The notes: generated by a model from the letters alone, not told the origin. A DNA stretch of 46,591 nucleotides from Candidatus Eiseniibacteriota bacterium (GCA_030609365.1 JAUWCJ010000007.1:1-46591), one strand, 5' to 3'; shown: positions 1-46,591, numbered from the stretch's first letter. Program-made: numbers and translations.

Positions 1-554
1 GTGAAAAGCCCGCCGCCGGAGCGCGCGAACAGAGCCACGAGGGAAGCGCCCATCGCGTATCCGTTGACTATGGCCGGCACCTGGAACAACCAGTAGACGA
101 GGACGAGGCCCAGGAGTGCCATGCTGGCCACGCTCATGCCCATCACAGCACCGGCCGAGACCGCCACTCCCAATGCACCCTTGACGCCCCCGTCGACCGC
201 CGCCTGAGTTGTCCTCGCGTTGGCGCGCGTCGCGATGCTCATTCCGACGTATCCGGCCAGCGCAGACACAACGGCGCCCAGAATGAACGCGACCGACGTC
301 TTCCAGCCCAGCGGCAGGTCCGGGTTCCCGGACAGGGTCGGCGCCAGAGCAATGAGCCCGGCGACCGCCACAACGAGCACCGAAACGTACAGATACTCCC
401 GCTTGAGAAACGCGCGCGCGCCGTCCTGGATGGCCAGCGAGATCCTCTGCATCACCTCGTTGCCGGGATTCTTCGACAGCACTTCTCGGACGAGGATGCC
501 TACGAAAATGAGGCCGACGATCCCAGACGCCAGCGGAACAACGACGTGTGTCAT
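1..554 (-). CDS. hppA: Membrane-bound proton/sodium-pumping pyrophosphatase, N-terminal part
   Basis: The reading frame starts at ATG 554-552 and stays open to the left edge, so only about the first 184 residues are present. I translated it by hand. It shows an N-terminal helix, then a conserved stretch with AGYVGMSIATRANART and, near the edge, GYAMGASLVALFARSGGG. Both are hallmarks of the membrane pyrophosphatase family, which couples PPi hydrolysis to H+ or Na+ export. The catalytic DxxxD segments and the residue that separates K+-dependent from K+-independent enzymes lie outside the window. The start overlaps the pth stop by one base (TAATG), and AGGAGG sits four bases upstream, so it is probably translationally coupled to pth. 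The family call is secure; ion specificity is not known. Confidence 0.9.
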   Translation of the reverse strand, partial: MTHVVVPLASGIVGLIFVGILVREVLSKNPGNEVMQRISLAIQDGARAFLKREYLYVSVLVVAVAGLIALAPTLSGNPDLPLGWKTSVAFILGAVVSALAGYVGMSIATRANARTTQAAVDGGVKGALGVAVSAGAVMGMSVASMALLGLVLVYWLFQVPAIVNGYAMGASLVALFARSGGGLF

Positions 555-1153
555 TAATCCTCCTGCGGTCTCTCGCCGTCGGCGGGGTCCATCCTTCGAT
601 TGAACACCGTCATCGCGGCGCCGATCCCATCCCTGAGCATAAGCTCGACAGCTGCCACTGCACGGTTCACCATCTCGTTCACGTCCGGGCGCTCGGCTTC
701 CGCAAAGCGGTCGAGCACGAAATCCATCATCTCGTCCCCATCGGGGGGACGGCCGACTCCGAGACGGAGGCGCGCGAAGCCCTCCGTGCTCAGCCGCTCA
801 ATGACGGACGACAGACCGTTGTGTCCACCCGCGCTCCCCGAACGTCGGAAACGGAGCTGACCCAGTGGCAGGTTCACGTCGTCACAGATGACGAGAACCT
901 CGTCCGGCGTCGCGCCCATCTCTTCCAGGACCTGCTCGACGGCCCGGCCGCTCCCGTTCATGTATGTGAGGGGCATCACGAACCGCACCCGGGTTCCTGC
1001 GACCTGCCCTACCCCACTCATGAAGTCGCCGCGCCCAGCCGAGAGTTGGATACCGCACCCGTCGGCCAGCCCGGCGACAACAAGGAAACCAACATTGTGG
1101 CGGGAACCCTCGTATTCCTTCCCGGGGTTCCCAAGCCCGGCAATAACCCTCAC
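554..1153 (-). CDS. pth: Peptidyl-tRNA hydrolase
   Basis: This 199-residue protein (GTG start) is the usual length for bacterial Pth, which cleaves peptidyl-tRNAs that drop off the ribosome. The N-terminus MRVIAGLGNPG carries the conserved Asn9. RHNVGF supplies catalytic His19, MNGSG holds Asn66, and CDDVNLPLG followed by GGHNGL supplies Asp91/92 and Asn112. The ribosome-binding sequence AGGAG overlaps the rplY stop codon, so the two genes are coupled. The order prs-ctc-pth is common in bacteria. The end overlaps hppA by one base. Confidence 0.96.
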   Translation of the reverse strand: MRVIAGLGNPGKEYEGSRHNVGFLVVAGLADGCGIQLSAGRGDFMSGVGQVAGTRVRFVMPLTYMNGSGRAVEQVLEEMGATPDEVLVICDDVNLPLGQLRFRRSGSAGGHNGLSSVIERLSTEGFARLRLGVGRPPDGDEMMDFVLDRFAEAERPDVNEMVNRAVAAVELMLRDGIGAAMTVFNRRMDPADGERPQED

Positions 1154-1158
1154 TGCTC

Positions 1159-1839
1159 CTAGCTCTTCTCCTCGGAGGTCTCCGCGGCGCCTTCCTCGGC
1201 TCCCTCGGCGACTTCCGCGCCTTCTTCGCCCTCAACCTCTTCGCCGACTTCCGCGCCTTCCTCGGTCGGCTCCACGAACAGCGTCGGCAGGAGCACCTCA
1301 ACCACCGGACGGTCAGCGTTGTCGAGTATCTCCACGTCATCAACCGAGATATCACTAACGTGGATGGCGTGCTTGACCTCGAGTCCCGAGACGTCCACGG
1401 TGATGTGCTCCGGGATGTCGCGCGGAAGACACCGGACCTCGAGCTGACGCATTGTGTGGTCGAGGATGCCGCGTCCTTCCTTCACCGCAGGCGATTCTCC
1501 GACGACGTTGACCGGGACGTTCATCACGACCGGCTTGTTCTCGGAGATCCGCTGGAGATCGATGTGGAGTATCTCACGCGAGACCGGGTCGCGCACCATG
1601 TCCCTAATGACGGCCCTCGCCGAAGCCTCCTCACCATCCAGCCCCAGATGGATGATCACGTTTCGCCCTGATGGCGTCGAAAGCAGCGCCCGGAGGTCAT
1701 TCAGCTCTATGGAGATCGGCACGCTATCCTGCTTCTCGCCATACAGCACCGCAGGTACGTCGCCCAGAGCGCGGGTTCGTTTGCTTCCCTGCTTCCCGGT
1801 GTCGGTTCTCCGCCGGACCGTTAGTTTGACAGTTGCCAT
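1159..1839 (-). CDS. rplY: 50S ribosomal protein L25, long Ctc/TL5 form
   Basis: This is 226 residues from the ATG at 1839, which starts MATVKLTVRRR and follows a GGAGAGG ribosome-binding site. The open frame extends 15 residues further upstream, but that part is unlikely to be translated. The protein has an N-terminal L25 5S-rRNA-binding domain (about 1-95) with VPAVLYG. A C-terminal beta domain of the TL5/Ctc type (about 100-190) follows, then a very acidic Glu/Ala-rich tail (about 190-226). The long form is typical of Gram-positives, Thermus and many candidate phyla. It sits between prs and pth, its usual place. Confidence 0.93.
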   Translation of the reverse strand: MATVKLTVRRRTDTGKQGSKRTRALGDVPAVLYGEKQDSVPISIELNDLRALLSTPSGRNVIIHLGLDGEEASARAVIRDMVRDPVSREILHIDLQRISENKPVVMNVPVNVVGESPAVKEGRGILDHTMRQLEVRCLPRDIPEHITVDVSGLEVKHAIHVSDISVDDVEILDNADRPVVEVLLPTLFVEPTEEGAEVGEEVEGEEGAEVAEGAEEGAAETSEEKS

Positions 1840-1931
1840 GTGTTCCTCTCCGTGTCTCCGTGTCAGTTGCGCCAGGCCCTGCATGCCGGCCGTCTGCGGC
1901 CACTCCGGCGCTCACCTTGCAGCGGCTCGCA

Positions 1932-2864
1932 TCAGATGAAGAGCGAGCTCACCGACTTCTCACCGTGTATCCTGTCTATCGCTTCCCCAAGCAGCTCCGC
2001 GACCGACAGGATGCGGATCTTATCCGCCCCCCAACGCTCGCTGCTGAGCGTGTTCGTAACGACGATCTCCTGGATCACCGAGCCGGTGAGCGCCTCGACG
2101 GCGCCCTCCGCGAACAGCGCGTGAGTCGCGCCCGCCGTGACCCTGACAGCGCCCAGCTTCGTCACGGCCGTCGCCGCCTCGATCATCGAGCTTCCCGTGC
2201 TGATGATGTCATCGATCATGATGACGTGCTTGCCCTCCACGTCACCGACGACGTTCATCACCTCGGTCGCATCGGGTCTCGGCCGTCTCTTGTCAACGAA
2301 GCCGAGCGAAGCACCGAGACGCTTCGCGAACGCTCTTCCCATCTTGATACTTCCGATGTCCGGCGCCATCACGACGAGGTCGTTCCCGGCGTGCTCGTCG
2401 AAGTAACGGAGGAGTACGGGCGCCGCGTAGATGTGGTCCATCGGTATGTCGAAGAACCCCTGGATCTGCGGAGCGTGGAGGTCCATGGTCAGGATCCTGT
2501 CTGCTCCTGCGACGGTCAGCAGATTCGCGACGAGCTTCGCTGTAATGGCCACTCGCGGTCGGTCCTTGCGGTCCTGCCTCGCGTAGCCGAAGTAGGGCAA
2601 CACGGCGGTGATCCGGCGCGCGGACGCCCTCTTCAGGGCGTCTACCATTATCAGAAGCTCGAACAAGCTCTCTGCCGGAGGCGCCGTCGGCTGTACCACG
2701 AACGCGTCCATCCCCCGGACGTTCTCGGAGATACTGACGCTGATCTCTCCGTCCCTGAATCTCCCAACCGCGGCCTCGCCTACCCTGAGACCCAGGTACG
2801 CCGCGATCTCCTCCGCAAGAGCCCTGTTCGCATTGCCGCTGAAAAGCCCCAGTTCGTTAGGCAT
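1932..2864 (-). CDS. prs: Ribose-phosphate pyrophosphokinase (PRPP synthase)
   Basis: The enzyme makes PRPP from ribose 5-phosphate and ATP. The start is ATG 2864 (MPNELGLFSG), six bases after a GGAGGAG ribosome-binding site; a longer frame of 12 extra residues has no such site. The 310 residues match the class I family. Visible motifs are FRDGEISV, the ATP loop region YFGYARQDRK, the catalytic DLHAPQIQGFF, and the PRPP loop VIMIDDIISTGSSM. The gene lies between tRNA-Gln and rplY in the conserved ispE-spoVG-prs-ctc-pth order. The ubiA-like product and the nucleotide-sugar enzymes downstream in the window also use PRPP- or nucleotide-derived donors. Confidence 0.96.
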   Translation of the reverse strand: MPNELGLFSGNANRALAEEIAAYLGLRVGEAAVGRFRDGEISVSISENVRGMDAFVVQPTAPPAESLFELLIMVDALKRASARRITAVLPYFGYARQDRKDRPRVAITAKLVANLLTVAGADRILTMDLHAPQIQGFFDIPMDHIYAAPVLLRYFDEHAGNDLVVMAPDIGSIKMGRAFAKRLGASLGFVDKRRPRPDATEVMNVVGDVEGKHVIMIDDIISTGSSMIEAATAVTKLGAVRVTAGATHALFAEGAVEALTGSVIQEIVVTNTLSSERWGADKIRILSVAELLGEAIDRIHGEKSVSSLFI

Positions 2865-2934
2865 TACGTCTCCTCCGGAAGACGCCCAGCGTCTCACCAA
2901 CCCCGATATACCCGCACCGCCCCACCAATCGGTC

Positions 2935-3008
2935 TGGCTGGGGCGGGAGGATTCGAACCTCCGATGCGGGATCCAAAGACCCGTGTCTTGCCACTTGACG
3001 ACGCCCCA
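2935..3008 (-). tRNA. tRNA-Gln (anticodon TTG)
   Basis: Read on the minus strand this is a 74-base cloverleaf with an encoded CCA. The acceptor stem TGGGGCG pairs with CGCCCCA, the discriminator is G, and the anticodon loop CTTTGGA gives TTG. The T arm contains GGTTCGAATCC. It starts 12 bases after the spoVG stop codon and has no room for its own promoter, so it is probably processed from a spoVG transcript. Confidence 0.96.
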
Positions 3009-3020
3009 GCGACTGTCTCA

Positions 3021-3338
3021 CTAGTCGCAGAATTCATCGGCGTGCACCAGCTGGTGCTCCACCGTTTGAGGTGCGTCCCCGCCAAGGGCGAGCTGACGCT
3101 CGTACTCGGCAAGAACGGCGTCCTCGATCATTTGCCGCGTCGCGTTGTTGATCGGGTGAGCGATGTCCCTGAACTCCCCGTCCTTGCGTCGCCGGCTGGG
3201 CATCGCAACAAATATCCCCGTGTTGCCGTCGATGACCTTGAGGCCCCTGACGACGAACGCGTTGTCGAACGTGATGCTGACGAACGCCTTCAGGCGCTCC
3301 TCGTTGCGCAGAGTCAGCCTTACTTCGGTGATCTCCAT
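3021..3338 (-). CDS. spoVG: Septation protein SpoVG
   Basis: At 105 residues it has the normal SpoVG length. It opens [20 protein letters not shown] and contains the conserved [19 protein letters not shown] and FRDIAHPIN segments, followed by an Ala/Glu-rich C-terminal helix. SpoVG is a small nucleic-acid-binding regulator, first known from Bacillus sporulation and septation but widespread in non-sporing bacteria including spirochaetes, where it acts as a post-transcriptional regulator. Finding it between ispE and prs is the classic order. Its presence here does not imply sporulation. Confidence 0.95.
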
Positions 3339-3405
3339 CGCTTCACCGCCCTCCGCCTGGAGAAGGGACTGGATCGAATCCGTGTCAGGCGTGGTCAGAG
3401 AGAAC

Positions 3406-4311
3406 TCACCCCACGGGTTCGTTCTCGATCGGAGTCACGCGCTGCCCCACATCGATCGGTGCCACGACATGTATGTCCCAACCACGCCCCGCCAGGCGTG
3501 TCAGCATGCTCTGTCCAGCCGGCTCGTCCTTCACGAGACCGACGACCGTCGGTCCGCTCCCGGACATCACCGCCGCCAGTGCGCCCTCCGCAATCAGGGT
3601 CTCCTTGACACGCGCGACCTCCGGATACGCAGATAGGACACCGGCCTCCAAGTCGTTCCGAAGCCCTTTGGCAAGCGTCGGAATATCGCCTTCCCGGACA
3701 GCTAAACAGTTTACTCTAGTGAAGCTGAGAGCCTCTGTCAACCCGATTCTCGCCATTCTGTAGGCGTCGCCCGCCGAGACCGCGAATCGTGGTGTGACCA
3801 GCACGAACCAGACCCCGCTGAGCGCCGGCAGACGCTCGAGACTCTCCCCTCTTCCCGTCCCAAGCGCGGTCCCTCCGGACAGCATGAAGGGCACGTCAGA
3901 GCCCAGAGCCGCCGCCACATCAAGCAGCGTCTCTCGAGGGGCCCCTATCGCAAACAGAGCGTCCGCGCCCACCAGGACCGCCGCAGCGTCCGCGCTGCCA
4001 CCGCCCAGACCCGCTGCCACGGGTATCCGTTTCGTCAGGTCAATGGAGACGCCGGGACAGCCGAACTCCGCCACCGCGGCCTCAGCCGCCCTCCAGGCCA
4101 GATTGTCGGGTCCGTCAGGAACAGAGAGCCCGTGGACTCTGAGCGACACGCCCGAAGAGCTCTCCAGAGGCGTGAGAGCAAGTGTGTCCGAGAGGGACAC
4201 ACTCTGGAAGACCGTTTCGATGTCGTGATAACCGTCAGGCCGCGCCGCTGTCACGGCCAGGCCGAGGTTGATCTTGGCGAACGCTTCTACGCTGACGCCT
4301 TGCAGTCTCAA
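3406..4311 (-). CDS. ispE: 4-diphosphocytidyl-2-C-methyl-D-erythritol kinase
   Basis: This GHMP-family kinase phosphorylates CDP-methylerythritol in the MEP isoprenoid pathway. I chose the TTG start at 4311 (301 residues, [18 protein letters not shown]) because AAGGAG lies five bases upstream. A longer frame would run through the rho-independent hairpin at 4329-4356, which is implausible. Visible motifs are the N-terminal [18 protein letters not shown], the phosphate loop [15 protein letters not shown], and the C-terminal [14 protein letters not shown]. It supplies isoprenoid precursors that the UbiA-type enzyme and the GGGP-synthase-like enzyme in this window would need in polyprenyl form. 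Confidence 0.95.
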
Positions 4312-4328
4312 TGTTCTCCTTCTAGAAA

Positions 4329-4356
4329 ACGCTGCCGTCACAGAGAACGGCAGCGT
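4329..4356 (-). terminator. Rho-independent terminator between the prenyltransferase gene and ispE
   Basis: Arms 4329-4338 and 4347-4356 (ACGCTGCCGT / ACGGCAGCGT) are perfect 10-base inverted repeats around an 8-base loop. On the minus strand the hairpin is followed at once by TTTTCT. It would end the transcript arriving from the envelope-gene operon upstream and isolate the ispE operon. Confidence 0.85.
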
Positions 4357-4438
4357 CCGCCCGCGGCCCCCGGACGGAATGCGACCGGCGGCTCCCCGAG
4401 GCGGCGTCACCGGCGCGTCCGGGGAAAACCCTCAGCAG

Positions 4439-5326
4439 TTACGTCACGTAGATGACGAAGCCCACCACGAGAACCCACAGAACAATGTTCAGTGCCAGCG
4501 GAAGATCCGACACCAGCATACGCGATGGCTGCCCTCCGCCATCCGCGGTGTACATCAGGTAGAAGTACCTGAACACGCCGTACACAACGAATGGTATCGT
4601 GTAGACTAGCCCTGTGCCGCCCACCTTCGCAACAGTTCCCGGCCAGATCGTGTAGATGGAGTATGAGACGACCGTCGATGCGGTCACGACGCCAAACAGC
4701 GAATCGATCAGCGCCGGCGGGTAGTGTTCCAGGACGGCCCGGTGTCTCCCGGCGTCCGTCCCGAGCACCAGCACCTCGTGCCTGCGCTTCGCCAGGGCCA
4801 GGAAAAGGGCCAGGAAGAACGTGCAGACCAGAAGCCATGGCGAGAGCTCAGTATCCGGGGCCGGCCCCCTGAGCACCTCCACGCTGCCGACGGCACGAAG
4901 CACGAATCCCACGGCGATCGCCATGACATCCAGCACCACCATCCTCCTGAGCACGAGGCTGTAGAGCAACTGGAGAACCAGATAGCCCGTGGCTACGAAC
5001 CCGAAGCTTGGGTGGAGTCTGTAGGCCCACGCGAGCGCAAGCGCAGCCAGCACGACCGCGGCTGCTGCTGCGACGCCGATCGACAGCTTGCCCGAGGCCA
5101 GCGGCCGGAGCTTCTTAACGGGGTGCTCACGGTCACGCCGCAGGTCCATGAGATCGTTGAAAATGTAGGTCGCGCCCGAGAGCCCACAGAACGCGAGGAA
5201 GCCCCACGTCGCGTGCACAACGAGCGTCCGCGTTCCGAGACCGCCTGCGAAGAGCAGTCCCGCGAAGAGCACCAGGTTCTTCGTCCACTGGTCCGGCCGC
5301 AGGGTCTTGATGAGATGTCGCACCAT
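4439..5326 (-). CDS. UbiA-family prenyltransferase, decaprenyl-phosphate phosphoribosyltransferase-like
   Basis: This 295-residue polytopic membrane protein opens MVRHLIKTLRPDQWTKN and carries the UbiA metal-binding signature NDLMDLRRDREHP (about residues 57-69) followed by KKLRPLASGKL. About eight hydrophobic segments are visible. The RPDQWTKN start and HPxKxxRP ending match the DPPR-synthase subgroup (mycobacterial Rv3806c type), which transfers phosphoribosyl from PRPP to a polyprenyl phosphate. Quinone-type UbiA proteins usually differ there. The product would be a lipid-linked ribose for cell-envelope sugars, fitting the neighbouring nucleotide-sugar genes. The UbiA superfamily is certain; the exact substrate is inferred. 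Confidence 0.82.
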   Translation of the reverse strand: MVRHLIKTLRPDQWTKNLVLFAGLLFAGGLGTRTLVVHATWGFLAFCGLSGATYIFNDLMDLRRDREHPVKKLRPLASGKLSIGVAAAAAVVLAALALAWAYRLHPSFGFVATGYLVLQLLYSLVLRRMVVLDVMAIAVGFVLRAVGSVEVLRGPAPDTELSPWLLVCTFFLALFLALAKRRHEVLVLGTDAGRHRAVLEHYPPALIDSLFGVVTASTVVSYSIYTIWPGTVAKVGGTGLVYTIPFVVYGVFRYFYLMYTADGGGQPSRMLVSDLPLALNIVLWVLVVGFVIYVT

Positions 5327-5401
5327 GAAAGACGGGTCCCTTTCTCTGCCAGAACGATGACGTCCGTCGGCTCCAGGCCGGAACGATCACGCCCGCAGGC
5401 G

Positions 5402-6022
5402 TCAGTGGTTCGCGAGAATGTCCCGCGCCTTCGTGACGATCAGATCGACGGCGACGCGGTTCTGGCCGCCCTCGGGGATTATAACATCCGCGTACCGCTT
5501 GCTCGTCTCAACGAACTGCAGGTGCATCGGCCGGACGGTCTTGAGATACTGGTCTATGACCTGGTCGACCGTTCTGCCCCGATCCGCGATGTCACGCCTC
5601 AGGCGGCGGATGAAGCGCTCGTCGGCGTCCGTGTCGACGTAGAGCTTGATGTCCATGCTCTCCCTGAGCACGTCCTCGGCCAGCACCAGAATTCCCTCGA
5701 GCAGAACAATCCGCGCCGGGCGGACGGTGATGGTCTCTTTCCGCCTGGTGTGCGTCCCGAAGTCGTAGATGGGTTTCTCCACGGCTCTGCCGGCTCTCAG
5801 CTCGTTCAGCTGAAACAGGAGCAGCTCGTTGTCGAACGAATCCGGGTGGTCGTAGTTGATGTTCTCGCGGCTTGCCGGCGGAAGATCGCTGCGGTCCACG
5901 TAGTACGAATCGTGATGAAGAATGACTACGCTCTGCTCCGGGAAGTGCTTGCGCACCTCCTTGGCAACGGTCGTCTTCCCCGACCCGGTGCCCCCTCCGA
6001 TGCCGATGATGATCGGATCCAC
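5402..6022 (-). CDS. udk: Uridine kinase
   Basis: This P-loop kinase phosphorylates uridine and cytidine for pyrimidine salvage. The start is GTG 6022 ([11 protein letters not shown]), preceded by GGGGAGAG; a 46-residue upstream extension is Arg-rich and unlike the family. The 206 residues match Udk length. The Walker A is [42 protein letters not shown] and the Walker B region VLLEGILVL follow, then RRLRRDI in the lid. It lies 23 bases after gmhA and is transcribed with it. Confidence 0.95.
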
Positions 6023-6045
6023 TTGCTCTCCCCCTGCGATGCCTC

Positions 6046-6639
6046 TCACTGACCGAACAGCGCTGCCTCGACGATCTCGCAAATCGCGTGTCCGGCGGCG
6101 ATGTGTATCTCCTGAATACGCTGTGTGTCCTCGGTAGGAGCCGCGACCAGGTGATCGCACAACTCCGCCATCGCCCCCGCGTCCTGACCAACCAGCCCCA
6201 CGGTCACGAGCCCCGCAGTTCTTGCGGCCTCCAGAGCTCTCACAACGTTGGTGGAACTGCCGCTCGTGGAGATACCGACCAGCACGTCTCCCTTCCGCCC
6301 CAGCGCTTCCACCTGCCTCGCAAAGACCATGTCGTACCCGTAGTCGTTTGCCAGCGCGGTCATCACCGACGGGTTCACCGTCAGCGCGATGGCCGGGAGA
6401 CCGCGGCGATCCACGCGCAGCCTGCCCGCCAGCTCAGCAGCTATGTGTTGAGCGTCGGCGGCGCTTCCCCCGTTGCCACACAGGAGGACCTTGTTCCCGG
6501 CTCGAAGCGCCTCCGTCAGTGCAGTCGCCGCCGCGGCGATTACATCGGACAGTGACTCCGCCGCCATCTCATGTATCGTCGCGGACTCTGCGAAGATCGC
6601 CCTCACCAGCTCGGCGCCTGTCTCAGCCTGTCGTTCCAT
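6046..6639 (-). CDS. gmhA: Sedoheptulose-7-phosphate isomerase (phosphoheptose isomerase)
   Basis: The 197 residues form a single SIS domain with the GmhA signature [16 protein letters not shown] (about residues 54-69), then [14 protein letters not shown] for phosphate binding and [12 protein letters not shown] near the C-terminus. GmhA makes D-glycero-D-manno-heptose 7-phosphate, the first step to the ADP- or GDP-heptose used in LPS cores or S-layer glycans. The later heptose genes (hldE, gmhB) are not in this window. The start lies five bases past the rfbD stop, with AAAGGTAG upstream. Confidence 0.93.
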
Positions 6640-6644
6640 TCAGC

Positions 6645-7520
6645 CTACCTTTCGGCGACGTATTCGGCCACCGCATCTTGCCAGCTCCGTGGTTGCTTCC
6701 CGGTGAGTGACACCAGCCTCGTGAGAGACAGGACCGAGTAGCCGGGCCGAGGCGCGGGCCGAGGGAATCGCTCACTGGTGACGGGCTCTATCGGGACCTC
6801 CTCGAGACCGGCCAGGTCGAGTATCTTGCGAGCGAACTCGAACCAGGTGCACCACCCCCGGTTAGTAGCGTTTACCACACCGGTGGCCTCGACTGCAATC
6901 AGTTCCAGAATCGCCCCGGCGAGGTCGCGGACGTTCGTCGGGGCGCCCACCTGGTCGTCCACGACCCGAAGAACCCGCCCGGACGAAGCCAGGGACAACA
7001 TCGTCTCGATGAAGTTCGGTCCCGCATGCCCGTAGAGCCACGCCGTACGGACTATGAGAGCGTCTCGAGAGACCTCCGCGACCTTCCGCTCACCTGCTAG
7101 CTTCGAGCGCCCGTAGACGCCGAGCGGGCGCGGTTCGTCCGTCTCTGCATACGGCGTGTCGCCCGTGCCGTCGAACACGTAATCGGTACTGATCTGTACC
7201 ACTCGTGCGCCGATCTTCTGACCCGCCGCCGCGACGTTCCCCGCCCCACCTGCGTTGATGTCAAACGCCGTCTCGGGATCGCTCTCGGCGCCATCGACGT
7301 CCGTGTATGCCGCGCAGTTGATGATGACATCAGGAGCCGCTGCTGCGACGAACGCGTCTGTTGCGGCTGGATCACGCACGTCGAACTCCGCGACGTCGGC
7401 CGGTGTCACGTCGAACGCGCGCCGGAAGAGAGGGACGAGTTCCGTCCCCAGCATCCCGGCGGCGCCCGTGACCAGGACTCTCGTCCCGCCGCGCTCGCTT
7501 CCGGACGCCTCGGTCCCCAC
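6645..7520 (-). CDS. rfbD: dTDP-4-dehydrorhamnose reductase
   Basis: The enzyme catalyses the last step of dTDP-L-rhamnose synthesis. This 291-residue extended short-chain dehydrogenase has the NADPH-binding GAAGMLG near residue 18, STDYVFDG and the catalytic YGRSKLAGE (YxxxK). WLYGHAGPNF and the C-terminal sugar-binding half follow. The GTG start overlaps the stop of the nucleotidyltransferase gene (TAGTG). About ten N-terminal residues precede the core, so translation could begin slightly later. rfbB and rfbC are not in the window. Confidence 0.92.
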   Translation of the reverse strand: MGTEASGSERGGTRVLVTGAAGMLGTELVPLFRRAFDVTPADVAEFDVRDPAATDAFVAAAAPDVIINCAAYTDVDGAESDPETAFDINAGGAGNVAAAGQKIGARVVQISTDYVFDGTGDTPYAETDEPRPLGVYGRSKLAGERKVAEVSRDALIVRTAWLYGHAGPNFIETMLSLASSGRVLRVVDDQVGAPTNVRDLAGAILELIAVEATGVVNATNRGWCTWFEFARKILDLAGLEEVPIEPVTSERFPRPAPRPGYSVLSLTRLVSLTGKQPRSWQDAVAEYVAER

Positions 7521-8593
7521 TACGGCACCTCGATCCGGCTGGCGTCACCGACCATGAACCGGAAGGCCTTGGGCATCGTGGCGCTCTTGGTGATCTCGAC
7601 GTCCTTTCCGATCAGGCTCTTCTCCATTCGGCTGCCGAGATTCGAGATCCTCGAGTTCTCGAGCACGATGCTGTGCTCGATCTCGGAGTTCTGGATCGTC
7701 ACGTCGTGATATATGGATGTGAAGGGTCCGATGTACGACTTGACGATCCTGCAGCCCCGTCCCACGACAAGGGGACCGCGCAGTACGCTGCCCTGCACCT
7801 CGGTTCCCTCGGAGATCACGACGTTCCCGTCGATGCGCGAGGCGCTGTCCACACTGCCGGCGATGTCGCGACCGATCGTCTCGAGGATCATCCGGTTGGC
7901 TTCGAGGATGTCGTCGAGCTTTCCGGTGTCCTTCCACCAGCCGGTGACCTGGTGCGCCCTGACCTCTTTGCCCGTGTCTATCAATCTCTGGATCGCGTCC
8001 GTGATCTCGAGCTCGTTGCGTGCGGACGGCCGGATGTTGTCGACGGCCTCGAAGATCTCAGCGTCGAACATGTAAACACCAACGAGTGCGAGGTTGGAGC
8101 GCGGGTTCTCGGGCTTCTCCTCAAGGCGCTCCACCCTTCCACCGGCCAGCTCGGCGACGCCGAATTCGCTCGGATTGTCGACGCGCGCCAGCAGGATCTG
8201 CGCGTTCGGCTTGTTCTTCTGGAACTCCGCGACGAAGTCCGTGATGCCGCCCATGATCAGGTTGTCACCGAGGTACATCACAAACGGTTCCTTGCCTATG
8301 TAGTCAGCAGCTATCTTGACGGCATGGGCCAGTCCGAGCGGCGCCTCCTGGTGGATGAACGAGAGCTTGAGTCCGAAGGATGAACCATCACCGACCGCCG
8401 ACTCTATCTCCTTCGCCGTTTCTCCAACGACGATACCGACGTCGACGATGCCCGCCTCTCTGATTGCCTCGAGCCCGTAGAAGAGAATGGGCTTGTTCGC
8501 TATCGGCACGAGCTGCTTCGCGCTCGTGTGTGTGATCGGTCTCAGCCGCGTTCCTTTGCCGCCCGACAGGACGAGAGCCTTGATGGGAACCAC
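7520..8593 (-). CDS. Glucose-1-phosphate thymidylyltransferase, long form with left-handed beta-helix
   Basis: The N-terminal nucleotidyltransferase domain (about residues 4-240) begins IKALVLSGGKGTRLRP, then has QLVPIANKPI, FVMYLGDN and GWWKDTGK. The C-terminal 110 residues are a hexapeptide-type beta-helix (NVVISEGTEVQGSVLRGPLV). This two-domain layout is that of the long RmlA/StrD group, not the short RfbA, and would make dTDP-glucose for the RfbD pathway. I favour GTG 8593, near the family start. The frame stays open to ATG 8668 (382 residues), where I see no ribosome-binding site, so the start is uncertain. It is coupled to rfbD by a one-base overlap. Confidence 0.85.
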   Translation of the reverse strand: MVPIKALVLSGGKGTRLRPITHTSAKQLVPIANKPILFYGLEAIREAGIVDVGIVVGETAKEIESAVGDGSSFGLKLSFIHQEAPLGLAHAVKIAADYIGKEPFVMYLGDNLIMGGITDFVAEFQKNKPNAQILLARVDNPSEFGVAELAGGRVERLEEKPENPRSNLALVGVYMFDAEIFEAVDNIRPSARNELEITDAIQRLIDTGKEVRAHQVTGWWKDTGKLDDILEANRMILETIGRDIAGSVDSASRIDGNVVISEGTEVQGSVLRGPLVVGRGCRIVKSYIGPFTSIYHDVTIQNSEIEHSIVLENSRISNLGSRMEKSLIGKDVEITKSATMPKAFRFMVGDASRIEVP

Positions 8594-8695
8594 CTGCCTT
8601 TCGAGTATCTGCTGAGCCGCAAGCCGGGGCGGCATCGGCACCGGCTCACGGCGCGTCACCACCCTCATGGGGCCACTAACGCCCCCACGAGGTCG

Positions 8696-9451
8696 CTAAC
8701 GCCCGTGCACCGCCGCAGCAATTGCCTTCACAAGTCCAGGGTCACCGGTCTTCTCCACGACGTCGCCCGTGATGACGCCGCTGGCGCCCGCCTCCACGAG
8801 CCTGCCCGCCGCCGCAGGCTCACGAATTCCACCGCCGACCATGATCGGCAGATCGATGTAGCCCGACACCGCGCGCACCATCTCCGCGGGAACGTGCTCG
8901 GCCGCGCCGCTGCCCGCGTCGAAGAATGCGAGACGCATACCCAGATACTGGGCCGCGAGCGCATGCGCCATCGCTATGTCCGGCTTGTCTCGAGGGATAG
9001 GTTTCGTCGAGCTCATGAACTCGACCGACGTTGTCGCGCCCCCCTCGACCAGCATGTAGGCCGTTGGTATCGGTTCGAGCCCCGCCTCCTTCAGAACGGG
9101 AGCTGCCCGGACGTGTTCCCCAATGAGAAACTGGGGGTTGCGGCCGCTGACGAGAGACAGGAACAGGATCGCGTCGGCCGCATCAGACACGAATCCCACA
9201 TCGCCGGGGAAGATGACAACGGGCACATCGACTGCGCCCTTGATGGCCCGCACCGTGTCATCGCACCGTCCCTTGAGAGACAGGCTGCCTCCCAGGAGCA
9301 GCGCGTCCGCTCCCGCCCCCACTGCCAGCTCGGCCAACCTCACGTTCTCCGGCGGCTCGAATCTGTCCGGGTCGAGGAGCACCAGATAGAGCGCGCCCAA
9401 GGTCCCGATGCGCTCCTCCATCCAGGCGAGTGTCCTGCCGCTCTCCCGCAT
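8696..9451 (-). CDS. Geranylgeranylglyceryl/heptaprenylglyceryl phosphate synthase-like protein (PcrB/GGGPS family)
   Basis: This 251-residue TIM-barrel protein opens with YLVLLDPDRFEP, then AGADALLLGGS, VVIFPGD and TAYMLVEGG. It ends with LPIMVGGGIREP and ASGVITGDVVEK, the phosphate-binding loops. These match GGGPS-family proteins, which join glycerol 1-phosphate to a polyprenyl diphosphate. That is the first step of archaeal ether lipids, and Bacteroidetes-type and Bacillus (PcrB) homologues are known. GAAGGG lies six bases before the ATG. It is 39 bases from alaS. The family is clear; prenyl chain length and downstream lipid are unknown. Confidence 0.88.
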   Translation of the reverse strand: MRESGRTLAWMEERIGTLGALYLVLLDPDRFEPPENVRLAELAVGAGADALLLGGSLSLKGRCDDTVRAIKGAVDVPVVIFPGDVGFVSDAADAILFLSLVSGRNPQFLIGEHVRAAPVLKEAGLEPIPTAYMLVEGGATTSVEFMSSTKPIPRDKPDIAMAHALAAQYLGMRLAFFDAGSGAAEHVPAEMVRAVSGYIDLPIMVGGGIREPAAAGRLVEAGASGVITGDVVEKTGDPGLVKAIAAAVHGR

Positions 9452-9490
9452 CTCGCGCCCTTCCGTTCGCTTGGAATTCGCGGCGCCTCA

Positions 9491-12178
9491 TCAACTCCCT
9501 ATGAGCCGCTCCGCAATCTCGTAGAACTCCTTCAGAGCCTGGTCAAGCTTCGCCGGGTCTCCCCCGCCCGCCTGCGCAAGGTGCGGCTTTCCTCCACCAC
9601 GGCCCCCCATGACGGCCGCCGCCTCCCGAACGATGTCTCCGGCCTTGAGCGTGCCCTTCTTGACCAGGTCGTCCGTCACCACGGCTATGAGAATGACACC
9701 GCCCTCGGTGACCGCAGCCACGAGGCCGGCGCCGCTCCCGAGCCCGTCGCGCAGTCGGTCGGCTTGGCCTCGAAGCGTCTTGATGTCCGGCGCCTCGGTC
9801 CGCGCCGACAGCATTCGCACTCCTGCGACCTCGCGGGCGCCCGCGATCAGTGAGTCGATCGACCCTCCGGCCGCCTTCTGCTTCTCCTTCTCGATGGTCT
9901 TCCTCAGCATCGACGTCTCGGCCGCCAGTTCCCTGGCCTTCGTGAGCAGCTCGGATGGTGCCGCCTTGAGCACGTGCATGATCTCCCTCACAAGTTCCGC
10001 GTCGTGGCGTGCGCGCGCGCACGCCGTCCTGCCAGTCACGGCCTCGATCCTCCTGACGCCGGCGGCCACGCTCGATTCGCTGACTATCGCGAAGGCGCCT
10101 ATCTCACCCGTGCGCTCGACGTGCGTGCCGCCGCACAGCTCCAGGCTCACCTCCGAATCACCGCAGCCGATGCAGATGACCCGGACCTCGGACCCGTACT
10201 TCTCACCGAAGAGCGCCATGGCTCCCCTTCCTAGAGCCGCCTCCAGATCCATGCTCTCCGGGGTCACGGGGACGTCCGCGCGGATCCAGGCATTCACGCG
10301 GTCCTCGATGCCCGCCGTCTCGCGCTCCGAGAGTTCTGCGAAGTGCGTGAAGTCGAATCTCAGCCTGTCCGCACCCACCCACGAACCGGACTGGTGCACG
10401 TGGTCGCCCAGCTCGCCACGCAGCGCCGCCTGAAGCAGGTGCGTCGCCGTGTGGTTCTTCTCTATCATCCGCCGCCGCGCGACGTCGACCCGGGCCTCGA
10501 CTCGGACCCCGGGCGATACGACTCGGTCAGGGTCGCTTCCGACGTGCGCGTAGCGCTCGCCTCTGGTCGAGACGTTCACCACGTCGACAGTAACGTCGCC
10601 GACCGTGACAGTGCCGGTGTCTGCTACCTGCCCTCCCGATTCCGCATAGAAAGGGCTCTCGGTCAGTGTGAACTCCACTCCGTCATCGCCCACCCGCATT
10701 GTTTCCGCGACGACCGCAGCGACCGGGCCAGACAGAAGCGTCTCGGCCATCTCGCACTCTGAGCCCGCCCCACACGCGCGGGGCAGCTCGTAGCCCACGA
10801 AGCCGGTCTCGGCGCGCTGTCCCTCCCAGGTACCGGGGCCGGCAGTCTCCGCGAACGTGGAAGCGCGCCTGCCGCGCTCCTTCTGCTCCTCCATCGCCGC
10901 CCGGAAGCCCTCCCGGTCGACGGTGAAGCCGCGCTCCGTCGCCATCTCCTCTGTCAGGTCCAGCGGGAACCCGTAGGTGTCGTAGAGGCTGAACGCGACG
11001 GCGCCGGGTACGACCTTCGATTCGCTCTTTCCGAGCGATCCGATCATGTCCTCGAACACCGCGCTGCCCTGTGTCAGCGTCTCGTGGAAGCGCTCTTCCT
11101 CAGACTTGACGACGAGGGCGATGTGCTCACGCTTCTGGAGGAGATGCGGATGCGCTTCCCCCATCGTCTCGGCGACCACCCCGCTGATACGGTACAGGAA
11201 CGGGTCACTTATGCCGAAGGCGAGCCCGCGCCGGACCGCTCTCCGTATCAACCTCCTGATGACGTACCCCTGGGCCTCATTCGACGGGAGGATGTTCTCC
11301 GCGATGGCGAACGAGGCGCCCCGCACGTGATCGGCTATGACGATGAGCGCAGTCCCCGGCTTGCCCTCGGGCGGGCGCGTGCCGCTCGCCGCCTCGGCCT
11401 CGTCCCTCACTGCCGAGAGCACCGGAAGCCCCGTGTCTATCTCATGGATGCTCGCGGCCCCCTGCACGACGCTGGCGAGGCGCTCGAACCCCGTGCCCGT
11501 ATCGATCCCGGGACGCTTGAGCGGCTCGCGAGTGCCGTCCGTGTGCTGGAGGAGCTGCGGAAAGACCAGGTTCCCTATCTCCAGGAAACGGTCGCAGTCA
11601 CATCCCGGGTCGCAGTCCGGCCTGCCGCAGCCGACCTCGGGACCCATGTCGATGTGGATTTCGCAGCACGGACCGCACGGACCGGAATCGCCCGCCGGTC
11701 CCCAGAAGTTGTGCTTGTCGCCAAGTGGCACGATGCGCTCGACCGGGAACTTCATCCGCGTGCGCCAGATATCCGCCGCCGCGGTGTCGTCCTTGTGAAC
11801 CGTGACCCACAGGCGATCGGCAGGCAGGCCAATGACGTCGGTCAGGAACTCCCAACCCCACTCGATCGCCTCTTCTTTGAAGTAGTCCCCGAAGGAGAAG
11901 TTGCCGAGCATTTCGAAGAACGTCGCGTGGTAAGGAGTGTGCCCGACCTCGTCGAGGTCGGAGAGGCGCAGGCATCTCTGGACCGACACCGCTCTTCTGT
12001 ACGGAGGGTTTTCGTCCACGTAGTACGACTTGAACGGGACCATCCCCGCCGACGTGAAGAGAAGGGTCGGGTCGTGGCGCGGTATCAAGGGCGCGCTCTC
12101 GACATAATCGTGTCCGCGCTCCGTGAAGTAGTCGATGAACAGCTGTCTGATCGTGCTCGAAGACATGCCGTCAGGCAT
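9491..12178 (-). CDS. alaS: Alanyl-tRNA synthetase
   Basis: The full-length 895-residue enzyme charges tRNA-Ala. The class II catalytic domain starts TIRQLFIDYFTERGH and contains RCLRLSDLDEVG and the FEMLGNFSFGDYFK motif. A zinc-like CGPCCEIHIDMGPEVGCG segment follows. The editing domain has HTATHLL and CGGTHVERTGEIG, and the C-terminal DHHA1-type domain ends with GGRGGGKPHLAQAGG. The ATG at 12178 overlaps the end of recX by eight bases and has GGGAG upstream; an internal ATG four codons later is possible. The alaS-recX-recA order is widespread. Confidence 0.97.
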   Translation of the reverse strand: MPDGMSSSTIRQLFIDYFTERGHDYVESAPLIPRHDPTLLFTSAGMVPFKSYYVDENPPYRRAVSVQRCLRLSDLDEVGHTPYHATFFEMLGNFSFGDYFKEEAIEWGWEFLTDVIGLPADRLWVTVHKDDTAAADIWRTRMKFPVERIVPLGDKHNFWGPAGDSGPCGPCCEIHIDMGPEVGCGRPDCDPGCDCDRFLEIGNLVFPQLLQHTDGTREPLKRPGIDTGTGFERLASVVQGAASIHEIDTGLPVLSAVRDEAEAASGTRPPEGKPGTALIVIADHVRGASFAIAENILPSNEAQGYVIRRLIRRAVRRGLAFGISDPFLYRISGVVAETMGEAHPHLLQKREHIALVVKSEEERFHETLTQGSAVFEDMIGSLGKSESKVVPGAVAFSLYDTYGFPLDLTEEMATERGFTVDREGFRAAMEEQKERGRRASTFAETAGPGTWEGQRAETGFVGYELPRACGAGSECEMAETLLSGPVAAVVAETMRVGDDGVEFTLTESPFYAESGGQVADTGTVTVGDVTVDVVNVSTRGERYAHVGSDPDRVVSPGVRVEARVDVARRRMIEKNHTATHLLQAALRGELGDHVHQSGSWVGADRLRFDFTHFAELSERETAGIEDRVNAWIRADVPVTPESMDLEAALGRGAMALFGEKYGSEVRVICIGCGDSEVSLELCGGTHVERTGEIGAFAIVSESSVAAGVRRIEAVTGRTACARARHDAELVREIMHVLKAAPSELLTKARELAAETSMLRKTIEKEKQKAAGGSIDSLIAGAREVAGVRMLSARTEAPDIKTLRGQADRLRDGLGSGAGLVAAVTEGGVILIAVVTDDLVKKGTLKAGDIVREAAAVMGGRGGGKPHLAQAGGGDPAKLDQALKEFYEIAERLIGS

Positions 12179-12812
12179 TGGAGTCTCCCTCTATCTCCTT
12201 GAGGACGGTGGACACGACCTCGTAGGAGAAACCTCTTCTTAGCAGAAACGAGTGCAGGCGGGCGCGGCGCTTCGTGTCGTCCACGCCCCCTGACACTCGC
12301 ACCTTCTTCTCTACAGCTCTGCGTGCCAGTTCGAGCTCCGAGTGTTCCCGGAAGGTCTCCTCCACGACGCGGGCGATCAACTCCCTGTCTACCCGCTTAG
12401 CGAGCAGCTCCTGCGTCAGTCGCCGCGGCCCGGTGGGCCGAAGCCTCACCTTCTCATCCGCCCACGCTCTCGCGAACGCCTCGTCGTTCACCAACCCGAC
12501 CTCGGACAGTGAGGCAACCACGGCTGCCGTCAGCTCCTCGCCGAACCCCTTGCGTCTGAGACGGTCGACAAGCTCGCCTTCGCTTCTCGCGCGGACGGCC
12601 AGGAGTCTCAGTGCCGCCTCTCTCGCCTTCGTCCGCTCGTCGTCCGAAGTGAGACGCTCGGCCGCGGCCGGGGCCATCTCGCGCCCCACGGAGAGATCGA
12701 GCTCGCGCGCGAGTTCCTCGGAAACCGTGAAGGCCTTCACGCCATCCACGAACACCGTAACACGAGGCGTGTCGTCGCCGCTCTTCCTGATCTCGGTGAT
12801 GATGCCGCTCAC
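12171..12812 (-). CDS. recX: Regulatory protein RecX
   Basis: The 213-residue protein is a RecA modulator that binds and caps RecA filaments. It is helical and charged, with the RecX repeats visible: RLLAVRARSEGELVDRLRRKG (about 68-88), then LVNDEAFARAWADEKVRLRPTGPRRLTQEL and a C-terminal RRGFSYEVVSTVLKE. An N-terminal beta-rich stretch (VTVFVDGVKAFTVSEE) matches the long RecX form. It lies 40 bases downstream of recA on the same strand and overlaps alaS, so it is probably expressed with both. Confidence 0.92.
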   Translation of the reverse strand: MSGIITEIRKSGDDTPRVTVFVDGVKAFTVSEELARELDLSVGREMAPAAAERLTSDDERTKAREAALRLLAVRARSEGELVDRLRRKGFGEELTAAVVASLSEVGLVNDEAFARAWADEKVRLRPTGPRRLTQELLAKRVDRELIARVVEETFREHSELELARRAVEKKVRVSGGVDDTKRRARLHSFLLRRGFSYEVVSTVLKEIEGDSNA

Positions 12813-12852
12813 GGGCGCCTCTCTCCGTCATCGGCGTGGAGCCCGTTGCCCG

Positions 12853-13965
12853 TCACTTCTTCGAGCCCACCTTCTCCCGCGCCGGCTCCTTCTTCGCGGT
12901 CTTGCCGGCAGGGCCCTTGTCCGCGGCCTTCTTTGTCTCCGTGGGAGCATCGGCCTCGGCGGGTTTCGCCACCAATCCCGTCACCTCTCGTATCTTGTAC
13001 TCCAGCTCTTCGCGCACGGTGGCGTCTTCCGCCAGATACGCCCTGGCCCGTTCCCGTCCCTGGCCGAGCTGAAGGTCACCGTAGCTGAACCAGGTTCCCT
13101 TCTGGGTGACCACCCCGTGCTCCATCCCCAGATCGAGCAGGTCGCCCTCGAGCGAGATGCCCTTGCCGTAGATGATATCGAACTCGGCAATGCGGAACGG
13201 TGGCGCCACCTTGTTCTTCACAACCTTGACCTTCGTCCTGTTGCCGACGATCGTGTCTCCCGCCTTCAGGGCGCCGATCCGGCGTATGTCCAGCCTGACG
13301 CTCGAATAGAACTTGAGCGCCCGCCCACCGGATGTCGTCTCGGGGTTTCCGAACATCACACCTATCTTCATTCTGATCTGGTTGATAAAGATGACGCAGG
13401 TCTTGGATCGAGCGATACACCCCGCGAGCTTCCTCAGAGCCTGCGACATCAGTCGGGCCTGCAAGCCGACATGCGAATCGCCCATCTCGCCCTCGATCTC
13501 GGCGCGCGGTACGAGCGCGGCGACAGAGTCGATCGCAACGACGTCGAGCGCCCCGCTTCTGACAAGCATCTCGGTTATCTCGAGCGCCTGCTCGCCCGTG
13601 TCCGGCTGCGAGATGAGCAGGTTGTCGGTGTCAACTCCGAGCGCGCGCGCGTAGCCGGGGTCGAGCGCGTGCTCCGCGTCTATGAAGGCGGCAACGCCGC
13701 CCAGTTTCTGCGCGTTTGCCACGATGGTCAGAGCCAGTGTCGTCTTGCCCGACGCCTCCGGACCGTAGATCTCTATCACGCGCCCCCTCGGTACCCCTCC
13801 CACTCCCAATGCGAGGTCCAGCGAGATCGACCCCGTCGGGATCACCTCGATACCCTTCCCGAAGTCGTGGTCCCCCAGCGTCATTATGGATCCCGTGCCG
13901 AAGCTCTTCTCTATCTGAGACAGAGCGAGATCCAACGCCTTCTGCTTACCCTTGTTTTCTGCCAT
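12853..13965 (-). CDS. recA: Recombinase RecA
   Basis: I place the start at ATG 13965 ([20 protein letters not shown]), six bases after AGGGAGG; the open frame runs 38 residues further without support. The 370 residues contain Walker [10 protein letters not shown] (68-76), [19 protein letters not shown] with Walker B, loop L1 GEMGDSHVG, and loop L2 with [16 protein letters not shown]. The C-terminus carries a Lys/Ala/Glu-rich tail. RecA drives homologous recombination and LexA cleavage. I see no clear SOS box in the 58 bases before the gene, so it is either read through from cinA-thpR or uses an unrecognised operator. Confidence 0.98.
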
Positions 13966-14023
13966 CCTGACCTCCCTGGGCCGCTTCTCTCTCCGCGCGG
14001 CGACCGTAGCTCCTGTTGTCAGT

Positions 14024-14593
14024 TCACTCTCTCGACCCGCTGTCCAGGGGAACTGCCTCCACCAACTCGTGTATCGCACCTCCGGGACTGAGCGTGCTCC
14101 GCATCACCCGGACCTCCAACACCTTCACCCTCTCCTTCGGGGCAACGAGCTCGTCCAGTGTCTCCTGAACGCTCTCAGCACGGGGGTCTCGCATCCTGGC
14201 CAGTGTCACGTGGGGATGGAATCTGCGCTTCTCCCGAGGGAAACCCAGCTCCGCGAGCTCGCTCTCCACCGCCTCGTGAAGCGCGAAGAGCTCGTCGACG
14301 GGCTCGACCCCAAGCCACAGCACCTTCGGACGCCGCGCAGAAGGAAACGCGCCCAGCGAGCGCGTCTCGAAGCCAAACGATGACACCCGGCTCGAGGCGC
14401 GGGCGACAGCGGCGACGACCTCGGGCAACTCGCTCTCCTCGACGTCTCCCAGGAACTTGAGGGTGAGATGGAGCGTACCGCGCCTGGCCCAGCTGGCCCG
14501 CAAGCCCCGCGCCCTCAGCTCGTCTGTCAGGGCGAGTATGCCCTCTTTGAGACCATCGGACAACTCCAAAGCGATGAATGTCCGCACGCTCAA
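14024..14593 (-). CDS. thpR: RNA 2',3'-cyclic phosphodiesterase (2H phosphoesterase, LigT family)
   Basis: The 189-residue protein carries the two HxTx motifs that define 2H phosphoesterases: HLTLKFLGD (about residues 42-50) and HPHVTLARM (about 127-135). It opens [11 protein letters not shown], as ThpR proteins do. The family opens 2',3'-cyclic phosphates on RNA and was first studied as a 2'-5' RNA ligase. The ATG overlaps the cinA stop by four bases (ATGA), indicating translational coupling. cinA-thpR-recA is a common order. Confidence 0.93.
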
Positions 14594-15840
14594 GCCGACT
14601 CCTCTATGTTGAGAAGGAGGCGTCTCAAGAGGTCCAGCGCGGCCTGGCAGGCCCCACGCCGGATGCTGCCCCTGCCCCCCGCAAGTCGCAACTCACGTAC
14701 GCGTTCGCCGGCTCCCCCCACCACCGCAACGAACACCATGCCGACAGGCTTCGTCGCCGTGCCTCCGCCCGGCCCGGCCACACCCGTGATCGCCAACCCG
14801 TAGTCGGTAGCGCACTTGTCCCGTACGCCCCGTGCCATCGCGAGCGCGGTTTCCTCTGAGACGGCGCCGTGTCTCTTCAGAACCCCGGCCTTGACGCCCA
14901 GGAGACGTTTCTTCAGGTCGTCCGAGTAGGCGATGACACCGCCCTTGAAGTAGTCCGAGCTTCCGGGCACGCGTGTCAGCCGCCATCCGACCCGACCACC
15001 GGTGCACGATTCGGCGACCGACAGGGTCGACCCGCCCATCGACAGCAGATACCCGACGACCTTCTCCAGCGACTCGTCGCCGCGCGCGTAGACGTACGGC
15101 TCGAGCTTCGCCGCGAGCTTCTCCTGGGATTTCTCGGCCGTCTTCGCGGCTTCGACGGGCGTCTGCCCACTACCGATCACCTTCAGGTCCACGCCGGTTG
15201 GCGACGGGAGATAGACGACGTCGGTCCTCGCCAGCCTCCGCGCGAGCTGCTCGATGCGCTCGGCGATCTCGGATTCCGCCAGGCCCGTGGTTCGAATCAG
15301 ACGCTCCTGCGCCAACCGCCTGAGTCCCTTCCCCTCGAGAAACGGAGAGACGAAGTTCTCGAACATGGATCTGAGTTCGACGGGAACGCCCGGCAGAACA
15401 AAGAGCAGCGCCTTGCCCCTCTCAAACAGAAGGCCCGGCGCCGTTCCTCTCTGGTTCTCAATGCAGCGAGCGCCCTCCGGGAGCATGGCCATAGCGATGT
15501 TGATCTCTGGCATGGGGACATTGCGGGCTTCGAACCTGGCGCGCACGGCATCGAGCACGTCCTCGTCCAGGACGAGCTTCCGCCCGAACAACCTGGCAAC
15601 GGCGTGTTTGGTACGGTCGTCGGCAGTCACGCCCAGCCCCCCGGTCGTGATGACCAGGTCGGCCCGCTCGAGGGCGCGCGCCGTTGCCTCCTCGATGTCG
15701 TCGACAACGTCGGGCACCGTGGAGATACGCACGACCAGAGCACCGAGCGACGTGAGACGTGAGCCGAGATAGCTCGCGTTCAGATCGACCTGGCTCCCGT
15801 CAAGAAGCTCTCCACCTATGGTGATTATCTCGGCCTTCAT
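14590..15840 (-). CDS. cinA: CinA family protein: NMN amidohydrolase/competence-damage inducible protein
   Basis: The 416 residues have the full two-domain form. The N-terminal MoaB/MogA-like domain (about 1-170) opens MKAEIITIGGELLDG and has TTGGLGVTADDRTK. The C-terminal CinA domain (about 255-410) has VAESCTGGRVGWRLT and FKGGVIAYSDDLKKRLLGV. Full-length CinA proteins hydrolyse NMN and ADP-ribose-type pyrophosphates for pyridine-nucleotide repair. The gene is 25 bases after pgpA and overlaps thpR by four bases. In competence-capable species it is co-regulated with recA; nothing here shows competence. Confidence 0.94.
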   Translation of the reverse strand: MKAEIITIGGELLDGSQVDLNASYLGSRLTSLGALVVRISTVPDVVDDIEEATARALERADLVITTGGLGVTADDRTKHAVARLFGRKLVLDEDVLDAVRARFEARNVPMPEINIAMAMLPEGARCIENQRGTAPGLLFERGKALLFVLPGVPVELRSMFENFVSPFLEGKGLRRLAQERLIRTTGLAESEIAERIEQLARRLARTDVVYLPSPTGVDLKVIGSGQTPVEAAKTAEKSQEKLAAKLEPYVYARGDESLEKVVGYLLSMGGSTLSVAESCTGGRVGWRLTRVPGSSDYFKGGVIAYSDDLKKRLLGVKAGVLKRHGAVSEETALAMARGVRDKCATDYGLAITGVAGPGGGTATKPVGMVFVAVVGGAGERVRELRLAGGRGSIRRGACQAALDLLRRLLLNIEESA

Positions 15841-15865
15841 GCGACCACCGTCAGGAGGGAGTGGA

Positions 15866-16360
15866 CTACCAACCCTGAACCAGCAGCATGACGCGCACGA
15901 GTACGTTCGTGTAGATGCCCGCTACGAGGTCGTCCGTCACGATACCCACGCCGCCGGGCAGAGCCTCGGCCTGCCGCGCCGGGAAGGGCTTCACGATATC
16001 GAGGGCCCGGAAGAGCACGAACGCAACGGCGAAGAGGAGGAGCGACTTGGGCAGCAGGAGAACAGAGAGCACGAAGCCGGCGTACTCGTCGATCACGATC
16101 CTGGACGCGTCGTGCCCGAACTGCCGCTCTGCGAGATGCGCGGCCCATATCGCCATCGCGACGAACGCCAGCGTGGAAAGGAGCATCACCCAGAGGGCCA
16201 GGGGCGAGCTCGCCGCAGTTACCTCCGGAACGAAGAACCACATCAGTGCGGCGCAACCCAGTGACCCCACCGTGCCGGGGGCCACCGGCGCGTAGCCCAG
16301 GTAACCTCCGGTGGCCAGGAACTTGACCAGTGGATGTAGTTTCGTGCGTTCTTCTGCCAC
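15866..16360 (-). CDS. pgpA: Phosphatidylglycerophosphatase A
   Basis: This 164-residue membrane enzyme dephosphorylates phosphatidylglycerol phosphate. It shows YAPVAPGTVGSLG near the N-terminus, the catalytic RIVIDEYAGF (about 87-96), and FRALDIVKPFPARQAE. Four hydrophobic segments are visible. It begins with GTG, and AGAGG lies about ten bases upstream. It follows pgsA by 21 bases, so the two successive steps to phosphatidylglycerol are in one operon. Confidence 0.95.
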   Translation of the reverse strand: MAEERTKLHPLVKFLATGGYLGYAPVAPGTVGSLGCAALMWFFVPEVTAASSPLALWVMLLSTLAFVAMAIWAAHLAERQFGHDASRIVIDEYAGFVLSVLLLPKSLLLFAVAFVLFRALDIVKPFPARQAEALPGGVGIVTDDLVAGIYTNVLVRVMLLVQGW

Positions 16361-16381
16361 GTCGACCGATCCTCTTTGGCG

Positions 16382-16963
16382 TTACTCGGCCTTGCGTGCG
16401 TCGCTTTCGGAGTTCCTGTTCGAGAGCACGTAGTCGACCCCGGAGATCACGGTCAGTGCCACGGCCACGATCCCGAGCCCCCAGAGCCCGCGCTCGAACG
16501 TCTGGGTGCGAGGGTCACCCGGCCTCAGTCCCAACCCGTGGACGACCGTCAGGTAGAACAGCGAGGCTGTGATCCAGATCATCTGGGCGGCCGTCTTCCA
16601 CTTGGCCGTCCTGCTCGTAGCGAATCCTCCGCCGCTCTTGAACAGGCCCGTCCGCCAGCCCAGGATCAGGAGCTCACGCGCTATGATCAGTCCGACCATC
16701 CACAGCGAGACGAATGGCAGCCCCATCAACAGAAAGCCGACAAGGACCATTGAAACGAGGACCTTGTCGGCCAGTGGATCCATGAGCTTCCCGAACTCGG
16801 TCACGTTGTCCCAGCGCCTGGCCAGATAACCGTCGTAGAGGTCCGTCAGCATGGCGACGACGAAGATGTAGAGGGCAAGCCTCACGGAACCCGTCAGGAG
16901 GCAGACGAGGACGACGGGCCCCATGATCATCCGCGCTATGGTCAGTCCGTTCGGCCAGTTCAT
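16382..16963 (-). CDS. pgsA: CDP-diacylglycerol-glycerol-3-phosphate 3-phosphatidyltransferase
   Basis: The 193-residue integral membrane enzyme makes phosphatidylglycerol phosphate. The CDP-alcohol phosphotransferase motif is complete: D41, D44, G45, A48, R49, G58, D62 and D66 in the segment DLYDGYLARR to MDPLADK. The N-terminus MNWPNGLTIARM matches PgsA, and five or six hydrophobic helices follow. It is upstream of pgpA in the same operon and 36 bases from porB. Confidence 0.94.
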   Translation of the reverse strand: MNWPNGLTIARMIMGPVVLVCLLTGSVRLALYIFVVAMLTDLYDGYLARRWDNVTEFGKLMDPLADKVLVSMVLVGFLLMGLPFVSLWMVGLIIARELLILGWRTGLFKSGGGFATSRTAKWKTAAQMIWITASLFYLTVVHGLGLRPGDPRTQTFERGLWGLGIVAVALTVISGVDYVLSNRNSESDARKAE

Positions 16964-16998
16964 GCTATGGCGCCTCTCGGGAGCAAACCCCGGGAATC

Positions 16999-17928
16999 CT
17001 ACGCCTGAGTCAGTTCCTCACGCTTGAGGAGCCACTCCCAGTTGCGGTCCGTGTCCTCCTGTATCTCATCGATGATGTGCCTGTTCTTGTCCTTGAAGAG
17101 GTGAGAGAAGCGGCCCTGCCTCTCCAGCCACTCGGAGACCGGCCGCTTGTCCTTGGGCTTCCTGGTCACCTTGAAACGGCCGTGCTCCACCTCGTAGATC
17201 GGCCAGAAGCACGTGTCGACCGCGAGCCTGGCTATGTCCATCGACTCTTCCATCGGATACCGCCAGCCCCGCGTGCAAGGCGTCAGTATGTTCATGAACG
17301 CGGGTCCCTCGATAGACAGGGCCTTCTCGACCTTGTCCGACAGGTCCTTGGGATAGCCTGGAGTGGCCTGCGCCACGTACGGGATCCTGTGCGCGATCAT
17401 GATATCCGTCAGCGGCTTCGGGAACTCTTTCTTCCCCTGCCTGATCTTCCCCGCCGGTGTGGTCGAAGTGGCGGTTCCCTTGGGCGTGCCGCTGGATCGC
17501 TGGATGCCCGTGTTCATGTACGCTTCGTTGTCGTAGCAGATGTAGAGCATGTTATGCCCGCGCTCCATCGCACCCGACAGGGCCTGCAGACCAATGTCGT
17601 ACGTTCCCCCGTCACCACCCATTGCGATGAAGTTGATCTCCTTGTCGATCCTGCCCTGACGCCGGAGCGACCTGTATGCCGCTTCGACCCCTGACATCGT
17701 CGCCGCAGAATTCTCGAAGGCGCTGTGAATGAATGGGTTCCGCCACGCGGTGTACGGGTAGATGGTCGTCACCACTTCGACACAGCCCGTCGAACATCCA
17801 CTTACCGTGTCCTTCCCCGCCGTCAACAGGATCTGTCTCATTGCCGTCATCGGCAGGCAGCCCGCGCAGGCACGATGCCCTCCGGCCATCAGTTCCTCGC
17901 GCTCGGCCAGTTGCTTGAGACCTGGCAT
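16999..17928 (-). CDS. porB: 2-oxoacid (pyruvate):ferredoxin oxidoreductase, beta subunit
   Basis: The beta subunit binds thiamine pyrophosphate and an Fe-S cluster. In its 309 residues GHRACAGC supplies N-terminal cluster cysteines. The TPP motif is GDGGTYDIGLQAL followed by YDNEAYMNTGIQRS, and FMNILTPCTRGW lies in the C-terminal half. GGAGGAG precedes the ATG by six bases, overlapping the porA stop. With porA, porD and porG it forms the four-subunit oxidoreductase. Pyruvate is the likely substrate from the overall sequence, but other 2-oxoacids are possible. Confidence 0.93.
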   Translation of the reverse strand: MPGLKQLAEREELMAGGHRACAGCLPMTAMRQILLTAGKDTVSGCSTGCVEVVTTIYPYTAWRNPFIHSAFENSAATMSGVEAAYRSLRRQGRIDKEINFIAMGGDGGTYDIGLQALSGAMERGHNMLYICYDNEAYMNTGIQRSSGTPKGTATSTTPAGKIRQGKKEFPKPLTDIMIAHRIPYVAQATPGYPKDLSDKVEKALSIEGPAFMNILTPCTRGWRYPMEESMDIARLAVDTCFWPIYEVEHGRFKVTRKPKDKRPVSEWLERQGRFSHLFKDKNRHIIDEIQEDTDRNWEWLLKREELTQA

Positions 17929-17929
17929 G

Positions 17930-19123
17930 CTACACTCCTCCCTCGCCCCTCAGTCCGAGGAACCGAATGTTGTCGTCTGGCGTTCCCTCGCGTGCCACCT
18001 TCTCGAGTCCGGCGAAGGCCGTCTTGATGTCGTTCATCGACATGTCGCGTCCACCGAGACCGTAGATGTAATTGACGATCCCGATCTCATGGCCCGTCCC
18101 GTAGAGGGCAGCCTTGATCTCCTTGTGAACGGGGCCACCCGGTGCGCCGAAGGATATGGACCTGTCGAGCACTCCTATCGCCTTGGCGTTCCCGAGAGCC
18201 TCTGCTATCTCGGCCTCTGGGAACGGCCGGAACGAACGGATCTTCAGGAGTCCCGCCTTCACACCCTGCTCCCTCAACTCATCGACGACCACCTTCGTGG
18301 TACCGCATGTCGAACCCAGCGCCACTACCGCGAGCTCGGCGTCCTCGAGTCTGTATGCCTCGAAGAGGTCGTACGACCGTCCGCACAGCTCGCCGTAGGC
18401 ACGCCCGATCTCTCTGATGACGTCGGGAGCGTGGCGCATCCCCTCAACCTGCTGCCGCTTGTGCTCGAAGTAGTAGTCCTGGAGGTCGAGCGGGCCGATC
18501 GTCACGGGATCGTCCGTGTTCAGGATCGAGTACTTCGCCTCGTACGTGCCTATCCAGTCCTTGACCTCCGCGTCCTCGAGCCCCTCGAGGATCTCGGCCG
18601 TGTGGCTGAGGATGAACCCGTCGAACGTCACCATCACCGGAAGAAGAACGTCCGGGTGTTCCGCTATCCTCAGGGCCTGCAGCGTGTTGTCGTACGCCTC
18701 CTGTGCATTCTCGGAGTAGAGCTGTATCCAGCCCGTATCCCTGCATCCCATCGTATCGCTGTGGTCGCAGTGGATGTTGATGGGACCCGACAGCGCGCGG
18801 TTCACCACGGGCATGACGATGGGCAACCTGTAGGAAGCCGCGATGTAGACTATCTCCCACATCAGCGCCAGTCCGTTCGCCGCCGTGGCCGTCATGGCCC
18901 TCGCCCCGGCCGCAGCCGCTCCCACGGCCGCGCTCATCGCGCTGTGCTCCGACTCAACGAGCACGAGCTCGGTGTCCACATCCCCGTCGGCCACGTGCTC
19001 CGCAAACTTGTGCATCAGCTCGGTCTGCGGCGTGATGGGAAAGCAGGTGACCACATCGGGAGCGATCTGCCGCATCGCCTCCGCGGTCGCATCGTTCCCC
19101 GTCAACATCAGTCTCCTCGCCAC
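17930..19123 (-). CDS. porA: 2-oxoacid (pyruvate):ferredoxin oxidoreductase, alpha subunit
   Basis: I start it at GTG 19123 (VARRLMLTGNDATAEAMRQ), eight bases after AAGGGAG. A longer frame would run back into porD and is unlikely, and an ATG at 19108 is also possible. The 398 residues begin with the pyrimidine-binding domain (CFPITPQTELMH, VESEHSAMSAAVGAAAAGAR) and end with a transketolase C-terminal-like domain (ALGSTCGTTKVVVDELR). It sits between porD and porB. The complex decarboxylates pyruvate to acetyl-CoA, reducing ferredoxin, or runs in reverse in CO2-fixing anaerobes. Confidence 0.93.
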   Translation of the reverse strand: MARRLMLTGNDATAEAMRQIAPDVVTCFPITPQTELMHKFAEHVADGDVDTELVLVESEHSAMSAAVGAAAAGARAMTATAANGLALMWEIVYIAASYRLPIVMPVVNRALSGPINIHCDHSDTMGCRDTGWIQLYSENAQEAYDNTLQALRIAEHPDVLLPVMVTFDGFILSHTAEILEGLEDAEVKDWIGTYEAKYSILNTDDPVTIGPLDLQDYYFEHKRQQVEGMRHAPDVIREIGRAYGELCGRSYDLFEAYRLEDAELAVVALGSTCGTTKVVVDELREQGVKAGLLKIRSFRPFPEAEIAEALGNAKAIGVLDRSISFGAPGGPVHKEIKAALYGTGHEIGIVNYIYGLGGRDMSMNDIKTAFAGLEKVAREGTPDDNIRFLGLRGEGGV

Positions 19124-19173
19124 TCTCAAGTCTCCCTTCTGATTCGCATGAGAAGGGCCCGGTCGACCCGAGC

Positions 19174-19473
19174 CTATTCCTTGGCGAAGTCGGTCTCGAG
19201 CTTCATCTCTATTGCCTTGGGGTCTACCGGACACTCGAAGCTGCAGATCCCGCACCCCTTACAGTGCTCGTAGTCTATGCCCGTGACCTTGCCGTCCGCA
19301 ATCTCGATGGATGAATCCGGGCACGCCACCCAGCACCTCAGACAGTGAATGCACGTCTCGCTGTTCCACACCGGACGATAGGTCCGCCAGGAACCCGTCT
19401 CGTAGGCAGCGGCGTTGCCGGCCTCCTCGATCACGCCTCCGATCGGTATCTCAGTCCAGCCTCTCTCTTTCAT
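19174..19473 (-). CDS. porD: 2-oxoacid:ferredoxin oxidoreductase, delta (ferredoxin) subunit
   Basis: The 99-residue protein has two complete 4Fe-4S motifs: CIHCLRCWVACP (about 41-52) and CKGCGICSFECP (about 70-81). The N-terminal extension (WTEIPIGGVIEEAGNA) is typical of the Por delta subunit and not of free ferredoxins. It overlaps porG by four bases (ATGA). It carries electrons from the TPP site to external ferredoxin. Confidence 0.94.
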   Translation of the reverse strand: MKERGWTEIPIGGVIEEAGNAAAYETGSWRTYRPVWNSETCIHCLRCWVACPDSSIEIADGKVTGIDYEHCKGCGICSFECPVDPKAIEMKLETDFAKE

Positions 19474-20045
19474 TCCCCGATCACCTCCTCGTAGGCTCTC
19501 TGGATCGCCCGGAGGTTGCCTTCGAGAACCTCTGGTCTGAAACCGTGAGAGAACTTCTTCTTGAGCTGCCCCTTCACCGTGTCGAGCGACAACAGGCCCG
19601 AGACCTTGATCAGCGCCCCGAGCATCGGCGCGTTGGGGATGGGTCGTCCGATCTCGCTGATGGCGATGCCGGTCGCGTCGACCGTGAACACCTTGCGGCC
19701 CTCAAGCTTCAGCTCACTTCGAACGTCCGCCGCGCTCTTCAGGGTGTTGATGACTATCAACCCGTCGTCTACCGGCGTCCCACCCACGACGTCCACCATA
19801 GAGAGGAGCGTGTCGTCCAGCACCACGACCATTCCCGGCTCAGAGATCGCGCAGTGCACGCGGATCGGCTCGTCACTGATCCGTGTGAATCCGCGCATCG
19901 GTGCGCCCATCCGTTCGGGCCCGTAGTCCGGGAACCCCTGACTGTACTTCCCCTCCATCGCCGCCGCCTGCGCGAGCAGCAGGGAGCCGGTTTTCGCCCC
20001 CTGGCCTCCCCTCGCGTGCCAGCGGATCTCCGTCATCTGCGACAT
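19470..20045 (-). CDS. porG: 2-oxoacid:ferredoxin oxidoreductase, gamma subunit
   Basis: The 191 residues open with TEIRWHARGGQGAKTGSLLL, the gamma-subunit signature, then GFPDYGPERMGAPMRGF, VVLDDTLL and PNAPMLGALI. It is the first gene of porGDAB in transcription order. The 187 bases ahead of it contain a candidate promoter at 20106-20134. The four-gene set with a separate delta subunit is the typical anaerobe arrangement, unlike the single-chain PFOR of Clostridium. Confidence 0.93.
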   Translation of the reverse strand: MSQMTEIRWHARGGQGAKTGSLLLAQAAAMEGKYSQGFPDYGPERMGAPMRGFTRISDEPIRVHCAISEPGMVVVLDDTLLSMVDVVGGTPVDDGLIVINTLKSAADVRSELKLEGRKVFTVDATGIAISEIGRPIPNAPMLGALIKVSGLLSLDTVKGQLKKKFSHGFRPEVLEGNLRAIQRAYEEVIGE

Positions 20046-20105
20046 CCGTCAGCCTCCTTCAGATATTCGCCTCGTTTCCCGACAGCGCAGACAAATCGAA
20101 TAATC

Positions 20106-20134
20106 ACGCTAGCACCGCTTCGGTGGCGGGTCAA
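20106..20134 (-). promoter_or_regulatory. Candidate promoter for porGDAB
   Basis: On the minus strand TTGACC (20134-20129) and TAGCGT (20111-20106) are separated by 17 bases. The -10 is preceded by TGC, as at the tadA promoter. A small CACCG-AAG-CGGTG hairpin falls in the spacer. Position, about 60 bases before the porG start, is right; the -10 match is only three of six. Confidence 0.4.
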
Positions 20135-20232
20135 GCTCAAAGGGATGCTTTTCCGGGTCGTGAGGGGGGGGCGTGTCTTGCTGATGTCGCCGGGCGGGAG
20201 AGCACGCGGAAACGGAATGGAGGACCAACGCG

Positions 20233-20832
20233 TCAGAGCTCTCTGCGCTCGTCCAGCGCCGTTCCGAGGGTCAGCTCGTCTGCCAGGTCAAGGTCTCCTC
20301 CGACCGGTATCCCGCTGGCGAGCTTGGTGACCCGGACCCGCGCCCCGTCGAGCAACCGCGCAAGGTAGAGCGATGTGGCCTCGCCCTCTGCCGTGGGGTT
20401 CAGTGCCAGTATGATCTCGGAAACATCGTCCGCGCCCGCTCGCGCGACCAGCGAATCCAACCTGAGGTCCTCGGGACCGATCCCATCCAGTGGAGACAGA
20501 AGCCCGCCGAGGACATGGTACCGTCCACGGAATCGACTGGTCCGCTCCAGGGCGATGACATCGCTCGGGCGCTCGACCACGCAGATGACGGTGGACTCGC
20601 GCCGGGGGTCCGTACAGATGGCGCAGGGGTCACACTCGGTCAGGGCACCGCACGTCGAGCAGCCGATGGTCTTCTCGCTGGCCTCGACGACGGCCCGGGC
20701 CAGTTCGCGACAGTCGGCCTCGGACGAGCCCACGAGCTTGAGAGCTATCCTCGTCGCCGACTTCTTACCGATGCCGGGCAGTCGCGCAAGTATGAGGACC
20801 AGCCGTTCGAGAGAGGGCGGGAAAAGGGACAA
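20233..20832 (-). CDS. recR: Recombination protein RecR
   Basis: RecR acts with RecF/RecO to load RecA at gaps. The 199 residues begin MSLFPPSLERLVLILARLPG (TTG start; GGAG upstream), with the helix-hairpin-helix LPGIGKKSATRIA. The zinc finger CSTCGALTECDPCAIC (C58, C61, C67 or C70, C73 region) follows, then the Toprim segment VIALERTSRFRGRYHVLGG and LALNPTAEGEAT. It ends the tadA-ffs-dnaX-ybaB-recR cluster, a conserved bacterial order. Confidence 0.96.
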   Translation of the reverse strand: MSLFPPSLERLVLILARLPGIGKKSATRIALKLVGSSEADCRELARAVVEASEKTIGCSTCGALTECDPCAICTDPRRESTVICVVERPSDVIALERTSRFRGRYHVLGGLLSPLDGIGPEDLRLDSLVARAGADDVSEIILALNPTAEGEATSLYLARLLDGARVRVTKLASGIPVGGDLDLADELTLGTALDERREL

Positions 20833-20852
20833 GGCGTCGCTCCGCTTCTTGC

Positions 20853-21176
20853 TTAGAAGAGCCCCGGCGGGAGACCGGTGGCCGTCACCTTGGCCATCTC
20901 CGTGGAGGCCAGCTCGTCCGACTTCTGCTTCGCGTCGCGGAGCGCGGAGAGCAGCAGGTCCTCGAGCATCTCGGCGTCGCCGTCCTCCAGCACGCCGGGA
21001 TCCACCGAGACCTTGAGCACGTCGCGCTGTCCGTTCATGGTGATGCTCACGACGCCGCCTCCGGAGCTGCCTTCGACCGTCATCTCCCCGAGCGTCTTCC
21101 GAACCTCAGAGAGGCGCTTCTCCAGCTTCTGCGCCTCCTTCATCATCTTCGCAAGTCCGCCTGCCATGTGCGCCAC
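20853..21176 (-). CDS. ybaB: Nucleoid-associated protein, YbaB/EbfC family
   Basis: The 107-residue protein shows the family pattern: GGLAKMMKEAQKLEKRLSEV at the N-terminus, VEGSSGGGVVSITMNG in the middle, then LEDLLLSALRDAKQKSDELA. It dimerises and binds DNA. The GTG start overlaps the dnaX stop (TAGTG); ATG 21167 is an alternative with the AGGAG farther away. The dnaX-ybaB-recR grouping supports the call. Confidence 0.95.
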   Translation of the reverse strand: MAHMAGGLAKMMKEAQKLEKRLSEVRKTLGEMTVEGSSGGGVVSITMNGQRDVLKVSVDPGVLEDGDAEMLEDLLLSALRDAKQKSDELASTEMAKVTATGLPPGLF

Positions 21177-22927
21177 TACTCCTCTCTGCGCGAACCTCGT
21201 ATCTCGCCGCCGAACATGTCGAGGACCTTCCGGACGACCGGGTCCTGTGCCGCCTCCTCGCTCACCTGCGTCTTGACGCGCTGAGACGAAGACCGCTCCT
21301 GCGGCGCCTCGCCGAACGTGAAAGCCAGCTTGACCCTTCCGCCGAAGACCTCCCCGGCGGCGCGCTCCATCAGCCGCATGTTGCCGCGGTCCTTGAGCTG
21401 TTCCCTGTGGAATCGGGATCCGTTCGGAACCGCCAGCTCCAGCACCGCGCCCTCGCCCGTCGACGCCACCGCGTCGTTAAGGAAAGCTGCGAGACCAGGT
21501 TTCTCGGACCTGATTCTCCCGAGAACGTCGGGCCAGAGCGCGGCCTCGACATTGGCGTCGCGTGCGTCCCCCAGCGCCACGGCGGGCGCGGGTCCGGACG
21601 TCGCCGTCACAGGCTCGCCCGCGGGGCTCCCACCACCGGCGCCACTGCTGCCGGACGCAGGCGTCACCGTTCCGCCGGACATCGCAACATCGCGGTCGCC
21701 GGACCTCTGTCCGGCGCTCTTCGACGGACCTTGTTTTCCGCCACTCCGGGCACCACCACCGACCGAGCCTGCAGCGCCACCCGATGGCTCGCGGCTCCCG
21801 CCCTCAGTAAGCGCCCTGACGACGTCCGCGATGGCCACGCTGCTGGTCAGCCTGGCCATTCGGACCAGCGCCAGCTCAACGATCAGCGCGGGCTGCGTGC
21901 TCCACTTGACGGACGCCTGAGCCTCAATGCCGATTCGAAGGAGCCGGACCAGGTCCTCCTCGATGATGGCGGATGAAGCACCTTCGTGCGCCTGGTAGTC
22001 GGCTATCCTCCCAACGAGTCGTTCCGGTGCGGGGGCCGCCTTGATCAGCAGCAAATTGCGGAGGTGTTCCACAAGACCGTCGATGAGATCGCTCGCGTCG
22101 AAGCCCGCGTCCATAGCGGCCTCGAGAGCGGCCAGCGTTCCGGACGTGTCGGCGGAGGCAATGGCATCGGTCAGATTGAAGAACACATCGACGTCGGGTA
22201 TGCCCAACACGCGGGCCACGTCGTCGACCGTCACGCTGCCCGCTCCGACGGACACGAGCTGGTCCAGGAGGCTCACTGCATCGCGCATGCTCCCGTCTGC
22301 GCGCGCAGCCACCAGCTTGACCGCCCCGCTGTCTATCTCGAATCCCTCGGCACCAGCTATCTGCGACAGCCGCGCCTCCAGGTCCGCGGACGAGATCCTG
22401 TGGAAATCGAATCGCTGGCAGCGCGAGCTTATCGTTTCGGGGATCTTGCCGGGTTCCGTGGTCGCCATGATGAAGACCACATGCGGCGGAGGCTCCTCCA
22501 GCGTCTTGAGGAGTGCGTTGAACGCCTCGCGCGTGAGCATGTGGGCCTCGTCAATGATGTAGACCTTCATGCGGCCGGAGAGCGGAGCATACTGCACCGT
22601 CTCGCGAATGCCACGCGCATCCTCGATCTTCCTGTTCGAGGCGCCGTCGATCTCGATGACGTCCAGACTCTTGCCGGATGCGATCTCGGTGCAGGAGACG
22701 CACTCGCCGCACGGCTCATCGGTCGGGCCCTTCTCGCAATTCAGGGCCTTCGCCAGTATCCGTGCGATGGTCGTCTTCCCCACCCCACGCGGACCGGTGA
22801 AAAGGTAGGCGTGCGCCGTGCGCTCCGTCCGCACCGCCGCCGAGAGCGTCAGGACAACGTGCCTCTGCCCGACGACGTCCGAGAACGACTCGGGCCTCCA
22901 CTTCCTGGCCAGTACGAGGTAGGACAT
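21176..22927 (-). CDS. dnaX: DNA polymerase III subunit gamma/tau
   Basis: The clamp-loader ATPase starts at ATG 22927 (MSYLVLARKWRPESFSDVVG), after GGGGGTGAG. The frame is open further upstream but would enter the SRP RNA gene. In its 583 residues Walker A is GPRGVGKTT (45-53), and the zinc-binding cysteines are C64, C73, C76 and C79. The Walker B DEAH lies in YIIDEAHML and the sensor/arginine-finger motif in ISSRCQRFDF. A Gly/Ser/Pro-rich linker (about 370-460) precedes the tau C-terminal domain. I noticed no obvious A-rich frameshift site, but did not search exhaustively. Confidence 0.95.
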   Translation of the reverse strand: MSYLVLARKWRPESFSDVVGQRHVVLTLSAAVRTERTAHAYLFTGPRGVGKTTIARILAKALNCEKGPTDEPCGECVSCTEIASGKSLDVIEIDGASNRKIEDARGIRETVQYAPLSGRMKVYIIDEAHMLTREAFNALLKTLEEPPPHVVFIMATTEPGKIPETISSRCQRFDFHRISSADLEARLSQIAGAEGFEIDSGAVKLVAARADGSMRDAVSLLDQLVSVGAGSVTVDDVARVLGIPDVDVFFNLTDAIASADTSGTLAALEAAMDAGFDASDLIDGLVEHLRNLLLIKAAPAPERLVGRIADYQAHEGASSAIIEEDLVRLLRIGIEAQASVKWSTQPALIVELALVRMARLTSSVAIADVVRALTEGGSREPSGGAAGSVGGGARSGGKQGPSKSAGQRSGDRDVAMSGGTVTPASGSSGAGGGSPAGEPVTATSGPAPAVALGDARDANVEAALWPDVLGRIRSEKPGLAAFLNDAVASTGEGAVLELAVPNGSRFHREQLKDRGNMRLMERAAGEVFGGRVKLAFTFGEAPQERSSSQRVKTQVSEEAAQDPVVRKVLDMFGGEIRGSRREE

Positions 22928-22969
22928 CTCACCCCCGCGTCTGTTGACGGGTTCTAGAAGGGTACTCCA

Positions 22970-23246
22970 CTCTGGCACGCGTCCGAGTCGACCCCCGCAC
23001 TCGACGAGAAAAGGAGTTAGTAGGCTCCGGCCAAGCGCCCCCGCGGCACATCGAGTGATCGGCTTACGGCTGCTGCCTTCCGGCTCTGACCGGGTTCACC
23101 GGGCTCGATTGCGCGGGACCTGACCCTCAACGCCGCCTGACTCCTGTCACGAACGAGAACTGAAGGGCCTCGTTCAGATGTTCGACCCCGCTGTAGCGGA
23201 TTGCGGGTCACAGGGCACCGCTAATTCCCCGTCTAGCGTGCCAGAG
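22970..23246 (-). ncRNA. ffs: Signal recognition particle RNA, large bacterial type with Alu domain
   Basis: On the minus strand the 277-base RNA is closed by a perfect 11-base helix 1, CTCTGGCACGC (23246-23236) with GCGTGCCAGAG (22980-22970). Directly after the 5' strand comes the Alu-domain core, GCTAGACGGGG, TTAGCGGTGCCC and CCGCAATCCGCT, which matches Bacillus scRNA. The S domain at 23062-23100 has GGTGAACCCGGTCAG and the GGAA tetraloop in CCGGAAGGCAGCAGCC, the Ffh-binding site. Length is close to that of B. subtilis (about 271). It lies between dnaX and tRNA-Ala, the usual SRP RNA neighbourhood. Ends are inferred from helix 1. Confidence 0.93.
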
Positions 23247-23278
23247 CGGAAGAACTCGATGGGGCTTGAAGCGACGAG

Positions 23279-23306
23279 AGCCCGCCCGTTCAAACCCGAG
23301 CGGGCT
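23279..23306 (-). terminator. Hairpin after tRNA-Ala, possible terminator or processing signal
   Basis: Arms AGCCCGC (23279-23285) and GCGGGCT (23300-23306) are perfect inverted repeats around 14 bases. The hairpin lies 13 bases past the tRNA-Ala 3' end, before the SRP RNA. No T-run follows on the minus strand, so termination is uncertain. Confidence 0.4.
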
Positions 23307-23318
23307 TCCGCGTCATGC

Positions 23319-23394
23319 TGGTGGAGATGAGCGGGCTCGAACCGCCGGCCTCTGCCTTGCGAAGGCAGCGCTCTCCCAACTGAGCTACATCCCC
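23319..23394 (-). tRNA. tRNA-Ala (anticodon CGC)
   Basis: A 76-base cloverleaf with encoded CCA. The anticodon loop TTCGCAA gives CGC. The acceptor GGGGATG pairs with CATCTCC, which includes the G3-U70 wobble that identifies alanine tRNAs. The T arm reads GGTTCGAGCCC. It is the last of three tRNAs after tadA. Confidence 0.95.
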
Positions 23395-23419
23395 GTTTCC
23401 GACTGCAGAGCTCTCTATG

Positions 23420-23510
<91 letters not shown>

Positions 23511-23519
23511 TCGTATGAC

Positions 23520-23609
23520 TGGCGGTGGGGGTGGGATTCGAACCCACGGTACCCAGAGGGTACAACGGTTTTCGAGACCGTCACGATCGACCAACTCCGT
23601 CACCCCACC
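23520..23609 (-). tRNA. tRNA-Ser (anticodon CGA)
   Basis: A 90-base class II tRNA with a long variable arm. The acceptor GGTGGGG pairs with CCCCACC, with discriminator G and encoded CCA. The anticodon loop CTCGAAA gives CGA. It starts only 28 bases after the tadA stop codon, so it probably shares the tadA transcript. Confidence 0.95.
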
Positions 23610-23637
23610 GGAATCCGTCACTCCGACGAAACGCAGA

Positions 23638-24081
23638 CTAGTCCGTGCTGCGCCTGCGCAACTCCACGAAGAAGCGCGACAAGAGCGTGGCGCACTCTTC
23701 CTCAAGAACGCCGGACCGAAGCGTTACCCTGTGGTTGAGCGCCGGGTCGTCGACGATGTTCCCGAGCGATCCGCAGTACCCTGACTTCGGGTCGGGACAG
23801 CCGTAGGCCAGGCGCCTCAGTCTTGCGAGCACAATGGCCCCAGCGCACATTGGACAAGGCTCCATCGTAACGTAGATGCTGGCCTCCGTCAAGCGCGTCG
23901 CCCCAAGCGTCTGAGAGGCCGCGCCGATCGCCAGGATCTCCGCGTGCGCGGTAGCGTCGCCGAGGCCCTCAACCTGGTTGTGGCCGCGGCCGACCACGCG
24001 ATCGCCCACCACCACCACGGCGCCGACGGGCACTTCGCCTTCGTCGTATGCCTTCCGGGCCTCCACGAGAGCGGCCCGCAT
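23638..24081 (-). CDS. tadA: tRNA-specific adenosine-34 deaminase
   Basis: The enzyme converts wobble A34 to inosine in tRNA-Arg(ACG), a gene for which lies at 35836-35912. The 147 residues carry the deaminase motif TAHAEILAIGAA (His and Glu) and the zinc motif MEPCPMCAGAIV (PCxxC), as well as EVPVGAVVV. The N-terminus looks a few residues short of the family, and the in-frame codons upstream (DRDELW) hold no standard start, so a non-AUG start is conceivable. It is transcribed from the promoter at 24152-24180, with three tRNAs downstream. Confidence 0.92.
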   Translation of the reverse strand: MRAALVEARKAYDEGEVPVGAVVVVGDRVVGRGHNQVEGLGDATAHAEILAIGAASQTLGATRLTEASIYVTMEPCPMCAGAIVLARLRRLAYGCPDPKSGYCGSLGNIVDDPALNHRVTLRSGVLEEECATLLSRFFVELRRRSTD

Positions 24082-24151
24082 CCACAGCTCGTCTCTGTCG
24101 CTCTGGCTGCTCGTTCGTGGCCTCCCCTCTCGCGGTCGCCCGCAGAGTTAC

Positions 24152-24180
24152 AACCTAGCAGTGGCCGGGGTGCCTGTCAA
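24152..24180 (-). promoter_or_regulatory. Candidate promoter for tadA and the tRNA cluster behind it
   Basis: On the minus strand a perfect TTGACA (24180-24175) is 17 bases from TAGGTT (24157-24152), which is preceded by TGC. The likely transcript start is about 65 bases before the tadA ATG. Like other promoters seen here it pairs a strong -35 with a TAG-type -10. Confidence 0.6.
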
Positions 24181-24262
24181 CCCCACCACACGAGTTCGGC
24201 CCCCACCGCGCCTGCCTGACGCCCGGGGGCCGCTCATCATCTTTCACGCGCAAGGGAACGCG

Positions 24263-25252
24263 CTAGTTCACTCTCTCCTCACCGAACACGACGACCCGGT
24301 TCTTGCCGAGACCCTTCGCCCTGTACAGGGCCTGGTCGGCGTGCTCGACCAGTTCGCTCTTGCTGGACGCCTGCATCGGGAACGTGGCAATGCCGAGGCT
24401 GATCCTGAGACGCCCGCCCACCATTACCTCCTCGCCCTCAAACTCCGACTCGTCTATCAGCTTCAGCAATCTCTCCGCCATCCGCCTGGCGGAATCAGCG
24501 CTGACCTCCGGTACGATGATGGCGAACTCCTCGCCTCCGTATCTGGCCACGAAGTCGCAGTTGCGGGATGATTGTTTGAGAAGCTGCGCGAGCCTGCGGA
24601 GCGCTAGGTCACCGGCGGGATGTCCGTGCGAGTCGTTGTAGGTCTTGAAATCATCGATGTCTATCATCAGCAGGCTGACGACCCTGTCGTATCGTTCGGC
24701 CCTGGAGACCTCGGTCTCCAGGAGCTGGTGGAAGAAGCGGTGGTTGTAGAGCTCCGTCAGGCCGTCCTTTCGTGACAGCTCCTTGTAGAACTCGCCTTCC
24801 GCGGCGCGCTCCTTGAGAACGCGCTCCTCGACGGCGTTCTTCACGATGATCCTGATCTGATCGATGTTGAAGGGCTTGGTGATGTAGTCCGCTGCTCCGA
24901 GCTTCATCGATTCGACTGCCGTCTCCATGGAGGCGTATCCGGTCATCACGATCACGCTGGGATTGTAGGGCAGGTCCCTCGTCGCTGCAACGACACCCAG
25001 TCCGTCGAGTTCGGGCATGACGATGTCAGTCAGGACGATGTCGTACTCCGAGGCGTTCATCTGCCTGAGCGCGTCCTTGCCCGAGCAGGCAAGGTCTATC
25101 GCGTAGCCCTCGTCCTTCAGGACCTCATTGAGGAACTCCCGCATGATCTCCTCATCGTCAACGATGAGCAGACGAACGGGCTTCTTCTCCTCAGACTGGT
25201 CCTCCGTCTCGGCGCTTCTGCTCGTTTCTTCTGGGGCGTTCAGCTGATCCAC
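24263..25252 (-). CDS. Response regulator with GGDEF domain (diguanylate cyclase)
   Basis: The 329-residue protein has an N-terminal receiver domain (about 26-140) with phosphoacceptor D76 in VLTDIVMPELDG and K126 in ITKPF. A short helical linker leads to a GGDEF domain (about 160-325). The active site is GGEEF (239-243), and five residues before it is the product-inhibition I-site RNCD (230-233). It should make c-di-GMP from two GTP when phosphorylated. The GTG start overlaps the histidine-kinase stop (TAGTG), so the kinase upstream is its evident partner. No output domain other than GGDEF is present. Confidence 0.93.
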   Translation of the reverse strand: MDQLNAPEETSRSAETEDQSEEKKPVRLLIVDDEEIMREFLNEVLKDEGYAIDLACSGKDALRQMNASEYDIVLTDIVMPELDGLGVVAATRDLPYNPSVIVMTGYASMETAVESMKLGAADYITKPFNIDQIRIIVKNAVEERVLKERAAEGEFYKELSRKDGLTELYNHRFFHQLLETEVSRAERYDRVVSLLMIDIDDFKTYNDSHGHPAGDLALRRLAQLLKQSSRNCDFVARYGGEEFAIIVPEVSADSARRMAERLLKLIDESEFEGEEVMVGGRLRISLGIATFPMQASSKSELVEHADQALYRAKGLGKNRVVVFGEERVN

Positions 25253-27411
25253 TAGGCTCTTCCCTCGCTCCAGTTCTCACTGCCGGCGCTCCCGGCCGCC
25301 GGGAGGAGGACAGTGAACGTTGATCCTACACCGACCTTGCTCTCCACATTGATCTTGCCGCCGTGCTCCTTCACAATGCCGTAGCTGACGGACAGACCCA
25401 ACCCGCTGCCCTCGCCCACCTCGCCCGTCGTGAAGAACGGTTCGAAGACCCTCACTAGATTCTCACCTGAGATCCCGCAGCCAGTGTCGCCGAAACTAAT
25501 CGCGACACTGCCACCCTCGCCGTTCTCAGGAGGAACCCGTGCACTCGTCACCGACAGACGGCCCCCGGACTGCATCGCCTTGCGGGCATTCAGAATGATG
25601 TTCGCGAACACCTGCTGCAATTGTCTGGGATCACCGATCACCTGCAGTTCCCCATTTACCAGCTCCGTCCTGAGTTCTATTCCCCTGCTCGAAAGCTCGC
25701 GGGTGGTGAACCCGAGCGTGTCCTCGATGAGTTCGTTCACGTCCACTTCGGTCAACGAACAGCGAGAGGTTCTCGCGAAGCGCAGCAGGCTCTCGACTAT
25801 GTCCGTGCACCTCCGCGCGCCACGCTCTATGAAAGTCAGGTGACCCGTGATCTTGTCCAGCTCGTCCTGCGTCAGCGATTCGACGTCGACGTCCTTCAGT
25901 TTCTCCAGATCGTACTGAGCGTAGCCCAGTATGCCGGCGAGTGGGTTGTTCAGCTCGTGCGCCACACCGGCGGCGAGTTCACCCACGGCCGCCAGCCGAC
26001 CCGACTGCACGATTCTCGCCTGCACGTCTCTCAGCTCCTGAGTTCTCTCCTCGACGCGCTGCTCGAGACCCTCATTGAGGGACTCCAGCTCTTCTCTAGC
26101 CTCTCTCAACTCGCGAGTTCGCTCGTCGACGCTCTGCTCCAGTTTCTTACCCCAGCTCTCGGTCGCTCGCTGGGCCGCTCTGAGCTGCTCGTAGAGCCCC
26201 GCAGTGTGCACGGCCTTCCCCACCTGAGTTCCGATGGTGGTCACGAGTTCCACAGTGTGCTCATCAAACGCCCTGGGACGGTCGCTCATTATGGAGAGCA
26301 CGCCCACGAGGTTGTCCTCTGCGACCAGAGGAACTCCGAGCCACGAACGGACCTCCACACCCTTGCTTTCTGTGCACTCAGCGAGCGGCGTCGCCAGCGT
26401 CCGCTCCTTGTCGTTCCGCAGGTCCGGAACGTACAGGACCTCCCGGTTCGTGACAACCCAGCCCGTACACGAGGTGCCCGGGTCGGCCGCCCTGCAGGTT
26501 GTCTCGCAGTCGTCCAGAATGCAGGTTCTGAACTCCAGAACATCCGTCTTGGCGTCGTGCACCGCGACCGACAGCACCGGAGCCGAGACCCGGCTCCCCG
26601 CCTGCTCGTGAACCAGCCTGACCAGGCCGTCCAGCTTGACCGCACACGTCAGCGCATCCCCGATAGAGTTCAGTACCTTGAGCTCCCTCACTCTGTCGAG
26701 TAGCTTCTGTCGAGTTTCCCAGAGCTTCTGACCCGCCGCACTCGATATCATGATGACTACGGCCAGGAGCGGGAAGGTCGCCGGCTCACCAGGTATGTAC
26801 GATGCAACGAGAAGCAGTGACAGCGGGAGCATTGCCAGCTCGATCACGACACCCCGTCCCGAGAACCACCTTGCGTAGCGTCGGAACCTGCCGCTTCCCG
26901 CGTCCTCCAGTGACGCCTCGAGGACGCCGGTGATCACCGCGTAGGCACCGAACATCACGATGAATCTGGCCACCGTGATCAGAGACAGCCCGGCGGGGTT
27001 CACGATCCCGCCGATCGTCATGTAGACACCGGACGCCGCGAGCACCGCGATGACACGAATCCCGACCCTGCCAAATGCGGGAACAACACCTCTGCGGTAG
27101 CGCACTACCTCGAGTAGCAGACATGACACTGCCGCGACCCACACGGCCACCAGCGCACCGAAGAGCGCTATGGAACCCATGAAGACCGCGGGCCCGAACG
27201 TGACCGTGGTTCTCTCATCCACCTGAAAGGAGAAGAGGCTGGTCGCGATTCCCAGCGCGCTCATGATGCCTACCGCGCCCCATGTCAGTTCGTCCATCCG
27301 CAGGGCAGCCATTACGAGCATCACGAGCGCCGCGGACATGAAGCCCCAGCCACGTATCGCCCTGGAGTTCCGCACCGTCGCCCGCCGCGACTTCGCTCTT
27401 TCCACGTGCAT
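25252..27411 (-). CDS. Membrane histidine kinase with MASE-like region and GAF domain
   Basis: From ATG 27411 (GGGGG seven bases upstream) it has 719 residues. About six to seven hydrophobic segments fill residues 24-226. A GAF domain (about 250-405) contains several cysteines (C298, C302, C306, C315, C346). A coiled coil with two DERTxEL repeats (about 408-470) follows. HisKA has H485 in GVAHELNNPL, and the ATPase domain has N608, DTGCGIS (642-648) and GSGLGLS (668-674). The HELNNPL box and coiled coil are typical of HPK4-type kinases. It is coupled to the REC-GGDEF gene. The signal is unknown; the GAF cysteines could bind a metal or redox ligand. Confidence 0.9.
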   Translation of the reverse strand: MHVERAKSRRATVRNSRAIRGWGFMSAALVMLVMAALRMDELTWGAVGIMSALGIATSLFSFQVDERTTVTFGPAVFMGSIALFGALVAVWVAAVSCLLLEVVRYRRGVVPAFGRVGIRVIAVLAASGVYMTIGGIVNPAGLSLITVARFIVMFGAYAVITGVLEASLEDAGSGRFRRYARWFSGRGVVIELAMLPLSLLLVASYIPGEPATFPLLAVVIMISSAAGQKLWETRQKLLDRVRELKVLNSIGDALTCAVKLDGLVRLVHEQAGSRVSAPVLSVAVHDAKTDVLEFRTCILDDCETTCRAADPGTSCTGWVVTNREVLYVPDLRNDKERTLATPLAECTESKGVEVRSWLGVPLVAEDNLVGVLSIMSDRPRAFDEHTVELVTTIGTQVGKAVHTAGLYEQLRAAQRATESWGKKLEQSVDERTRELREAREELESLNEGLEQRVEERTQELRDVQARIVQSGRLAAVGELAAGVAHELNNPLAGILGYAQYDLEKLKDVDVESLTQDELDKITGHLTFIERGARRCTDIVESLLRFARTSRCSLTEVDVNELIEDTLGFTTRELSSRGIELRTELVNGELQVIGDPRQLQQVFANIILNARKAMQSGGRLSVTSARVPPENGEGGSVAISFGDTGCGISGENLVRVFEPFFTTGEVGEGSGLGLSVSYGIVKEHGGKINVESKVGVGSTFTVLLPAAGSAGSENWSEGRA

Positions 27412-27562
27412 GATGCAACCCCCAGTGATGTGCCACATCGGTCCCACGAACGAGGTGTTCGGGCACCCCGACGCATCACCACTGCTCAACCTCAAGAATC
27501 GCGCTTCCGGGGGGCTCCCTGCCCGTTCTGTGCCGGAAGCATCCCCTCCTGAGCTGGTTCAA

Positions 27563-27579
27563 ATGCAAGACCTGGGCCA
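27563..27579 (-). promoter_or_regulatory. Sigma-54-like -24/-12 promoter before the kinase operon
   Basis: On the minus strand the element reads TGGCCC, five bases, TTGCAT. The consensus is TGGCAC-N5-TTGCA, so only one position differs, and the GG and GC dinucleotides are spaced by the required ten bases. The kinase ATG is about 140 bases downstream. No rpoN is visible in the window, so use of this site is inferred. Confidence 0.45.
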
Positions 27580-27581
27580 CG

Positions 27582-27596
27582 CTGAGAGCCTCTCAG
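27582..27596. repeat. Palindrome CTGAGAG-C-CTCTCAG
   Basis: A perfect 7-base inverted repeat with a single central base, two bases upstream of the sigma-54-like -24 element. Its size and place fit a dimeric regulator site. Confidence 0.5.
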
Positions 27597-27706
27597 ATGC
27601 CTTCGCAAGCCTCCTACCAGCGATTCGACCGGTGTGGGAGCGGCGGTCCAGGGGAAGTTGGTACGCGACCAGACAGCAGGGACTGAGAAGCGCGGCAAGC
27701 GCAGAA

Positions 27707-27726
27707 GGGGCCCCGTGATGGGCCCC
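27707..27726 (-). terminator. GC hairpin, possible end of the CHAT-sigma-anti-sigma transcript
   Basis: Arms GGGGCCC (27707-27713) and GGGCCCC (27720-27726) flank a 6-base loop, about 50 bases after the anti-sigma stop. Only CTTCTGC follows on the minus strand, so a classical U-tract is missing. Confidence 0.45.
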
Positions 27727-27774
27727 CCCGAATTCGAAGATCCGCGAATGTTGCCGGAAGCGGAGCGGCAGACC

Positions 27775-28668
27775 CTACTCGGGCTCCTCACCCGGCGCTG
27801 CAAGAACGACGATCAGACGCGCGCTGCCGCCCGCCTCCGCGGGCAGTCCGGTCAACTGCAGCACGTTTTCCCCTCGCGCCAGCGGCCACGGACCGAAGCG
27901 TCCATCGGCGTCCAGGGACTCCGGACCCGTCCTTACCCCGTCCGAGGACAACACTGCGGAAGCCGTCGCGGCGGGAGTTCCTGCCACCGTCACACGACAC
28001 GTCAGCGAAGGCGCCGGGTCATCGGCGCGCACAAGACCTTCCACGGCCGCTCCGCCTGCTCCGCTCCAGTGAAGCCTCACTTCCCTGCCTGAGCTCCTGC
28101 CTGTCGCCATGGCGGGCTCCGCCAGGAACACGGGAGCACCGCCTGTGACTCCCATCCACGCGGACGCGAAGTCCCGGACGAGCTGGATCGAGCGCTCGCT
28201 CCAGCGCAGCACTGCGATCCGCGACTCACCCTCCAACCGCGCCAGTACACCGGCAACCGCGCTGTCCGACGCGTCGTGCTCCGCCGCGCCGGACATGGCC
28301 CAGAGGTCCGCGACCTCCGAGAAGCACCTGCGGCACGACATGAGGTGTTCCTCCACTTCACCCGCGGGCCCCTTCTCGAGTGAGCCATCGACGTAACCAG
28401 CGATCGCGGCCGCGTCCGGGCAGTTGGCTGAGCAGGACGCGTCAGTTACTCCGCCTGAACCTGTCCGAGAGAGAAGGGCCCCCGGACCGCCCGTACTTCG
28501 TAGCCCAGCCCCTCGCAGCACGGCCGCCATCGCGCGCAAGCCCGACACGATCTCTTCGCAGCTCTCGCAATCGGCGACGTGCGAGTCAACCTCCTCGGCA
28601 TCCCGGCCCGTGAGTTCGCCCTCCACGTAGAGCAACAGCTTCTCCTTGTCCGGACAGCTCCGCCTCAT
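27775..28668 (-). CDS. Soluble anti-sigma factor with two zinc-finger modules
   Basis: The start is ATG 28668, seven bases after the sigma-factor stop. Two tandem ZAS-like modules are visible. Residues 5-40 have CPDKEKLLLYVEGELTG and H-x3-C-x2-C in HVADCESC; residues 82-118 have CPDAAAIAGYVDGSLEKG and HLMSCRRC. The second half (about 150-297) is beta-rich with repeated VxVAGTPA-like stretches and no membrane helix. ZAS domains bind ECF sigma factors. Gene order sigma then anti-sigma fits. Two modules in one chain and the lack of a membrane anchor are unusual. The C-terminal domain is not recognised; it might be the protease-sensitive or sensing part. Confidence 0.8.
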   Translation of the reverse strand: MRRSCPDKEKLLLYVEGELTGRDAEEVDSHVADCESCEEIVSGLRAMAAVLRGAGLRSTGGPGALLSRTGSGGVTDASCSANCPDAAAIAGYVDGSLEKGPAGEVEEHLMSCRRCFSEVADLWAMSGAAEHDASDSAVAGVLARLEGESRIAVLRWSERSIQLVRDFASAWMGVTGGAPVFLAEPAMATGRSSGREVRLHWSGAGGAAVEGLVRADDPAPSLTCRVTVAGTPAATASAVLSSDGVRTGPESLDADGRFGPWPLARGENVLQLTGLPAEAGGSARLIVVLAAPGEEPE

Positions 28669-28675
28669 GCTCCGC

Positions 28676-29314
28676 CTACCTCTCTTCCCAGTAGCGCGCC
28701 ACGCCGCCTGCGGCCCGCAGCTTCGCCAGAGCACGGTAGACCAGGCCGCTCATCGCACCTACCGTCAGCCCCAGGCGCTCGCCGACCTCCCGGTACGTGA
28801 ATCCCTCAAAGTATATCAGGTTGACGGCCAGCGCCTCCCGGGTCGTCAGTGCCCGCTCAATGGCCTGCTCAAGCGAGATTCTGAGGTCACTGTTCTCCCT
28901 CGAGGACGGCGCCGCCTCTCCCGGTCCCGCGCTCCCCCTGGCTCCCTCTTCGAGCTCCGGCACCTCTCCCCTACGGCCTTCTTTCCGCAGGCGGTCGATG
29001 CAAACGTTTCTGACGATCCGGTAGATCCAGGTCTCCAGTTTGCACTGGCCCTTCCAGGACCTGAGGGCGCGCCCGTTCTGTCTCAACAGCTTGTACATCG
29101 CTTCCTCGAACAGTTCATCCAGGACAGTCTCGTCCCACTCCGCTCCGTAGCGGCCGTTCACCCGGTGAATCGCGCTGTAGATGAGGCGCCTGTACCGCTC
29201 GATGAACTCCGACCACGCGCCGGAATCCCCGGAGCAGAGCCTGTCTATCATGCCGTTGATTCCCGGATTAGTGTCGTGTCGAGGCGTCAACCCGGCCCAC
29301 TTCCTTCCTGTCAT
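28676..29314 (-). CDS. RNA polymerase sigma factor, ECF-like sigma-70 family
   Basis: I start it at ATG 29314, which overlaps the CHAT stop (TGATG); the frame runs 19 residues further into the CHAT gene. The 212 residues have region 2 (about 22-110, LYxxxR-type FIERYRRLIYSAIHRV and KLETWIYRIVRNVCIDRLRK). A Glu/Gly/Ser-rich linker (about 111-140) precedes region 4 (about 145-205, ALTTREALAVNLIYFEGFTYREVGERLGLTVGAMS, HTH). Region 3 is absent, as in ECF factors. The anti-sigma factor follows by seven bases and the protease precedes by overlap, implying co-regulation of all three. Confidence 0.9.
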   Translation of the reverse strand: MTGRKWAGLTPRHDTNPGINGMIDRLCSGDSGAWSEFIERYRRLIYSAIHRVNGRYGAEWDETVLDELFEEAMYKLLRQNGRALRSWKGQCKLETWIYRIVRNVCIDRLRKEGRRGEVPELEEGARGSAGPGEAAPSSRENSDLRISLEQAIERALTTREALAVNLIYFEGFTYREVGERLGLTVGAMSGLVYRALAKLRAAGGVARYWEER

Positions 29315-30837
29315 CAGTCGCCTGACCGACCGGAATTCTTCGCAGGGAAATGTGCGGAGAAGGTCCCACACAGGGCCAGCGCGGGGTCACCGTACAGCAC
29401 GTAGTTTGCCCAGGTGACGGGGTGCCGGCCAAGTAGCGCCGTTCTCGCCGCCGTCACCGCCGCGCCCAGCGTAGCTCCGCCGAGCAGCGCCTTGTAGAAC
29501 GCGACGCTGAAGTCACCGCTGCCGGCGTCGTGCAGCTCGGCGAGAGTACAGAGGTAGGCGGGAACTCCTGCCAGCATCAGGGCGCGCGCTGCGTCGGCCA
29601 CGCTCTCACCCCGGCTGGACGGATTCGAGCTGCACGCGTTCGCGAAGACGATGGTCGGCGCCGGGACTCCGTCCGAGAGCAACTGCGCCGGGCTCACAGC
29701 CGTGCCGTCGCCCAGCACCCACCCCCGTTCCAGACCACCGGCGGCGCCCGTGTGACCGGCGAAGTGCAGCACGTCGAATCCCTCTCCCAGAAGCTGACGC
29801 AGCTCGCCCGCCGACCGCGGCGACTTCCTCACGACTCGCAGCAGATCCGGCTTCGTGGCGCTGAGCTCGAGAAGGTCCACCGCCTCACGCTCGGCCGCCG
29901 GAAGCTCCCGACCGGGGACACCCGCCTCCAGATTGGCAAGAAGAAGCAACCGGCACCGGCCGCCACGCCTCACCGCAGCGGGCCTCACCGCGGCGGTGTC
30001 GCGGAGCTGGCGCGTCACGGAGAAACGCTGCCAGAGGAACTCGCCGCCGCTGCGCGCCACCATAAGCTCCCAGGGGATCCCCGAGAGCTCGGCCTGAACA
30101 CCAAGCTGCAGGTGGTCACCCGGGAGGTCGAGCAGAGCGTCCGCAACCTCAGTCGACCCGCCGAGAAGAGTACTTCCGATAGCGAGCCCGAGAGCGTAGA
30201 GCTCCCGCTGTGCGTCGTCTATTTGAGCGCGGCTGAAACTCCCGCTCCCGTCTGCTCCGGCGAACGATGCACTTCTCTCCGCGAGCGCGTGGAAGGCCGC
30301 GACGATGCGCTCCTCCTCGAGTGGGTTCCGATCGAGGACGGAATCACTCGCCACGGCGTCACGCGAGCCCGCAACCACCACGGAGATCATCCCGGGCGGC
30401 TCGGCCCTGAACTGCACGGCCGGCGCCACCACCGCCGGCACCGCCAGCGGAACGGAGCGCTTTCGTGACACGATGAAAAGGACCGTCGCCAGCCCGAGCA
30501 AGAGCACGGCCCACGCCGGGTGCAGGAATGTCTCAGTGCCTCGGGCGAGCGCACCGTAGACCGCCACCCTCACGCTCCCGTAGTCGAGAGACCTGAGAAC
30601 GACCCAGAGGACAGTGAGTGCCAGGAAAAGCCACGCCAGAACGAGGGCCGGGAAGCGCCTCTTCCCCGGTGTCCGCTCGGAAGGCGAACCCGGGTGAGTC
30701 CAGCGAACAGACGCTCCGAATCGCTCGCCGCACGCGCGGCACCGGAACGAGCGTTCCACCGTTCCTTCCGCCCTGCTCCAGCTTTCGCCCTCCACGTCAA
30801 GGCGCCCGCCGCACTTCGGGCATCGTTCCCGCTTCAC
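29314..30837 (-). CDS. Membrane-anchored zinc-ribbon CHAT-domain protease
   Basis: I start it at GTG 30837, six to seven bases after GGAGG; an ATG at 30903 would make the N-terminus out of a perfect hairpin. In the 507 residues, a zinc ribbon uses C6, C9, C33 and C36. Two membrane helices lie at about 62-81 and 107-123. The CHAT domain (about 215-490) has GIPWELM, catalytic H362 in VLHFAGHTG, catalytic C402 in VFANACSS, and ends YVLYGDPALAL. CHAT proteins are caspase/separase-clan cysteine proteases. There are no TPR repeats. Coupling to a sigma/anti-sigma pair suggests the anti-sigma factor or a linked regulator as substrate, but that is inference. Confidence 0.88.
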   Translation of the reverse strand: MKRERCPKCGGRLDVEGESWSRAEGTVERSFRCRACGERFGASVRWTHPGSPSERTPGKRRFPALVLAWLFLALTVLWVVLRSLDYGSVRVAVYGALARGTETFLHPAWAVLLLGLATVLFIVSRKRSVPLAVPAVVAPAVQFRAEPPGMISVVVAGSRDAVASDSVLDRNPLEEERIVAAFHALAERSASFAGADGSGSFSRAQIDDAQRELYALGLAIGSTLLGGSTEVADALLDLPGDHLQLGVQAELSGIPWELMVARSGGEFLWQRFSVTRQLRDTAAVRPAAVRRGGRCRLLLLANLEAGVPGRELPAAEREAVDLLELSATKPDLLRVVRKSPRSAGELRQLLGEGFDVLHFAGHTGAAGGLERGWVLGDGTAVSPAQLLSDGVPAPTIVFANACSSNPSSRGESVADAARALMLAGVPAYLCTLAELHDAGSGDFSVAFYKALLGGATLGAAVTAARTALLGRHPVTWANYVLYGDPALALCGTFSAHFPAKNSGRSGD

Positions 30838-30865
30838 GTACTTCCTCCGCAGCGTACGCACGCGC

Positions 30866-30898
30866 CCACACGCTCTTCCCTCAGGGAAGAGCGTGTGG
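30866..30898. repeat. Perfect 33-base palindrome between the ATPase and CHAT genes
   Basis: Arms CCACACGCTCTTCCC (30866-30880) and GGGAAGAGCGTGTGG (30884-30898) are perfect; the middle TCA can close a further T-A pair. No T-run follows on either strand. It fills most of the 96-base gap, 28 bases before the CHAT start, so it could be an attenuator, mRNA-stability stem or protein-binding site. Confidence 0.85.
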
Positions 30899-30933
30899 CA
30901 CATGCTCGATTAGCAGATGCAACGTGTCCCGTC

Positions 30934-33051
30934 CTAAGCGCCCGGGAGCAGCACGAGTGAATCAGCGAACTCGCTCCCGTACCCCTCGCAGGTGAAGAGC
31001 AGCACTTGCCTCTTCGCTGAGATCTCGTCCAGGAGCTCCAGAGTAGCGGAGCGCCTGTTGGGATCCCAGTGGACGAGCGCATCGTCGAGTATAAGCGGTG
31101 AGCCATCTCCGGGGGAAAGGAATTCCAGAAGGGCGTACCTGACCGCGAAGTAGAGCTGATCCCGTGTCCCCTTGCTCAGATCCGACGTCTCCAGACTGGG
31201 CGGCGCCGAAGGAATCCCTGAAGGCGTAGTGACCGTCAGGTTGAGGTCGTCAGCCATCATGACCCGCGCGTACCGTCCGAGCGTGGACCGCGAGAGGACG
31301 CGGCCAACGATAGGCTCCAGCACCGTTGCAGCTTCTTCGTTGGCACTCGCCATCGCCTTTGTCAGGGAATCTCTGGCCAACGTCAGGATTCTTATGTTCC
31401 GCTCGAGTCCGGCGATCTCGCCTGTGACGCGCTCGATCTCCGCCTCGATATCCGGCAAGGTCTCGTCGATCTCCATGCCCTCGAGCTGAGCCTCGCGACG
31501 CTTGATGCTCTCTCTCAGTGCGTCCACACGCGCCCCGAGTTCCTCACGCTCACCGCGCAGCTTCGACACGTCGACTGCGGTCACGACAGTGCCGCTCGTG
31601 GCCGCATCTCTCACGCCTCCCTCCATCTCCAGAATGCGCCCCTCGAGGGAGACAGTCTCCGTCTGGAGTTCCCTCTCCACAGTCTCGGGATCGTTCCCCT
31701 CGCACACTTCGTAGAGGGTCGCGTTCCAAACGTCCACGTTGCGCCTCGCCTCGTCCTGCTTGGCGGCGTATTCTTCGAGTCCTCCGTAGGTACGTATACC
31801 CAGCTTCAGGAGAGACGCACTCAGCACGGTCTCGCGCTTCTTCCTCTCCTGGACAACACTCCTGATCTCCTCCGCGGCGCTCCAGACACGTGCGGCCTTG
31901 CGCAACAGCAAGAGCGCCCACGCACCCAGTCCAATGCCGGCCGCGACCATGCCCCACTTGACAGCGGCCGCCATCTCCACGAGGAAGGGAACCACTGCAA
32001 GGGTCACGGCCGCAATTGCGACGACCGCTACGCCGATGCCGGGCCGCAGGTCCGCCGGGCTCTTGACTCCGGGAACGAGTCCCTTGAGCGTTTCAACCCT
32101 ATCATCCAGCGCGTCGAGCGCCGCCTTCGCGGCAATCGCTTCCTTTTCCTGCTCACGTGAACCCTGAACCATTGTGTCCCAGGCGTCGGCGACATCTCCA
32201 CGGAGCTTTCGGATCCGGCCGATCTTGGCCGCGCGCTCGTCGAAGCGGATCCGCAGACGCTTCAGTTCTTCATCCTGACCACGCCGGGTCTCTTCGTTCA
32301 GGAAGGCCTCGTCGAGCCCGCCCAGTTCCTGCGAGGCAACGGTCAACTCCTCGCGCTCCCGCGCCAGCTCGCTCCTGACACGCTGCGTCTCGTCCCACCG
32401 CTTACGAATGACCGCCGCCCTCGGCAGGAGTTCGTCTCGCCGGTCGTGCAGTCGCCTCAGCGGACCCGGGTGCTTGGCCGACTTGTCCAGCCCTACCCTC
32501 AATCGCTCGATTCTGGTGCGAATCGTCTCGATGACCCGCGTCGCATCGACCCTTCCGCTCGAGCTCGTCATCTTCCGCTCGATGAGCGGGACAAGGGCGC
32601 CGCGACGGGCCTGTCCACCAAGTCCCTCGAGCGATGCAAGGTCGTCCTGATGCACCGAGGCTATCGACTCGAACGCCTCGCGCGTCTCGAATCCGACGAC
32701 GCCCGCGATGACGCGATCTATCTCACGGCGGTCCGCGATGACGTCGCCCTCGGTGGGGCGTGCGAGCTCCGCGGTCCCGGCCCCGAAATCCTTCGTCAAC
32801 GTGTAGCTGGCGTCTCCCTGCTCGAAGTCCAGCTCCAGCTTCATCCCGCCGCTTCCACCCCACTTCTCGAGAGATCTCACTGACGCCGCCCTCGAAGCCG
32901 GGTCCGCGAAGAGCACGATCGACAGAGCCTCAGCGATACTGCTCTTGCCGGACTCGTTCGGGCCGACGATGAGATTGAGCCCCGGCTCCAGCACGACCTC
33001 GTGGTCGGCGAAGCGCTTGAAGTTGACCAGTCTGAGGCGTTGGATTCTCAT
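30934..33051 (-). CDS. SbcC/Rad50-like ATPase with central membrane segment (YhaN type)
   Basis: The 705 residues begin MRIQRLRLVNFKRF with Walker A GPNESGKSS (30-38). Coiled coils fill about 170-330 and 400-600. A hydrophobic pair of helices (about 345-395) sits in the middle, where Rad50 has its zinc hook. The C-terminus has the ABC signature LSKGTRDQLYFAVRY, Walker B PLILDDALVHWD and a D-loop. This layout is that of YhaN, which pairs with the YhaO phosphoesterase. The ATG overlaps the phosphoesterase stop (ATGA), so the two form one complex in all likelihood. The membrane segment would tether a DNA-end-processing machine to the membrane. Confidence 0.87.
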   Translation of the reverse strand: MRIQRLRLVNFKRFADHEVVLEPGLNLIVGPNESGKSSIAEALSIVLFADPASRAASVRSLEKWGGSGGMKLELDFEQGDASYTLTKDFGAGTAELARPTEGDVIADRREIDRVIAGVVGFETREAFESIASVHQDDLASLEGLGGQARRGALVPLIERKMTSSSGRVDATRVIETIRTRIERLRVGLDKSAKHPGPLRRLHDRRDELLPRAAVIRKRWDETQRVRSELAREREELTVASQELGGLDEAFLNEETRRGQDEELKRLRIRFDERAAKIGRIRKLRGDVADAWDTMVQGSREQEKEAIAAKAALDALDDRVETLKGLVPGVKSPADLRPGIGVAVVAIAAVTLAVVPFLVEMAAAVKWGMVAAGIGLGAWALLLLRKAARVWSAAEEIRSVVQERKKRETVLSASLLKLGIRTYGGLEEYAAKQDEARRNVDVWNATLYEVCEGNDPETVERELQTETVSLEGRILEMEGGVRDAATSGTVVTAVDVSKLRGEREELGARVDALRESIKRREAQLEGMEIDETLPDIEAEIERVTGEIAGLERNIRILTLARDSLTKAMASANEEAATVLEPIVGRVLSRSTLGRYARVMMADDLNLTVTTPSGIPSAPPSLETSDLSKGTRDQLYFAVRYALLEFLSPGDGSPLILDDALVHWDPNRRSATLELLDEISAKRQVLLFTCEGYGSEFADSLVLLPGA

Positions 33052-34181
33052 CCTATGGCGTCCTTTCCCTGAAGGAGCGCCACGCCAAGCTGGAGGGCGT
33101 CCTCGATCTCCTGACGTTCCTCCTCAGTTCCGGCCTCCTCGAGCCTCGACCGCATGTGTCTCGCGAATCGCCCCACCACCAGACGCTCGGGCAGCTGGAC
33201 GAAGTCCTCGTCGGTCACCCTCAGGTGGTAGTCCCTGACGGGAGGACAAACGAAGAAGTAGTCAGCCGCGAGCTCCTCCACAAGGTCCCAGTCGTCGATC
33301 CCTGCCTCAGCCGACGTCAGCCCGGTCAGCACCAGCCGGAGAACCGCGTTGGGATTCTGGTGCGCCTGGTTTCCGACCTGCTCGGCTATTGAGAACGAGT
33401 CCGAGGCGTCGGTCAGCTCGACTCTGGCCTCGATGACGCTCCTGGCCCCGACGCGCACCTTCGTCACGATCGTCCCGCTCGCCCTCAACTCGACTCGCGC
33501 GACGTGTCCCTGACCGCCGCCGTTCATGACGACGAGTTCGGGTGACCCTGGATAGACAGCGGGCACGCCGACACCCTCGACCTCATGCCACGACCGCAGA
33601 TGTCCGAGCGCGTAGTAGGACCAACCCTGACCCGCGAGAGCTGAAGCCGCGATGGGCTGTCCGTCTTCGACGTCGTCGTTCTCCGCGGCGTGCACGACCG
33701 CCACGTTGAACGCAAACGCCGGGTCTGGCTCGAGGTCGCCCGCGCTGTCATCGAGTCCGTGGTTACCCAGAGGATTGCCGTGAATCTTGAGCCCCGCGTG
33801 CTCCACCGCCACGGAGTTCCGACCGTCCAGCCCGAGCACCGATACTCGCTCGAGCCTGCCGAACTCGGCCCGGTAGCTCGTGTAGACGGACTCGATGCCG
33901 AGGGAATCATGAGAGCCCGGAAGCAGAATGACGCTTGCCCTCGATTCGCTCGTCAGGCGCGCCAGTTCCCTCAGTACGAATCGCACCGTTGCGGCCGAGG
34001 GGTTGTTCGAATGAAACAGGTCGCCGGCGATCACGAGGGCATCCGCGTGCTGGTCGATGACCAGGTCGACGATCTTGCTCAACGTTCGTCTGAGTTCCTC
34101 TCTCTGCTCCGCTGCCCGCGGCCCAAGCCAGCCGAGCGGAGCACCGAGGTGAACATCGGACGTGTGTATGATGATGGGCAC
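33048..34181 (-). CDS. SbcD/Mre11-like metallophosphoesterase (YhaO type)
   Basis: The 377 residues start at GTG 34181, five bases after GGAGG. The calcineurin-like metal-site motifs are DVHLG (D9, H11), GDLFHSN (D54), PGSHD (89-92), VVHAAEN (H164) and ALGHLRSW (H194). Two expected ligands differ: the Asn of GNHD is S90, and the second His of GHxH is R196. Related YhaO-like proteins do vary at the first position, so activity may persist or be altered. A C-terminal capping domain (about 270-377) follows. It is the partner of the ATPase gene downstream. Confidence 0.88.
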   Translation of the reverse strand: MPIIIHTSDVHLGAPLGWLGPRAAEQREELRRTLSKIVDLVIDQHADALVIAGDLFHSNNPSAATVRFVLRELARLTSESRASVILLPGSHDSLGIESVYTSYRAEFGRLERVSVLGLDGRNSVAVEHAGLKIHGNPLGNHGLDDSAGDLEPDPAFAFNVAVVHAAENDDVEDGQPIAASALAGQGWSYYALGHLRSWHEVEGVGVPAVYPGSPELVVMNGGGQGHVARVELRASGTIVTKVRVGARSVIEARVELTDASDSFSIAEQVGNQAHQNPNAVLRLVLTGLTSAEAGIDDWDLVEELAADYFFVCPPVRDYHLRVTDEDFVQLPERLVVGRFARHMRSRLEEAGTEEERQEIEDALQLGVALLQGKDAIG

Positions 34182-34226
34182 AAGACCTCCAGCGATGGAG
34201 CCGCAAGCGCTTCAGAAATCGTTCAC

Positions 34227-34244
34227 GCGGGGACTTCCCCCCGC
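34227..34244 (-). repeat. Small hairpin in the phosphoesterase leader
   Basis: Arms GCGGGG (34227-34232) and CCCCGC (34239-34244) lie about 50 bases before the phosphoesterase start codon. They are the only structured element I see in that leader, and no clear promoter could be read there. Confidence 0.35.
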
Positions 34245-34352
34245 CCCGTAGATGCACAGGTCATGCCTAAACTGCGTTACCTGTGTGAAATTGCCCCGTT
34301 TTCTTCCCCTGCAAACCGCCTGTCTCAGACGTCCATCCCCACAAACGAAGCA

Positions 34353-34382
34353 GGGCGCGGACATCGTGCAACGTCCGCGCCC
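34353..34382 (-). terminator. Hairpin terminator after the acidic lipoprotein gene
   Basis: Perfect 10-base arms GGGCGCGGAC (34353-34362) and GTCCGCGCCC (34373-34382) flank a 10-base loop. On the minus strand TGCTTCGTTTG follows, a weak T-rich tail. It separates the lipoprotein gene from the phosphoesterase operon. Confidence 0.6.
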
Positions 34383-34456
34383 CAAAATGCACTTGAATGG
34401 CTGACCCAACGCTCATGATCCCGGCCAGCCGCCTGTCCGTCAGCCGCGTCCTCCTC

Positions 34457-35671
34457 CTACTGCTCGTCGAGCCACTCGAAGATCTCGTCCCATTTCGCGT
34501 TGGTCATATCCGGGGTGATCTCATCGAAGGTCGGATCCTCAAAGTAGACCGGCTCCGTAACCTCGATGGTCATGGAGTCGGACCAGGTGTGCGCCGGGAA
34601 GTAATCCGTGAGGGGGTCGAGCGGGTCGTTGAAGAGCTCCCACAGGTCGATCAATATCTCCATGTTCGGAGCGCTCGGTTCGATGTCCTCCGCCGGGTTG
34701 AAGCTCACGCCATTCGTCAAACCCTCGTAGATGTCTTCCGCGATCGCCAACAGCGTGTCCGCGAAGCCCTCGCCCAGGGGGATCCACCCCTCGTCGTCGG
34801 TGTTCGTGAACACATCCGTGTCCTGCGGGTCCGTCTCGTCCAGCAGGCTCTGGGCGCAGTCGCCCAGGTGCTCCTGCATCTCCAAGAGCTCCGCGTACGC
34901 GGACGCCATCTGGTTGCCGGGCCTCAGGCTGAGGAAGTCCGGATCCTCATCGATGAGCTCCTGGAAATCCTGTCCGTCGTCCATATCGACGTTGTAGCTC
35001 ACGGACACGTGGAACACGGCCTGCAGAGCGTCGAGCGGCGCGTGCAGGAGGAAAACGTCAGTGGCGTCGATCTCGATCTCTATCGTCTCGCGCTTCTCCT
35101 CCACCTCGAAATGGAGGAGCACGACGCAGTCCTGGTCCTCGAACTGCAGCAGGTTGCCGTCCGCATACTCCAGAGCGGGCAGCACCTCCGCCTCGATGAA
35201 ATCCTGAAGTTCGGAGAACGGGAAATCGTCCCTGGAGGACGCCCTGAGACGCATCGCCGCCGCGTAGACGTCCGGCCTCTGGAACGCTCGGAAGAGGAAG
35301 TCCCCGGGGCCGCCCGGGCCACGTCCTTCGTCGGGGAACAGACCCTCGAGAATATCAGCGAGATCCGGATCCTGAAGCACCATCGCGAGCCTCGTTATCG
35401 CCGCCATCAGGAGCGCACCGCAGTGGTCGGGGTCGGCGTCCAGGGCGTCTTCGAAGTAGCCGTTGGCCTCCTCCGTATCGACGTCCCACTCCCAGGGCGG
35501 TTCCTCCATGTTCACATCGCCCATCGAACCCTCGAGGTAGGCGATACCCTCAGAGAACAGCTCCTCCGCGCTCCCCGCGCTGTCAGCGCTGTTGTTGTCG
35601 GAGCACCCGAACAGCACGAGCGCGACAGCCCCGAGCGCTACCAACAGGACGAGTGGACGTAGCGTTTTCAT
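34457..35671 (-). CDS. Unrecognised acidic lipoprotein
   Basis: From ATG 35671 (GAGGAGGG upstream) it has 404 residues. The N-terminus MKTLRPLVLLVALGA leads to the lipobox VLFGCSDNNS, so it is a lipoprotein. The mature part is strongly acidic and helical, with one TPR-like segment (NGYFEDALDADPDHCGALLMAAI, seen as two parts around residue 90) and long Asp/Glu-rich stretches. I do not recognise a family. A similar size and layout occurs in secreted lipoproteins of uncultured phyla, but I cannot name one. It has its own promoter candidate (35737-35765) and a terminator hairpin, so it is a single-gene unit. Confidence 0.75.
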   Translation of the reverse strand: MKTLRPLVLLVALGAVALVLFGCSDNNSADSAGSAEELFSEGIAYLEGSMGDVNMEEPPWEWDVDTEEANGYFEDALDADPDHCGALLMAAITRLAMVLQDPDLADILEGLFPDEGRGPGGPGDFLFRAFQRPDVYAAAMRLRASSRDDFPFSELQDFIEAEVLPALEYADGNLLQFEDQDCVVLLHFEVEEKRETIEIEIDATDVFLLHAPLDALQAVFHVSVSYNVDMDDGQDFQELIDEDPDFLSLRPGNQMASAYAELLEMQEHLGDCAQSLLDETDPQDTDVFTNTDDEGWIPLGEGFADTLLAIAEDIYEGLTNGVSFNPAEDIEPSAPNMEILIDLWELFNDPLDPLTDYFPAHTWSDSMTIEVTEPVYFEDPTFDEITPDMTNAKWDEIFEWLDEQ

Positions 35672-35736
35672 CCGGTCCCTCCTCGTGTTCCAGGCCGACA
35701 ATTCTCTACCCGCAGTTCCCTCTCCCATTCCCTGAT

Positions 35737-35765
35737 ATCAGACGACAGGCTGCCGCGCAAGTCAA
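35737..35765 (-). promoter_or_regulatory. Candidate promoter for the acidic lipoprotein gene
   Basis: TTGACT (35765-35760) and TCTGAT (35742-35737) are 17 bases apart on the minus strand, about 70 bases before the start codon. The -35 is good, the -10 moderate. Confidence 0.45.
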
Positions 35766-35802
35766 AAACTCGAAGGATCTGCGCCCGCCGGTTACATGCG
35801 AT

Positions 35803-35832
35803 GCGCCCCCTCTCACGGTCGAGAGGAGGCGC
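35803..35832 (-). terminator. Stem-loop after tRNA-Arg
   Basis: On the minus strand GCGCCTCCTCTC pairs with GAGAGGGGGCGC (12 pairs, one of them G-U) around a 6-base loop, four bases past the tRNA-Arg CCA end. No U-tract follows, so it is either a GC-type terminator or a 3' processing stem. Confidence 0.6.
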
Positions 35833-35835
35833 TCT

Positions 35836-35912
35836 TGGTACGCCCAGGAGGACTCGAACCCCCAACCTTCTGGTCCGTAGCCAGACGCTCTATCCAATTG
35901 AGCTATGGGCGC
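35836..35912 (-). tRNA. tRNA-Arg (anticodon ACG)
   Basis: A 77-base tRNA with encoded CCA. The anticodon loop CTACGGA gives ACG, which TadA (23638-24081) edits to ICG. The D arm reads AGCTCAATTGGATAGAGC and the T arm GGTTCGAGTCC. It is the last of three tRNAs. Confidence 0.95.
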
Positions 35913-35922
35913 TTCTCGTATC

Positions 35923-36012
<90 letters not shown>

Positions 36013-36042
36013 ACATACGTCGCAGCTGTCAAAGCCTCAAAA

Positions 36043-36129
36043 TGGCGGAGGGCGAGGGACTCGAACCCCCAAGGGCGTGAGCCCGGCGGTTTTCAAGACC
36101 GCTGCCTTACCAATTAGGACTAGCCCTCC
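36043..36129 (-). tRNA. tRNA-Ser (anticodon TGA)
   Basis: An 87-base class II tRNA with a long variable arm and encoded CCA. The acceptor GGAGGGC pairs with GCCCTCC, and the anticodon loop CTTGAAA gives TGA. It is the first gene behind the strong promoter at 36144-36172. Confidence 0.94.
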
Positions 36130-36143
36130 AACCTCCCCACGGC

Positions 36144-36172
36144 AGTATAACAACGCCTCCACCGCGAGTCAA
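36144..36172 (-). promoter_or_regulatory. Strong sigma-70-type promoter of the Ser-Ser-Arg tRNA operon
   Basis: On the minus strand TTGACT (36172-36167), 17 bases, TATACT (36149-36144): five of six matches in each box. The expected start is about 7 bases downstream, just before the first tRNA-Ser. It is the best promoter in the window. Confidence 0.85.
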
Positions 36173-36236
36173 ATCGAATCAGCCGTCACCACTCAGACAC
36201 GACGCAACCCGGCCTTGCGGAACCTCGCTACCTCGC

Positions 36237-37208
36237 CTACTTCCATCCGGAGTCGGAGCGGCGGCCCGCTCGGGGCCCGCCGCGCGAACGCCCGCTCTCC
36301 TCCAACTCCCACTCTCTGAGCAACCGACGAGAGCGTGCCAGGCGCACCGCACCACCCCCCAGCAGGACCAGCGCCAGCACCACGAACATCACATTCCACC
36401 GGGAGAGGAACACACCCCAGCCGAAGCGCCCCCGGAAGGAGGCCAGTGCGTCCCGCTCGAAGACGCGGAGCGTGCGGCCTGAGAGCGCTGCCACGCCATC
36501 TTCAAAACTCCCGGCCGCCGCGATCCCGAAGAGCACCTCTGCCGGCGTCGCCGGGCCCGCCTCCTCCATGAGGAACCGAACGGCGTAGAAACTCTCGGAA
36601 TAGGCCAGCATGGCGTCGGCAGCGTCGGCCGGGAACCCAACAGCCAGTTCGTCCAGCGGGATCAGACCGCCACTGGCGCTCGCGCCCGACAGAACCGACG
36701 AACGGGGCAGCCGCCACTCCCCCGCCAGCGTCATCGCGATACCCTCGTGAAACCACCGCGGGACGTGCACGCCGGAGAGGACTCGTCCTGCCGCGACGTG
36801 GCCTATCTCGTGAACCACAACGTCCTCCATGTGGAGGGGGTCAGGAGCCGTCACCGGGTTCCTGAGCACGATGACGCCGCGGTCCGGGAACGCGCAGCCG
36901 GCACCCCAGTCAGGCACGCCCCCGTACGTCAAGGTCCGGAACTCGTCTCCGGTGGAGGCCACGTAGATCGTCACTGGTCCCAGTTCGGCCAGGCCCGCGC
37001 TCTGCGCCACGCCACTGCCCCGTGACACGGCTATCTCGAGGATCCGTTCGGCCGGGCGAGCGTCCGCCCGCCTATAGAAGACCGTGATGTCGCCGCGGCT
37101 CAGACGCTCGCGCGCCGGAGCATCTGGGGCGGCGCCGGCGACCTGTGCCAGCACAACCATACCAAGCGCGACAGCGGCGCAGAGCGCTGTGAATGCCCGC
37201 AGGCGCAC
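36237..37208 (-). CDS. Exported, membrane-anchored MA-like zinc metallopeptidase
   Basis: The 323 residues begin with a signal peptide (about 1-26, ending VAGAAPD). The zinc-binding HEIGH lies at 133-137 and a second acidic ligand candidate is E155 in WFHEGIAM, as in gluzincins of the peptidase MA family. A C-terminal membrane helix (about 275-295, MFVVLALVLLGGG) precedes a basic tail, so the catalytic domain should face outside the cytoplasm. The GTG start has AAAGGG nine bases upstream, overlapping the nifS stop region, so it is probably co-transcribed with nifS. The substrate is unknown. Confidence 0.8.
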   Translation of the reverse strand: MRLRAFTALCAAVALGMVVLAQVAGAAPDAPARERLSRGDITVFYRRADARPAERILEIAVSRGSGVAQSAGLAELGPVTIYVASTGDEFRTLTYGGVPDWGAGCAFPDRGVIVLRNPVTAPDPLHMEDVVVHEIGHVAAGRVLSGVHVPRWFHEGIAMTLAGEWRLPRSSVLSGASASGGLIPLDELAVGFPADAADAMLAYSESFYAVRFLMEEAGPATPAEVLFGIAAAGSFEDGVAALSGRTLRVFERDALASFRGRFGWGVFLSRWNVMFVVLALVLLGGGAVRLARSRRLLREWELEESGRSRGGPRAGRRSDSGWK

Positions 37209-37214
37209 AGCAGG

Positions 37215-38384
37215 TTACCCTTTCCGATGGTGAAGTGGTGAGATGCTTCGCAGACGTTCAACAGCGCCGGGGAGCACGTCAAGGACCCTGTCGACGTCGG
37301 CCTCCGTGGTAGAACGCCCCAGGCCGAACCTGACGGAACCCTGTGCGACGTTCGCCGGCACACCCATGGCCGATAGCACATGCGACGGCTCCCCTGAGTT
37401 CGTGGTGCAAGCCGAGCCAGTGGAAACGGCGATGCCCTCCATGTCCAGTGCGAGGACCACGCTCTCTCCCTCAACGTAGTGCAGAGAGACGTTCAGCGTC
37501 CCGGGAAGGCGCTCCGTCGGGTGTCCGTTGATGGACACCTCCGATATACTCTCGAGGATGCCCCTCTCCAGTCGCGCGGTCAGGCGCTTGAGACGGACGC
37601 TCTCCTGCGCCATCCCTCCCACTGCGAGTTCCAGTGCCTTTGCGAGCCCTACGATGCCGGGGACGTTCTCCGTGCCGGCGCGGACGCTCCACTCGTGGCT
37701 CCCTCCGTGAGACAGCGGGTCGAAGGACACGCCCCTCCTCACGTAGAGGAAACCGACTCCCTTCGGACCGTAGATCTTGTGCGAGGACATCGAGACCAGG
37801 TCGACGCCGAGTTCACCCAGGTCCAGTGGCAATTTCCCGATCGCCTGAACCGCGTCCGTGTGAACGAGAATGCCGCGGCTTCTCGCCATTGCCGCGATCT
37901 CCCTCACGGGCTGCACGGTTCCGACCTCGTTGTTGGCGAGCATAACAGAAACAAGGATCGTGTCTCCGCGACACGCGCTCTCCACATCCGCGGGGTCCAC
38001 CCTCCCGGTCTCGTCGACTCCCACGAAGCTCACGTCGAGCCCGAACCTGTCTCTCAAATACGTGGCGGTGTGCAGAACGGCGTGGTGCTCGATCCGCGTA
38101 GTGACGATGTGACCGGGGCGCTCGAGATTGGCGAAGCCCACGCCCTTGAGGGCCATGTTATCGGATTCCGTGCCCCCGCTCGTGAAGACTATCTCCCTCG
38201 GCGCACACCCCATCGAGGCCGCCACGGTCTCTCTTGCATCCTCTACGGCGCGCCGCGTCCCCTGGGACAGCTCGTACGGACTTGACGGGTTCCCGTACCT
38301 CTCGCCGAAGTAGGGCAGCATCGCCTCAACCACGCGAGGGTCCGTGGGCGTCGTCGCGTTGTGGTCCATGTAGACGACACTCAC
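37215..38384 (-). CDS. nifS: Cysteine desulfurase (NifS/IscS class)
   Basis: This pyridoxal-phosphate enzyme supplies sulfur for Fe-S clusters and tRNA thiolation. The start is GTG 38384 (VSVVYMDHNATTP), after AAGGAGGT. The 389 residues contain SGGTESDNMAL, IEHHAV, the PLP lysine in SSHKIYGPKG, AGTENVPGIVGL, and active-site Cys in STGSACTTNSGEPSHVL. The Cys-loop form fits group I (IscS/NifS). No iscU or nifU is adjacent here. Confidence 0.93.
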   Translation of the reverse strand: MSVVYMDHNATTPTDPRVVEAMLPYFGERYGNPSSPYELSQGTRRAVEDARETVAASMGCAPREIVFTSGGTESDNMALKGVGFANLERPGHIVTTRIEHHAVLHTATYLRDRFGLDVSFVGVDETGRVDPADVESACRGDTILVSVMLANNEVGTVQPVREIAAMARSRGILVHTDAVQAIGKLPLDLGELGVDLVSMSSHKIYGPKGVGFLYVRRGVSFDPLSHGGSHEWSVRAGTENVPGIVGLAKALELAVGGMAQESVRLKRLTARLERGILESISEVSINGHPTERLPGTLNVSLHYVEGESVVLALDMEGIAVSTGSACTTNSGEPSHVLSAMGVPANVAQGSVRFGLGRSTTEADVDRVLDVLPGAVERLRSISPLHHRKG

Positions 38385-38416
38385 CGCACGCACCTCCTTC
38401 ACACACAACTCGCAGT

Positions 38417-38444
38417 GCGGCCGGCCCGAAGTGAGGCCGGCCGC
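38417..38444 (-). terminator. GC-rich hairpin after the TPR lipoprotein gene
   Basis: Perfect 10-base arms GCGGCCGGCC (38417-38426) and GGCCGGCCGC (38435-38444) surround an 8-base loop, about 75 bases past the lipoprotein stop. No U-tract follows, like several other hairpins in this window. Confidence 0.5.
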
Positions 38445-38518
38445 CCGTCTTCACATGTTGGTGGAGCCGGACGAACGCTCGATCTCACAAGGCGCGCCGT
38501 CCCCGTTCACGCCCCTCG

Positions 38519-39751
38519 CTACTCGCCCGTGCTCTCAGGGTCGTCCCATATACCCCGGAGCTTGGCCATCTGCGCGGCTTCGATCAACAGATTCTGCCGC
38601 TCTATCTCGCGATTGGCGTGCCTCTTCCAATTGGAGTCCAGTCTCGCCTGCTCAAGCTGACCGATTGCCTGGCCGAAGAGCACTACCGCTCCATCGAAGT
38701 CACTGTTCTGTTCGGCCGCTCTCGTTCCCTTCTTCTCAAGAGCCTTGGCCCACGTGACGTACGCACTGCCGTTGCCCTGTGAGACCTGCAGCATCCGTTG
38801 TGCCGTTGCTATCGCAGAATCAAACCTACCCACGTCGTTGTAGGCGTCCGCGAGCGCACCCAGGAAGTCCGGGTTGCTCGGTTGCGTCTTGACCAGCGCC
38901 TCATACTGCGCAAGCGCCTTCGTGTAATCACCTGTCGACCTGTAGACACTCGCCAGGTTCGCCCGGCTCCCGAAGTCGCCCGGCTCCTTCTCGAGCACTG
39001 TCAGGAAGAGCGTCTCGGCGTCGCCGAGTCGCCCCACCTTCATGTAGAGGAAGCCCAGGGTCTTCAGCGTGTAGGAGCTGGCTCCCCCGTAGGTACGGAC
39101 CTTCTCGTAGGCAGCGATGGACTGGTCATAGAGACCGGCTCGGTAATAGAGGTGCGCCAGCTGCTGCGCCGAGCGCGGGTCCGCCGGAGCGAGCTCGAAC
39201 GCCCGCCTGTACGCATTCACCGCCCCCAGGTCCATCGCCATCTTCTCGTACGCATACCCGAGATTGAGGAAGATGTCGGCATCGTCGCCCTTCAGCTGGA
39301 CGGCGGCGACGTACTCGTTCACCGATTCCTGATAGCTGCCCATGACCGAGTGCGCGTAGGCCAGCGACGTACGCGTGTAAGGATCGTCAGGGGCCAGGTC
39401 GCGCGCCTTCTCGTACATCTCCAGCGACTTGTCGAACTCCTGCGTCTCAACGAGGTAGATCCTGCCAAGACCCAGGTACGGCTCGACGTACTCCGGGTCG
39501 AGAACGATCGCCTTCTCGTAGTTCTCGATGGCCTTCCCTATCTCACGAACCCGGTAGAACTCGGAGGCGTTCTGTGCCGCCTTCTCGGCCGGCGTCAGCA
39601 CCACGGCCGGCGCTGTTTCCCCCGAACCCTTGATGGTCATCAGGGTCTGCCCCTTCTCCTCGGGCATCGAGCCGACGCAACCCGACAGTGCCGCCACAGC
39701 GACAACGATCAGGACCGACACCCAAACAAGTGGCGAGTTGGGTTTCATCAT
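38519..39751 (-). CDS. TPR-repeat lipoprotein
   Basis: The 410 residues have a signal peptide and the lipobox AALSGC (Cys25). About eight tetratricopeptide repeats fill residues 50-350, for example AIENYEKAIVLDPEYVEPYL and SLEMYEKARDLAPDDP. A charged C-terminal helix ends the chain. TPR lipoproteins typically scaffold envelope assembly complexes. It is 39 bases downstream of a second TPR gene and probably co-transcribed. The specific function is unknown. Confidence 0.85.
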   Translation of the reverse strand: MMKPNSPLVWVSVLIVVAVAALSGCVGSMPEEKGQTLMTIKGSGETAPAVVLTPAEKAAQNASEFYRVREIGKAIENYEKAIVLDPEYVEPYLGLGRIYLVETQEFDKSLEMYEKARDLAPDDPYTRTSLAYAHSVMGSYQESVNEYVAAVQLKGDDADIFLNLGYAYEKMAMDLGAVNAYRRAFELAPADPRSAQQLAHLYYRAGLYDQSIAAYEKVRTYGGASSYTLKTLGFLYMKVGRLGDAETLFLTVLEKEPGDFGSRANLASVYRSTGDYTKALAQYEALVKTQPSNPDFLGALADAYNDVGRFDSAIATAQRMLQVSQGNGSAYVTWAKALEKKGTRAAEQNSDFDGAVVLFGQAIGQLEQARLDSNWKRHANREIERQNLLIEAAQMAKLRGIWDDPESTGE

Positions 39752-39790
39752 GGGACCGCCTCTCTTCTTCCTGTCGCCGGGGAGCAGGTG

Positions 39791-40420
39791 CTACTTCTCC
39801 CCACGAAACTCGTTTATCATCTCAATGTTGTCCCGGCAGATCTGCGCTATAGCTCCTTCGGGATCCAGCTCGATCACCTTCTGCCACTCCCTGACTGCCT
39901 CATCGAAGATCTGCGCGTCCGCGAACGCCACCGCAACGTTGAAGTGGGCCTCCGCGCTGTCCGGATCGATCGCGAGGGCCTGTCTGTACATCTCGATCGC
40001 CTCGTAGTATTGCCTCTTGGCGTAGTGGTTCGTCCCGAGATTGATGTACACCATCGCGTTCTCCGGGTCGAGCGCCAGCGCCTTCCGGAGCTGCTCTCTG
40101 GCGGGCTCGAACTCTCCCATGTCGGTGTAGAGAGAGCCGAGGTTGGTCCGCGCCCCCACGTGCGTCGAGTCCAGCTCCACTACCGCCAGATACGTCGCCA
40201 GAGCCTCGTTCTCCATCCCTACCTCGTAGTAGAGGTTGCCCAGCTCTATGAGGAGGTCGATGTCATTGGGGCTCTTCTCGACGTCTCGCGCCAGCTTGTC
40301 GACAGCGGCTATGCGCTCGTCTACGGCCTCTCCTCCGTCCTGCGCAAGGGCCACGGGCGCCGCCACAAGGACCAGAAACGCAACCAGGATGATCGCGGCG
40401 ATCCGCGGTGCAGTCCACAT
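39791..40420 (-). CDS. Exported TPR-repeat protein
   Basis: The 209 residues begin with a signal peptide (about 1-26, ending VALAQDG), with no lipobox. Four TPR units follow, such as LIELGNLYYEVGMENEALA and AIEMYRQALAIDPDSAEAHF. GGAAGG-like sequence lies nine bases before the ATG. It is between the cyclophilin gene and the TPR lipoprotein gene. The group looks like a periplasmic protein-quality or assembly set, but this is inferred from context. Confidence 0.85.
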   Translation of the reverse strand: MWTAPRIAAIILVAFLVLVAAPVALAQDGGEAVDERIAAVDKLARDVEKSPNDIDLLIELGNLYYEVGMENEALATYLAVVELDSTHVGARTNLGSLYTDMGEFEPAREQLRKALALDPENAMVYINLGTNHYAKRQYYEAIEMYRQALAIDPDSAEAHFNVAVAFADAQIFDEAVREWQKVIELDPEGAIAQICRDNIEMINEFRGEK

Positions 40421-40458
40421 ACCATCAGTCCTTCCGTTTGTCCCAACTCAGGGTCACC

Positions 40459-41187
40459 CTACTTCTCAGGAGCGACCTCCACCGGCACGCTCTCTACGGT
40501 CAGTTTGACAATCTTGTCCGGCTTCGAAACGGAGCCCGACGCGCCGTCACCCTTCTCGAGCGAGTCGATGACGTCCATACCCTCGATCACCTTGCCGAAT
40601 GCGGCGTACTTGCCGTTGAGGTGCGACGCGCTCGCGAACATGATGAAGAACTGACTCCCACCGGAGTCCGGATCCGAGGCCCGTGCCATCGAAAGCACAC
40701 CCCTTACGTGATCCAGATCGGCATTGAACTCAGCGGGAATCGTGTAACCCGGACCGCCCGTGCCCTTCTTGTTCTCCACGTCCCCGGTCTGAGCCATGAA
40801 GCCGTCTATCACACGGTGAAACTCGACACCGTCGTAGCGACCGCTGTTCGCCAGGCTGACGAAGTTCACGACCGTATTGGGAGCCTTGTCTTCCCAGAGT
40901 TCGATCGTAACAACACCCTTGCTCGTCTCCAGCGTGGCGATCTTGCGTCCCTCAGGTAGGTACGGCACTTCCTTGGTCTGCTTGCCGTTCTTGATGTAGG
41001 TCAGTGTCGCGGTCACCGGCTTCGCCTCCTCAGTCGCGGCCATGGCCTCTACGTTCTTCGTCTCGACCGGTGCCTTGTCGTTGGTTACCGGCGCCGCCGT
41101 CCCCTCTCCTGCCGCCAGCGCAACCGAGGCCACCGCGGCCAGAGAAACTGCAAGCAGCACCGTCTGGAACCCTCTCTTGTAACGCAT
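40459..41187 (-). CDS. Exported peptidyl-prolyl cis-trans isomerase, cyclophilin type
   Basis: From ATG 41187 (AGGAGGAG upstream) it has 242 residues. A signal peptide (about 1-25) precedes a linker rich in Ala, Glu and Lys. The cyclophilin domain (about 80-235) has FHRVIDGFMAQTGD, GVLSMARASDPDSGGSQFFI and YAAFGKVIEGMDVID. The catalytic Arg and the Gln-Phe pair are present; the Trp for cyclosporin binding is not evident. It should help fold periplasmic proteins. Its promoter is at 41243-41272, divergent from glnA. Confidence 0.92.
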   Translation of the reverse strand: MRYKRGFQTVLLAVSLAAVASVALAAGEGTAAPVTNDKAPVETKNVEAMAATEEAKPVTATLTYIKNGKQTKEVPYLPEGRKIATLETSKGVVTIELWEDKAPNTVVNFVSLANSGRYDGVEFHRVIDGFMAQTGDVENKKGTGGPGYTIPAEFNADLDHVRGVLSMARASDPDSGGSQFFIMFASASHLNGKYAAFGKVIEGMDVIDSLEKGDGASGSVSKPDKIVKLTVESVPVEVAPEK

Positions 41188-41242
41188 CTGCTCCTCCTTC
41201 GGACTTCGTATGGAAATGACCATAGTCCACATCTCCATTCTC

Positions 41243-41272
41243 AATCTAACCGAGTAGGATTCCGAGTGTCAA
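41243..41272 (-). promoter_or_regulatory. Promoter of the cyclophilin-TPR operon
   Basis: A perfect TTGACA (41272-41267) lies 18 bases from TAGATT (41248-41243) on the minus strand, about 55 bases before the cyclophilin start. Confidence 0.65.
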
Positions 41273-41313
41273 GCGGGTTCTGTCCGGCCACGGCACGCAT
41301 TCTGCTAGTGTGT

Positions 41314-41342
41314 TTGACCACGCGCCAACGATGGACTACACT
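41314..41342 (+). promoter_or_regulatory. Promoter of glnA
   Basis: TTGACC (41314-41319), 17 bases, TACACT (41337-41342) on the plus strand. The predicted start near 41349 leaves a leader of about 160 bases. A second TTGACA at 41343 has no fitting -10. Confidence 0.7.
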
Positions 41343-41449
41343 TGACAGTTGTAATCAAGGGGCGCGCCGCCTGGCACCGCTTCACCCGGAATCGAGGGCG
41401 ACGCCGCAAGGGCTGCGCCCTCTCTTAGGCTTCGGGACCGGCGTCGTCG

Positions 41450-41479
41450 CGTCCGACCGCATCGTCCGACCGTCGTCCG
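41450..41479 (+). repeat. Direct repeats in the glnA leader
   Basis: CGTCCGACCG occurs at 41450-41459 and 41463-41472 (13-base period), and CGTCCG again at 41474-41479. They lie in the transcribed leader 30-60 bases before the start codon and could be a regulator or RNA-structure element. Confidence 0.5.
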
Positions 41480-41510
41480 CCCCGGTGCGAACACAAGACG
41501 AGGACCAACC

Positions 41511-42977
41511 ATGGTAGGACTACAGGAGCTTGCGCGCAGGCTGCGCCAGGCGAAGGACACCGAAGAGTTCATTGAGCTGATACGCTCCGGAGACGTCGAC
41601 TTCATCGATCTGCGGTTCGTCGACCTGCCCGGCCGTTGGCACCACGTCACCATTCCTACAACACGCCTCTCCCCGACTCTCTTCACGAGGGGTACGGGAT
41701 TCGACGGCTCGAGCATCCCGGGATTCACCTCCGTCGAGAGCGGCGACATGGTGCTCCTTCCGATCCGATCCAGCGCAACCGGCGAGGAGTACGGCGACAA
41801 CCAGATCGTCGCCATGATAGCGACCGCCGCCGATGCCGACTCCAAGGAGCCATTCGCGCTCGACCCGAGGGTGATAGCCGGACGCGCTGAGGACGCGCTT
41901 CGACGGTCAGGGCATGCAAGCGAGAGCCTTTGGAGTCCCGAACTGGAGTTCTACCTCTTCTCCGCCGTGTCGTTCAACGAGACCCCGAACGGAGCGCACT
42001 ACCGTGTGAGTTCGACCGAGGCCGGCTGGCCGGAGCCTGGTTCCGACGAACCGGATCTCGGGTACCACATCAGGCCCCGCTCCGGTTATCATGCGACACC
42101 GCCGTCCGACTCCCATTTCCAGATACGGAACGAGATCGCCGCACGCATGGAAGAAACGGGCATCCCCGTCAAGTACCACCACCACGAGAACGGCGCACCC
42201 GGCCAGCTGGAGATCGAAGTCGAGGGTGAACCGCTCGTACGGGCGGCCGACCACGTGATGTGGAGCAAGTACATCGTGCGTAACACCGCGCTCGACTGGG
42301 ATCTGTCGGCCACGTTCATGCCGAAGCCGCTCCCCTGGGAGCCCGGCAGCGGGCTTCACTTCCACATCAAGCTGATGCAGAACGGCAATCCCGTCTTCCA
42401 CGCGGACAAAGGCTACGCCGGACTCTCTGAGAAAGCGCTCTTCTTCATCGGAGGCATCCTCCAGCACGGCCGCGCTCTCGCTGCCGTGACCAGCCCGAGC
42501 ACCAATTCCTACCGCAGACTGCGGCCTGGCTACGAGGCGCCGACCAACCTGTTCTTCTCGGCGGCCAACAGGAGCGCGGCCATCCGAATCCCGAAGTACG
42601 CAAACGAACCTCTGACCAAGACGATCGAGTACCGTCCTTCGGATGCGTCCGGAAACCCCTACCTGACCATGGCGGCCCTTCTGGCCGCCGGCCTGGATGG
42701 TCTGGACAACCGGATAGACCCCCGGGAGAACGGCTTCGGTCCGATCGACAGAAACGTCCACGACCTGACCGTAGCGGAGCGGGACAAGATAGTGCCACTT
42801 CCCGTCACCCTTGAGGAGGCACTCCTCGAGCTGGCCCGCGACGGCGCCTTCCTTTCGGACACGGGCATTTTCCCGGAGGCGTTCGTGCCGGCCTGGCTCA
42901 GCCTCAAGCGACGCGAGACCGAGGAGATCGGAGCTCGGCCACACCCGGCGGAGTACGGTCTCTACTTCGACTGCTAA
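41511..42977 (+). CDS. glnA: Glutamine synthetase, type I
   Basis: The enzyme joins glutamate and ammonia with ATP. The 488 residues have the N-terminal beta-grasp (VDFIDLRFVDLPGRWHHVTI), GFDGSSIPGF, the catalytic ESELEFYLF-like SPELEFYLF, the NGAPGQLEIE and GSGLHFHIKL metal-site stretches, TSPSTNSYRRL and the ATP-site AANRSAAIRIP. At the position of the GS adenylylation tyrosine (NLYDLP in E. coli) it reads NVHDLT, so it cannot be adenylylated there. GAGGACC precedes the ATG by about four bases. It is the only plus-strand protein gene and has its own promoter and terminator. Confidence 0.96.
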   Translation: MVGLQELARRLRQAKDTEEFIELIRSGDVDFIDLRFVDLPGRWHHVTIPTTRLSPTLFTRGTGFDGSSIPGFTSVESGDMVLLPIRSSATGEEYGDNQIVAMIATAADADSKEPFALDPRVIAGRAEDALRRSGHASESLWSPELEFYLFSAVSFNETPNGAHYRVSSTEAGWPEPGSDEPDLGYHIRPRSGYHATPPSDSHFQIRNEIAARMEETGIPVKYHHHENGAPGQLEIEVEGEPLVRAADHVMWSKYIVRNTALDWDLSATFMPKPLPWEPGSGLHFHIKLMQNGNPVFHADKGYAGLSEKALFFIGGILQHGRALAAVTSPSTNSYRRLRPGYEAPTNLFFSAANRSAAIRIPKYANEPLTKTIEYRPSDASGNPYLTMAALLAAGLDGLDNRIDPRENGFGPIDRNVHDLTVAERDKIVPLPVTLEEALLELARDGAFLSDTGIFPEAFVPAWLSLKRRETEEIGARPHPAEYGLYFDC

Positions 42978-43010
42978 CAACCGCAGAGCAAGTCCTGAAA
43001 ACGACAGACG

Positions 43011-43045
43011 GCGCCCATGCCTTGTGCATGGGCGGCGCTTTTCTT
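43011..43045 (+). terminator. Rho-independent terminator of glnA
   Basis: GCCCATGC (43013-43020) pairs with GCATGGGC (43026-43033) around CTTGT, with further pairs outside, and TTTTCTT follows at 43039-43045. The stem lies about 35 bases past the glnA stop. Read on the minus strand it may also help end asnS, which converges on it. Confidence 0.85.
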
Positions 43046-43106
43046 CACGATGTCTCTGTCGACGTCCCTGCCGCCCACGCAGACCCGCTGCGGAAGCGGT
43101 ACTCCG

Positions 43107-44405
43107 TCAGGGCCTCATGCGATTGAGCATCCTCGGAAACGGGATGGTCTCACGGATGTGATGAAGCCCGCAGATCCACGTGACGACGCGCTCTATCCCG
43201 AGCCCGAACCCCCCGTGCGGCACCGCCCCATACCTCCTGGTGTCGAGGTACCACTGGTAGTCGTCGATGGGCACGCCGTCCTCGCGCATGCGCTCCTCCA
43301 GCTTCGCGGCGTCCATCATCCTCTGGCCGCCACCGACGATCTCCCCGTAGCCCTCGGGCGCCAGCATGTCGACCGACAGTGTGACGCGGTCGTCAGCGGG
43401 GTCGTTCTCCATGTAGAAGGGTTTCACCGCGCGCGGGTAGCGCGTGACCATCGCCGGTCTGTCGAACTGATTCGAGAGTACCGTCTCGTCCTCCGCGCCG
43501 AAGTCACCGCCCCACTCGAAGCTGTGTCCCGCCTTGTTCAGGAGTTCCACGGCCTCCGAGTAGGTGATCCGCGGGAACGGCGCCTCAACCCGCTTGAGCG
43601 CCTCAACGTCTCTCTCGAGAATGCCAAGCTCGGGAGCTCTCTCCGAGAGAACCGTGGCGACCATCTCTGCAACCAGTTCCTCCTGGATGTCCATGATGTC
43701 GTCTAGGTCTGCGAATGCGATCTCCGGCTCGATCTGCCAGAACTCGATCAGGTGTCTCCGGGTCTTGCTCTTCTCGGCCCGGAAGGCAGGACTCAGGCAG
43801 TAGACCTTCCCGAAGGCCATCGCTGTCGCCTCGTTGTAGAGCTGCCCGCTCTGTGACAGATACGCGCTCTCCTCGAAGTAGTTGGTCTCAAACAGGGTCG
43901 TCGTGCCCTCGCAAGCCGTCGGTGTCAGGATCGGCGTGTCAAGCTGCACATAGCCTCTCGAGTCGAGGTAGTTCTTCGCGGCCCGAATCGCGGTGGCCCT
44001 GATCCTGAGAACGGCAAACTGGCGCGAGGAACGGATCCAGAGGTGGCGGTGGTCCATCAGGAAGGGCACACCGTGCTCCTTCCGCGTGATGGGGTAATCC
44101 TCAACGGCAGTCGAGACGACCTCGGCTCCGACAAGAGAAACCTCAAACCCTCCCGGAGCACGGGCGTCGGCCGCAACACGCCCGGTCAATCTGAGCGACG
44201 ACTCCATGGGCAGCGCCGCCAGCTCATCGAAGATCTCATCGTCCACATCCCCCCTGCCCACTACGCACTGGATGAAGCCGGTCCCGTCCCGCATCTGCAG
44301 GAACAGGATCTTCCCGCTCGACCTTCTTCCGGAGAGCCACCCCTCAAGCGTTACTTCCCGCCCGTCGTAGTCCCCTATGTCACCTATGTAGTAGCGCTGT
44401 CTCAT
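43107..44405 (-). CDS. asnS: Asparaginyl-tRNA synthetase
   Basis: The 432 residues have the N-terminal OB-fold (EVTLEGWLSGRRSSGKILFLQMRDGTGFIQCVV) and class II motifs: motif 2 FRAEKSKTRRHLIEFWQIEPE, and motif 3 HGGFGLGIERVV near the C-terminus. The AsnRS reading rests on TPILTPTACEGTTTLFE and DFGAEDETVLS. GGGGAAAG precedes the ATG. It starts 33 bases after the terminator of the potassium genes and converges on glnA. Aspartyl-tRNA synthetase is the main alternative but lacks this insert pattern. Confidence 0.94.
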   Translation of the reverse strand: MRQRYYIGDIGDYDGREVTLEGWLSGRRSSGKILFLQMRDGTGFIQCVVGRGDVDDEIFDELAALPMESSLRLTGRVAADARAPGGFEVSLVGAEVVSTAVEDYPITRKEHGVPFLMDHRHLWIRSSRQFAVLRIRATAIRAAKNYLDSRGYVQLDTPILTPTACEGTTTLFETNYFEESAYLSQSGQLYNEATAMAFGKVYCLSPAFRAEKSKTRRHLIEFWQIEPEIAFADLDDIMDIQEELVAEMVATVLSERAPELGILERDVEALKRVEAPFPRITYSEAVELLNKAGHSFEWGGDFGAEDETVLSNQFDRPAMVTRYPRAVKPFYMENDPADDRVTLSVDMLAPEGYGEIVGGGQRMMDAAKLEERMREDGVPIDDYQWYLDTRRYGAVPHGGFGLGIERVVTWICGLHHIRETIPFPRMLNRMRP

Positions 44406-44438
44406 TGCTTTCCCCGAGTTGAAGCTGTCCCCTCAACA

Positions 44439-44495
44439 AAGAAAACGCCCGCGGACCCCGCTCCGGCACAACCCGCCCGAAACGGTCCCGCAGGC
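44439..44495 (-). terminator. Rho-independent terminator after ktrA
   Basis: On the minus strand GCCTGCGGGACC (44495-44484) pairs with GGTCCGCGGGC (44457-44447), with one G-U pair and one bulge, around a 26-base loop. GTTTTCTTTG follows. Confidence 0.75.
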
Positions 44496-44501
44496 GTGGT
44501 C

Positions 44502-45176
44502 CTAGTCGTTGTCCCCCGACGCCAGTCGTTCGATGGCCTCGTCCGGTCCGTCGACCACAAGGACGTCGCCTTCTTCGATCACCTCTTCAGGGTCGGGCAA
44601 CATCGTTGCCGCACCGTCCTGGCCCTCTCCACCGCTCTTGATGACCGCCACGACATTCAGCCCGTAGTGCTGCCTGAACTTGAGAGAAGCCAGCGTCTTC
44701 CCGAGCATTTCCGGGGCCGCCTCTATCTTCGCCAGACTCATGCCTGGAGTCAACTCGATCATCTCGACCAGGCTGGGACTCATCAGGCGTGTCGCCAGCC
44801 TCCTCGCAACCATCTCTTCCACGAGCACGACCTCATCGGCGTTGACCAGCCTCAGTATCCGCGCCTCCTCCACCGTCCCCGCGCGCGAGATGACGCGCTC
44901 GATCCCAAACTCCTTGAGGAGCGCCGTCGTCAGCACAGCTGCCTGGAAGTTCTGGCCTATCGCAACCAGAGCCGCATCGACCTGGTCGATACCCTGCTGC
45001 TTCAGCGCTTCCCGGTTGGTCGAGTCGAGTCGAACCGCCAGAGGCACTTCCTCCGCCATCGACTGGACCAGTTCCTGGTCCACGTCAACCGCGATCACCT
45101 CCGCCCCCCGTCCCGCCAGCTCCCGTGCGACAGTCCTGCCCAGAAGTCCCAGTCCGATCACTGCGTAGCGCTTCAT
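44502..45176 (-). CDS. ktrA: Potassium uptake regulatory subunit (KtrA/TrkA family)
   Basis: From ATG 45176 (GGAGG eight bases upstream) it has 224 residues. The RCK N-domain opens MKRYAVIGLGLLGRTVAREL, a Rossmann fold with GxGxxG, followed by AVDVDQELV. The TrkA-C domain (about 140-222) ends EVIEEGDVLVVDGPDEAIERL. RCK proteins gate the membrane subunit in response to nucleotides. It follows the channel gene by 87 bases. One RCK unit per chain fits KtrA rather than the double-domain proteobacterial TrkA. Confidence 0.92.
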   Translation of the reverse strand: MKRYAVIGLGLLGRTVARELAGRGAEVIAVDVDQELVQSMAEEVPLAVRLDSTNREALKQQGIDQVDAALVAIGQNFQAAVLTTALLKEFGIERVISRAGTVEEARILRLVNADEVVLVEEMVARRLATRLMSPSLVEMIELTPGMSLAKIEAAPEMLGKTLASLKFRQHYGLNVVAVIKSGGEGQDGAATMLPDPEEVIEEGDVLVVDGPDEAIERLASGDND

Positions 45177-45263
45177 TCGAACCTCCGACATCTGCTTCGA
45201 TCGGCTCGCGAACCTGCTCCGATACACGCCCCGTTCCGCTGCCGCCCCCGTGGCTCCTGGCCG

Positions 45264-46591
45264 CTAACCGATGATGACCCGCTCCTCCGCGTAGTCGTAG
45301 AGCGGCTTGCCACGACGCTGGGCCAGCGCCAGCGCCAGCGTGAGCGGACCCACGCGCCCGGCGAGCATAATGAAGATGAGAGACAGCTTGCCCGCAACCG
45401 AGAGCGACGACGTGATTCCCGTGGAGAGCCCAACGGTTCCGAAGGCCGAGACTACCTCAAAGAGCACCTCGCTCAAAGTCAAATCCTCGACCACAAGGAG
45501 CACGAGCGTGCCTCCCACGACAACCAGTATCCCCATCGCAACGACGACGAGCGCCTCCCTGACGAGCCAATCCGGCACCTTGCGCTTGAAGAACTCCACC
45601 CTGTCCGTCCCTCGGAACATGGACCGCATCGACGCGAGCACCAGACCCACGGTGACCGTCTTCACCCCTCCAGCCGTTCCCCCGGGAGATCCTCCGATGA
45701 ACATGAGCGTCGCCATCAGGAAGAGCGTGGGCAGAGCCAGTGACGCAGTCCGCACGGTGTTGAATCCCGCCGTTCGGGCGGTGACCGAGCCGAAGTAGGA
45801 CGCCAGGAGTTTCGCTCCGAACGTCTTGTCCGCCAGGACGCCGTTCCACTCAAAGGCAAGAAAAGAGAAGGTTCCCACGACGAGCAATCCAAGGGTCATC
45901 GCCACCACCAACCGCGCGTGCAGCGGCCACCGCCTCCCTGCTCCCGCCCCCCGTCCTCGCAGAGGGTACTTGTGCACTACGGCCATCAGGACGGGGAAAC
46001 CGAGGCCTCCCACGATAATGAGCGTCGTCATCACCAGGTTGACCGGGATGTTCGACACGTAGCGCTCGAAACTGGTCGCGTGCAGAGAGAACCCGGCGTT
46101 ACAGAACGCGGACACAGAGTGGAAGACGGAAGCCCTCGCGGCCTGCGCCGTCGTCCCGAAGTCAACTCTGGTCGTCAGGTAGAGAAGCACCGCGCCCGTG
46201 ATCTCCATGAGGAACGTGATGCCGATGACGTATCTCAGGGTTCGGCCTATTCGGCCGATCGTCTCGAACGTCATCATGCCTCGCAGCATGAGGCTATCGC
46301 GGACGCCCAGTCCTCCTCTGAGGACGGTCGCGAAGAAGGTCACGAACGTGATCAGTCCCAGGCCCCCCAGCTGGATGAGCGTGAGAATGATAGCGTGTCC
46401 GAATCTGGTGAAGTGGCTGCCCGTATCGACAACGATGAGGCCCGTAACGCACACGGCGGACGCAGCGGTGAACAGTGAGTCAATGGGTGTGATATGTCCC
46501 CCGACTGTCGCCCGGGGCGTCGCCAGCAACAGAGCACCGACCACGATGATGAGCAGGAAGGACGCGATCACCGTTCGCGCCGGCGCGATCC
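45264..46591 (-). CDS. ktrB: Potassium uptake channel subunit (KtrB/TrkH family), 5' end cut off
   Basis: The frame continues past the right edge (codons for IAPARTV precede the first in-window GTG), so the true start lies outside. About 440 residues are present. The four selectivity-loop repeats are visible: SAVCVTGLIVVD, VSAFCNAGF, VTARTAGFN and VSAFGTVGLSTG. Some ten membrane segments surround them. The first and last loops match KtrB-like Na+-linked K+ transporters. It is paired with the RCK gene downstream. Confidence 0.93.
   Translation of the reverse strand, partial: IAPARTVIASFLLIIVVGALLLATPRATVGGHITPIDSLFTAASAVCVTGLIVVDTGSHFTRFGHAIILTLIQLGGLGLITFVTFFATVLRGGLGVRDSLMLRGMMTFETIGRIGRTLRYVIGITFLMEITGAVLLYLTTRVDFGTTAQAARASVFHSVSAFCNAGFSLHATSFERYVSNIPVNLVMTTLIIVGGLGFPVLMAVVHKYPLRGRGAGAGRRWPLHARLVVAMTLGLLVVGTFSFLAFEWNGVLADKTFGAKLLASYFGSVTARTAGFNTVRTASLALPTLFLMATLMFIGGSPGGTAGGVKTVTVGLVLASMRSMFRGTDRVEFFKRKVPDWLVREALVVVAMGILVVVGGTLVLLVVEDLTLSEVLFEVVSAFGTVGLSTGITSSLSVAGKLSLIFIMLAGRVGPLTLALALAQRRGKPLYDYAEERVIIG

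Follow-up and report, generated by a model that had tools for sequence, protein, structure and literature searches.

Three adjacent genes of a Candidatus Eiseniibacteriota bacterium encode a membrane-anchored CHAT protein, an ECF sigma factor and a soluble zinc-finger anti-sigma factor. That they form one functional unit is supported by their recurrence in unrelated lineages, by the shuffling of their order and by their loss as a block. We consider it reasonably probable that this triplet is a non-CRISPR proteolytic sigma switch, in which the membrane CHAT protein would cut the soluble anti-sigma factor in its linker, most likely after Arg191, and so free the sigma factor. The window analysed is a stretch of 46,591 nucleotides (GCA_030609365.1 JAUWCJ010000007.1:1-46591), and all positions are counted from its first letter (Table 1).

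Organization of the three genes and of their transcription unit

The junction between the first two genes reads TGATG, one base being common to the stop codon of the CHAT gene and the start codon of the sigma gene, and 7 bases separate the sigma gene from the anti-sigma gene. Gene calls and spacing agree with a preliminary description of this DNA, which had reported the same three genes with the same overlap and gap. Purifying selection acts on each of the three genes, with dN/dS values within the genus of about 0.2 for the CHAT gene, 0.15-0.19 for the sigma gene and 0.24-0.34 for the anti-sigma gene. The GTG start of the CHAT gene at 30837 has a GGAGG 8 bases upstream, and a sister genome carries an ATG at the equal position. 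A longer CHAT frame opening at the ATG at 30903 was dropped, because the start at 30837 is the conserved one and has a ribosome site.

The preliminary description had let the coupled unit stop at the start of the CHAT gene. The triplet itself stands, but this limit does not, since the transcription unit likely extends upstream to give the order SbcD-SbcC-CHAT-sigma-anti-sigma. At the other end, the hairpin located 3' of the anti-sigma gene is likely the end of the unit. The stem-loop lying between the SbcC-like gene and the CHAT gene shows, within the genus, two pairs with changes on both sides. In the genus alignment, no clear autoregulatory ECF promoter was found upstream of the SbcD-like gene.

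Table 1. Position of the genes, domains, sites and RNA structures in the window
Feature	Position	Strand	Remarks
SbcD/Mre11-like nuclease	33048..34181	(-)	4-base overlap with the SbcC-like gene
SbcC/Rad50-like ATPase	30934..33051	(-)	probably same transcription unit; dispensable for the triplet; retained in G006, which lacks the triplet
Strong RNA stem-loop between SbcC-like gene and CHAT gene	30857..30905	(-)	no T-run; z -6.2 against shuffles
CHAT protein, 507 aa, GTG start	29314..30837	(-)	TGA stop overlaps sigma ATG by 1 base
Four-Cys zinc ribbon, CHAT N-terminus (C6, C9, C33, C36)	30730..30822	(-)	Cys nearly invariant in the family
CHAT transmembrane helix 1, aa 63-81	30595..30651	(-)	hydropathy, charge pattern
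CHAT transmembrane helix 2, aa 105-123	30469..30525	(-)	hydropathy, charge pattern
CHAT domain, aa 234-484	29386..30138	(-)	PF12770, 7.9e-26
ECF sigma factor, 212 aa (regions 2 and 4)	28676..29314	(-)	Pfam, TIGR02937
Soluble anti-sigma factor, 297 aa: two zf-HC2 fingers, linker and C-terminal beta domain	27775..28668	(-)	
zf-HC2 finger 1 (C5, H30, C34, C37)	28558..28656	(-)	invariant in the family
zf-HC2 finger 2 (C83, H108, C112, C115)	28324..28422	(-)	finger common to all homologues outside the family
Arg191 codon, linker before beta domain	28096..28098	(-)	Arg in 40/40 anti-sigma homologues; proposed cut site
Anti-sigma C-terminal beta domain	27793..28086	(-)	family motif RGPESxDxxGRFGPWxL; strands in low-confidence AF2 model
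GC-rich hairpin 3' of anti-sigma gene	27707..27729	(-)	weak T-run; fold z -1.1, not better than shuffles (alignment, fold)

The CHAT protein

In Pfam, the first protein of the triplet matches CHAT (PF12770, 7.9e-26) and Peptidase_C25 (6e-7). Several CHAT proteins of the related loci also match Peptidase_C50 (separase) and Peptidase_C25 (gingipain), which belong to clan CD; the best known members of these two families cleave after Arg. Among the aligned CHAT proteins, H362 (codon CAC, 29752-29754) is kept in 49 sequences out of 49 and C402 (codon TGC, 29632-29634) in 50 out of 50, and H358 is also highly conserved. Judging from the family and from this conservation, H362 and C402 would be the catalytic pair of an active cysteine protease. 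The preliminary description had placed in this protein a zinc ribbon, two helices and the pair H362/C402, and had assigned the protease to the membrane. All these elements were located as described, with two transmembrane segments recognized by hydropathy, and the His/Cys pair proves to be conserved in homologues.

The closest solved CHAT protein is the SAVED-CHAT of PDB 8tl0, which was retrieved by profile (2.6e-4) and by fold (1.9e-6, from a weak model). PADLOC gave a weak SAVED_CHAT match for the CHAT protein (2.6e-5). The AF2 models rested on shallow sets of 6 and 4 close sequences and, with pLDDT values of 48 and 57, were too weak to draw conclusions from. The same genome encodes another CHAT protein, a TPR-CHAT located on contig 104, and no sigma gene is found beside it in the 4 kb covered.

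The sigma and anti-sigma factors

The second protein matches Sigma70_r2 and Sigma70_r4 in Pfam as well as TIGR02937 (sigma70-ECF, 1.2e-27); it carries regions 2 and 4 of Sigma70 only, as expected of an ECF sigma factor. The third protein matches zf-HC2 twice (Pfam, 2.4e-14). With an HxxxCxxC finger encoded beside a sigma gene, it corresponds to the definition of a ZAS protein, and its fingers have PDB matches to those of RsiW, ChrR and DdvA. These family assignments suggest that the anti-sigma factor binds and inhibits the ECF sigma factor. Hydropathy indicated no membrane helix in the sigma factor and none in the anti-sigma factor.

The linker and the beta domain that follow the fingers are collinear between the family and the outside homologues, with a modest similarity (hhalign P 6.6e-4 over 141 columns). 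A PDB fold search with the weak AF2 model of the anti-sigma factor returned nothing at E 0.001, and a plasmid search with an anti-sigma homologue gave no match.

Conservation and joint loss within the family

The CHAT profile was searched at E 0.001 in a phylum set of 20 genomes, and matches were obtained in 19 of them, the match in G015 being marginal. In the seven genera, out of eight, whose locus was read directly, the genes for CHAT, sigma and anti-sigma occupy one syntenic site. Wherever contigs were long enough for gene order to be judged, the order kept is TPR lipoprotein, SbcD-like, SbcC-like, CHAT, sigma, anti-sigma, histidine kinase, response regulator-GGDEF and tadA.

In the remaining genus (g2), represented by a genome that is 100% complete (G006), the CHAT, sigma and anti-sigma genes of this type are all absent. 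Both flanks are kept in this genome, and about 130 bp extend from the SbcC gene to the histidine kinase gene. In a tree of six flanking proteins, G006 lies inside the family, as sister to a triplet-bearing genus, with a support of 0.98. Because of this nested position, a joint loss of the three genes is most likely. The loss of exactly these three genes, with the SbcCD-like pair kept, argues that the triplet is the functional unit. The idea that the SbcD/SbcC-like pair is essential to the switch was rejected, as G006 has the pair but no triplet, while in other lineages the triplet occurs and the pair is missing.

It is common for ECF sigma factors to act on the operon that encodes them, and CHAT proteases are effectors in defence. 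Together with the weak SAVED_CHAT match from PADLOC, this background would suit a reading in which the protease is the output of the system: the sigma factor would drive the operon, and the protease would act on other proteins under stress, as an effector or in cell death. We find this quite unlikely, because the surroundings of the module are a core region inherited vertically and not a defence island, because PADLOC has no match for the sigma or the anti-sigma factor, and because an invariant Arg in the linker of the anti-sigma factor (see below) would be left without explanation. For the first two of these reasons, the reading of the locus as a defence island is itself unsupported.

Recurrence outside the family

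We then used the CHAT profile on 386 genomes and scanned the flanks of the CHAT genes with HMMs. In several lineages unrelated to the family, CHAT genes are adjoined by sigma and zf-HC2 anti-sigma genes. A second search was based on the anti-sigma profile alone, with no reference to CHAT. It gave 17 usable loci, i.e. loci outside the family, not included in the anti-sigma profile and with enough room on the contig. A CHAT gene lies at most 1.3 kb away in 16 of these 17 loci, among which one (L107) was also found by the CHAT search and another (L184) has a weak CHAT match (3.5e-6); a sigma gene is adjacent in nearly all of them. The exception is L210, where sigma and anti-sigma genes are present and CHAT is absent on a 10-kb contig.

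Outside the family, the genes are found in the orders CHAT-sigma-anti-sigma and sigma-anti-sigma-CHAT, and also in a convergent arrangement. Since gene order varies by lineage, the linkage is therefore not one frozen synteny block. In the window, and in each of the related loci that were read, CHAT and anti-sigma have a gene of their own. Thus, the neighbourhood that the preliminary description had seen on a single contig is not unique to it, and recurs both across the genera of the family and in unrelated lineages. That the three genes are neighbours by chance and unrelated in function has a practically negligible probability: L210 alone, and nothing else, speaks for it, whereas the conservation in unrelated lineages, the changed order and the joint loss in G006 all go against it.

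In one lineage, CHAT and sigma are separated by an additional gene, with a secreted, membrane-anchored peroxiredoxin-like product. The signal in that lineage may therefore be related to the envelope or to redox state.

Membrane topology

Every full-length CHAT-linked anti-sigma factor of this type lacks a transmembrane segment, while most of the CHAT partners have one. Outside the family, most CHAT proteins present one membrane helix, C-terminal to the CHAT domain. Several of these proteins carry a nucleotide cyclase on the CHAT side of the helix and TPR, CsgG or PEGA domains beyond it, a distribution that would place both the CHAT domain and the anti-sigma factor in the cytoplasm. Positive charges precede the helix of these outside proteins; in the family, they surround the helical hairpin. 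This charge pattern is consistent with a cytoplasmic CHAT domain. In three distant TPR-CHAT loci (L126, L140 and L149), the anti-sigma factor is membrane-bound instead. As predicted from the sequences, an anchor on the protease combined with a soluble inhibitor is the reverse of the usual ECF arrangement.

Candidate cleavage site and proposed mechanism

Arg191 is the sole residue kept in the otherwise variable linker of the anti-sigma factor, and its conservation equals that of the zinc-binding Cys pair. The residue before it is usually small or hydrophobic, and the residue after it usually Gly or Ser. On this circumstantial basis, we propose that the CHAT protein may cut the anti-sigma factor after Arg191; the role of this residue could alternatively be structural. 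The preliminary description had suggested that the protease frees sigma by cutting the anti-sigma factor, a reading that is plausible and that Arg191 renders more specific. D437, a candidate Asp of the S1 pocket, was not retained as proof of specificity for Arg: the picture is mixed, since one lineage has Ser at this position although its anti-sigma factors keep the Arg.

What we infer from the sequences thus covers the protease activity, its substrate, the cut site, the sensing of a signal by the CHAT protein and the release of sigma, and these steps could be ordered as follows. The soluble zinc-finger anti-sigma factor would hold the ECF sigma factor inactive in the cytoplasm. The CHAT protein would be held by its anchor in the inner membrane and would expose the CHAT domain to the cytoplasm. 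A signal sensed via the membrane part or the zinc ribbon of this protein would activate the His362/Cys402 protease, which would cut the anti-sigma factor in the linker that joins zinc finger 2 to the C-terminal beta domain, likely after Arg191. Sigma would then be released, perhaps only once the finger fragment has been degraded further. As this fragment might by itself keep its hold on sigma, release may require a second step of degradation. Many genomes contain CHAT proteases without a known substrate, and here the neighbouring anti-sigma gene provides a strong candidate.

Comparison with known systems

The preliminary description knew of no described system with this exact set of genes. No paper describing the separate three-gene module was found in the literature, in a coverage of ECF classification and DdvA that is incomplete, so that an earlier notice is possible. 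The statement was nevertheless too strong, given DdvA and ECF54.

ECF54 sigma factors have no anti-sigma factor and have CHAT genes in their context, and proteolytic control has been proposed for them (PMC8999054). The CHAT neighbour is shared with the present locus, which, however, also encodes an anti-sigma factor that we propose as the substrate. By analogy with ECF54, the CHAT protein could degrade or process sigma itself. It is very improbable that it does so in the present locus, which encodes a complete anti-sigma factor; moreover, the novelty of the CHAT-linked systems (solubility, the Arg and the extra domain) lies in the anti-sigma factor and not in sigma.

In DdvS/DdvA of Myxococcus xanthus (PDB 8rot, 8rw5 and 8rlz), as here, an ECF sigma factor goes with a zinc-finger anti-sigma domain linked to CHAT and with a membrane protein. 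DdvA (991 aa; structure 8rot) has its finger at residues 7-45 and its CHAT domain, with His and Cys, at residues 832-975. Finger and CHAT are thus fused in one membrane protein, which amounts to a naturally fused version of the two proteins of the present locus. In that locus they are separate, and the membrane anchor belongs to the CHAT protein alone, next to a soluble anti-sigma factor. We take DdvA to have TPRs between its transmembrane segment and CHAT, a trait with no Pfam match in the CHAT protein of the window. DdvS controls a defence island with CBASS and CRISPR (PMC12288465), a link for which no counterpart was seen in the present locus. As a single chain with zinc anti-sigma and CHAT domains that is described as an anti-sigma factor, DdvA lends itself to another reading of the triplet, where CHAT would be a non-proteolytic membrane tether or switch, binding the anti-sigma factor or its complex with sigma and freeing sigma through a conformational change. 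In that case, docking could be the task of the beta domain conserved in the anti-sigma factor. We judge this unlikely, as a mere scaffold has no need of an invariant His/Cys pair, and as CHAT and anti-sigma are separate genes whose order changes.

The nearest solved CHAT protein, a SAVED-CHAT, presumably belongs to a type III-B CRISPR system. Its entry (8tl0) is titled as an activated SAVED-CHAT filament, whereas the present CHAT protein has no SAVED domain.

The preliminary description had cited Craspase as a precedent, and rightly so, since Csx29 (H615/C658) has been shown to cut the sigma inhibitor Csx30 (PMC10028731). As in the present locus, the gene for a CHAT protease is accompanied there by those for an ECF-type sigma factor and for the inhibitor of this factor. 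However, Csx29 is a TPR-CHAT protein switched on by Cas7-11 and target RNA, and the inhibitor is Csx30 instead of a zf-HC2 anti-sigma factor. TPR and CRISPR are both absent here, as had been stated: no CRISPR-like repeat array was found in the window, and the triplet is flanked by the SbcCD-like and histidine-kinase genes, with no Cas7-11 beside the protease.

We tentatively suggest, with somewhat more doubt than confidence, that a membrane-anchored, cytoplasm-facing CHAT protease cutting a soluble zinc anti-sigma factor after Arg represents an undescribed signalling class present in multiple lineages, of which Craspase and DdvA would be specialised versions. If the switch is general, caspase-like proteases would be ordinary transcription switches of bacteria and not a CRISPR peculiarity, and the non-CRISPR module would be a likely source of the Craspase version. 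The comparison with RseA and RsiW bears on the layout: these anti-sigma factors span the membrane and are cut by site-1 and site-2 proteases, whereas the locus described here combines a soluble anti-sigma factor with an anchored protease. This swap of the soluble and membrane roles would be a new ECF signalling layout.

Elements and genes around the triplet

The SbcC/Rad50-like protein is short (705 aa), with a hydrophobic helix near residues 339-357 and a YhaN-like AAA_27 match. The SbcC/SbcD-like pair is retained in G006, the genome of an eighth genus of the family, where the triplet is absent. This pair is a dispensable partner of the triplet. The stem-loop that separates it from the CHAT gene is kept across the genus, two of its pairs having changes on both sides, and no T-run was found at it. 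It could uncouple the expression of the SbcC-like and CHAT gene groups. On the other side, the histidine kinase gene is preceded, in a conserved block, by a sigma-54-like element (with TGGCAC in sister genomes), so this gene is probably a unit apart from the triplet.

Features flanking the triplet
Feature	Position	Strand	Remarks
SbcC/Rad50-like + SbcD/Mre11-like pair	30934-34181	(-)	Immediately upstream of triplet
RNA stem-loop	30857-30905	(-)	Between SbcC-like gene and CHAT; very stable (z -6.2)
Sigma-54-like -24/-12 element, TGGCCCAGGTCTTGCATTT	27561-27579	(-)	5' of histidine kinase gene, within conserved block

Related loci

The second CHAT protein of the window's own genome (L001, contig 104) is a large TPR-CHAT; no sigma gene lies near it within the 4 kb examined. 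At L210 (3901-5367, (-)), a sigma gene is paired with one for a CHAT-type anti-sigma factor that has the linker Arg, and the 10-kb contig carries no CHAT gene. At three loci (L107, L108, L112), the CHAT protein combines an N-terminal adenylate/guanylate cyclase domain, CHAT, a membrane helix, and TPR and CsgG-like domains, in that order, and its gene adjoins sigma and anti-sigma genes. Finally, in a single lineage (L118, L201-L206), a conserved gene of about 185 aa lies between CHAT and sigma. Its product, with a signal peptide, an AhpC/TSA-like fold and a C-terminal helix, is a possible envelope redox sensor for the module.
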